Positions 1-41,345 of a stretch of 41,345 nt of DNA are shown here, in pieces. Source of the DNA: Terriglobia bacterium (GTDB lineage Bacteria > Acidobacteriota > Terriglobia > JAIQFV01). Position numbers and translations under genes: made by a program. The stretch covers positions 1-41,345 of the forward strand of contig JAIQFV010000031.1 of assembly GCA_020073085.1 (NCBI GenBank), read 5' to 3'. The notes beneath the pieces were generated by a model, which worked only from the letters and a program-made list of their open reading frames with translations, was not told the origin of the DNA and made no database searches. Numbering within the stretch: position 1 is the first letter of the stretch; every line of letters starts with the position of its first letter.

Positions 1-162
1 TTTGATCGGCACGGATAGAAGGTCGTTCCGGGACAATTCCAGGAATTTCCCGAACTGAAAAAAGAGCCACCAAACCCGAGCAGAAAAGCAGCGCACAAGG
101 AGCTTGACAAAAACAGCCTCATAGAAGGCACCGACATTCGACATTCCGACTTTCGACGATTG

Positions 163-196
163 TTTCATCCACAGATTTCTCGGATGGCGCAGATGG
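163..196. repeat. Dispersed CATCCACAGAT repeat, copy 1
   Basis: First of four copies of a ~34-bp motif (core CATCCACAGAT, then CGGATG and CAGATG/CAGAGG) found between genes in the first 4.2 kb. It lies upstream of the DoxX-like remnant. Confidence 0.65.
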
Positions 197-242
197 AGTG
201 GTACACTCTTACGTTCTCAAGATGAATCCCGGAGGAGACTTG

Positions 243-509
243 ATGGAGAAAGTCCTCTCAAGAGGTCAGCTTTTGTTCGCCGTTGCCATAGGGGCTTTCG
301 GCGTCGAAAATCTGATCTGTGCTCGCTTCGGGCTGGGGGTCCGCGGCGTCCCTTGATTTTCTGAAAATCCATTCCTGGGATACCTCACCGGCATTTTCCT
401 TCTCATGGCCGGCCTGAGCCTTGCGGCCAACGTCCGGGCGCGGTTGGCGCCTGACCCCGGTTCATTATGTGACCACGGTTCATTCAATGCCATTGGACCA
501 AGAAATTGA
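243..509 (+). pseudogene. DoxX-like small membrane protein, interrupted by a stop codon
   Basis: A good ribosome binding site (GGAGGAG, about 231-237) precedes an ATG at 243. The frame reads MEKVLSRGQLLFAVAIGAFG and then meets TGA at 354-356. The same frame continues after the stop with FSENPFLGYLTG, a second hydrophobic helix and RARLAP, down to TGA at 507-509. I recognise this as the N-terminal half of a small DoxX-like multi-pass membrane protein, in which a Trp (TGG) is expected where the TGA stands. The C-terminal half (more helices) is missing after about residue 75, and the next gene begins inside the remnant. The gene therefore has both a nonsense change and a 3' deletion. A sequencing error could explain the stop but not the missing C-terminus. 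Confidence 0.65.
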
Positions 510-1341
510 TGCTGGCCCGGAATCGGCCCTCCCTGCCTCGCACCGCAGCGGCCCGCGCGATGATGTGCTGACGCTCGCCGCGATCGGCATCGTGGCCTAC
601 GTGGGCTGTGACCTGCTTCACGAATTGGCGGGGCATGGTGGGGTCTGTCTTGCCACCGGGGGCCGGCCGGTCTCGCTTTCAACCATTCATTTTCAATGTC
701 TCGGAGGATGGCAGGCGCTGATTTGCGCGGCCGGCATTCTTGTCAATCTCGTGATGGGAACCCTTCTTTGGCTGATCGTTCGAAGGATGCACACCGCTTC
801 CGTGCACACCCGCTACTTCTTATGGCTCAGCATGGCATACAACCTGTTCACCGGCTGGGGCTACGTGGTCACTTCGAGTTTGACGAATTCGGGCGATTTG
901 GCGAATGCCTTCAGGGGCGTCTCCACGCAGTTCCAATGGAGAGGAGGGATGGCCCTGGCGGGTGCGTTATTTTATTTCGGATCGGTCTGGGTCACGACCA
1001 GGGAAGTCCATTCATTCATCGGATCGGATGAAGGGGGCCGCCTGTGGCGGCTGATCCTCATTCCGTATTTTGCTGCAGCCTTTGTCGCCTGTGCCGCCGG
1101 GGCATTCAATTCGATCCTGAGTATGCCCCAGGTGCTGATCTCGGCAATCAGTACAACGTTGGGGGCATGGGGGTTTTTGTTATTGCCGCTATTTTTCCTG
1201 TTTCCATGGATTCGAAGCATTCGCATCCCTTCTCCCGTTCCGGTGACTCGGAACCTCGGATGGATCATCACCGCCGCGGTGGTGGTCGTCATTTTTGTCG
1301 CTGTGATCGGACCGGGCATGAAATTCGGGGGCAGAGGTTGA
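487..1341 (+). CDS. Multi-pass membrane protein with M50-like HE...GH motif
   Basis: This 284-aa protein has about six hydrophobic segments. Helix 1 (about residues 28-45) ends in HELAGHG (H45, E46, H50), followed by an AAGILVNLVMG helix. That order, a zinc motif in a membrane helix followed by an NLxxG-type helix, recalls site-2 (M50) metalloproteases. The spacing is HExxxH, one residue longer than canonical HExxH, so catalysis is uncertain. I chose the ATG at 487 because the longer frame from TTG 421 lies inside the DoxX remnant; there is no convincing ribosome binding site at either. The downstream neighbour is convergent. It could be an inactive M50 relative or an unrelated membrane protein. 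Confidence 0.65.
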   Translation: MPLDQEIDAGPESALPASHRSGPRDDVLTLAAIGIVAYVGCDLLHELAGHGGVCLATGGRPVSLSTIHFQCLGGWQALICAAGILVNLVMGTLLWLIVRRMHTASVHTRYFLWLSMAYNLFTGWGYVVTSSLTNSGDLANAFRGVSTQFQWRGGMALAGALFYFGSVWVTTREVHSFIGSDEGGRLWRLILIPYFAAAFVACAAGAFNSILSMPQVLISAISTTLGAWGFLLLPLFFLFPWIRSIRIPSPVPVTRNLGWIITAAVVVVIFVAVIGPGMKFGGRG

Positions 1342-1352
1342 TACCAGCGGGT

Positions 1353-1386
1353 TTTTCATCCACAGATTTCGCGGATGATACAGAGG
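1353..1386. repeat. Dispersed CATCCACAGAT repeat, copy 2
   Basis: This copy sits 11 bp after the stop codon of the M50-like gene. It matches copy 1 through CATCCACAGATTTC and continues with GCGGATG. Confidence 0.65.
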
Positions 1387-1542
1387 AAATTGCGGACAAA
1401 CATCCGATACTCTGGCGATGCACAAACCGGAATAGATCGGCTTGAAAACCTGAAGCGTTTGTTTGGTCTTGTGGTTTTGCTCTCCGATTTTCTCCGCGGC
1501 TCGGAGGTGCGAAATGTGCAACCTTCGGCACTCCCCAATCGG

Positions 1543-2277
1543 TTATCCCCCAACCGCTTGCCGCGTGAGCACATAAACGACCCACGGGGCGATCCTCGTT
1601 TCATTGACCCACAGGTAGGGCTCATCGCCTTTGGCCAGGGGCTTGTACGCTGCAACCGGACTCAGACGGGCACGGTCGTAAACCTCGCGGTAGGATTCAT
1701 CGGTCCAGAGAATATCTTCGGTGGGTCTGCGGTCGGCGAAGTCGGTGGTGACGATTTTCACCGTGTCTCCCGATCGCGCCAAACGGTTCTCGGGATAGTC
1801 CTTTGTTGAGAACGACGCCCACTCATGGGTATAGATTTCAGGGGACGAGACGACGCTGACCATTTTCCCTGAGGCACTCAACAGGGCTCCCAGATCGTGG
1901 AACAGCCGCACCTTCGTTTCGAACCCGGGGATGTTGTCGAAGGTGAAAAGGGAAAGGACCAGATCGAACGCACCCGCCTGAAACTCGCTCAAATTATCAT
2001 CCTGGACCAAACGGTAATCGCCGGCGGGATCAATCGTTCTGGCTTTCGCAATCATTTCGGGTGCGATGTCGACGCCGACGGCGTCGAAGCCGAGCTGCCG
2101 CGCAAATCGGGTCGAACGCCCCGGGCCGCAGCCGAAATCGAGCGCCCGCGTTCCGGTGACATGATCCCGGACAATGGCGGGAATGTCCCGGTAGGCCAGG
2201 TAGTAGGTATTGGCGAATTCGAGCTGCGCGTACGCCTCAGCCCGGGTGGTGTCTCCATAGCAGTTGGTAAACGCCAT
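1543..2277 (-). CDS. Class I SAM-dependent methyltransferase
   Basis: A 244-aa cytosolic methyltransferase of the Rossmann-fold class. Motif I is ALDFGCGPGRST (about residues 45-56), followed by the acidic end of strand 2 (GVDIAPEM) and a motif IV-like stretch FDLVLSLFTFDNI. The C-terminal part (ILWTDESYREVYDRARL, then KGDEPYLWVNE) resembles methyltransferases acting on small molecules, but the substrate cannot be told. ATG 2277 is preceded by GAGGAG at good spacing. It stands alone, with a repeat-rich region upstream. Confidence 0.88.
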   Translation of the reverse strand: MAFTNCYGDTTRAEAYAQLEFANTYYLAYRDIPAIVRDHVTGTRALDFGCGPGRSTRFARQLGFDAVGVDIAPEMIAKARTIDPAGDYRLVQDDNLSEFQAGAFDLVLSLFTFDNIPGFETKVRLFHDLGALLSASGKMVSVVSSPEIYTHEWASFSTKDYPENRLARSGDTVKIVTTDFADRRPTEDILWTDESYREVYDRARLSPVAAYKPLAKGDEPYLWVNETRIAPWVVYVLTRQAVGG

Positions 2278-2330
2278 TCGAATCTCTCCTCACGTCGCCA
2301 CGTCCCATATCCCCATGCGCTCTCTCATGG

Positions 2331-2557
2331 AGTCAGGGACTGACACCCTTTCCTAAGCAACCTCGCAGGATTGTCAGCAAGGCAGGTGTCTGTCCCTCTA
2401 TCTCTTCGAAAAGTATGCAGTAAGGTTGGCCTCAATGTCCAGACGAAGAAGTCAGGGACAGACACCCTTTCCCAAGCAACCTCACAGAAGTCAGGGACAG
2501 ACACCCTTTCCCAAGCAACCTCACAGGAATATCAGCAAGGCAGGTGTCTGTCCCTCT
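2331..2557. repeat. Cluster of palindromic GTCAGGGACAGACACC elements
   Basis: Three direct copies of GTCAGGGAC(A/T)GACACCC start at about 2332, 2451 and 2490. Each is followed by TTTCC(C/T)AAGCAACCTC. Two inverse copies (AGGTGTCTGTCCCTCT) lie at 2384-2398 and 2542-2557. Direct and inverse copies can pair into long hairpins, as in REP/MITE-type intergenic elements. The region 2278-2801 contains no gene that I can support. Confidence 0.7.
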
Positions 2558-2631
2558 TTCTCCCTCTTTCTCTTAAGAAGCGGGAGAGATTAGATTGAAT
2601 GATGATTTGTGTCAGATTGCTGAGAACGGCA

Positions 2632-2664
2632 AATCATCCACAGATGACGCGGATGACACAGACC
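2632..2664. repeat. Dispersed CATCCACAGAT repeat, copy 3
   Basis: This copy reads CATCCACAGATGACGCGGATG followed by ACACAGA. It lies between the palindromic cluster and the 3' end of the pentapeptide-like gene. Confidence 0.6.
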
Positions 2665-2801
2665 AAGGCGGAGAGAACGAATCGACTGGTCGGCCAGGCA
2701 CGGTCCGGAATGAACAGGGTTGAGGCACGAAGAGGTTAATAGGTTTTGTAGTTTACCACTCCGCCGGTCTTTGCGGCTCTGCGTTGCAAATTTGGTGGCG
2801 G

Positions 2802-3878
2802 CTACGGCGTCTTATGCCGGAGGCGATCGAGCGCGGCGGCGCATTGCAGAGCCGTAAACTTCATTCCGTCACGTCCGTACTCGACGCCCGGCTCGCATGG
2901 ATAGTCCTTCACCAGGCCCTCAAGCAGTTCCGGGCTCACCGCTTTTGCCTCCCACCAGGCCACGCGAAAGAAGACGGCTCCTCCAAACTGGGTGATCTTA
3001 TCGAGATTGGCTTCCTTGAGGTTCACCCACACCAGCCACATGTTCTCTATATTGTCGCCGCTCAAATCCACTCCTCGCCAATCGGCGTCTTTGAAGTACG
3101 TTGCGGAGAGGTCAAGCGTTGAGGCGTTGGGTCGACGGGTTTTCAGGACTGAACCGACCTGGGCGGAGATCCTGGGTGTAATCGTAGTGAAGTAGTCGAG
3201 CAGACTCGCTTCCTCTGGACTGAGTTTCCCGCGGTCATTGGTTTGGGTTTTCGGATCCCACGACTTGTTCAACAGGGGAGTTCCTTTGGTGCTGAGGGCC
3301 CGATCGAGTTTCAAGACGAACTCCAGGTTACTCCAATCGACCGGCACGAAGGCCGCCCCGAACAGATCGTTGAAGAACACGGGGTCGGTGCTGTTGGCGA
3401 GGAGCTGGACGGCAGTGAGCTTGGCGCGGTCGCCATATTTTGGAGAATTCAAAAACGGGTGAAGCGCGATGATGCCCGGCGGCAGTTTACTGGTCTCGGA
3501 AATGGTTTTGACGGTCTCTTCCCACCGGGCATCCAGCGCCGCCTCGCTCTTGTCCCGCTCGGCGCGCATAAACTGCCAGTTCTGTGCGATCAGGGTGGCA
3601 GCGAGGGTCACGATGGTCACAACGGGAGTCAGGATTGCCACGTATTCTTTGAGGCGCTCGGAACGTTCCCGTTTTGAGGCCGTCTCATTCTCATGCTGAA
3701 GTTTACGCTCTTCGAGCGCTATTTTTCGGAGCTCCGCCTGCGCTTTTTCCATGTCTGATGAAAGTCTCAGAACCCCTGTCGTCTTCTCAACGGCAGAAGC
3801 AAGCTCGGACACCGACGCATCCTGGGCTTTATTCAAGAGTGAGCTGGCCGCGGCCCGGAGTTGCTCCATTTGATCCAT
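2802..3878 (-). CDS. Membrane-anchored protein with coiled coil and pentapeptide-like segment
   Basis: A 358-aa protein of unknown function. Residues ~40-75 are a charged, likely coiled-coil segment (EKAQAELRKIALEERKLQHE). A single hydrophobic helix follows at ~78-95 (ILTPVVTIVTLAATLIA). The C-terminal third carries a short run in pentapeptide style (ADWRGVDLSG, then WVNLKEANLDKI). This suggests an anchored signalling or scaffold protein with a right-handed beta-helix-like patch. ATG 3878 has only a weak purine-rich ribosome site. There is no operon partner. Similar N-terminal designs occur in uncharacterised environmental proteins; no function is claimed. Confidence 0.75.
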   Translation of the reverse strand: MDQMEQLRAAASSLLNKAQDASVSELASAVEKTTGVLRLSSDMEKAQAELRKIALEERKLQHENETASKRERSERLKEYVAILTPVVTIVTLAATLIAQNWQFMRAERDKSEAALDARWEETVKTISETSKLPPGIIALHPFLNSPKYGDRAKLTAVQLLANSTDPVFFNDLFGAAFVPVDWSNLEFVLKLDRALSTKGTPLLNKSWDPKTQTNDRGKLSPEEASLLDYFTTITPRISAQVGSVLKTRRPNASTLDLSATYFKDADWRGVDLSGDNIENMWLVWVNLKEANLDKITQFGGAVFFRVAWWEAKAVSPELLEGLVKDYPCEPGVEYGRDGMKFTALQCAAALDRLRHKTP

Positions 3879-4105
3879 GGCGCCTCTTCAATGGAGATTG
3901 GCTATTTAATTGGAAAACGGATCTTATTGTACACCGGTTTTAGCCGCTTCGCGATGCGTTTAAAGAGAACGAAAACAGGGGGCGAGCTTGACACCTGATG
4001 GATCAGAGGGCCTCCAAAATGTTCCCTATTCGGCCCTGACTCCAGGACTGTTCTGGTGCACAAGCGAAGGATGTATGTGGGGCAGGAGTGGCAACTGATC
4101 GTCGT

Positions 4106-4142
4106 TGTTTCATCCACAGATTACGCGGATGACACAGATGGC
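4106..4142. repeat. Dispersed CATCCACAGAT repeat, copy 4
   Basis: This is the best-preserved copy, CATCCACAGATTACGCGGATG followed by ACACAGATGG. It lies just after the stop of the ABC-2 permease fragment, which is on the minus strand. The spacer 3879-4171 holds nothing else recognisable. Confidence 0.65.
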
Positions 4143-4171
4143 TGGCCTTCCTGTGGTTGGCAAGCCCCGAG

Positions 4172-4822
4172 TCAGGAAGTTTCGTGTCCTGCGATCTTAC
4201 CGAGCTGAGTACTGCTATAAACGAGAATTGCTACGGTGATCAAGAGAGCACACGCTCCAACAACTATGGCGAGGTCTACCACTGGAAATGGCAAGGACTC
4301 GGATCCTCGCAGAACCATTTCATAGGGTCCAATAAGAAATAGGCGGGAAAGCCACAAGGCGTTGGGCCTTTCTCTGCAGAGGTGGTCTACGAATGGGTAG
4401 ACCAAATACGAAAGAGCAAGCACTACTCCTGTATTCCCCCACGAACGCAGAACGGTCGAGAAAAAAACCAGGAGGCACGCTGAATACGCGAAGCAAAGGG
4501 TCAATCCGATCAAGGCCCCCAGAGCGCCCCGCAGGGTTGGAACATGGTGAGTGAGGACGAGATATATCCCCACGAATAACTGAATGCAAATCGCCACCCC
4601 AAGACAGAAACCAGCCGCTCCCACGGCACGCCCTACAATAAAGCTTGCGCGGGAGATCCCCAGGGAATGCACGATCAACGCCCGGCCCGATTCCACCTCT
4701 GAGGCGACAATCCCGGAGCATACCAATAAAGGAAGAAAGAGCAGCAGAAGTGGTACGTGGGGGGTCCCGTAGAAATCACTCCAGCTCGCCATCCCGCCTC
4801 GAGCTGAGAGGGCGATCGCCAC
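4172..4822 (-). CDS. ABC-2-type permease, N-terminus lost or frameshifted
   Basis: The 216-aa frame has about six hydrophobic helices. The signature SEVESGRALIVHSLGISRASFIVGRAVG matches the re-entrant and coupling region of ABC-2 transporter permeases, which export drugs or polysaccharides or assist copper-enzyme maturation. The only in-frame start is GTG 4822, which falls inside what reads as the first helix (WIIPVLLCVAIAL). A TGA lies 13 codons upstream, and the neighbouring frame reads RICLAVNPRVTPNT, which would make a plausible amino end. A small frameshift near 4845-4855 is therefore likely. No ATPase gene is adjacent, so this is probably a decaying orphan. Confidence 0.6.
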   Translation of the reverse strand: MAIALSARGGMASWSDFYGTPHVPLLLLFLPLLVCSGIVASEVESGRALIVHSLGISRASFIVGRAVGAAGFCLGVAICIQLFVGIYLVLTHHVPTLRGALGALIGLTLCFAYSACLLVFFSTVLRSWGNTGVVLALSYLVYPFVDHLCRERPNALWLSRLFLIGPYEMVLRGSESLPFPVVDLAIVVGACALLITVAILVYSSTQLGKIAGHETS

Positions 4823-5042
4823 ACAGAGCAGGACCGGAATGATCCAACTGCGTGTTTGGTGTCACTCGTGGGTTCACTGCAAGGCATATTCGCAACAGTC
4901 ATTCGGGTTAGGCACCTACATTTTCCTTTTGACACAACTTTGGGATGTATGACGCCGGCTTTTCTACGGTCGGCTTGACATCATTCTTCTGAAGAGGTAT
5001 ACGAACGATGTGGCTTGAATCTCCGTAAAGGGAGGGTCACAC

Positions 5043-5240
5043 ATGAGAAAGAAGATCCGCAAGTCAAACGTCGAAACTTCTGAAGATAAAGCCCTCAGTG
5101 AGGCAATCCGCAGAGTTTACCAAAAGTACGGAACGAATTTGAGCGCGTTTGTTCGTGACGTTCATGATGAGCTAACAATGAAGCGCCAAGACATTCCTGA
5201 GCAAACCGAAGAGATACGAGCGTGGCGTTGCCGAAAGTAA
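5043..5240 (+). CDS. Small charged protein upstream of ClpP-like protease
   Basis: A 65-aa basic and acidic helical protein that I do not recognise. The middle (ALSEAIRRVYQKYGTNLSAFVRDVHDEL) could form two amphipathic helices. ATG 5043 follows GGGAGG at proper spacing. The stop is 10 bp before the TTG start of the next gene, and the stop codon runs into that gene's AGGAG ribosome site, so the two are very likely cotranscribed and coupled. It is a candidate partner, adaptor or inhibitor for the protease. Confidence 0.7.
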   Translation: MRKKIRKSNVETSEDKALSEAIRRVYQKYGTNLSAFVRDVHDELTMKRQDIPEQTEEIRAWRCRK

Positions 5241-5250
5241 GGAGAAGGAT

Positions 5251-6459
5251 TTGATCGTTCCAATGGACATTTTTAGGCCCAATCCTTCCAGGGCAGTTTA
5301 CGTTCAAGGCGTCATCGATGAGAAGCTCGTTTACCGCCTTACTCCACGGATCGTTTTTCTCCAGAGCCAAAATCGGTCTCCGATCACCGTCTATATCGAT
5401 AGCGTTGGGGGAAACATCTCCCACATGGAAAGCTTATGGAGGTTGCTTACTGCTTCGAATCAAGATTTTGCTCTACCTTGTCGTATCATCACCGTTGTTA
5501 CATCTAGGGCGGCAAGCGCTGCGGCTGACCTGCTCTCGTCGGGAGACTACGCTATAGCTCTACCTCAAAGTACGATTCTTTATCACGGCTCTAGAACATT
5601 TCGGGAAATGCCAATGACGGTCGAAACGACATCGATGCTGGCCCAACTCCTGCGAATGACCAATGAGACATACGCAATGGAACTCGTTCGCAAGATCGAA
5701 AGCCGATTCATGTTTCGTTTCATGCTGTCGAAGGACCGGTTCGATGATATCCGAAAAAAGAATCCTCGGAAACAAATGACGGATACAGAATGCTTCCTCG
5801 CCGTCATATCGGATAGCCTTTCCGCTCGGGCCAAGAAGCTCTTTGAAACCGCCCGCGAGCGCCACGGAAGATATGATGCGCTTCTGAAAGCGGCCAAGCG
5901 TAAGAAGGCATACAAGGAAGTGGCAAAAACTGAAGCTGCCCGAATAAAAGCAATCGTAGACTTTGAGGTAACGAATAACAAAGGTGACAAGGACTGGACC
6001 TTTCAGGGTGGGGGCCTGACGCGGCTGACCGATGACTTTTTCCTCCTCAATGAACACCTAGCAAGTTCCCAAAGCGACCGGCTGAACGCGTTATGCTCTC
6101 AGTGGGGATGGTTCTCGCTAAGCAAAGATGAACAAGCAGAAGTAAGTCAGTCCCCAGACGCAGATAGAACGAAACTTCTAATCAATAAAGTTCGGCCACT
6201 ATTGGAGCCACTATGGGCATTTTTTGTGGCACTCTGTCATGCCTTGCAGGAAGGAGATAACGAACTTACGGCGACAGATGCCTTCTGGCTTGGACTCATT
6301 GACGAAGTGATGGGTGATAGTGGATTGCCATGCTTTCGGCTCATAGCTGAGTACCGAGCAGACCCCCCGAAGCCCGAGATTGCAAGGGGCAATGAAGAGT
6401 CGAAAACTATAAGTGAAAGACAAGTTACTGGTCAAACCAGCGACCAAGCAGGGAGGTAA
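5251..6459 (+). CDS. ClpP-like serine protease with large C-terminal extension
   Basis: A 402-aa protein. Residues ~15-150 follow the ClpP/crotonase fold: ITVYIDSVGGNIS matches the oxyanion strand, SRAASAAADLL places the nucleophile at S89, and ILYHGSR places the catalytic His at H112. A lysine- and arginine-rich insertion (~200-250) follows, then a C-terminal stretch ELTATDAFWLGLIDEV resembling the ClpP tail. It is about twice the length of ClpP, with no ATPase domain and no Clp ATPase nearby. TTG 5251 is preferred because AGGAG lies 6-7 bp upstream; ATG 5263 is an alternative. Its setting in a defence island suggests a protease effector, which is inference. Confidence 0.75.
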   Translation: MIVPMDIFRPNPSRAVYVQGVIDEKLVYRLTPRIVFLQSQNRSPITVYIDSVGGNISHMESLWRLLTASNQDFALPCRIITVVTSRAASAAADLLSSGDYAIALPQSTILYHGSRTFREMPMTVETTSMLAQLLRMTNETYAMELVRKIESRFMFRFMLSKDRFDDIRKKNPRKQMTDTECFLAVISDSLSARAKKLFETARERHGRYDALLKAAKRKKAYKEVAKTEAARIKAIVDFEVTNNKGDKDWTFQGGGLTRLTDDFFLLNEHLASSQSDRLNALCSQWGWFSLSKDEQAEVSQSPDADRTKLLINKVRPLLEPLWAFFVALCHALQEGDNELTATDAFWLGLIDEVMGDSGLPCFRLIAEYRADPPKPEIARGNEESKTISERQVTGQTSDQAGR

Positions 6460-6815
6460 TCAAGAAACCTTGAAGGTCAAAGGTGGTGGCGAAGATTGGC
6501 CAAAGAAATTGGTTACTAAGGAGAGGCGGAATGCTGCTGGCCGTAAGAAAGGGCACCACAATTCCGGCAGGTTGATACATAGTCCGGTGCATATAGCAGA
6601 TACTTCTACAAAATTTTTGAGTCCCTGTTTATTCAGCTTGAGGAGATAAGAACTTCCTGCGTCGATGCATGTAGGATGATTGTGGAGATTGGGTAACACA
6701 AGATGCTTTTTGCTTCTTTCATGCTGTTCAGCCTTACCCCCCCCCAAAAAATAGCTCGACACGGCAGAGAATTCAAGTTGCCTATCATGGAAAACACCAT
6801 AAGTCGGAAAATTGA

Positions 6816-6838
6816 TGTTGACTTTCAACTCAACATTC
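6816..6838 (+). promoter_or_regulatory. 23-bp operator candidate, copy 1
   Basis: Arms TGTTGA-N8-TCAACA form a 20-bp palindrome at 6816-6835, followed by TTC. The exact 23-bp sequence recurs inverted at 7948-7970. It covers the -35 and spacer of the XRE promoter, as expected for autorepression by the XRE protein. Confidence 0.6.
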
Positions 6839-6847
6839 AGATAGGAT
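6818..6847 (+). promoter_or_regulatory. Sigma-70-like promoter of the XRE-ImmA operon
   Basis: TTGACT (6818-6823) and TAGGAT (6842-6847) are separated by 18 bp. Transcription would start near 6854, the GTG of the XRE gene, implying a leaderless or nearly leaderless message. No ribosome binding site is seen, which fits. Confidence 0.45.
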
Positions 6848-6853
6848 AAAAGG

Positions 6854-7216
6854 GTGGTAGGCAAAATTACGCTTGGAAGTCGGATCAGGGCGCTGAGGCT
6901 CGATGCCAAACTCTCGCAGCGTGATCTGGCCGCTCGCCTCGCAAAACCGCTGAAAGGCTTCGATTTCACCTACCTCTCCAAGATCGAAAACGACCGGCTT
7001 GTGCCCTCAGCATCAGCGATCCTAGCCTTAGCGGCAGAACTAAGAGGCAATAGTGATGAGCTGCTAGCCCTCGCTGGCAAGGCTCCGGCGGATGTCGGCA
7101 ATATGCTCCAAAAAAGTGAAGGTGCTCGGATGTTTTTTCGATCTGCCCTGTCTAAAGGGCTTTCGGAGGAGGATTGGAAGAACCTGTTGCTAGACATTCA
7201 GAATAAAATGAGATGA
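6854..7216 (+). CDS. XRE-family helix-turn-helix regulator (CapH-like candidate)
   Basis: A 120-aa DNA-binding protein. Residues ~4-65 form the HTH: SRIRALRLDAKLSQRDLAAR, then FTYLSKIENDRLVPSASAI, where YLSKIEN is the recognition helix. The C-terminal ~50 residues (EGARMFFRSALSKGLSEEDW) are a likely dimerisation tail. The stop overlaps the ATG of the ImmA/IrrE-type peptidase gene (ATGAGATGA context). In known pairs of this type the peptidase cleaves the regulator on a stress signal, and in CBASS loci such pairs are called CapH/CapP. Here the pair lies upstream of a CBASS, so that role is plausible but inferred. Confidence 0.85.
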   Translation: MVGKITLGSRIRALRLDAKLSQRDLAARLAKPLKGFDFTYLSKIENDRLVPSASAILALAAELRGNSDELLALAGKAPADVGNMLQKSEGARMFFRSALSKGLSEEDWKNLLLDIQNKMR

Positions 7217-7935
7217 AATTCTATCGGAACGAACAGATCGAGCAAATCGCGGAGCAGCGTCTCCTGTCCTTTGAGCGGAAGCTGGAGCGACCGCTGTCGT
7301 TGCCCGTCGACGTGGAACTGTTCGGTGAACTCGTTTTGGAGCTTAGGATCCTCTGGGAGGACATCGATGAATTGGCAGGAGAGGAAATCCTCGCCGGACT
7401 ACGCGCCGCCGATCGGCTGATTGTGATGAATGAACGCCGCAAGCACGAAATGGAACAGAAACCGGGCCGTCGGCGGCTAACCCAGGGCCACGAGATGGGC
7501 CATTGGGATCTGTTTGTGGACAAATCAAAGCTGGATTGCCCCACGCTATTCGAGGCGACGGCTCCGGGCATATTTGCATATCGTTGTTCAACCAGTGGTC
7601 AGGTCCAGATCATGAAAACCTTGCTCTCTTGTGAGGGGGGCCGCGAGCACTTGCTTCAGATCAACTCCCGCTTAGATTGCCCGGATGAAGCGCGTTCCGT
7701 GAATCGCTACGCAGCCGCAATTCTGATGCCCCGCGCTGTCATCATCGACGAAGCCAAGAAGGTCGACCGAACGCAATGGCCGAACCTATACCGATTGGCC
7801 CAGCGGTTTGACGTCACAATTTCGGCGCTCCGGGTGCGATTGGAACAGTTTAATCTCTTGTACGTGGATCAAGAAACAAAAAGGCTTTACCCCTCGCTGG
7901 AGGATGCGAAGGGACAGGCCCGATTGCTCTTTTAA
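7213..7935 (+). CDS. ImmA/IrrE-family zinc metallopeptidase (CapP-like candidate)
   Basis: A 240-aa cytosolic protein with LTQGHEMGHWDLF, giving HExxH (H93, E94, H97), the zinc site of COG2856/ImmA/IrrE peptidases. A downstream SVNRYAAAILMPRAVI stretch is typical of the family (N-x-F/Y-A-x-x-L-L-M-P). A final helical part with TISALRVRLEQFNL is the usual C-terminal module. Translation is coupled to the XRE gene through a 4-bp overlap. It likely cleaves the XRE protein to induce the genes that protein represses. The alternative is an Xre-COG2856 toxin-antitoxin-like module unrelated to the neighbouring CBASS. Confidence 0.88.
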   Translation: MKFYRNEQIEQIAEQRLLSFERKLERPLSLPVDVELFGELVLELRILWEDIDELAGEEILAGLRAADRLIVMNERRKHEMEQKPGRRRLTQGHEMGHWDLFVDKSKLDCPTLFEATAPGIFAYRCSTSGQVQIMKTLLSCEGGREHLLQINSRLDCPDEARSVNRYAAAILMPRAVIIDEAKKVDRTQWPNLYRLAQRFDVTISALRVRLEQFNLLYVDQETKRLYPSLEDAKGQARLLF

Positions 7936-7947
7936 AAAATTTGACAG

Positions 7948-7970
7948 GAATGTTGAGTTGAAAGTCAACA
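7948..7970 (-). promoter_or_regulatory. 23-bp operator candidate, copy 2 (inverted)
   Basis: A perfect reverse complement of 6816-6838, located 12 bp after the peptidase stop and 134 bp before DUF3892. A TTGACA hexamer lies at 7941-7946 directly beside it, but no good -10 follows at 17 bp. It could let the XRE protein control downstream genes or serve in looping with copy 1. Confidence 0.6.
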
Positions 7971-8104
7971 GCAAATCACATCCAAGAGGGCGACAGCCAC
8001 CTGGACGAACCCGGTTCCAGGTGCATTCCGTCAAGGAACGCGGACGCCCTTGGAGGATAGACGGTTCTCGCAGCCAAAAAAACCCAAACAGAAAGGAAAT
8101 TCGA

Positions 8105-8410
8105 ATGAAGGAATTTGAGATTACGTGTATCAATAAACCAGACCGTTCCAACACCCATGAGCACATCACATACATCGGCAATCTCGCTGGCCTTTGGCGT
8201 ATCTCTCGGGATGCGGCGATTCTGAGGATCGAATCGAAGCAGGAAGCTTTTTATACAGTCGATCGCTCCACCGGAAACAAAGTCTATATCGGCGTCGTCA
8301 GAGGGGATGGCAATAAAGCCGCCTACCTCAGGACATACTCCGATGGCAAATGGAAGGATAATCTACTGGCTCTGGATGATTGTACTGGTGCTTGTCGGAT
8401 CATCGGTTAG
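8105..8410 (+). CDS. DUF3892 family protein
   Basis: A 101-aa protein with EITCINKPDRSNTHEHITYIG, a W-x-I-S/T stretch, an IESKQEAFYTVD segment and a terminal DNLLALDDC, matching the layout of DUF3892 proteins. The function of that family is unknown to me; members are small single-domain proteins. ATG 8105 is preceded by AAAGGAAA. It sits between the second operator copy and the CBASS genes, on the same strand, and may be part of the regulated set. A strong hairpin follows it. Confidence 0.8.
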   Translation: MKEFEITCINKPDRSNTHEHITYIGNLAGLWRISRDAAILRIESKQEAFYTVDRSTGNKVYIGVVRGDGNKAAYLRTYSDGKWKDNLLALDDCTGACRIIG

Positions 8411-8422
8411 GCACGCGGCGGA

Positions 8423-8453
8423 GGTGGGGTCAGGTTTCGGCGCTGACCTCACC
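8423..8453 (+). terminator. Strong hairpin after DUF3892, no T tract
   Basis: GGTGGGGTCAG pairs with CTGACCTCACC (one G-T wobble) across a 9-nt loop. It lies 13 bp after the DUF3892 stop. Without a T run it may be a terminator-like structure or a REP-type palindrome of the GGGTCAGG family. Confidence 0.4.
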
Positions 8454-8632
8454 AACCCACTTTGATTCTGAAAAAAACCAGACCAGCTACCTAATTTTGT
8501 GGCTTCTACCAACGATAGGCAGATGGCTGGGCTCAGTTTTGCAAATTGGAGATTTCTGGCTGTTCCCAATTATCCTGATCCCAGGCCTTATGAGCGACGA
8601 GATTTTAGTATAACCGCTACTGGAGATATACT

Positions 8633-9505
8633 ATGCCAAGAACAATTGATGAAGGATTCCGGGACTTCCTAACAAAATTGACCCCAACCACTGTGGAGTC
8701 TGAGTCAGCCAAATTCCACCGCGCCTCCATTGAGGCTTGCTTGAAGAACAACTTTGGACTCAAGCGATTTGCCCGAATTGGATCATTTGGAAACGGCACG
8801 AGCATTTCGGGATACAGCGACGTTGATTATTTGGCCTGTCTGCCGACGGACCAACTCACTCTCCTATCTACCTCGTCTCTGACAAAAGTTCGAAACGCCC
8901 TTGAGGCTCGGTTTCCCGATACGGGGGTTACGGTAAATTGCCCTGCTGTTGCCGTCCCTTTTGGCTGGAGGAAAGCAGAGAGCACTGAAATTGTCCCCGC
9001 CGATCATGTCAACGAATGCAATGGCTTCAAAGTTTATGATATCGCAGACTGTGCGTCTGGGTGGATGAACGCCAGTCCAGATGCCCACAATGCTTATGTG
9101 AGATCGCTCGATGATAAGCTCGGTGGGAAAGTCAAGCCCCTCGTACGTTTTATCAAGGCTTGGAAGTATTACCGAAATGTTCCGATTTCTTCGTTTTATC
9201 TTGAGCTGCGCGTCGCAAAGTACGCGAGTAGTGAATCAGCAATAGTGTACGACATTGACGTTCAAAGAGTGCTTCGGCTTCTGTGGGATAATCAGCTCGC
9301 TGATATGCGGGATCCGATGGGCATTTCTGGCTATATTTCAGCCTGCAAATCCGACGCGTTACGCGAGGATGCTCTGTCGAAGCTGGAGACAGCGGTTACA
9401 CGAGCGGAGAAAGCCCGACAAGCGACGGGAATTGAGAACATTTCGATCGGATTTGATTGGTGGCGGCTTGTCTATGATAACGAATTTCCAACTTACTACT
9501 ACTGA
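8633..9505 (+). CDS. CBASS CD-NTase (SMODS-type cyclic oligonucleotide synthase)
   Basis: A 290-aa nucleotidyltransferase of the DNA polymerase beta superfamily. The active-site helix and strand read GSFGNGTSISGYSDVDYL (G50-S51, D63 and D65). A third acidic residue is likely E119 in TEIVPADH. The C-terminal helical part (KVKPLVRFIKAWKYY, SSFYLELRVAKY) is typical of the SMODS/OAS-like core. On phage infection such enzymes make a cyclic di- or trinucleotide that activates the adjacent effector. ATG 8633 has GGAG 8 bp upstream. The stop abuts the ATG of the S-4TM gene, so the two are coupled. The nucleotide product cannot be told from sequence by eye. Confidence 0.93.
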   Translation: MPRTIDEGFRDFLTKLTPTTVESESAKFHRASIEACLKNNFGLKRFARIGSFGNGTSISGYSDVDYLACLPTDQLTLLSTSSLTKVRNALEARFPDTGVTVNCPAVAVPFGWRKAESTEIVPADHVNECNGFKVYDIADCASGWMNASPDAHNAYVRSLDDKLGGKVKPLVRFIKAWKYYRNVPISSFYLELRVAKYASSESAIVYDIDVQRVLRLLWDNQLADMRDPMGISGYISACKSDALREDALSKLETAVTRAEKARQATGIENISIGFDWWRLVYDNEFPTYYY

Positions 9506-10408
9506 ATGAGCACGATTCTTATTGAACAGAACACCGAAAGACAACTGCAGCGATTGGGCGCCCAACGCCAACTCTACGGAACTGCAAAGAAAGTATTCAT
9601 CGCACAGTTGATTCTCGGCGGCCCCGTCGCGGTTGTAACAGCATTGCTTGTTGGGATATTCCCTAAGCTTAGAGGTTACACAGCGTTGTGGGGTATACTA
9701 GTGGTGCTCTCGGATATTGTGTGGTTCACCCCGTGGCAAAAACGCCTTCGAGATGCGGCGGCGCGAGTTCAAGAATCATTTGATTGCGATGTCTTATCGC
9801 TGCCTTGGAACTGTTTAAAGGCAGGCAATCGTCCGGATCCAGAACTAGTCAAGGAACGAAGTGAGAAGTACAAAAAATGGGCCGCAAAGCTGCCTCCTTT
9901 GACCAACTGGTATTCTTCGGCTATCGGGGATCTTCCATTACACATTGGTCGGCTAGCATGTCAGAGGTCGAATTGCTGGTGGGACTCAAAGCAGCGCAGG
10001 CGTTACGCGACGTGGGTGATTGCGATAGTTGTCACAGTCTTTACCCTGATGATTTGCCTCGCCATGGGGAATAAAATTACACTTGAAGATTTTATGTTGA
10101 AGGTCATTGCCCCACTTGGTCCGGCATTAATACTTGGGGTGCGCCAATTTACAGAACAGATGGAAGCGGCGGCGCGCTTGGATAACCTAAAGGAACATTC
10201 CGAGCAGATGTGGAATGACGCGCTGAGTGGAAAACCTGAAGCTGAAGTCACTGCGGGATCTCGCGGGCTCCAAGATGAAATTTGTGAAAACCGAAAGAAA
10301 AGTCCGCTCGTTTTTGACATAATCTATAAGCGGCTTCAGCGTGACTACGAAATGCAAATGAATTACGGAGTTGCCGAGTTGGTTGCGCAGGCAAAAAAGA
10401 ATCTTTAA
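9506..10408 (+). CDS. S-4TM family CBASS effector
   Basis: A 300-aa protein with four transmembrane helices: two near residues 28-48 and 54-74, two near 168-190 and 200-216. A cytosolic domain lies between the pairs (about 75-165), containing SFDCDVLSLPWN, a family hallmark. This matches the SMODS-associated 4TM effector, presumed to disrupt the inner membrane when it senses the CD-NTase product and thereby stop infection by cell death. The gene starts immediately after the CD-NTase stop with no separate ribosome site, so translation is coupled. No Cap2/Cap3 ancillary genes are present, so this is a minimal type I-like CBASS. Confidence 0.9.
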   Translation: MSTILIEQNTERQLQRLGAQRQLYGTAKKVFIAQLILGGPVAVVTALLVGIFPKLRGYTALWGILVVLSDIVWFTPWQKRLRDAAARVQESFDCDVLSLPWNCLKAGNRPDPELVKERSEKYKKWAAKLPPLTNWYSSAIGDLPLHIGRLACQRSNCWWDSKQRRRYATWVIAIVVTVFTLMICLAMGNKITLEDFMLKVIAPLGPALILGVRQFTEQMEAAARLDNLKEHSEQMWNDALSGKPEAEVTAGSRGLQDEICENRKKSPLVFDIIYKRLQRDYEMQMNYGVAELVAQAKKNL

Positions 10409-10476
10409 GTATATCGATCTGCCAGCTCACAGCAACTTCGGTGCATTAATCTGCTCCCCGGAGGACGCATGCGTTC

Positions 10477-10579
10477 GGGTCAGGCACCGACACTCAACAG
10501 TTCAAGAACTTCTTGCCCAAGAAGAAAGCCAAGTTCTTTTGTCTTTTCATCGCAAATGTCGAATGTGGGTGCCTGACCC
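10477..10579. repeat. GGGTCAGGCACC/GGTGCCTGACCC palindromic element
   Basis: GGGTCAGGCACC (10477-10488) and its exact inverse (10568-10579) delimit a 103-bp element in the 311-bp spacer 10409-10719. A smaller hairpin, ATTGGC/GCCAAT, follows at 10593-10609. No gene is supported in this spacer. Confidence 0.6.
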
Positions 10580-10719
10580 ATCGCTGTTCGTTATTGGCCA
10601 GTAGCCAATATATAGTGATAAGCAGGCAGGTCCAAATTGTGAATTCTGATCGTTCTAGACGTGGAAAATTGAAAATTTAGATCCGACCCTAAAAACCTAA
10701 TTATTAAACAAACCATTCA

Positions 10720-12474
10720 ATGAGCGTACTCACCCCAATGTCTGTAAATTCCAATTTACGCCTTTCTGGCAGGGCTCGCAAATCCACTGGTTCACATTAC
10801 ACCCCCTCGATCCTGTCTGATTTTGTTGCGCATCAGATTGTGGATGCTTGGGCGTCAAAGAAAAGTGCTCCTGAGGTCTGCATCCTTGATCCCGCAGTAG
10901 GCGACGGCGAGCTTCTTCATTCAATTATGCGGGAAGCATCAAACCAGATGGACTCGAAACTTCACATCTTTGGTTTTGAGACCAATGAGGCTGCCCTGAA
11001 TGCCGCTAAAGCGCGTATAAGGAAGTGTTTTCCCAAGGCCAGAATGTCCATGATGTGTGAAAGTTTTTTGGATTTTGTTTTGGAATCCTACGGTCTCACA
11101 AGACAGAACACTTTGTTTGAAAGAATGTCCGTAAACAAATTCGATTTGGTGATTGCTAATCCGCCATATGTTAGGACGCAAGTGATGGGTGCCAAGCGGG
11201 CGAGTGAACTGTCTCGGCGATTTAATCTCTCTGGGCGCGTTGACCTGTACTACGCATTCATACAAGGTATAGCAGCTACCTTGCGACCAGGCGGAATTGC
11301 TGGAATCATAGTATCGAATCGGTTTATGACTACGAAGTCAGGCGCGAGCATACGCGCTAGCATAAGAGAAGAGTTTGATATTTTACATGTATGGGATATG
11401 GGGGACACAAAGCTCTTCGAGGCTGCTGTCCTCCCGGCGGTCCTCCTCTTAAGAAAGAAAGATAAAACCGGAAATTCAGCAGTTTCTCTTTTTACCACGA
11501 TATATACGACGCGTTCAGAGGGGGAATCTCTGCATTGTGAATCGGTGATAGACGCGATTAATTGTGCCGGAATAGTCGATGTGAAAGGCGGCAAACGCTT
11601 CCTGGTTCAACACGGCAGTTTAGATTGTGGGTCGGGCGCGACTGGAGTATGGCGTATTGCGACTCCAAATTCCGACGCGTGGCTCGAACAGGTCGATCGC
11701 CATACATTTTGTACGTTTGGATATCTAGGTAAGGTCCGCGTAGGAGTGAAGACTTGCGCAGATAAAGTGTTTATTGGGTCCCACTGGGATCAACTTCCGG
11801 AAAACCGGAGACCGGAGCTTTTGCGACCACTGGCAACACACCACGTGGCTAGGCGGTTCAGAGCAATAGTGCCCGAGTTGCAGCAGCGCATTTTATATAC
11901 ACATGAGGTTGTCGGGGGTAAAAGAGTTGCGGTGGATCTCAAAAAGTATCCACGTACCGCGCAGTTTTTGAGACGATTTCGGGCCGAACTAGAAGCGCGA
12001 AAATATGTTCTGGATGCGGGGAGAAATTGGTACGAGATATGGGTACCTCAAGATCCGAATGCATGGACTTCTCCTAAGTTGGTTTTTCCAGACATTTCAG
12101 AAAGACCGACGTTTTGGATGGATCTCACCGGTTCCGTAGTAAACGGTGACTGCTATTGGCTGATGTGTGAAAATGTCGGACAGACTGAATTGCTCTGGCT
12201 TGCTCTGGCAGTGGCCAATTCTTCATTCATCGAAACTTACTATGATCACCGCTTTAATAATAAACTATATGCTGGTCGTAGACGATTCATTACACAGTAT
12301 GTCCAGGAGTTCCCTCTTCCATCCTGTGAGACCGATATCGGGAAGGAACTCATCGAAATTGCGAAAAGAATATATGAGTTGACACCATCGCGCGAGGCCT
12401 CGAGATTGGAGAGGCGACTGAACGATCTCGTGTGGTTCTCGTTTGGTTTCTCACTGAAAGAAACCAGTCGGTAG
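10720..12474 (+). CDS. Type II N6-adenine DNA methyltransferase (TaqI/Eco57I-like)
   Basis: A 584-aa modification enzyme. GSHYTPSILSDF near residue 25 and DPAVGDGELLHS (~54-65) form the SAM-binding motifs. IANPPYVRTQ (~146-155) is the catalytic NPPY of adenine-N6 methylases. The C-terminal part (LVFPDISERPTFWMD, GDCYWL, ANSSFIETYY, FITQYVQEFPLP) is the TaqI-like target recognition domain. It protects host DNA from the convergent endonuclease; the site is unknown. The reading frames overlap by 24 bp at their 3' ends. ATG 10720 has no ribosome site; ATG 10738 is an alternative. Confidence 0.92.
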   Translation: MSVLTPMSVNSNLRLSGRARKSTGSHYTPSILSDFVAHQIVDAWASKKSAPEVCILDPAVGDGELLHSIMREASNQMDSKLHIFGFETNEAALNAAKARIRKCFPKARMSMMCESFLDFVLESYGLTRQNTLFERMSVNKFDLVIANPPYVRTQVMGAKRASELSRRFNLSGRVDLYYAFIQGIAATLRPGGIAGIIVSNRFMTTKSGASIRASIREEFDILHVWDMGDTKLFEAAVLPAVLLLRKKDKTGNSAVSLFTTIYTTRSEGESLHCESVIDAINCAGIVDVKGGKRFLVQHGSLDCGSGATGVWRIATPNSDAWLEQVDRHTFCTFGYLGKVRVGVKTCADKVFIGSHWDQLPENRRPELLRPLATHHVARRFRAIVPELQQRILYTHEVVGGKRVAVDLKKYPRTAQFLRRFRAELEARKYVLDAGRNWYEIWVPQDPNAWTSPKLVFPDISERPTFWMDLTGSVVNGDCYWLMCENVGQTELLWLALAVANSSFIETYYDHRFNNKLYAGRRRFITQYVQEFPLPSCETDIGKELIEIAKRIYELTPSREASRLERRLNDLVWFSFGFSLKETSR

Positions 12475-13500
12475 CGGTATCTGAAGCTTTCTGTTCAATA
12501 CCATCCCTTCGAACCGGGTGAAGCGCGTAAAGAAAGCCTCTCCTGTAGTTAGATAAAAATGAGTCAGTGTAATAAAATTGCTCCTCGTGCTGGCATAAAA
12601 CAAAGCGTATCGGACGTCGCAGTGACGTATTTGCATCCCTCGAATGTTTGGAACGTCAAGAAGATCTCTACTATTGGGTAGCACGAGGCCCAGATCAATG
12701 GTGGGAGATGTTTGCAGTTTCACCTCCAAAAGCTGGTTACGAATGTCTGGGAAGCTGCCGTCATCTGCGTAGTGCAAATATCCGAGCTTCATGCATACGA
12801 GCCGGTGAAGTTGTCCCCCACGGTTTCGTTCTTGATCTGATCCAATATCAGAAAACCCTTGCCCGATTAGCTGGGAAAGCCGCTCATAGACCACACCGAT
12901 CGGAAGCAAGTCACTTGCGCTGGGGTGGTCAGTCGGACTCGGTTGGAAGACCGTGGGTGGGTTATGTGTGAGCAGACACGCCAGAAGGTTTTCTGTGTCC
13001 TGTTGAGTGACAAGTTCAGCTGGCTCCGAACGAGTGGTAAGGCGTGCCTGGTACTTCTGCGTCAAAGTTCCAGTGGTGTCTAATTTTGCTAATGCGTTAC
13101 CGCTGACCACTTTCACTCGTTCTATCCGATCATTCCCGGACACACGGATGATCACATATCGCCGGCCAGGATCCAATTCCTCGTTCCAGACTTGCAGGTT
13201 GTTCGATTTCTGAATGTAAGTGTCGAAGAGTTGGCCGAGAAATCGTGGATGGCTCTTTTTGAAAGAGGACGGTATGGGATAACCAAGGATTCGACATATC
13301 TTTTCCTTAACAACCTTTGATCGAGTTCTTAGCGGCAAACCGAAAAGAGGAGTGTTTCGCAACCCCTCGTTAAGGAGAACCTCCAATTCAGGAGACGGTA
13401 TCCAAAGGTCTGAACCCACCTCGATCTTGTCATAAATGGAAAGACCGCTTTTGCTGATTGCAGTAACAAAGCGCTTGGCAAGTTGGGAGTCACCGCTCAT
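12451..13500 (-). CDS. Type II restriction endonuclease, PD-(D/E)xK fold
   Basis: A 349-aa protein with FPDIRNQLLEVKLQTS, giving the PD-x6-E-x-K nuclease core (~residues 256-266). Placement between a controller gene and an adenine methylase identifies it as the restriction partner; I do not recognise its subfamily. ATG 13500 is preceded by GAGGTGA at good spacing. It is 7 bp downstream of the controller gene on the same strand, so the two are cotranscribed, the usual C-R order that delays the nuclease until methylation is complete. Its 3' end overlaps the methylase gene tail to tail. Confidence 0.85.
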   Translation of the reverse strand: MSGDSQLAKRFVTAISKSGLSIYDKIEVGSDLWIPSPELEVLLNEGLRNTPLFGLPLRTRSKVVKEKICRILGYPIPSSFKKSHPRFLGQLFDTYIQKSNNLQVWNEELDPGRRYVIIRVSGNDRIERVKVVSGNALAKLDTTGTLTQKYQARLTTRSEPAELVTQQDTENLLACLLTHNPPTVFQPSPTDHPSASDLLPIGVVYERLSQLIGQGFSDIGSDQERNRGGQLHRLVCMKLGYLHYADDGSFPDIRNQLLEVKLQTSPTIDLGLVLPNSRDLLDVPNIRGMQIRHCDVRYALFYASTRSNFITLTHFYLTTGEAFFTRFTRFEGMVLNRKLQIPLPTGFFQ

Positions 13501-13507
13501 TCCGGGC

Positions 13508-13735
13508 TCACCTCTTCGTCAAGAGATTGGGGACCGAGGTTCGTAGAGCGGTCGCAAGGTCAACCAAGGTACGCAATGTCACGTTGCGTTCTGAGCGTTC
13601 GACTGAGCCAATGTACGTTCTGTGCAGACCACATTTGCTAGCGAATTCTTCTTGCGAAAGATTCTTCTTACGACGGAATGCGCGCAAGTTCTCGGCGAGA
13701 ATATTTCGTAGTTCGAGGTCAAGGTTGTTATTCAT
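13508..13735 (-). CDS. Controller (C) protein of restriction-modification, XRE family
   Basis: A 75-aa one-domain HTH protein: RRKKNLSQEEFASKCGLHRTYIGSVERSERNVTLRTL. The GLHRTYIGSVERGERN-type recognition helix is characteristic of R-M controller proteins. As a dimer it would activate its own and the endonuclease promoter, with later repression. It is 7 bp upstream of the endonuclease gene. No ribosome site precedes its ATG, which is common for leaderless C genes. Confidence 0.9.
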   Translation of the reverse strand: MNNNLDLELRNILAENLRAFRRKKNLSQEEFASKCGLHRTYIGSVERSERNVTLRTLVDLATALRTSVPNLLTKR

Positions 13736-13802
13736 GGTCAGTCATGAGGTTTGGATTGAGGTGCTGATCGTCGTGGGTATAATTACAGCTGTGATGTCTC
13801 TG

Positions 13803-13820
13803 AGTCTACAGACTAGAAGT
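13803..13820 (-). promoter_or_regulatory. Candidate C-box upstream of the controller gene
   Basis: AGTCT-AC-AGACT (13803-13814) is a perfect palindrome overlapping ACT-AGA-AGT (13812-13820). C-boxes are typically built from ACT/AGT half-sites. It lies 68 bp upstream of the C gene start. Confidence 0.35.
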
Positions 13821-13877
13821 AGCATAAACACGAGGCCTATGGATTGAGCACAAATATAGTGTCCGGAGAGCTAAACC

Positions 13878-14957
13878 ATGAGAAAAAGGATCCTCCTGCT
13901 TTTTTTATTACTTCTTCACTGTTCGGCTGGGGTTGCAGCCAACCATCCCACACCCGTTCAGGGCGACTTCACGATCAAGAATTACGAGTTTGAGAGTGCG
14001 GAGACCCTGCCGTTGTTGAAGCTGCATTACCGGACGCTGGGCACTCCGGTCCGCGATGAAAAAGGAATAATCCGCAATGCGGTGCTGATCCTGCATGGAA
14101 CCGGCGGGGCGGGGACACAGTTCTTGACCGACACGTTTGCCGGCGTGCTGTTCGGGCCGGGACAACTGCTCGATGCCACCAAGTATTTCATCATCCTGCC
14201 CGACAACGTCGGCCACGGGCAGTCGACGAAGCCCAGCGATGGAATGCACGCGCGCTTTCCTCATTACGGCTACCACGACATGGTGGTCCTCCAGCACCGG
14301 CTCCTGACCGAAGGCCTGGGGGTAAACCATCTCCGCCTGGTGATGGGCACCTCGATGGGCGGGATGCACGCGTGGATGTGGGGGGAGATGTACCCGGACT
14401 TCATGGACGCGCTGATGCCGCTCGCCAGCCTGCCTGTCCAGATCGCGGGCCGCAATCGCATGACCCGCCGCATGGTCCTCGATTCCATCCGAAACGATCC
14501 CGAATGGAAAAACGGGGAATACAAGACCCAACCACGCGGCTTGACGAGCGCCATTTACACGATGATCTTTATGACCAGCACTCCGCTGTACTGGCAGAAC
14601 CAGGCGCCTACCCTTCCGGAGGCTGACAAGATGTTTGACGACCTGGTGAAGCTGCGTCTTTCCCGTACCGACGCCAACGATATGCTGTACCAGTTCGACG
14701 CGTCACGCGACTATGATCCGTCGCCACAGCTCGAAGCGATCAAAGCGCCGCTCCTCGCCATCAACTCCGCCGACGATCAGGTGAATCCGCCGGAGCTGGG
14801 CATTGCCGAACAGCAAATCAAGCGCGTGAAACGGGGGCGGTTCGTTTTGATTCCGATCAGCGATAGGACTCGGGGACACGGGACTCACTCGCTGCCAGAA
14901 GTTTGGAAGGATCATCTTGAGGCGCTATTAAGAGAATCCGGCAAGAGGGGCGAGTGA
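13878..14957 (+). CDS. Secreted alpha/beta-hydrolase, MetX (homoserine acetyltransferase)-like
   Basis: A 359-aa protein with a clear signal peptide (MRKRILLLFLLLLHCSAGVAA). The hydrolase core shows HGTGG (oxyanion loop, ~73-77), GTSMGG with nucleophile S159, an Asp in NSADDQVNPPE and a His in TRGHGTHSLP. LPDNVGHGQSTKPSDG is typical of the MetX-like branch. Because it is exported, acyltransfer to homoserine is unlikely and an esterase or other hydrolase role is inferred. ATG 13878 has GGAGAG 8 bp upstream. Its last ~12 codons are duplicated 300 bp downstream. Confidence 0.88.
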   Translation: MRKRILLLFLLLLHCSAGVAANHPTPVQGDFTIKNYEFESAETLPLLKLHYRTLGTPVRDEKGIIRNAVLILHGTGGAGTQFLTDTFAGVLFGPGQLLDATKYFIILPDNVGHGQSTKPSDGMHARFPHYGYHDMVVLQHRLLTEGLGVNHLRLVMGTSMGGMHAWMWGEMYPDFMDALMPLASLPVQIAGRNRMTRRMVLDSIRNDPEWKNGEYKTQPRGLTSAIYTMIFMTSTPLYWQNQAPTLPEADKMFDDLVKLRLSRTDANDMLYQFDASRDYDPSPQLEAIKAPLLAINSADDQVNPPELGIAEQQIKRVKRGRFVLIPISDRTRGHGTHSLPEVWKDHLEALLRESGKRGE

Positions 14958-15215
14958 GAAAATCCAAATTCCAAAGTCCAAAGTCCAAAGTCCAAAGTCC
15001 AAAGTCCAAATAAAATCCAAAGTCCAAAGTCCAAAGTCCAAATAAAATCCAAATTCCAAAGTCCAAAGTCCAAATAAAATCCACCATCCAAGTGAAACCC
15101 AAATTCCAATCCACGGCGGCGGACAAATTCCAAATGGAACCCAAAGTCCAAAAGCCAAAATCCTCGGCGGCGGACGAATTCCAAATAAAACCCAAAGTCC
15201 AAAAGCCAAAAGGCA
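14958..15215. repeat. Heptanucleotide (AAAGTCC)n tract with a 51-bp double unit
   Basis: Starting right after the hydrolase stop, units of AAAGTCC and variants (AAATTCC, AAATAAAATCC) are repeated some 20 times. Nested inside, a 51-bp unit beginning CGGCGGCGGAC occurs at 15114 and again at 15165. The whole spacer to 15376 contains no supported gene; open frames across it are products of the heptad periodicity. Confidence 0.85.
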
Positions 15216-15376
15216 AAATCCATTCAAGCGTAAATTGGGAGGTTTATTAAGAGAATCCGTCAAAAAAAGGGGAAAGTGAGAAATTCCAAAAGCCGGCCTA
15301 CAAACAAAACCCAGACTTCAGGCGCCTGAATCCGATCAGCCTTCCGTACCTCGGACTTGGATTCTGGTGAGTTGGA

Positions 15377-16399
15377 TTACTTCTTTGACTGGTCCCAGAG
15401 TCTGTCGGAGGCAGCCCGATAATCAGCATTATCGGGCTCGATTTTGTGGGCAGCGCGGTATTCTCTTAGAGCAGCGATCCGGTTACCTTTGCCTTCCAGA
15501 GCGACTCCCAGGTTAAAGTGCGCCACCGCCAGGTTTGGGTCCAGGCGGATGGCTTCCTGGTATTTCGTGATCGAGCTTTCTATATCACCCTGCCGATAAA
15601 GCACCTGGCCGAGGTTATGGTGATAGACCCCGACGGATGGATCGAGGCTGATCGCCTGCTTATATTTAGTGCCTGCGTCGGCAAAGAGGTCTTTTGAAAA
15701 GAGCATGTTTCCAAGAGCATTGTAGATGCCGGCGTCGTTTGGTTTCAGGCTGATGGCCTTCCGGCATTCGGCGATGGCGACTTCCAATTTGCCTTTCTGT
15801 TGAAGTGCCTGGGCGAGATTGAAATGGAGCACCCCGTCGTCCGGCTTGAGACGGATGGCCTCCCGATACTCCAAAATGGCCTCCGCATAGTCGCCCTTGT
15901 CATACAGCAAATTTCCAACGTCGTTGTGAGCCAGGGCATCGTCCGGCTTCGACTGGAGCACTTCGCGTAGCGCCGCGAGAGCCTCATTCAGGTCGCCCTT
16001 CTTCTTGAACGTATCAACAAGCTCCTGCCGGCACCAAGTCCAGGTGGGTTCCACCCGGATCGCCTCGCGGTACTGGGCGATGGCCCCCTCCAGGTCGCCT
16101 TTTTCCTGGAGCACGCGTACCAACTCCCTGCGCGCCCAGTCCAGCTCCGGCTTCAGGCGGATCGCTTCGCGCAACTCTTCGATGGCCCCGGCCAGGTATT
16201 TCTTGGCAGAGAGCACATAGCCGAGGTTTCCGTGGGCCTCGGCATAGTCGGGCTTCAGCCGGATCGCCTCCCGGAACTCGACGATGGCGCCCTCATGATC
16301 CTTCGCGTTGAAGAGTATGTCGCCGAGGGAGTTGTGCGCTGCAGCTGCTTTCGGATTCAGCCGGATGGCTTCCCGGTATTCTGCTGCGGCCCCGTTCAA
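15377..16399 (-). CDS. TPR-rich 3' part of the split caspase-TPR gene
   Basis: This 340-aa frame consists of about ten 34-residue tetratricopeptide repeats (pattern AIAEYREAIRLKPDDAxAHNNLG). Such repeats form a superhelical protein-binding scaffold. The open frame continues upstream past its first ATG (to ~16487) with EHTTALHLTPDDWVLHYNLG, which completes the repeat broken at the end of the caspase frame. I therefore regard it not as a separate gene but as the 3' half of a single gene running 18129 to 15377. No ribosome site precedes ATG 16399. Confidence 0.75.
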   Translation of the reverse strand: MNGAAAEYREAIRLNPKAAAAHNSLGDILFNAKDHEGAIVEFREAIRLKPDYAEAHGNLGYVLSAKKYLAGAIEELREAIRLKPELDWARRELVRVLQEKGDLEGAIAQYREAIRVEPTWTWCRQELVDTFKKKGDLNEALAALREVLQSKPDDALAHNDVGNLLYDKGDYAEAILEYREAIRLKPDDGVLHFNLAQALQQKGKLEVAIAECRKAISLKPNDAGIYNALGNMLFSKDLFADAGTKYKQAISLDPSVGVYHHNLGQVLYRQGDIESSITKYQEAIRLDPNLAVAHFNLGVALEGKGNRIAALREYRAAHKIEPDNADYRAASDRLWDQSKK

Positions 16400-16458
16400 A
16401 TTTTCTTTGCTCGCGAGGACTAATCCGAGGTTATAGTGCAGGACCCAGTCGTCCGGCG

Positions 16459-18129
16459 TCAGATGCAGGGCGGTGGTGTGCTCGGGAGGGCTTCATCCAG
16501 GTCGCCTTTGTCAGAGAGGACCAACCCGCAAATATTGTGCGCACTCGCGTACGCCGGTTTTAGACGAATGGCTTCACGGCACTCGGCCAGTGCCCCCTCA
16601 AGATCTCCCTTCACGCGGAGTCCGTTGGCGACTGCCGTGTGGGCTTCGGCAGAATCGGGGTTCAGCCGCAACGCCTTGCGATATTCTTCCATCGCCTCGT
16701 CCAACTCCCCCTTTTGGTCGAAGACGACGCCGATGTTTCGTTGGGCCTCGGCGAATTGGGGATTCAGGCGCAGTGCTTCACGAAACTCGGCCATGGCCCC
16801 GTCCCAGTCCTCTTTTTCGAAGAGGGCATCACCCAGGCCGTTGTGCGCCTCCGCATTGTCCTTATCCAACCGGAGTGCCGCCCGATACTCGGCGATGGCG
16901 CCCTCCACATCGCGTTTCTTGAAGAGTGCGACACCCTGTTCACAGCGTGTTCGGCTCTCTTCCTTTTCAGGAGCCAGGCGTACGGCTTCCGCTTTTTGGG
17001 TCTCCAATCGTCTTGGTTCAGCCGCCGGGGGTGCTTTCCTCTCCGCTTCCTCCTGCGTTTTCCGTTCGGGGCGAGTTGTGATCTCTTCTTTCGGCTGGGC
17101 AGGTGGGGCCACGGCACCCGGGGAACTCTGGAGGATCATTTCCTCGGGGGCGGCGGGCGCCGGGTTTGCGGCAAGGCATTTCTCGGCGGCGTCTGAGACC
17201 CTGCGGCTGTCATCCGCGGTGAGGGTCTTGAGCGCCGTGCGAGCTGCAAGGGCGAGCCCGCGGTGTCTGCCGCGGAGCAGACGTTCCAGTTCGTGGATGG
17301 CCTCTTCGCGGATACTGGGAAACTTGCTGCCGATGGCATCGCGAATGTCCTGGGGCAGATCCGAGGGATTCACGAAAGGGGCGGGATTGCGGGCGATGAT
17401 GATTTCGCCCTCCACGTCCAACTCCCACTTCATGGGTCTTTGGTGAGGCGTCACATCCAGGACACGGTCATGTACAAAGTCGTAAAGCTCGTCGAGGGAG
17501 ACGACGCCGTCGCCATCCTGATCGGCCTCTCCTGACCGAAGCCCCTCCACCAGCGTTTGAGTAAAGACCGAACCCGAGCTCTCGACCGCCGATTCGAAGA
17601 TGCCGGATTCGAAGGAATACTGGACGGCGTCGGAGGCGGTCAGCAGCACCCGCCCTCGTCCCTCGAAATGATCCTTCAGAACCACGTTGGCCTCGCCTTT
17701 GGCCAACAGGGCTTTTGCAAACGCCCCGCTGTAGCAGCAGTCCAGCAGCAGCACTTGTCGTTTGGACCGGCTTCCGGCCATGACCTCGTTGACGAAATGG
17801 TCGGGGATGGCGGTGGAGCGCAGCCACTGCGGATCGGTATTGAGGGCTGCCAGATAGAGTTTCCCATCCTCGTCCTTCAACCCATGACCGGAGAAATAGA
17901 GCGGCAAGAGGTCGTCGCGGGTGCGGGAGCGATAGAATTTCTCGATTTCATGCATGACCTCGGCGCAGCGCTGATTGACAAGCGTCCGGACTTCAAATCC
18001 CCCGATCGTGGGGTCCGCCAGGACGTCGGCCAGGGCCTGTGCATCCTGGGTGGGCGCGGTCAGTTGTCGCAGGCCAGTGTGCTCGTACTGCGAATTGGCG
18101 ATGATCAGGGCGCTTTTGACCCCGCTCAC
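16459..18129 (-). CDS. Caspase-like (C14) protease with TPRs, frameshifted 3' end
   Basis: A 556-aa frame. Residues ~4-230 form a caspase/metacaspase domain, with the catalytic His in YFSGHG (H82) and Cys in LLLDCCYSGAF (C132). DQDGDGVVSLDEL (~203-215) is an EF-hand-like loop. A Pro/Lys/Glu-rich linker (~330-400) leads to TPRs from about 395. The last repeat breaks at DEALPSTPPPCI and stops. GTG 18129 overlaps the EACC1 stop (GTGA), so the genes are coupled. In EACC1-caspase conflict systems the protease is the effector and the TPRs the sensor or scaffold. A single missing base near 16483 separates it from the rest of its TPR array. Confidence 0.85.
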   Translation of the reverse strand: MSGVKSALIIANSQYEHTGLRQLTAPTQDAQALADVLADPTIGGFEVRTLVNQRCAEVMHEIEKFYRSRTRDDLLPLYFSGHGLKDEDGKLYLAALNTDPQWLRSTAIPDHFVNEVMAGSRSKRQVLLLDCCYSGAFAKALLAKGEANVVLKDHFEGRGRVLLTASDAVQYSFESGIFESAVESSGSVFTQTLVEGLRSGEADQDGDGVVSLDELYDFVHDRVLDVTPHQRPMKWELDVEGEIIIARNPAPFVNPSDLPQDIRDAIGSKFPSIREEAIHELERLLRGRHRGLALAARTALKTLTADDSRRVSDAAEKCLAANPAPAAPEEMILQSSPGAVAPPAQPKEEITTRPERKTQEEAERKAPPAAEPRRLETQKAEAVRLAPEKEESRTRCEQGVALFKKRDVEGAIAEYRAALRLDKDNAEAHNGLGDALFEKEDWDGAMAEFREALRLNPQFAEAQRNIGVVFDQKGELDEAMEEYRKALRLNPDSAEAHTAVANGLRVKGDLEGALAECREAIRLKPAYASAHNICGLVLSDKGDLDEALPSTPPPCI

Positions 18130-18509
18130 GCGGTCGCCCCCTTCTGGCGGCTCATCCAGGCGTCGATGATCTGTTGCTGCTGCTTGGAGGGATTTCCAGT
18201 GAGGACAACCTTCTCGCCGTTTCTCTCCAGGGTCAAGCTGGTGCGGTCATGGCGGTTGAGCCACGACTGCACGGTCGTGATGAGCGCGGGAAGGACCACG
18301 GGCGCCAGCGTGACCAGGAGCGCACTTAACGTGATCGGATCTCCCTTGGCGCCTGCGGGTGCAGGCCCCCCTCGGACTGGGTTCACCCCATCGACGTCCA
18401 ACTCCAGGAGTTCGTTGCGAAGTCGATGGGTGAGTTCTGCCACATCCTCCGGATCGGCGTCCGGCCCGGCATCAACGTTTAACATAATTTGTTTCGATAG
18501 GTCTGCCAT
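18126..18509 (-). CDS. EACC1 (effector-associated constant component 1)
   Basis: A 127-aa protein beginning MADLSKQIMLNVDAGPDADP, then ELTHRLRNELLELDVDGVNPV, a Gly/Pro-rich hinge PAPAGAKGDPITL, a hydrophobic helix (SALLVTLAPVVLPALITTV), a WLNR turn and a final LERNGEKVVLTGNPSKQQQQIIDAWM strand-helix. This is the layout of EACC1, a small partner repeatedly found beside caspase or CHAT effectors in predicted bacterial conflict systems. Its mechanism is unknown. ATG 18509 is preferred over 18569 because AGGGGG lies 6 bp upstream. It is the first gene of the operon and overlaps the caspase start. Confidence 0.85.
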   Translation of the reverse strand: MADLSKQIMLNVDAGPDADPEDVAELTHRLRNELLELDVDGVNPVRGGPAPAGAKGDPITLSALLVTLAPVVLPALITTVQSWLNRHDRTSLTLERNGEKVVLTGNPSKQQQQIIDAWMSRQKGATA

Positions 18510-18982
18510 GAAACCCCCTTTGGAGCGGGTCGATTCTCTAACTCGGTCTGGCGCGGATCGTTTCAGCAAATGGAAAAGGCCTGTCCTCCACGTCCTTGAG
18601 GTCCGATGTTCAGGCGAGCCTGACAGGTGAGGCTGTCCCCTTGACCTTATTGTGATTGATTTGCATTTTACTCTCCCCTTACTTGGTCACGCAAGCATGT
18701 GAAGATCAAAGACAGCTCCGGCAGGTATGACGCAATCCGGCTCTGAACGCTCAAGCGACGCGATGGAAAGAGACAAGGTCGCCGAAGTGGGGTGGGGGGC
18801 AATCGTGTAGGAATGCCCCCCTGAACATCGCATCATTCGGGACAGCCACCTCACTCACGTCACATGCCATCGTTCGGTCGAATCTCTGTCTGCGCCTTCT
18901 CCTGCTGAATCACGCGCAAGCAATGTCCGAAATTCCGACCGAATCAGCACACCAAACTCCGGACATCTTCCAGCCGCGGGTT
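18510..18982. other. Non-coding spacer upstream of EACC1
   Basis: No gene is supported. It must contain the promoter of the EACC1-caspase operon, but no clear -35/-10 pair stands out. Confidence 0.4.
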
Positions 18983-19531
18983 TCATTGATTCGTGTGATT
19001 GAGTGTCAGGGTAACGTTCTTGGTGGTCATATCCTTAAACGTCGCGACACAATTCGCCGTGGCCCCTTCGGAGTGCGCCTAGCCGCTGCAATTAAACGAG
19101 GCCAATGGGTCGGTGGGCCTGGTGTCGGCGGCCGTGGTGGTCAATGTCCCGTTCGCACTCACCGTCATCGAAAAGCTATTTTGTCCACCGGCGAAACCAA
19201 TTGTGAACCCGTTGCGGTCATAGGGTCCAAAGGCAAACGATTCCGCCGTCCCCGGGGTGCGAAGAAAGCCCGCATCAAACGTCATATGAAAGAAAAGGGT
19301 CGTATCCGCCTCAACAGGGGCAAACTCGGCGTGAACCGGCGTGTCAGTGCCGGTCGTCGTGTCGTGAAATGTTCCAGTGAAGCTTCCCCGGAACTGCTGC
19401 ACGTCAAAGAAGCCGGACGCGCCGTCGACCACCGAGGTCGACGAGAGCAACCCGTCCTTCAGCAAGAGGGCGAGGGCATGGAATCCTCCCGGGCTGTCCG
19501 TTCGAAATCGATAGGATTTACCCAGATTCAT
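18983..19531 (-). pseudogene. Unknown beta-rich protein interrupted by an in-frame amber stop
   Basis: ATG 19531 follows a strong AAGGAGG site, so this was a translated gene. The frame gives 150 residues rich in Thr, Phe, Gly and Ser (SFTGTFHDTTTGTDTPVHAEF, SFSMTVSANGTLTTTAADTR), suggesting an all-beta protein, then TAG at 19079-19081. The same frame continues with ANCVATFKDMTTKNVTLTLN and ends at TGA 18983-18985, completing a 182-residue protein. The composition after the stop fits the part before it. There is no signal peptide or recognisable family. It may be a recent nonsense mutation, a functional 150-aa truncation, or a base error. Confidence 0.6.
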
Positions 19532-19778
19532 CGAATCCTCCTTCGATTGTGGGCGATGGCCCGCAATCCGTTAAGTGTTTTGGGATCGGGGCAGATTATT
19601 ACGTTTTAGGGGAGATTTCAACATTTTTGTGGAGGGATCTTTGTGGAAGGGGAGCAGGAACCCAGGGCCAACGCTGGGCTTCAGTTTACAGCCTCGTTGG
19701 GGTTGAGGGGCGGGGGTACATTATGGCCAGGGTGTCCATTCATGCGCAGAATTCAGATTCCCTTGCGCGAAGGTGGAG

Positions 19779-20108
19779 TCACTGTGCAGGACGCAACGGG
19801 ATGGGCTCGATGCGCGATAACTGAAGGTTCTCCAGGAGAGGTTCCATTGGCCCCCAGATCGCCATGACTTCAGGGGTCCGGTGGGCGACGTCGGAAGCCC
19901 GAGCGTCCTTCCATTGAAACATCTCCACAAAGAAAAGCCGGTGGGTTTGCTTGTCGGAGGCGCGCCAGATCTGTGGGTTCATTTTCGAAACCAGGGCGGC
20001 ACGATGCAGCACAGGCCATTGCTTCTTAATCAAAGCAAGCAGCTTCTTCTCTTTCCCTTTTTTGGGATAGTAAGAGACAAGCATCGTGACTGCGGCGGAC
20101 TTAGCCAT
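19779..20108 (-). CDS. Small ABM-like (dimeric alpha/beta barrel) protein
   Basis: A 109-aa protein: SAAVTMLVSYYPKKGKEKKLLALIKKQWPVLHRAALV, then HRLFFVEMFQWKDARASDVAHRTPEVMAIWGPMEPLLE. This strand-helix-strand arrangement is that of antibiotic-biosynthesis-monooxygenase-type small barrels, often stress or heme/quinone related. ATG 20108 is chosen over 20177 because GGAGG lies 7 bp upstream. The first tandem array starts about 55 bp upstream and may lie in its promoter region. Confidence 0.7.
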   Translation of the reverse strand: MAKSAAVTMLVSYYPKKGKEKKLLALIKKQWPVLHRAALVSKMNPQIWRASDKQTHRLFFVEMFQWKDARASDVAHRTPEVMAIWGPMEPLLENLQLSRIEPIPLRPAQ

Positions 20109-20164
20109 GTTTGTCCTCCATTGATGTTCGGGTCTCCTTGAGGTTTCACCAATAGATTCAGGGT

Positions 20165-20993
20165 TCGCAGGCATCAAAGGGCGATGCCTGCGGCACCCCG
20201 GTGTAGTGACGAATTCATTCGTTCTGGCACGCAGGCATCAAAGGGCGATGCCTGCGGCACCCGGCGTAGTGACGAATTTATTCGTTCTGATACGCAGGCA
20301 TCAAAGGGCGATGCCTGCGGCACCCGGTGTAGTAACGAATTTATTCATTCTGAAACGCAGGCATCAAAGGGCGATGCCTGCAGCACCCGGTGTAGTGACG
20401 AATTTATTCATTCTGATACGCAGGCATCAAAGGGCGATGCCTGCAGCACCCGGTGTAGTGACGAATTTATTCATTCTGATACGCAGGCATCAAAGGGCGA
20501 TGCCTGCCGCACCCGACGTAGTAACGAATTTATTCGTTCTGATACACAGGCATCAAAGAGCGATGCCTGCGGCACCCGGTGTAGTAACGAATTTATTCAT
20601 TCTGATACGCAGGCATCAAAGGGCGATGCCTGCGGTACCCGGTGTAGTAACGAATTCATTCGTTCTGATACGCAGGCATGCAAAGAACGTATGCCTGCGG
20701 CACCCGGTGTAGTAACGAATTTATTCGTTCTGATACACAGGCATCAAAGGGCGATGCCTGCGGCACCCGGTGTAGTGACGAATTCATTCGTTCTGATACG
20801 CAGGCATGCAAAGAACGCATGCCTGCGGCACCCGGTGTAGTGACGAATTTATTCGTTCTGGCACGCAGGCATGCAAAGAACGCATGCCTGTGGCACCCCG
20901 GTGTAGGGACGAATTTATTCGTTCTGGCACGCAGGCATGCAAAGAACGCATGCCCGCGGCACCCGAGGTAGTGACGAATTTATTCGTTCTCGG
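20165..20993. repeat. Tandem array 1: about 13 copies of a 63-66 bp double-palindrome unit
   Basis: Each unit carries two hairpins: GCAGGCAT-N9-ATGCCTGC (or the 10-bp arms GCAGGCATGC-N7-GCATGCCTGC) and ACGAA-N4-TTCGT, joined by GGCACCCGGTGTAGT. Copies at the left use the 9-nt spacer CAAAGGGCG, those at the right mostly GCAAAGAACGC. The period is a multiple of three and lacks stops, so long frames run across it on both strands. The region has no ribosome site and I treat it as non-coding. Confidence 0.9.
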
Positions 20994-21014
20994 GACCCCA
21001 GTCATGTCTTGTGT

Positions 21015-21689
21015 CTACGCTTCAGCCTGCACGCCCTGTTTCCCCCGACGCGCGATGGCGGAGACAATAGCGCCGATGAGGGAGCCCACCACCACGGTAA
21101 ATCCAATCCACAAGGTCATCTGAGGGACGAGGGCCATGTAAAAATATTTCACGGCGAACGAAAGGTTGCCAAACTGCGGCGGGACCACATCGTAATGCGT
21201 TCCCCACCCGGCCCCTCCATTTCCGCGCATGGCCAGGTACATGACGACCACGACCGGGATGCGGGCCGCGAAGGCATAAACCAGCAGAACATCCCCCAGC
21301 GAGCGCCATCCCAACCGCGGGATGAAGGCCGCAGCCAGCATCAGCAGAAACGCGAGCAGGGTGAGAAGAGAGGGGTGCTCGAAAGTCAATTGAAGCAAGA
21401 AACTGGAGAGGAAAAGCACCACGAGGCCGAGCAACGCGAAAGCAATGGACCGGCCCACGCTGGAAGGTCCTTCGCCTGCCTTGGCCAACTTCAAGGCAAA
21501 ATATGGGCCAAGGATGATCGGGAGCCACGATATGCCGATGATGGCGCCTCCACCGCCAGCCGCCGGGTTGAACAACAGCGTGGACCAGTGCTGGAGTTCT
21601 CCCGTCACGCGAAGAATCGTGATTCCCAGGGTAATGATCGCCGGGATAGCGATCAGACTCCAGGTGGAAACAGATCTCGAATTTCCCAT
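21015..21689 (-). CDS. Multi-pass membrane protein of unknown function
   Basis: A 224-aa protein with about six transmembrane helices. Segments include WSLIAIPAIITLGITILRV, ISWLPIILGPYFALKLA, GLVVLFLSSFLLQLTF, LLTLLAFLLMLAAAFIP, DVLLVYAFAARIPVVVVMYLA and VPQMTLWIGFTVVVGSLIGA. I do not recognise the family. ATG 21689 is chosen because AAGGAGGT lies 5 bp upstream, the strongest ribosome site in this region. The 3' end lies 20 bp from array 1. Confidence 0.78.
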   Translation of the reverse strand: MGNSRSVSTWSLIAIPAIITLGITILRVTGELQHWSTLLFNPAAGGGGAIIGISWLPIILGPYFALKLAKAGEGPSSVGRSIAFALLGLVVLFLSSFLLQLTFEHPSLLTLLAFLLMLAAAFIPRLGWRSLGDVLLVYAFAARIPVVVVMYLAMRGNGGAGWGTHYDVVPPQFGNLSFAVKYFYMALVPQMTLWIGFTVVVGSLIGAIVSAIARRGKQGVQAEA

Positions 21690-22095
21690 CGATAACCTCC
21701 TTTTCATTCCTCTGGTTTGACCCAAAGCTCTGCGATCTTGGCGCGGTGGTCGGAAGGCGGTCGATCACGCATAAGTTGCGATGCAAGAATTGGCGGCAAC
21801 CCGAGGCATTCCACTCCACCACTGACTACATTCTACGCGCCGAGCGGTATCCTGTTTCATATTTCATGCAGCATGTTAGAAAATAGTGACGGAAGATACT
21901 ATCTCACGAAGAGGCACGCTTTGGTAGCCGTGATCCCGCCTTGCGCATCCGCGTCAACCTAAGACCGGAGTAACGAGTGGTCCATAATCCCCCCGGCGGA
22001 AGCGGATCACGGCCCGCCTCGTCGGGCTTGTGCAACCCAACATTGATGGGCAACGGAGGTTTCCCTATTTGATCATCACGCACCGGACTCTGTGG
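21690..22095. other. Spacer without recognised features
   Basis: 406 bp between the membrane protein start and the methyltransferase stop. No gene or repeat is apparent. Confidence 0.4.
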
Positions 22096-22950
22096 TTACC
22101 TTCTCGCATACAGGCAGACGCCTCCCCACGGCCGCGAACCCTGGCGGCCGGTCGGTTCGGGAAGCAATGCCACGAGACGCAACCAGAATGAAAGCCGATG
22201 CAGATGCGCGGCCGTGGTAAGCATCGAATAGACTTTGACCGGCCTCCAGCCGTAAGCCGTGAAATACTCGGGACCTTCTTCCGGCCCAAACTTCATCGAC
22301 GCGCCGCTGTGGCTCAGATAGGGTCCGAGGCTCCGCTGCAATCTCTTGACGAGCCCGGGTGACAGGAGGTCGAGAATCCAGCGTTGAAAGCTGGAGGGAG
22401 CGGCAAGATCGGTTGCCAGGGAGTTGACCTCCTCTTCGCTGAGATAGGGGAGCAGCCCTTCAGTGATAATCAGGGCCTTACTTGCAATCCGGCCCAATCG
22501 ATCAAACAGGTCGCGACGGGCACTCCCGTTGACGAGGTCCAACCCGATCCGTTCCAGATTTCCCGCGGGCTTTTCGCCCTCAAGAACCTTCTCTTTGTAA
22601 TGGATGATTTCTGGAAGGTCCACTTCGATCCAATGGAAAGACGGGGGAAGGACCATCCGGTACGGTCTCGCATCAAGGCCGGCAGCGAGATTGATGACCA
22701 TGTCGACGCCCTGCTGAATCTGATCGTGAATAAGCTGGTCGATCACTTGGGTCCGGGTGACAAACGACCAGGAATAGCGGTCGCCATAGGGCAAGGTATT
22801 GGCGATCTGTTCGCCGCGTTCACCCGCCAGGCGACGGGCCACGGGGTCACGAAAGAGCGCGTCGGGCCGATCGCTCTCACGTGCCCGAAACACAGCGGCC
22901 CAACGCGCTGTGTCAGAGATGGTCTGAAGTAGGGGTCCAGTGTGGGTCAT
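22096..22950 (-). CDS. TIGR00027-type SAM methyltransferase (leucine carboxyl methyltransferase-like)
   Basis: A 284-aa enzyme. ISDTARWAAVFRARESDRPD followed by ALFRDPVARRLAG is the family hallmark (ARxA...ES.RPDALF.DP.A). SAM-binding motif I is INLAAGLDARPYRM (~86-99), followed by WIEVDLPEIIHYKE. ALIITEGLLPYLSEEEV is a further conserved block. Many paralogues occur in actinobacteria and acidobacteria; substrates are mostly unknown. ATG 22950 lacks a strong ribosome site and the second tandem array begins about 17 bp upstream, so its promoter would lie in or beyond the array. Confidence 0.9.
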   Translation of the reverse strand: MTHTGPLLQTISDTARWAAVFRARESDRPDALFRDPVARRLAGERGEQIANTLPYGDRYSWSFVTRTQVIDQLIHDQIQQGVDMVINLAAGLDARPYRMVLPPSFHWIEVDLPEIIHYKEKVLEGEKPAGNLERIGLDLVNGSARRDLFDRLGRIASKALIITEGLLPYLSEEEVNSLATDLAAPSSFQRWILDLLSPGLVKRLQRSLGPYLSHSGASMKFGPEEGPEYFTAYGWRPVKVYSMLTTAAHLHRLSFWLRLVALLPEPTGRQGSRPWGGVCLYARR

Positions 22951-22966
22951 AGCCTGTGTTCACAAT

Positions 22967-23450
22967 GTAGTAACGAATTCATTCGTTCTGATACGCAGGC
23001 ATGCAAAAAGCACATGCCTGCGGCACCCGAAGTCGTAACGAATTCATTCGTTCTGGCACGCAGGCATGCCAAGAACGCATGCCCGCGGCACCCCGATGTC
23101 GTAACGAATTCATTCGTTCTGATACGCAGGCATGCAAAGAGCGCATGCCCGCGGCACCCCGATGTCGTAACGAATTCATTCGTTCTGGCACGCAGGCATG
23201 CAAAGAGCACATGCCTGAGGCACCCGAAGTCGTAACAAATTCATTCGTTCTGGCACGCAGGCATGCAAAGAGCACATGCCTGAGGCACCCGAAGTCGTAA
23301 CGAATTTATTCGTTCTGATACGCAGGCATGCAAAGAACGCATGCCCGCGGCACCCGAAGTAGTAACGAATTTATTCGTTCTGATACGCAGGCATGCAAAG
23401 AGCGCATGCCGGCGGCACCCGAAGTAGTAACGAATTTATTCGTCCTCAAA
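22967..23450. repeat. Tandem array 2: about 8 copies of the same double-palindrome unit
   Basis: The same unit and orientation as array 1: ACGAATTCATTCGTTCTG, then GCAGGCATGC-N7-GCATGCC(T/C)GC. The linker differs (GAAGTCGTA or GATGTCGTA instead of GGTGTAGT), so the arrays have diverged separately. The right end runs directly into the VOC gene. Confidence 0.9.
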
Positions 23451-23950
23451 CACATGCCTTCGGCGCCGGCCGCGAGGGCGTTGCGATATGCCACATCGAC
23501 GTCCGGGACGGTTAGATAAAATGTCGATGCCATCGGCTGATAGGGTTCGTGAGCTTCACTCATTTCCAGGACCGAGTCTCCAATTCTAATCTTGACGTGA
23601 TGGACCACGCCGTCCGGGGATGCATGCTTCACAATTTCCTGTGCGCCGAAAGCACGCCTGAGAAAGTTGAAGACCGGCTCAGCGCGCAACGGATGCAGGA
23701 ACGGTGCGACCGTGTGCAGACCTTCCAGGATGTAGCTTTTCCCCAGACCGGTGGCAATGTACCATTGATTTCCGAGTGGATCCTTCACGCCGCCTACGCG
23801 CTCGCCGAAATCCCGATCCACGGGCGCCTGGAGCGACACTACGCCGTGCGATGAAGGCATATACCCGCTCAAAGTTACTTTCATAAAGGGCGCCAAACCG
23901 GGAGGGGTCCTTCTGTGCCGCAAGGAGTCACTATCAAAATCAATTTGCAA
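23306..23950 (-). pseudogene. VOC (glyoxalase/PhnB-like) protein truncated by array 2
   Basis: Authentic family sequence runs from about 23900 to 23455. It begins with a domain tail GERVGGVKDPLGNQWYIATG, then a new domain start GLHTVAPFLHPLRAEPVFNF, LRRAFGAQEIVKHASPDGVV, IGDSVLEMSEAHEPYQPM, FYLTVPDVDVAYRNALAAGAEG. There the frame enters the repeat array and continues with repeat-derived residues. The second VOC domain therefore lacks its last ~35 residues (metal ligand and closing strands), and the first domain lacks its front half. No ribosome site supports the start (23884 is an alternative ATG). It is probably non-functional. Confidence 0.7.
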
Positions 23951-23965
23951 ACACTTCTGGCAATC

Positions 23966-25987
23966 CTAGCGGGCCGGTGCACCGGGGGTGGAGAGGTCGG
24001 TCTTCAACTTCAAGCCCGGGGCCCCGGACGCCACCAGTTTCAGTTTTGGGTCCTGATCAATGGCCTTAAGCAGTTCGCGCATGATGCGATCATCGACCTC
24101 GACGGCGTTCTGCAAATCCACCGGAAATCGAATCGCGGCCTCCAGTCCTTCAGGAGTGAGGCGCAGTCGGCTTTTCGGCCGCAACGCATCCTCAGGAGTG
24201 GTGTGAAACGTTTTTTCCAGGTGGCGGCGCTGCTGTTCCATGGCCTCGCGGTAATCCTCGAACACCGTTTCAACCACGGCGAGCAGCCGTTCTTCGACCG
24301 CACGGTAATCGCTGTCGGGAGAAAGGGTCAGGCTGATTTCATGCCAGACAAAATTAGTGCCCGGAATCTGCTTGAAAAGGCCCGCGGTAGGTAGAAAGAC
24401 AATTGAGTTCGAAAAGGCCACCACGCGACCGCTCGGGGTCTTCGGCCCGCTCACACCCAGTTCCATCAGGTGAAGACGCACCAGCCCGATATCAATCACC
24501 TCGCCGGTCACTCCAGCAATCTGTACCCGGTCGCCGACCCGGATCCCGTACTTTCCGATCAGGAAGAAGTACCCGACCACCGAAAGAATAACATTCTGCA
24601 AGGCCACCGCGACGCCCGCCGTCAGGAGCCCTGCAAAGGTCGCCACAGAGCCGAGCTCACTGGCAAATGAAAACGCGATGATGATGACGATCAAACACCA
24701 GAGAACAATTCTCCGCAGCAGGAGAAACTGGTGCCGGCGATGCGCATCCTGGATGTAGCGGTAGATGGTTCTCCGCCAGAGTTCCGCGGCCCCGATGACA
24801 CCCCCGAGAACCACCACAAGGAGCGCCAGCCGAATCAGCAGGTTCCTCAATTCCGCCGCATATCGGCTCTTAACGGTGCCTTGCCAACGGGTCAAGCTCC
24901 TCTGGTAAAGGCCGAGCAGGATTCCCTGCTTGCTCAAGGGAAGTGCCGATGCCGAGATCCGCTTGAACTGTACCGTGAGGGCATCCAGATCGCCTTTTTG
25001 CTGGGCCAGGAAGGACTGATCCTGCGATTCCGGCTGGTTGGCTACCAAATCGCCGCGCTGAGACAGTTGCTTGAGCTCGGCGATTAGAGGCGCGCGAAGC
25101 TCTTTGGAGCTCTGCGTCAGGGCGTCCGTCAAATGAATGACCTGATCGAGCGTGCGAACTTTGCGGAAAAGTGTGAGAACATCGATCGCCAGACCCCAGA
25201 TGCCGGTGGGCTCAGGTTTGTTGGCGGGCAATGCGAGAGCGGGGCTGACGGGTTCGTTGGCTGAAGCAGTGGATTCCTTGCCGGTCAGGGGTTCGGTCAA
25301 AGCCGCAGGCAGCGAACGCGCCAGGGATTCGATTTGTGCCCTCAGCCCGGTGGCTCCCAGGCCGCTGGTGTTGGTTCCGCTGACGAATTCGACCATGCTC
25401 TTGAGGGCATCCCGGCGCGCGTCGGCTAGATCGAGTTCACTCCGTGTCTCGGAGATTGCCGACTGCAACGCCTCGCGCTTCCGTCCCGTTACTGTATCCA
25501 GCTTCTGCTGAAGCGATTGCAGTTGGGCCTGTGAATCGCGAACCTGTTTCTCCAACTTGGTGGAATACTGGAGGAGCGCTTGATACCGCGTGGAATCCGG
25601 GCTCGCATTCTCCGCCTGGCCCGAACCGGCTCCTTTGGTTATCGCTTCAGCTCTACCCCTTGCAAAATCAAAGGCCAGCCGGACAATCTGGTCGGCGACG
25701 CGCCGGTCGTCGTTTACGATCAGGACATCGTTGGGTTCAGTGGCGATCTGGCGTTCCAAGTCCAGTTGACGGTACCAATCGAGGGTTTGATTTAGAAACA
25801 GGATGAGGTCAGGTGAAGCGGGTGGATTGTCGGCAGCACCTTGAGACATGCCCAGCCCGACGAGGAGGACCATGGCCGCGGGGAGCAGAAGTCGGTATTG
25901 AAGCAGGTGGAAACTTGAGGTCGGCCTCCGCTCCCGGTGTGCTTCCCGGTTCAGGGTAGTTCCTTGAGTGAATAGCAACTTCATCAT
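23966..25987 (-). CDS. MscS-family mechanosensitive channel with long N-terminal region
   Basis: A 673-aa inner-membrane protein. An N-terminal hydrophobic segment (~29-48) is followed by a long periplasmic part with a coiled coil (KLEKQVRDSQAQLQSLQQKL). Several helices then lead to the pore helix and MscS beta domain: FAGLLTAGVAVALQNVILSV, GYFFLIGKYGIRVGDRVQI, GVTGEVIDIGLVRLHLMEL, VAFSNSIVF. The C-terminal alpha/beta part follows. Such channels release solutes on hypo-osmotic shock. The start overlaps the stop of the radical SAM gene (ATGA), so it is second in an operon. Confidence 0.93.
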   Translation of the reverse strand: MMKLLFTQGTTLNREAHRERRPTSSFHLLQYRLLLPAAMVLLVGLGMSQGAADNPPASPDLILFLNQTLDWYRQLDLERQIATEPNDVLIVNDDRRVADQIVRLAFDFARGRAEAITKGAGSGQAENASPDSTRYQALLQYSTKLEKQVRDSQAQLQSLQQKLDTVTGRKREALQSAISETRSELDLADARRDALKSMVEFVSGTNTSGLGATGLRAQIESLARSLPAALTEPLTGKESTASANEPVSPALALPANKPEPTGIWGLAIDVLTLFRKVRTLDQVIHLTDALTQSSKELRAPLIAELKQLSQRGDLVANQPESQDQSFLAQQKGDLDALTVQFKRISASALPLSKQGILLGLYQRSLTRWQGTVKSRYAAELRNLLIRLALLVVVLGGVIGAAELWRRTIYRYIQDAHRRHQFLLLRRIVLWCLIVIIIAFSFASELGSVATFAGLLTAGVAVALQNVILSVVGYFFLIGKYGIRVGDRVQIAGVTGEVIDIGLVRLHLMELGVSGPKTPSGRVVAFSNSIVFLPTAGLFKQIPGTNFVWHEISLTLSPDSDYRAVEERLLAVVETVFEDYREAMEQQRRHLEKTFHTTPEDALRPKSRLRLTPEGLEAAIRFPVDLQNAVEVDDRIMRELLKAIDQDPKLKLVASGAPGLKLKTDLSTPGAPAR

Positions 25988-27669
25988 TCCATCATCTGAG
26001 CCATTTCGAGCTCAGGAATCATGGGCCGACGAAGATGCTCCGGCACCTCGACGCGTTCCGGAACCCGGTAGCGCGGCTCTTGGCGGCCGCTAAAATCGAG
26101 ATACAACTTGCGCCGCAGGTACCACTCCGGGAAGTGGCCCATCCGGAGCAGGGGGTATTTCATAACATCTCCGAAGAGCTTCCGGCCCAGGAAGTAATAA
26201 TAAAGGGGGACGCCGGCAATGAATTTCCACTGGACCGAAGGCGTATTCCGCCAGAAGTCGAGATTGTAACGCCAGGCGGTGCAGAAGAGCTCCCATTGCA
26301 GATCGGTGAGTTCCACCAGCTTGGCGCTTTGGCCGCCTTTCTTCTGGAGCTTGGTCTCCTCGAGGGGCACGAACAACGTTGGAATGGGAGCCCACTTAGC
26401 ATCCTTCAGCGCGAACAGCAGATCGAGCGTTTGCTTGGTGTCTTCCCGCCGTTCTCCCGGCAGGCCGATGATAAAGGTGCAGAGAGGGAACCAGTTGTTC
26501 TTATTGAGGATCTCGATTCCCTTGAGCATGACATCGGGCCATTGCTCCGAGCGGAACGGATACGCCTTCCCTTTCATATGCATCTCAAAGAGCCGCGGCG
26601 ATCCGGTCTCCACTCCAATGAACAGGGAGGTGTAACGTTTTTCCGGATGGGTGGAGGCATGGTGCTGGGTATAACTCTTCCCCACGGCGATCGGGGTCAG
26701 CTCTTCGATCAGTCCGGGGTTGACCACGATCGGCGCCATGGTGCCGTGGGTGAGGGCGATGTAGTTCACCCCGGGCACGGCGGCCACCGACTCAAAGAGC
26801 CGCCTCAACGCCGGGACATTGGTGTCGAAACGCGGCCCCTGATCATAAAGGAAGAGGTCCTCGGTGGTCAGGAGGATGGAATCGGCGCCTTCGGCCACTT
26901 GCGTGCGCACGTTGTCGAGGATGTGCTCGAGGGGAATACTCTTGCCGCGACGCAAGGCCACGGAGCAGAACTGACAGCCCCGTCCACACCCCCGGGTAAT
27001 TTCGACCACGCCCAGTGTGGCGCGGTGCCTAATGCGCGGAATGTTTTCCAGTTGTGGACTATGACCGACCACCCTCCTCGGGAGCGCCTCACCCCGCAGG
27101 GCGGCCTCGAACAGGGGCAGCGTCACCTCTTCCGCCTCGCCGTCCACAATCGTGTCGATCAGCCATTCGTCCTGTAAATTCTTCTTTTCGATCTGCCAGG
27201 AGCCCGGCCCGCCCACAATGATCTTCATATGGGGCTTGTGCTGTTTCAGCGTCGGATGGGTGATCATCCGGCGAAACTCATACGCATTCACGGGTTCCTG
27301 GTATCGCCCGTAAAGGTGGACGTAGACGTCGGTGGCGAAGGTGATGCCCAGGGGGTTATGAGCATGAATTCCGACGACCTGCGTTTGGTCGCCGACAAAG
27401 AGGTCGACCTGATCCGTGTAACAGACCGCAATATCGTCGGGAGAGAACTTCTCCAGGAGCAGGGACTCAATGATGCGTAAACCATGCGGCACGTACTTGG
27501 CCTGGCCGTCGGGCGTCAGCTCGTGTTCGGTGGACCAGTCTGTGCCCCAGTAGGCGGCAAAGCGTTGCGGTAAACAGGCGAGCAACATCTGCCGCCAGGT
27601 GCTGCGCATGTACTCTGAAGATTCAGAGTCGCTCGCGACGAGAACAATCTTGCGTCCGGGTGATCCCAT
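25984..27669 (-). CDS. Radical SAM protein with B12-binding-like N-terminus
   Basis: A 561-aa enzyme. Residues ~60-200 resemble the cobalamin-binding layout of B12-radical SAM proteins (HGLRIIESLLLEKFSPDDIA, IIVGGPGSW, IVDGEAEEV), but no DxHxxG is seen. The Fe4S4 site is TRGCGRGCQFCSVALR (C228, C232, C235), followed by ILLTTEDLFLYD and FIGVETGSPRLF of the TIM barrel and FIIGLPGE. Substrate unknown. ATG 27669 has GGAG upstream. It is translationally coupled to the MscS gene. Confidence 0.9.
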   Translation of the reverse strand: MGSPGRKIVLVASDSESSEYMRSTWRQMLLACLPQRFAAYWGTDWSTEHELTPDGQAKYVPHGLRIIESLLLEKFSPDDIAVCYTDQVDLFVGDQTQVVGIHAHNPLGITFATDVYVHLYGRYQEPVNAYEFRRMITHPTLKQHKPHMKIIVGGPGSWQIEKKNLQDEWLIDTIVDGEAEEVTLPLFEAALRGEALPRRVVGHSPQLENIPRIRHRATLGVVEITRGCGRGCQFCSVALRRGKSIPLEHILDNVRTQVAEGADSILLTTEDLFLYDQGPRFDTNVPALRRLFESVAAVPGVNYIALTHGTMAPIVVNPGLIEELTPIAVGKSYTQHHASTHPEKRYTSLFIGVETGSPRLFEMHMKGKAYPFRSEQWPDVMLKGIEILNKNNWFPLCTFIIGLPGERREDTKQTLDLLFALKDAKWAPIPTLFVPLEETKLQKKGGQSAKLVELTDLQWELFCTAWRYNLDFWRNTPSVQWKFIAGVPLYYYFLGRKLFGDVMKYPLLRMGHFPEWYLRRKLYLDFSGRQEPRYRVPERVEVPEHLRRPMIPELEMAQMME

Positions 27670-28115
27670 AAGGCTCTTCTCCTCGGTGCCTGAATTGAAT
27701 CATTCTGTTTGAGCTGTCATTGCTCAGAATAATTGTGAGGATCTGCATGTATGGAAATTGGACCATTGAATCCTTTCGGACTCCCCGATTTGGACCTCCA
27801 GTTCTCAATGACCAGAAGAGTCGCAGGGCTCCATCGCCAGCGACGGGTCGAGTTGCGGAGGACTCGCATTTCGGCCCGGGATCACTGCGAGAGCTACGCG
27901 CGGATCCCATTCCCGAGGGGGAATATAATGTTTTTTTCTTTACTCTAACCGGTGGGAACATACTATCTTTCGGGGGAAAAATTCAATGATTTTCTGTTGA
28001 ATGGTCAGTGTTCAGTGGGCAAGGAGCAGTGGGCCGTGGGCAGGGAGAGGAAGCGGATAGGTATCAAAGACAATTCGCAGGGGCGCTCCGACTCGCAGAC
28101 GCGCCCCTTTTCAGA
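27670..28115. other. Spacer with GTGGGC-type simple sequence
   Basis: 446 bp with no supported gene. Around 28000-28050 a low-complexity stretch (GTCAGTGTTCAGTGGGC, CAGTGGGCCGTGGGCAG) resembles short imperfect tandem repeats. Confidence 0.4.
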
Positions 28116-28547
28116 CTACTTGGTTACCTTCAGGAGTTCCACGTCAAAGTCCAAGGTGGAATTGGGAGGGATCAACCCGCCGCCGACGGCGCGGGAACCG
28201 TAAGCAAGGTCAGGGGGGATGATCAATTCCCGTTTGCCACCCACCTTCATTCCCTGAACGCCTTCGTCCCATCCCTTGATGACCTGTCCAGCCCCCAATT
28301 TGAAACTGAACGGCTTGCCTGCATCCACGGAGCTGTCAAATTTTTTAGTTCGCTTTCCGTCTTCATAAAGCCAGCCCGTGTAATGGACTTCGACGGTTGC
28401 TCCTTTCACTGCTTCATCGCCTGCTCCCGCTTTGTGATCAATGTACTTTAGACCGGATGCTGTGGTCACCACTTTCGGATCGGCCGAAAAGTTCATGCCG
28501 GGAAGAAGCAAGCCGGCAAACGCAATAAGGGCAATCTTCTCAATCAT
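28116..28547 (-). CDS. Secreted FKBP-type peptidyl-prolyl isomerase
   Basis: A 143-aa protein with a signal peptide ([21 protein letters not shown]) and one FKBP domain. [60 protein letters not shown] and [15 protein letters not shown] give all the usual active-site residues (Y, F, D, V-I-x-G-W, Y). It catalyses proline isomerisation during folding of exported proteins. ATG 28547 has AAGGAG upstream. It is monocistronic. Confidence 0.95.
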
Positions 28548-28877
28548 GATTGTGGATTCTCCTTTTCAAAATAGGTACGACTAAACGCAACAGCTGGTGT
28601 TGAAGGGGGGGATAGTAACACAGGAGGGCATTGCAAATCTGATTTTTCCGAAAAGACGAGGAGTGTCAGTTTGAAGCGGTCTTGCGGTCCTTGCTATGGC
28701 CAGCCCTTGGGAGCAAGGCTGGTCCGGCGGTCACACACGGGGCTGAAGCTCCAACCTCGTAAGACGTCCTGGAGATAAAGGGAGCCCTACTTGGGATAGA
28801 GCTCCCCCCTTGACACTCCCAGCCACAATTCAAAAGTCCGCAATCCGAAACCGCCCATCCGCAATCAGAAATTGGAC
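28548..28877. other. Spacer without recognised features
   Basis: 330 bp between the FKBP start and the tricorn homologue stop. No gene, terminator or repeat stands out. Confidence 0.4.
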
Positions 28878-31800
28878 CTATTTCTCGACCTTGTACGCCG
28901 GCCGCTTGGGCTTCGGGGGCTCCTTTGAAAGGGCGTCCTTGACCCATTCGATCGCTTTTTCGAGTTGAGGATCGTGGCCCTGGACGACGAAGTCGGGACG
29001 GTTGTCGAGATCAATGTCAGGATCGACACCATGATTTTCGACATCCCAATGACCGCCGTTATCAGGGGACCACAGGCCGAACTCGGGTGCAGTCACAGAT
29101 CCGCCGTCGAGCATCGGGATGTTCCGGGAAATCCCGACAAGTCCACCCCAGGTCCGCTCTCCGATGATGGGACCGATTTTATAGCGGCGGAAATAATAGG
29201 GGAAAGCATCCCCCCCGGAGCCGGAAAAGCCATTGGCCAGAATGACCTTTGGCCCGTAAATGGCCGCGCCGGGGGTAAGAAAATCCGCCCCTTCTCGAGG
29301 CGCCCACAGCGAAAGCAACTTGCGATTCAAGCGCTCCACGAAAAAGTCCGGAATGAACCCGCCGGAGTTGAACCGTTCGTCGACGATCAGTCCATCTTTG
29401 CCGATTTCCGCGTAGTACGCCTTGCTGAATTCCTGAACTCCGGAAATGGCCGTGTCGGGCACATGCATGTAACCTACCCGGCCTCCCGTGGCCTCCGCGA
29501 CCTTGCGGCGATTCCCCTCCACCCAATCGACATAGCGCAGCCCGGACTCATCCCGGACGGGGTGTACCGTCACCTCGCGGGCCCCCTCTTCGCTGGGCTT
29601 GCCATTGACTTTCAGGATGACCTGCCGGTCGGCCAAATCCTCGAAGTCGCTGTAGGGATCGACCGACGTATGCAGGACCTTGCCATTGACCGCAATGAGA
29701 TATTCGCCCTCCTTCACATTGACGCCGGGCTCGGTGAGAGGGGAGCGGAGGCTGGTGTCCCAGTTTTCTCCCCGGTAGATCTTTTTGAAACGATAGAAAC
29801 CCTGGTTGGGTTCAAAATCCGCACCCAGCAGGCCGACGCTAACCCGGTGGATATCGGGGGTTTCCCCGCCGCCCACATAGGCGTGAGAGGTGCTCAACTC
29901 GGCAATCATCTCGCCGATCAAGTAGTTCAGATCGGTGCGGTCTGCCACGAACGGGAGCAATTGCCCGTACCGTTCCTTCATTTTGGGCCAATCGAGCCCA
30001 TGCATGTTCGGGTCATAGTAAAAATCGCGCTCGATGCGCCACGCTTCCTCGAACATTTGATTCCACTCGGCGCGCGGATCGATCTTGACCTCGAGCTCCG
30101 CGAGATTGAGTTTGCCATCCCCCACTTTCTTTCCAGGAGTGCTTTCGACGATTCCGAGGGTCTGCTGGCTCCGATAAAGGACCTTGTCGCCCTCTTTGGA
30201 AATGTCGTATGCACCAATGCCCGAAATAATCACCGCGTCTTCGCGTTTCTTGAGATCATAAACATGCAAAGTGCCCTGCGGCGGCGCCCCCGGAGGAAGG
30301 GCCCCGGCTCCGGTCACAGGGAATGAGAGATAGAAGAGTTTTTCCTTGGCGGCGCTCAGTCCGAAGTACGTCCCTGCGGGGACCGGGACGTTCACGATGC
30401 GGTTTCCGATGCCCTCGAGATCGATGGCCACATCGGGGACCTTCTTTTCGTCCTTCTTGGCTTCCTTACCCTCGGGTTTCTGTCCCTGATCGCCGGCCGC
30501 CGGTTTCTCCGCACTCCCCTTACTTTCATCGCCGGGTTTCTTCTCGGGGTTGCCGTCCTTTTTCTCGTCTTTCTTTTCATCCTTCTTTTCCGCGCCCTTC
30601 TCTTCGTCACTCTCGGGGGCAAACGGCGAAACGGCATCTGCCTTCAGCGTGATGGCGTAAAGGCCGCGGGTGTTGTTGAAAGCGGGATTCAATTCAAAAT
30701 CACTGAACGAAGGATGGAAATTCCGGCTGGAAACAAAAAAGAGAAACTTTCCCGACGGGTCGAAGATGGGCTCGGAATCGGCCCAGAATCCATCGGTGGC
30801 CGGAGAGATTTTCTTCTGGTCCAGCGAATAGAGTTGGATCGCGCCGAAACGATTGGCGCCCGCACGGCTATAGGTGAGCCACTTGCTGTCGGGGGACCAG
30901 GAATAATCGCCAATCCGGCCGTACATGGAATGGTCCACCTCGACGGGCTTCTTCTCGTCGACAGTTACATACCAGAGACGCAGTTTCTTATCGGAGAAAG
31001 CGATTTTCTTGCTATCGGGCGACCACAAGGGCCGGAAGCGATAAACACCGCCATCGTGTGTAATGCGCGTCTCCTCTCCCTTGCCATCCTGCGACCGGAT
31101 ATAAAGCTCATATTCCCCGGTCTGATCCGACAGGTAGGCAATCCACTTGCCGTCGGGAGACCAGGCAGGGTCCAGGTGGTGGATCGCGGTCGTGTTGGTG
31201 ATGTCGCGGATATCGCCCTTCTTCGCCGGGACGGTGAAGATTTCTCCCCGCGCTTCAAGCAGCGCGCGCTGGCCGGAAGGAGAGAGACTGATGGACCTCA
31301 TGAGGCGCTCGACCCTTTTGAATTCGGGCCGCGCCTGTAACATCTCGCTTGGGACTCGAACGGAAATCTTCCTGGTCTTTTCAGTTTTCAGATCCAGCAC
31401 ATAAAGGAATCCGCCATTTTCGTAGACGATGGCATCGGCTCCCAGCGACGGCCATTTCACGTCGTACTCTTTGTGCTCGGTGATCTGTTTGATCTCCTTG
31501 GTTTTGAGGTCGTACTTGAAGATGTTCATCGTCCGGTTGCGATCGCTGATGAAATAGATGGCATCCTTGTACCACATCGGAAATTCGTCCTCCGCCGTGG
31601 TATGAGGGACCTCCTCGTAGGTATTGTTCTTCAGGTCGTAGATGGAGACAAACTGATGCCAGCCGCCGCGGTAGCGCTTCCAGGTCCTGTTTTCCACGCC
31701 CACGCGGTTATAGGCGATCTGGTTCCCATCGGGTGAAAAGGAGGTCAGTTCGCCATAAGGGAGGGGCAGCATTTCGGGCAGCCCGCCTTCAACCGGGACC

Positions 31801-32234
31801 AGAAAGAGTTTGTTGTAGCGCAGGATCTCACTATAACGGGACGATCGGAAGAGGATGCGCTTGCCGTCGGGATGCCACCCCAACACCAGGTCCGCGGCGG
31901 GGTGATAGGTCAGGCGTTTGGGGATGCCCCCTTCGGCGGAAATGACAAAGACGTCGGTGTTGCCGTCGTACTGCCCGGTGAAGGCAATCCACTTCCCGTC
32001 GGGTGAGAATTTGGGATTGATTTCGAGGCCGGGATGCGAGGTCAGTCTTTCCGCCAACCCCCCCTCTCGGGGAACGGTCCACAGGTCGCCTCCATAAGTG
32101 AAAACAATCCGGGTCGCGCTGATGTCGGGATAGCGCATCAGCCGGGTCTCCGTGTCGGCCGCCATGAGGATTCCGGAAAGGAACAACAGGGCAAGACACA
32201 TCAAGGTCGTCAAGACGAGCTTCTTAGTGAACAT
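28878..32234 (-). CDS. Tricorn protease homologue (S41), exported
   Basis: An 1118-aa protease. A signal peptide (LVLTTLMCLALLFLSGILMAA) is followed by WD40/TolB-like beta-propeller repeats (NPKFSPDGKWIAFTG, PAWSPDGKWIAYLSD). A highly charged linker rich in DEKKDEKKD lies at ~545-610. Then come the core domain, a PDZ-like domain and the S41 catalytic domain. Catalytic candidates are His in STSHAYVGGG, Ser1006 in GFSGSGGDAFPYYF and Glu1066 in DVENHGVDPDID. It degrades peptides, here in the periplasm rather than cytosol as in archaeal tricorn. ATG 32234 is preceded by GGAGAG. Confidence 0.95.
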   Translation of the reverse strand: MFTKKLVLTTLMCLALLFLSGILMAADTETRLMRYPDISATRIVFTYGGDLWTVPREGGLAERLTSHPGLEINPKFSPDGKWIAFTGQYDGNTDVFVISAEGGIPKRLTYHPAADLVLGWHPDGKRILFRSSRYSEILRYNKLFLVPVEGGLPEMLPLPYGELTSFSPDGNQIAYNRVGVENRTWKRYRGGWHQFVSIYDLKNNTYEEVPHTTAEDEFPMWYKDAIYFISDRNRTMNIFKYDLKTKEIKQITEHKEYDVKWPSLGADAIVYENGGFLYVLDLKTEKTRKISVRVPSEMLQARPEFKRVERLMRSISLSPSGQRALLEARGEIFTVPAKKGDIRDITNTTAIHHLDPAWSPDGKWIAYLSDQTGEYELYIRSQDGKGEETRITHDGGVYRFRPLWSPDSKKIAFSDKKLRLWYVTVDEKKPVEVDHSMYGRIGDYSWSPDSKWLTYSRAGANRFGAIQLYSLDQKKISPATDGFWADSEPIFDPSGKFLFFVSSRNFHPSFSDFELNPAFNNTRGLYAITLKADAVSPFAPESDEEKGAEKKDEKKDEKKDGNPEKKPGDESKGSAEKPAAGDQGQKPEGKEAKKDEKKVPDVAIDLEGIGNRIVNVPVPAGTYFGLSAAKEKLFYLSFPVTGAGALPPGAPPQGTLHVYDLKKREDAVIISGIGAYDISKEGDKVLYRSQQTLGIVESTPGKKVGDGKLNLAELEVKIDPRAEWNQMFEEAWRIERDFYYDPNMHGLDWPKMKERYGQLLPFVADRTDLNYLIGEMIAELSTSHAYVGGGETPDIHRVSVGLLGADFEPNQGFYRFKKIYRGENWDTSLRSPLTEPGVNVKEGEYLIAVNGKVLHTSVDPYSDFEDLADRQVILKVNGKPSEEGAREVTVHPVRDESGLRYVDWVEGNRRKVAEATGGRVGYMHVPDTAISGVQEFSKAYYAEIGKDGLIVDERFNSGGFIPDFFVERLNRKLLSLWAPREGADFLTPGAAIYGPKVILANGFSGSGGDAFPYYFRRYKIGPIIGERTWGGLVGISRNIPMLDGGSVTAPEFGLWSPDNGGHWDVENHGVDPDIDLDNRPDFVVQGHDPQLEKAIEWVKDALSKEPPKPKRPAYKVEK

Positions 32235-32641
32235 GATTCTCTCCGTTCAGGTCCAGTGGGGTTAAGTCCAGATTGCTACAACTCGTTACGTTTTTGAGGA
32301 TAGCCGGGTTTCAGAAATGATGCAGATTGGGAGCGGTCCGCCCCGGGTCAATTGACTTGGGTGATCCAAAGCTGTTGACCATACACCCACCCCGGCCTGG
32401 ATTTCAATGGGATTTTGCCGTGTGAATAGGGCAAGAAGACGGGAAAGTACTATGGGCTAGTGCCATCCCTACTGTAAAATGTGTTGCGCTCGTGATCTGC
32501 CCGCCGACCGGGGTGCAGCGTCCCGCAAGTGGTCTGGGGCCGGCATTCCAGCAGCTTGTCCTTTAGGGGTAGACCGGCGAACGACTCCCGCTCAAATGTT
32601 GTCCCTGGCAAGTTTGACTGAACGTTCTAAGGAAGGCTGAA
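32235..32641. other. Divergent promoter spacer
   Basis: 407 bp between the tricorn homologue start and the GGDEF gene start, which are divergently transcribed. It must carry both promoters; no repeat or gene is evident. Confidence 0.4.
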
Positions 32642-33541
32642 ATGACTGGGACGAACAAGTTCTTTAAAGACTTGATGGATAACCTGTATGACGGGGTCTA
32701 TTTCGTCGACAGCGGGAGAAAGATCACCTACTGGAACCGGGGAGCGGAGCGCATTACGGGTTATTCGAAGGCGGAAGTGGTGGGCGGCCGGTGCGCGGAC
32801 AACATGCTCCGGCATGTCGATGACGCCGGCAATTTGCTCTGTCTTGCGGGATGCCCGCTGGCAAAGACCATCCAGGATGGGGAGGTCCGGGAGGCGGAAA
32901 TTTACCTTCACCATAAGATGGGCCACCGCATCCCGGTCCAGGTCCGCGTGACCCCACTCCGCGATGAGGACGGGAAAATCGTGGGGGCCATCGAAGTCTT
33001 CAGCGAGAATTCCTCCCGGGTCTCCGCCAATCAACGCATTTTAGAGCTGGAAAAGGTGGCGTTCCTCGATCCACTGACCGGCGTCGGCAACCGGCGTTAC
33101 ACGGAAATGATCCTGGAAGGGCGCTTGAATGAACTGCACCGGTATGGGTGGCCCTTCGCGGTGCTCTTCTTCGACATCGACAACTTCAAACAAGTCAACG
33201 ATACCCACGGTCACGACGTGGGGGACCAGGTTCTGAAAGTCGTCTCCCGGACCCTTTTGGCCAACCTGCGTTCCTTTGATTTTATCGGCCGTTGGGGCGG
33301 GGAGGAATTCTTTGGCATTGTGGTGAATGTGGACGAGGAGCAACTTCTCCAGATCGCCAACAAATTTCGCTTCCTGGTGGAACACTCGAGTATCCCGATT
33401 GGGAAGAAAACGCTTCGAGTGACCGTATCCATCGGCGCGACGTTGGCGCGCCGGGAAGATACCCTGGTCACCCTGGTGAAGCGTGCCGATGAGCTTCTGT
33501 ATAAAAGCAAAACGGCAGGTAGAAACAGAATTTCTATATAA
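32642..33541 (+). CDS. PAS-GGDEF diguanylate cyclase
   Basis: A 299-aa cytosolic protein. An N-terminal PAS domain (~5-125) contains GVYFVDSGRKITYWNRGAERITGY and a cysteine cluster (C51, C67, C71: LLCLAGCPLAKTI). The GGDEF domain (~138-298) has DPLTGVGNRR, FFDIDNFKQVNDTHGHDVGD, RWGGEEFF with catalytic GGEEF (219-223), and an inhibitory I-site RSFD (210-213) exactly five residues before it. It makes cyclic di-GMP from two GTP with product inhibition. The Cys cluster suggests a redox- or metal-sensitive input. ATG 32642 follows AAGGAAGG. Confidence 0.95.
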   Translation: MTGTNKFFKDLMDNLYDGVYFVDSGRKITYWNRGAERITGYSKAEVVGGRCADNMLRHVDDAGNLLCLAGCPLAKTIQDGEVREAEIYLHHKMGHRIPVQVRVTPLRDEDGKIVGAIEVFSENSSRVSANQRILELEKVAFLDPLTGVGNRRYTEMILEGRLNELHRYGWPFAVLFFDIDNFKQVNDTHGHDVGDQVLKVVSRTLLANLRSFDFIGRWGGEEFFGIVVNVDEEQLLQIANKFRFLVEHSSIPIGKKTLRVTVSIGATLARREDTLVTLVKRADELLYKSKTAGRNRISI

Positions 33542-33597
33542 GTAATTAATTCAAAGTGAACTAAGGATAGGCAGGATGTTCAGGATGATTTTAGGCT

Positions 33598-34020
33598 TTA
33601 GCCGCGAGCACAATCATGTCTATCCTGGGCATCGTCTGCCGGTCTCGTACCAGGCCCGTATAAACGGTAGTACTCCAGTTTGGGATGGCCAAAATTTCTC
33701 AGAAGCCCGACCTTCCTGCTGGTTGCTTTCAAATAGTTAATCACCTGAGCTTGATGTTCTGGCAGGAGTGCCTTCACCGCTTTCAATTCCACAATCACCT
33801 TGTCCTCAACCAGCAGATCGGCGTAGTACTCTCCGACACAGTGGCCCCGAAAGATGACCTTCAGCGGAACCTGCACCTGTACATCCAGTCCTGTGTCTCG
33901 AAGCGCAATAGTCAACGCCTTCTCATAGACGCCTTCAAGAAAGCCAGCCCCCAACTCATTTATTACCTCGAAAGACGCCGCCAAAATCTTACCTGTGATC
34001 TCTTCATATAATAGAGACAT
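33598..34020 (-). CDS. GxxExxY family protein
   Basis: A 140-aa protein with GAGFLEGVYEKAL (the GxxExxY motif), then GEYYADLLVEDKVIVELKAV, which has the D-x-E-x-K arrangement of a PD-(D/E)xK nuclease fold, and INYLKATSRKVGLLRNFGHPKLEYYRLY. Function is unknown in the family. Relatives usually end just after the KLEY/RLV stretch; this one runs ~18 residues longer into Asp- and Arg-rich sequence, which may be read-through of the original stop. ATG 34020 has no clear ribosome site. Confidence 0.9.
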   Translation of the reverse strand: MSLLYEEITGKILAASFEVINELGAGFLEGVYEKALTIALRDTGLDVQVQVPLKVIFRGHCVGEYYADLLVEDKVIVELKAVKALLPEHQAQVINYLKATSRKVGLLRNFGHPKLEYYRLYGPGTRPADDAQDRHDCARG

Positions 34021-34128
34021 GGCATGGATGATCCAATGGAGGCGGGGGTAGTTAAGGTTCGTTCAAATTCTATTCCGATTCTAAATCCTGTCAACCCTGT
34101 CGATCCTTGTTAAAGAGTTTCTTGTATT

Positions 34129-35172
34129 TCACTTCTTAAAGACCGCTTTGGGAATCATGGCATGCACACCCTTATTGCCGTCCACGAGCTGGGTGATACT
34201 CAGGTCGGCCGCAGTACTGGTGAGCATGTAGGCCTCGTCGCGCGTGAGGTGTTTTTCGCTGACCAGGAAGTCAATCATTTCCCGCACTGCCATCTTTGTT
34301 GCCTCGTTCAAGTCTTCGTGGAGCCCCATGGTAATAAAATGAGTGGGCGTCTCGGCGCGAGGCCAAAGCAAATGGAGATCCTTGCGGACGATCAGTTGAA
34401 ATCTTCCGACCAGCGAAGTCTCCAGCGCAGTGATATCCACCTCGCCGTTCCCCTGGGCCGCATGCCCGTCTCCCGCCAGGAAGAGGGCTCCGCGCGCGTG
34501 GACGGGGATGAAGAGGGTTGTTCCGGCGACCAGTTCCTTATTGTCGAGGTTGCCGGCATGAATCCACGGTGGGGCACTGCTGATTCGGCCCGAAACCTCG
34601 GGAGGGGCCACTCCGATGCTGCCGAAGAAAGGCCGCAGAGGGATCTCAATCCCATCGGCAAAGCGAGCAACTATCCGTTGTTCATCGAGCGGGATGATTC
34701 TCATGCGGGCGTACGGAAAATCCTCAGGCAAAAAACCGCTGCCGGGCCTGAATCCGTTGTACGCATACGGGATGGCCAGTTTGATCGAGAGAATGCGGAT
34801 CTCTAACACATCTCCGGGCTCAGCATCTTCAACATAGACCGGCCCCGTCAAGATGTGGCCACCCGGTCCCTTGTTGGTGACCACCTTGAAAATCTCACGC
34901 AACGCAGGCTCGACCTTGGCGGGATCAAGGCCCGCCCCTTCGAGTCGCGCCGGACTTGAGGTAATCAAAGTTTGGACCTCGACCGTGTCCCCCGATTTGA
35001 CACGGAGGACCGGGGGGGTACTGGCATCGTAATACCCCCAGGCCACAGTCTTGGGAGTGGCCTTTAGGGTGTATTCTTTGCCACTGGGGCCGCCTGGATT
35101 TTGACCTGTCTGGGCGAAACCCCCAGCGGTGATCATGAACACACACAGCAATAGGATGGAGCGTCGTTTCAT
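34129..35172 (-). CDS. Exported acetamidase/formamidase family protein
   Basis: A 347-aa protein with a signal peptide (RRSILLLCVFMITAGGFAQ). Family landmarks include VKSGDTVEVQTL, GGHILTGPVYVEDAEPGDVLEI, SAPPWIHAGNLDNKEL, ARGALFLAGDGHAAQGNGEV and an EMIDFLVSEKHLTRDEAYML tail. The family hydrolyses short amides such as formamide or acetamide; export suggests scavenging or another amide substrate. ATG 35172 has AAAGGG upstream. It is followed upstream by the DinB gene on the same strand about 50 bp away, so the two may be cotranscribed. Confidence 0.92.
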   Translation of the reverse strand: MKRRSILLLCVFMITAGGFAQTGQNPGGPSGKEYTLKATPKTVAWGYYDASTPPVLRVKSGDTVEVQTLITSSPARLEGAGLDPAKVEPALREIFKVVTNKGPGGHILTGPVYVEDAEPGDVLEIRILSIKLAIPYAYNGFRPGSGFLPEDFPYARMRIIPLDEQRIVARFADGIEIPLRPFFGSIGVAPPEVSGRISSAPPWIHAGNLDNKELVAGTTLFIPVHARGALFLAGDGHAAQGNGEVDITALETSLVGRFQLIVRKDLHLLWPRAETPTHFITMGLHEDLNEATKMAVREMIDFLVSEKHLTRDEAYMLTSTAADLSITQLVDGNKGVHAMIPKAVFKK

Positions 35173-35220
35173 TCGTGCGCCCTTTCCGACCTCTGACTTC
35201 CGGCCTCTGACTTCGTTCCT

Positions 35221-35697
35221 TTACTCCGGCCAGTCCCCTAACATCTTGCGGATCGCCACAATCTGTCCGGTGTGATACGCATTGTGATCTGCGGCGAGGA
35301 GGACTTGACGGAGATATGTGCGTCCCTCCCCGTGGGGAATTTCTGCGGTCAGATCCGTACGAGGATTCTTGACCAGGTTCATGAGTTCCCTGAGGTCCGC
35401 AAAGAATTTCTTTACGGAGGCGGACCACATGGTTTCGGTGAGACGTTTCCCGCTATCCGGCCAATAGCCCTCGGGCCACGCGGGAGATTTCCACTTGGCA
35501 TCCAGGGTATAGCGCAGGATATCCTCCTGGGCGATGCGCATATGTTCAAATTGTTCCCAGACCGAGCGGACCTTCGATTGTGGCCGGAGGTTTCGGTTCT
35601 TGGCCTTCATTCCGGCCAGCGCCTTCTTGACCGTGACATACGCTTGCCCGCCCTCGAGTAAGGCGATGATGTTCTTACGCAACACAGAGTCTTGCAT
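35221..35697 (-). CDS. DinB-like metal-binding four-helix protein
   Basis: A 158-aa protein with candidate metal ligands in EQFEHMRIA (His ~52) and ADHNAYHTGQIV (His ~138 and ~142), the three-His pattern of DinB/YfiT-like four-helix bundles. Members include bacillithiol or mycothiol transferases and many unknowns. ATG 35697 is preceded by GGAGG 6 bp away. It may share a transcript with the acetamidase gene. Confidence 0.88.
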   Translation of the reverse strand: MQDSVLRKNIIALLEGGQAYVTVKKALAGMKAKNRNLRPQSKVRSVWEQFEHMRIAQEDILRYTLDAKWKSPAWPEGYWPDSGKRLTETMWSASVKKFFADLRELMNLVKNPRTDLTAEIPHGEGRTYLRQVLLAADHNAYHTGQIVAIRKMLGDWPE

Positions 35698-35784
35698 GGA
35701 GTCCTCCTCTCCCTAAGTAATTCCTGTTGATACTATTAAAGCTGTTTCTCTGCGTCTTGGCGCATCTGCGGTGAAAGCTCCGTG

Positions 35785-37302
35785 TCATCGAACGCTGACA
35801 AACCGTCCGCTGGCGGTCTCGCGCAGGTGTTCGATTTCTTCATGGCGCGTCACCGAGAGAGGGACCGTCTGCTTGATTTCCTCGAGGAGCAGGGAGGTAT
35901 CGAGCGGGCGTTTCTGGCTCAGGCATCGATAAATGGCCGCGACGACGATCTGCTCGATCTCAGCCCCGCTGAATCCCTCGGTCGCATCGAGAAGCGGGGT
36001 CAAATCAAAACGGGCGGAGTCTTGCTTACGTGCCGCGAGATGGATTTTGAAGATCGCGTCCCGCTCTTCCCGGTTCGGAAGATCGACGAAAAAGATTTCG
36101 TCAAATCGACCCTTGCGCAGAAGTTCCGGCGGAAGGACCGAGAGGTCATTGGCGGTGGCCACCACAAAGACCTCCTCCCTTTTTTCCTGGAGCCAGGTCA
36201 AGAACTCGCCAAACAGACGCCGGCTGAGCCCCCCATCCGCCTCCCCACTCCCGGCCGTTGTGGCGATGCTCTTCTCGATTTCATCAATCCAGAAGACGAC
36301 CGGCGCCATGGATTCCGCCATGGTGATCGCCTTGCGGAAGTTTTTTTCCGACTCCCCAATGTACTTATCGAAGAGGCTGCCGGCATCAAGCTTCAGGAGG
36401 GGCAATTTCCACTCCCGGGCGATCACCTTGGCGGCCAGGGATTTGCCGCATCCGGGAACCCCGACAATCAAAATGCCTTTGGGGGCGCTGAGGTTCATGG
36501 CGCGCGCCTCCGGAGTAAAGCCGACCCGGGCGCGGGCCAGCCATCCTTTCAGGTTGGCGAATCCGCCCAGCTCATACCGGTTGCCCTTCTCCGGGTAATA
36601 CTCGAGGAGGCCGCCTTCCCGAATCAACTGCACCTTCCGCTCCAGGATTTCCGGGATGGCCTCGGCCGTGAGCTTTCGATCCTTGACCATGGCGTAAGTG
36701 ACGGCCTGCCGGGCCTGATTCGAAGTCAGGCCGTGCAGGGCGTTGAAGAGGGCATCACAATCCGCCGGCCCCAGCTGCGACACGCCAAAGGAATCGCCGC
36801 CGAGCGACTGCAAAACATTATTCACCACTCCCTCCAGTTCCTCCCGGTCCGGGAGCTGGAGTTTGTAACGGACCGCCGTAGCCTCGATCTCGCTCGGCAG
36901 AGAAACGGTCTCGCCGCTCAGAACGACCGTGGAACGTGTTTGAATGAAGTAATCGGCCAGTTCCCGAAACTGACGCGCCACCGCGGGGTCGCTGAGATGG
37001 GTTGAAAAATCCTTCAAGAGGAAAACAGCCTTCAAGCGCAGTCCGGCGATATGTTGAAGAAGCGCGAGGGGATTGGCAGTTATTCGATTGAGGGCGTTCG
37101 GCTCCTCTGCACGAGTCAATCCCCGCGTCATCGACCATTCAAAAAGGGTCATTCGGAGTTGACCCGCCACGGCGTAAAGGAGCGAGCGGGCACGTTCCTC
37201 CTCCACCGTCTCAATCACAATCACCGGATGGAATGACAGAACTAACGCTTTGACGTCGCCGACGCTCGTGTTCTGACTCACCGGACTGGTCTCCTGCAAC
37301 AT
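35785..37302 (-). CDS. AAA+ ATPase, Ycf46-like
   Basis: A 505-aa protein. The N-terminal ~260 residues form a degenerate AAA-like domain without a Walker A. The active AAA module has Walker A GVPGCGKS (281-288), Walker B VVFWIDEIEK (335-344), SRRLFGEFLTWLQE, sensor 1 VATAND and an arginine-finger region LLRKGRFDEIFFVDLP. This is the arrangement of Ycf46, an uncharacterised ATPase known from cyanobacteria and plastids and found in other phyla. It is likely hexameric; substrate unknown. It is monocistronic. Confidence 0.92.
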   Translation of the reverse strand: MLQETSPVSQNTSVGDVKALVLSFHPVIVIETVEEERARSLLYAVAGQLRMTLFEWSMTRGLTRAEEPNALNRITANPLALLQHIAGLRLKAVFLLKDFSTHLSDPAVARQFRELADYFIQTRSTVVLSGETVSLPSEIEATAVRYKLQLPDREELEGVVNNVLQSLGGDSFGVSQLGPADCDALFNALHGLTSNQARQAVTYAMVKDRKLTAEAIPEILERKVQLIREGGLLEYYPEKGNRYELGGFANLKGWLARARVGFTPEARAMNLSAPKGILIVGVPGCGKSLAAKVIAREWKLPLLKLDAGSLFDKYIGESEKNFRKAITMAESMAPVVFWIDEIEKSIATTAGSGEADGGLSRRLFGEFLTWLQEKREEVFVVATANDLSVLPPELLRKGRFDEIFFVDLPNREERDAIFKIHLAARKQDSARFDLTPLLDATEGFSGAEIEQIVVAAIYRCLSQKRPLDTSLLLEEIKQTVPLSVTRHEEIEHLRETASGRFVSVR

Positions 37303-37785
37303 GCCCCATCATGGCAAGAGACAAAAAAGTTGTCGAGTATTTTTTCTACACCGCGTGGCCGTCATTACTTCTGATCAGTGGAACACCCTAAATGGAGATT
37401 TCGTTCGGGTCATTCCTCCTGCTGGCCTCTGGGTCCTTTCCAGACCCCCGAAACCCTCCACCCATCGAGGAGGGATTTATTCGTTGACAATTCGGAGATT
37501 AGCTTCAGAATGGGGACACCATCCAAGCAAGAAGCTGTTTTCCGCTGCAGCGGGGTTTTGGGTTTGCCCGAGCTGCCTGGACCTTTAATCCGGCCATTCG
37601 ATGTGTGCCGAATCGAAGACTCCGGTAAAGATCCAAAGGATTCAGATCATAGACTCATAACCAGTAAATTTGGCCTCATACAAAAGCGAGGCGGCCACTG
37701 ACAACACAGGTCGGTGGTTTCGGTACCACTCTGAGTCTTTGCAGGATCAACCTTGAACAACCCTCAAGAGGGTAAGGAGACAGGC
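37303..37785. other. Spacer without recognised gene
   Basis: 483 bp between the divergent AAA ATPase gene and the next gene. Short open frames are present but have no ribosome site or recognisable sequence. Confidence 0.4.
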
Positions 37786-38244
37786 ATGAAAATTAAGCGC
37801 ATCGTCATTGCTGCCGTGATGGCGTCACTGATCTTACTTTGCATTTCGGTGTACGCTCAAATGAGTCGTCCCTACCGGAACGGCTCAGTGTGGAACATTG
37901 CTTTCATCCGGGTGAAACCCGGTATGAATGCGGCTTACCTGAATTACCTCGCTTCTGGGTGGAAGAAGGAACAGGAGGCCTTGAAGAAAGACGGACTGAT
38001 CCTTTCGTATAAGGTGATGGCGACCGAGGGGCATAGCGGGGGGGATTGGAACCTGCTGCTCATGACTGAATACAAGGATCTGGCGACCATGGAGGCCAAT
38101 GAGCCGAAGGCCGATGCCATGGCTCAGCGCGTGGTCGGTGATGACCAGAAGCAGATGCAAGGTTATAAAGACCGGGCCGATATGCGTGAAGTCCTGGGAG
38201 AAAGACTCGCCCGCGAGATTGTCCTGGAACCGCGGCCCCAGTGA
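37786..38244 (+). CDS. Exported small protein, ABM-like barrel suspected
   Basis: A 152-aa protein with a signal peptide (MKIKRIVIAAVMASLILLC). The mature part reads SVWNIAFIRVKPGMNAAYLNYLASGWKKEQEALKKDG and WNLLLMTEYKDLATMEANEP, a strand-helix-strand pattern like dimeric alpha/beta barrels of the ABM type. ATG 37786 is preferred over 37753 because AAGGAG lies 9 bp upstream. It is followed within 10-20 bp by a membrane protein gene, so the pair is probably one operon. Confidence 0.78.
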   Translation: MKIKRIVIAAVMASLILLCISVYAQMSRPYRNGSVWNIAFIRVKPGMNAAYLNYLASGWKKEQEALKKDGLILSYKVMATEGHSGGDWNLLLMTEYKDLATMEANEPKADAMAQRVVGDDQKQMQGYKDRADMREVLGERLAREIVLEPRPQ

Positions 38245-38251
38245 TTCCTGC

Positions 38252-38677
38252 GTGGTGACGATGATGATCGCCTATGCGCTGTGGGCGTCGATCCGATGGA
38301 AGAAGGAACCCGCTGCGATCCTCCCGGTATACCTCCTGGGTCTGTTTGTGCAATGTCTTTACTTTGGTGAGGAATATCTGACCGGTTTTCAGCGGGGGTT
38401 TCCCGCTCTGTTTGGATACCAGTGGAGCGACCGGCAATTTGTAGCATTCAATCTGGTTTGGCTTTCGATCTTCGTCCTAGCTGCCCTCGGGGTTTTGATT
38501 GAAATCCGACTTGCCTACCTCTTTGTCTTCTTCTTCGCCCTCATTGGGGGGATTGGAAACGGGATCGGCCATCTTGCGATCTGTATCATTCAGCAAAGGT
38601 ACTTTTCGGGTTCCTGGACGGCACCCATCTGTCTTATTGTAGGGATCACGCTACTGGTGAGATTCCTCCGCAGATAG
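38252..38677 (+). CDS. Multi-pass membrane protein, HXXEE-like
   Basis: About 141 aa and five hydrophobic segments. Segments include PVYLLGLFVQCLYFGEEYLTGFQRGFP, FVAFNLVWLSIFVLAALGV, LAYLFVFFFALIGGIGNGIGHLAICI and APICLIVGITLLVRFL. The EE after a helix and a later GxGHL fit the HXXEE-type membrane family, although the first His is replaced by Tyr (YFGEE). The start is uncertain: GTG 38252 or ATG 38261/38264, all just after the upstream gene. Function unknown. Confidence 0.65.
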   Translation: MVTMMIAYALWASIRWKKEPAAILPVYLLGLFVQCLYFGEEYLTGFQRGFPALFGYQWSDRQFVAFNLVWLSIFVLAALGVLIEIRLAYLFVFFFALIGGIGNGIGHLAICIIQQRYFSGSWTAPICLIVGITLLVRFLRR

Positions 38678-38908
38678 GTTTTCCGATGAACCGATGTCCA
38701 TGAGAAAGTTCCCAATTCTGAGGTAATATACGGCGGAAACCGGTGTTGAGGACCTGGGATGCAAGGCGTCGACTCTCTGCCGTTGGGTTGATGCTACTTT
38801 GATGTCTTTGTGGTACGGCTCCACAGGTGCAAGAGCAAGAGTGCTCCAATAAATTCAGTTCATCAGGGATCGACTGCAATTCCTCGAACGACCTTGTCAG
38901 GTGGAACC

Positions 38909-39418
38909 GTGGTTCTGTTCAAAACTGCTCTCTTTACTGTTTTCGTCCCGGGGACAGTGACGATTCTGGTGCCCTACTACCTGCTTTCCTCGAGGGGCCA
39001 TGGTCCGCCCCTGGTCCTGGGCGTTTGGCACTACTTTGGAGTTCTACCCACTATCGGCGGAGCGCTGGTCTATCTTCGATGTGCCTGGGACTTTGCCACC
39101 GGGGGCCGGGGTACTCCGGCGCCCATCGATCCACCCATGGAACTGGTTGTCCGGGGCCTCTATCGATATATGCGCAATCCGATGTACGTCGGCGTGGCGC
39201 TCGTCATCCTGGGAGAAGCCGTTTTTTTCGGGGCACGCATTTTATTTGAATACGCCGTCACTGCAATTATTTTCTTTCACTTGTTCGTGTTGCTTTACGA
39301 GGAGCCGATTTTGAGGCGAAAATTCGGCGAGTCCTATGATCGCTATTGCCGTTCCGTGCCACGATGGATTCCACGGAGGAGAGGATACGTCAACGCCCGG
39401 GATCACTCCGGCCAGTGA
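38909..39418 (+). CDS. Isoprenylcysteine carboxyl methyltransferase (ICMT)-like membrane methyltransferase
   Basis: A ~169-aa membrane protein. The C-terminal block VVRGLYRYMRNPMYVGVALVILGEA, then FHLFVLLYEEPILRRKFGESYDRYCRSVPRWIPR, is the signature of ICMT/PEMT-type methyltransferases (RNPxY, EEPxLxxxFGxxYxxYxxxVPRWIP). Two or three helices precede it. It probably methylates a lipid or isoprenoid-like substrate. I place the start at GTG 38909; TTG 38894 or GTG 38810 would lengthen it by non-hydrophobic residues. Confidence 0.85.
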   Translation: MVLFKTALFTVFVPGTVTILVPYYLLSSRGHGPPLVLGVWHYFGVLPTIGGALVYLRCAWDFATGGRGTPAPIDPPMELVVRGLYRYMRNPMYVGVALVILGEAVFFGARILFEYAVTAIIFFHLFVLLYEEPILRRKFGESYDRYCRSVPRWIPRRRGYVNARDHSGQ

Positions 39419-39490
39419 TTACTCTTCGTGCCAGGTTTACTTACTCCGGTCGAGCCGACGGAGTCTTTGGGAGGTTTAAAGGTCCCCAAG

Positions 39491-40285
39491 ATGAATACAA
39501 TGGAGAACAAAGTGCGCGGACGCGTTGTTGACAAAGTGGCCCTGGTTACGGGCGGGGCATCCGGAATCGGTCAGGCTGTGGCGGTCCTGCTTGCGGAGGA
39601 AGGGGCCAAGGTGGTTGTCGCCGACCTCGATGAGTCGGGGGCGACTCAAACGGTGGAGGCGATTACGGCTGCGGGTGGAATGGCGCTGGCCCGCCGCCTC
39701 GACGTGACTTTGGAAGTGGAGTGGCATCGCACCATTCAATTTCTGGAGCAGGCATGGGGACCCCTGGAGGTCCTTGTTCAAAGCGCCGGCATTTCATCGG
39801 CCATGGCGATCACGGAGATGACGCTCAAGGAGTGGCGTCATGTTATGGCCGTCAATCTGGACGGCATCTTTCTGGGAACCTGCGCCGGTATCAAATCGAT
39901 GCAGCAGAACCGGCGCGGCAGCATCATCAACCTGGCCTCAGCCTCCGGGATCAAGGCCGCACCCGGCGCGAGCGCTTACTGCGCCAGCAAAGCGGGTGTC
40001 ATCCATTTTTCAAAGACGGCCGCCCTCGAATGCATCCAAAGAGGCGACAACATCCGGATTAATTCGGTTTCTCCCGGTGGAGTCCGGACGCCGATGTGGA
40101 GCAAGATGCCGAACTGGTCGGAAGTCGCGCGTTCCGAAGCGTGGAACGCACCCATCGACGCCGTGCCGCTGAAACGCTTTGCCGCGCCCGAGGAGATCGC
40201 GCAGGCAATCCTCTTCCTCGCCTCCGATGAGTCGTCGTATATCACCGGGACCGATTTGGTGGTTGATGGCGGGTACACAGCCTGA
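39491..40285 (+). CDS. Short-chain dehydrogenase/reductase (SDR)
   Basis: A 264-aa NAD(P)-dependent oxidoreductase of the classical SDR type. Cofactor motif TGGASGIG (20-27), VVVADLDE with an acidic residue after strand 2 favouring NAD(H), VQSAG in place of the usual NNAG, catalytic Ser ~152 and YCASK (Y163, K167), and VSPGGVRTPMW. The C-terminal ITGTDLVVDGGYTA is typical. The substrate is likely an alcohol, steroid or sugar. ATG 39491 is preferred over 39428; ATG 39500 is also possible. Confidence 0.93.
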   Translation: MNTMENKVRGRVVDKVALVTGGASGIGQAVAVLLAEEGAKVVVADLDESGATQTVEAITAAGGMALARRLDVTLEVEWHRTIQFLEQAWGPLEVLVQSAGISSAMAITEMTLKEWRHVMAVNLDGIFLGTCAGIKSMQQNRRGSIINLASASGIKAAPGASAYCASKAGVIHFSKTAALECIQRGDNIRINSVSPGGVRTPMWSKMPNWSEVARSEAWNAPIDAVPLKRFAAPEEIAQAILFLASDESSYITGTDLVVDGGYTA

Positions 40286-40540
40286 CAAGGTGTCCGGCAC
40301 CGGCTAATTCATTGCCTGCTCGTTCGATTCAACACCCCGCACCTGCGATCTTTGCATAATCATCCAGCCTTCGTGCGTTTGATGACGGAGGTAAGTCGCG
40401 AATTGAAGGGTTATCGTCGTGAGTTTGGAAATCAACCGGGTTGAATTGAGAAAGGCGAATGTGATCTGCTAGTCCAGGATTTGAAGAGGGTGCGCGAGAT
40501 TGGATGCGGAAAGCTCGTTCTTCAAAGAGAGAGGCAGGGA

Positions 40541-41140
40541 ATGGAGCAATCATCACAGGGGATCCGGATCGTAGCAATCAGCGGGAGCGTCCGCCCAGGG
40601 AACTACACGAACATGGCAGTTGCGCTGATCGTGGATGAGTTCAAAAAACATCCGCAAATCGATTTGAAAGTCATCGATCCGGCCCTGTTGAACCTACCCT
40701 TTCCAGGAATGGATCCCGGATCCGAGGCGACGAAGGAATTACAGGAGATGGTCCGGAATGCAACCGGCATCATTTTGGCCACACCGGAGTATCATGGAAG
40801 CTTCAGCAGCGTCATGAAACTGGTGATCGAAAACCTCGGGTTTCCCTCCGTCCTGGCAGGAAAGCCTGTCACCCTTTTGGGTGTGGCGGCGGGATCGATC
40901 GGGGCGATCAAGTCCTTGGAGATGCTGCGCAGCGTGTGTTCCCACATTGGTGCCTTCGTGCTTCCCCTGTCGATCTCCGTCGCCAACGTGCAGAAGGTGT
41001 TCGACAAGGATGGTCATTGCCTCGACCCCTCGGTTGAAAAGATGGTGCGCAGCGTCGCCACCCATCTGATCAATTACATTCAAAAGAATATCTGCCCGGC
41101 GATTGAGCTGGAGCGGATCCTGCGGGTGGGACCTTCGTAG
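40541..41140 (+). CDS. NAD(P)H-dependent FMN reductase
   Basis: A 199-aa flavodoxin-like protein. IVAISGSVRPGNYTNMAV is the phosphate-binding loop. IILATPEYHGSFSSVMKLVIENLG is the family motif (PEYxGSxxxxLKxxxDxL). GKPVTLLGVAAGSIGAIKSLEMLR completes the core. It reduces FMN, quinones or azo/chromate-type substrates with NAD(P)H. ATG 40541 is preferred over 40481 because the GGCAGGGA stretch precedes it. Confidence 0.92.
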   Translation: MEQSSQGIRIVAISGSVRPGNYTNMAVALIVDEFKKHPQIDLKVIDPALLNLPFPGMDPGSEATKELQEMVRNATGIILATPEYHGSFSSVMKLVIENLGFPSVLAGKPVTLLGVAAGSIGAIKSLEMLRSVCSHIGAFVLPLSISVANVQKVFDKDGHCLDPSVEKMVRSVATHLINYIQKNICPAIELERILRVGPS

Positions 41141-41227
41141 AAAGGCTGGTGGGTGTGTTGAAACGGCATTCCGAGTGGGCTGTGCTTCTAGGCCCCGAGG
41201 GCCTCAAGAGTGTAGATAGGATGAGAA

Positions 41228-41313
41228 GGCCAATCTCCGCGGAGTACCGGTACAATGGTCTCCAAGGAAAAAAATCAACCCGGGCTTAAAAGCCCAGAGA
41301 GAGGAGATTGGCC
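41228..41313. repeat. Inverted repeat directly before the last start codon
   Basis: GGCCAATCTCC (41228-41238) and its exact inverse GGAGATTGGCC (41303-41313) enclose a small GGGCT/AGCCC hairpin (41282-41295). The right arm contains the GGAG ribosome site of the partial gene, so the structure could hide that site or be an insertion-sequence end. Confidence 0.5.
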
Positions 41314-41345
41314 ATGACGGATTATAACAAAGCGGGACGGGTGAT
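41314..41345 (+). CDS. Partial gene cut by the window end
   Basis: ATG 41314 follows GGAG at 10 bp and reads MTDYNKAGRV before the window ends. The nearby inverted repeat makes a transposase possible, but ten residues are not enough to say. Confidence 0.4.
   Translation, partial: MTDYNKAGRV

Follow-up and report, generated by a model that had tools for sequence, protein, structure and literature searches.

In the window analysed here, a stretch of 41,345 nt from a Terriglobia bacterium, two genes encoding an XRE-family protein and an ImmA-type peptidase are bracketed by two inverted copies of one 23-mer. This raises the question whether the repeats are operators of a regulator or the ends of a mobile cassette, and which genes they serve.

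The inverted sites and the gene pair between them

The first copy, site 1 (op1), is located at positions 6816-6838 of the plus strand and has the sequence TGTTGACTTTCAACTCAACATTC. The second, site 2 (op2), lies 1.1 kb away at 7948-7970 on the minus strand. An earlier note on this DNA had described them as perfect inverted copies, each a TGTTGA-N8-TCAACA palindrome, and this was confirmed: the 23-mers are exact reverse complements, and the palindromes span 6816-6835 and 7951-7970. The inverted arms reach 27 nt at 96% complementarity (6812-6838 and 7948-7974). A narrower palindrome, GTTGA-N3-TCAAC, is also present inside each copy, resulting in three half-sites per site.

The earlier note had seen no third copy in the window, and this can be extended to the whole 5.79-Mb genome, in which none was found even when up to three mismatches were allowed and in which the exact palindrome is present at the two sites only. 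By our own arithmetic, chance alone would give approximately 1e-5 inverted 23-bp pairs of this kind per 41 kb and 0.35 exact palindromes of 12 bases across the genome. A non-chance origin is backed also by the relatives, in which the pair occupies the same two positions (see below). The genome-wide search had been proposed with many copies lacking XRE genes as the outcome that would speak against a specific operator, and such copies did not occur. A genome-wide regulon was considered and rejected. The genome contains no more exact sites, and the excess of one-mismatch near-matches (16 against 3 for a reversed-pattern control) is almost equal in G408, a genome of the same genus in which ImmA has no match (17 against 7).

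Between the two repeats there are xre and immA and nothing else. The XRE-family protein (6854-7216, plus strand; 120 aa; Pfam HTH_31, 9.4e-9) resembles CapH, ImmR and DdrO. Its best PADLOC model is capH (7e-8), in line with an HTH of the CapH family, and a hit of its family profile to PDB 7T5U (4.8e-5) covers the HTH domain. The second gene (7213-7935, plus strand) encodes an ImmA/IrrE-type metallopeptidase of 240 aa, which is assigned to the CapP family by its best PADLOC model (capP, 7.7e-12) and by a Pfam M78 match above the cut-off (1.7e-5). It carries HEMGH at residues 93-97, and HExxH is invariant in the six sequences compared. The sequence match to the solved CapP structure 7T5T reaches only E 0.75. 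The AlphaFold model of ImmA is too poor (mean pLDDT 53) for its fold to be compared meaningfully with that of CapP, and its best Z score of 3.7 was obtained with unrelated chains, CapP not being among the matches. Judged by these families, the two genes probably code for a repressor and a protease by which it is destroyed.

Conserved positions in relatives and the predicted xre promoter

The XRE-ImmA pair is accompanied by both sites, in the same places, in 5/5 relatives: L010 from Bryobacterales (genome G748; ImmA identity to the window 74%), L006 (53%), L012 (58%), L013 (55%) and the metagenomic viral contig L030 (53%). Together with the window this gives six loci, which are not independent trials because the relatives share ancestry, L012 and L013 being close to each other. 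In all six, site 1 ends 17-20 nt ahead of the XRE start, and site 2 starts 16-31 nt past the ImmA stop. The earlier observation that one copy follows the peptidase gene thus holds; in the window the 23-mer begins 13 nt and its 20-bp core 16 nt past the stop codon. The pattern with fixed spacing was found at 11 of the 12 sites (shuffle p 0.0003-0.003). Site 1 of L030 fails this test only because it is an otherwise perfect palindrome, TGTTGACTT-T-AAGTCAACA, whose spacer is shorter by one base. Where the sites are asymmetric, site 2 is always the mirror image of site 1, and in several relatives the two differ from each other within one genome. The distance between them, 1135-1169 bp, follows gene length. 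At a sixth related locus, L011 (seemingly one and the same as L014), immA is disrupted and site 1 is kept, and a search for site 2 there found none.

The sites are nearly exclusive to this module. In G185, as in the genome of the window, the exact core is confined to the module; it has one extra match in G748 and is absent from G408. Searches of plasmids and phages for close relatives of ImmA or XRE revealed nothing near.

The earlier note had also placed one copy over the XRE promoter. In support of this, a promoter is predicted at 6818-6847 (plus strand), with TTGACT (6818-6823) inside op1, a spacer of 18 nt and TAGGAT (6842-6847). It is the sole sigma-70-like site in 6700-8700, where 1.7 are expected by chance, and is thus weak alone. 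The same geometry recurs in all six loci: TTGA(C/A)T in site 1 is followed 17-18 nt on by a -10 hexamer that shares 4-6 of its 6 positions with TATAAT, and 6-9 nt separate this hexamer from the start codon. In the window, the GTG start of xre lies 7 nt beyond TAGGAT. Since the start codon is so near to the -10 hexamer, the xre mRNA is probably leaderless. As far as sequence can tell, the layout of site 1 is what the operator of an autorepressor should look like.

Which protein would bind there? That it is another regulator and not the neighbouring XRE seems quite improbable, since the sites accompany this xre-immA pair from genome to genome and hardly occur elsewhere, and since the half-site recurs with a Nostoc xre whose recognition helix is near-identical. 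This Nostoc xre belongs to a plasmid-borne xre-immA pair, in which the helix reads YLSKLEN as compared to YLSKIEN in the window. Two GTTGACT...AGTCAAC sites are located between this xre and a short-pAgo operon (L041, 3389-3455), and one of them again provides the -35 box for xre, TATAAT following 18 nt downstream. These sites are, in their own right, candidates for protease-controlled regulation of a pAgo system. On a Cupriavidus plasmid, the XRE has a different recognition helix, and the repeated palindrome of the intergenic region is a different one as well, ATGACGAATTCGTCAT (L040, 4840-5012). There, xre-immA is divergent from genes for a DUF3892 protein, a multiubiquitin (ubiquitin-like) protein and ThiF. 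Thus, two phyla show a link between xre-immA pairs and DUF3892, which is also encoded behind site 2 in the window. With divergent genes, the repeated sites lie together in a single intergenic region.

The surrounding defence island and the boundaries of the insertion

The repeats could alternatively be terminal inverted repeats of a mobile xre-immA cassette, as the earlier note had proposed. Exact inverted copies do bound the two genes, the outer neighbours differ between relatives, and DNA similarity to L010 begins about 7 nt left of site 1. However, this homology runs past site 2 through the DUF3892 gene. No transposase is present inside, and no target duplication was seen. The two sites diverge within one genome in relatives, and they occupy conserved promoter and 3'-flank positions, site 1 being a promoter element in every copy.

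A comparison with a relative lacking the cassette, which had been suggested as a check, points in the same direction. The match between G408 and the window breaks off at 4862 and resumes at 13945, the block of approximately 9 kb in between (4863-13944) having no counterpart. The two flanks are on different G408 contigs, the right one ending about 0.5 kb past the match, so that the empty site was not read through. Since G408 lacks the whole block, the visible ends of the insertion are at about 4862 and 13945 and not at the repeats (6816 and 7970). With neither a transposase nor a boundary at the repeats, we rejected the proposal of mobile-cassette ends, which we regard as very unlikely indeed. 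The other proposal of the earlier note, a pair of operators, is supported by the conserved positions of both sites, by their near-exclusivity to the module and by the placement of site 1 at the -35 box. Based on these sequence comparisons, we consider the repeats very probable operators of the neighbouring XRE protein.

The missing block is a defence island with genes for a ClpP-like protease, the xre-immA-DUF3892 module, a CBASS system and a type II restriction-modification system. The protease gene at its left end (5251-6459) encodes a 402-aa protein with a ClpP fold (Pfam CLP_protease, 2.2e-12) and no PADLOC match. No recombinase was recognised in the island by Pfam or in the translations. 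Outside the island, the ABC permease at 4172-4822 is without about 30 N-terminal residues present in G408, where it adjoins an ATPase gene that we did not see in the window. Several repeats were found as well. Positions 1-139 recur many times in G408, and the repeats at 14958-15211 (AAAGTCC units at 14959-15083) resemble dozens of stretches in G408 and G401. Tandem arrays of 63-65 bp are located at 20166-20990 (12.9 copies) and 22970-23443 (7.3 copies), and their units have GACGAATTTATTCGTTCTGATA-like text in common. By eye, the translation of 16459-18129 resembles a caspase-like peptidase followed by TPR repeats.

Site 2, the genes behind it and known repressor-protease systems

At site 2, we looked for sigma-70 promoter geometry in both directions in the six loci and found nothing conserved, only isolated 4/6 hexamers in single loci. 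Across the set, nothing recognisable as a sigma-70 promoter lies over site 2, which may act on a promoter of an unrecognised kind, stop read-through or be the anchor of a loop.

In the window, site 2 is followed by a leader (7971-8104, plus strand) with the ribosome-binding site AGAAAGGAAA. The leader is partly foldable, but modestly so (z -1.0 as a whole, -2.4 for 7972-8066). This fold is not conserved in L010, and Rfam has no match to a known RNA in the leader. The gene behind it (8105-8410, plus strand) encodes a small protein of 101 aa with a DUF3892 domain (Pfam PF13031, 1.9e-15), whose structural model is too poor to be used (pLDDT 57) and which is probably controlled through op2. DUF3892 is also found behind the same module in L010 (73% identity). 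The next gene differs in the other relatives: it is a 55-codon ORF followed by DUF2188 in L006, in L012 and L013 a gene for a protein of about 390 aa with no Pfam family, and in L030 a GIY-YIG gene, with the gene for the protein of about 390 aa in second place. The wider surroundings also vary. L010 has BREX-like genes (by eye) and an SbcC/D-like pair nearby, while L006 lies among methylase, Vsr-like and plasmid-type genes (by eye) on a plasmid-like or ICE-like contig.

A hairpin without a U tract (8423-8453, plus strand) follows the DUF3892 stop, and a similar one is found at the same place in L010 (-24.8 and -21.5 kcal/mol, respectively; shuffle z -1.5 and -1.3, which is weak). Further downstream are genes for a CBASS nucleotide cyclase (8633-9505, plus strand; Pfam SMODS, 1.5e-11; PADLOC Cyclase, 1.6e-120) and a CBASS 4TM effector (9506-10408, plus strand; Pfam S_4TM, 1.9e-91; PADLOC 4TM, 2e-101), and then for a type II methyltransferase and a restriction enzyme. 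The CBASS genes are separated from the XRE-ImmA pair by DUF3892 and the hairpin, and in relatives the pair has no CBASS linkage. With a hairpin behind DUF3892 not just in the window but also in L010, it is doubtful that control by site 2 extends directly to the CBASS genes. Therefore we name DUF3892, and not CBASS, as the likely target. In Acidobacteria, DUF3892 was found at 17 places in 16/396 genomes, the window's included. Within about 1.5 kb of the other 16 places no site with fewer than two mismatches was found, and two of them adjoin another ImmA-like peptidase.

Taking the sequences together with the analogies discussed below, we consider it likely that the repeats are operators for the adjacent XRE, that cleavage by ImmA frees both and that site 2 controls the next gene. 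XRE dimers would bind the GTTGA half-sites. At site 1, XRE would cover the -35 box of the xre-immA promoter, leading to autorepression, and at site 2 it would put the next transcription unit, here DUF3892, under the same control. A signal, probably ssDNA or other phage or DNA damage as for CapP and PprI/IrrE, would activate ImmA, which in turn would cleave XRE and release sites 1 and 2. The inverted orientation could then reflect a slightly asymmetric operator of three half-sites set in mirror image.

Several known systems offer parallels. PprI/DdrO and CapP/CapH work via ssDNA-triggered cleavage (PMC10904395). As in CapH and CapP, as far as CapH is portrayed in papers citing it, an XRE repressor is followed here by an ImmA-type peptidase, capH and capP are the best PADLOC models, and CBASS genes lie downstream; unlike there, DUF3892 and the hairpin precede CBASS, and the close relatives are not next to CBASS. 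DdrO is likewise an XRE repressor with palindromic operators that is cleaved by an M78 peptidase, IrrE (PprI), a cleavage we infer for the present pair; however, the DdrO regulon comprises about 20 genes, whereas there are two sites in the genome here. The ICEBs1-type pair ImmR/ImmA also consists of repressor and peptidase, with ImmR sites proximal to each of two promoters (PMC4207663), and L012, L013 and L030 have a recombinase of their own, in that each adjoins a divergent large serine recombinase. The ImmR sites lie between divergent genes, while the sites described here bracket a two-gene cassette in tandem. Last, CapS binds its own promoter and the promoter of the downstream immune operon, with one site each, as determined by ChIP-Seq (PMC13373217). 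This resembles the arrangement predicted here from sequence, but CapK and CapS are unrelated proteins (a kinase and a STAS-wHTH protein) and use phosphorylation instead of proteolysis.

Alternatively, in a variant of the operator explanation, site 2 could have no promoter of its own, and XRE bound there would either loop to XRE at site 1 and thereby reinforce autorepression, or obstruct polymerase on its way from the xre promoter into the downstream gene. This is in agreement with the lack of a conserved promoter over site 2 and with the inverted arrangement and spacing of about 1.14 kb in 6/6 loci, and there is precedent among XRE-type regulators, as Rco of pLS20 forms a loop between two operators and the same has been suggested for ImmR (PMC4207663). 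On the other hand, the spacing tracks gene length and not helical phase, and the next gene has, in the window and in relatives, its own ribosome-binding site 35-140 nt downstream of site 2, which fits a separate transcript starting from site 2 equally well. We regard looping, which the earlier note had raised, or blocking as possible, yet somewhat unlikely. It is tempting to take the idea a step further and to see in xre-immA and its flanking sites a portable control cartridge, with site 2 as roadblock or loop anchor and not as promoter operator. This is a tentative and on balance doubtful suggestion. If true, any gene behind site 2 would come under protease-controlled repression, which would explain why the downstream genes vary while the module and the positions of its sites are fixed.

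The silencing of defence and mobile-element genes up to the moment of need is under active study. In the conserved two-site layout described here, the second site points at the gene that is probably controlled, and it would make DUF3892, an uncharacterised family, a candidate that can be tested for a part in a response induced by damage or phage.
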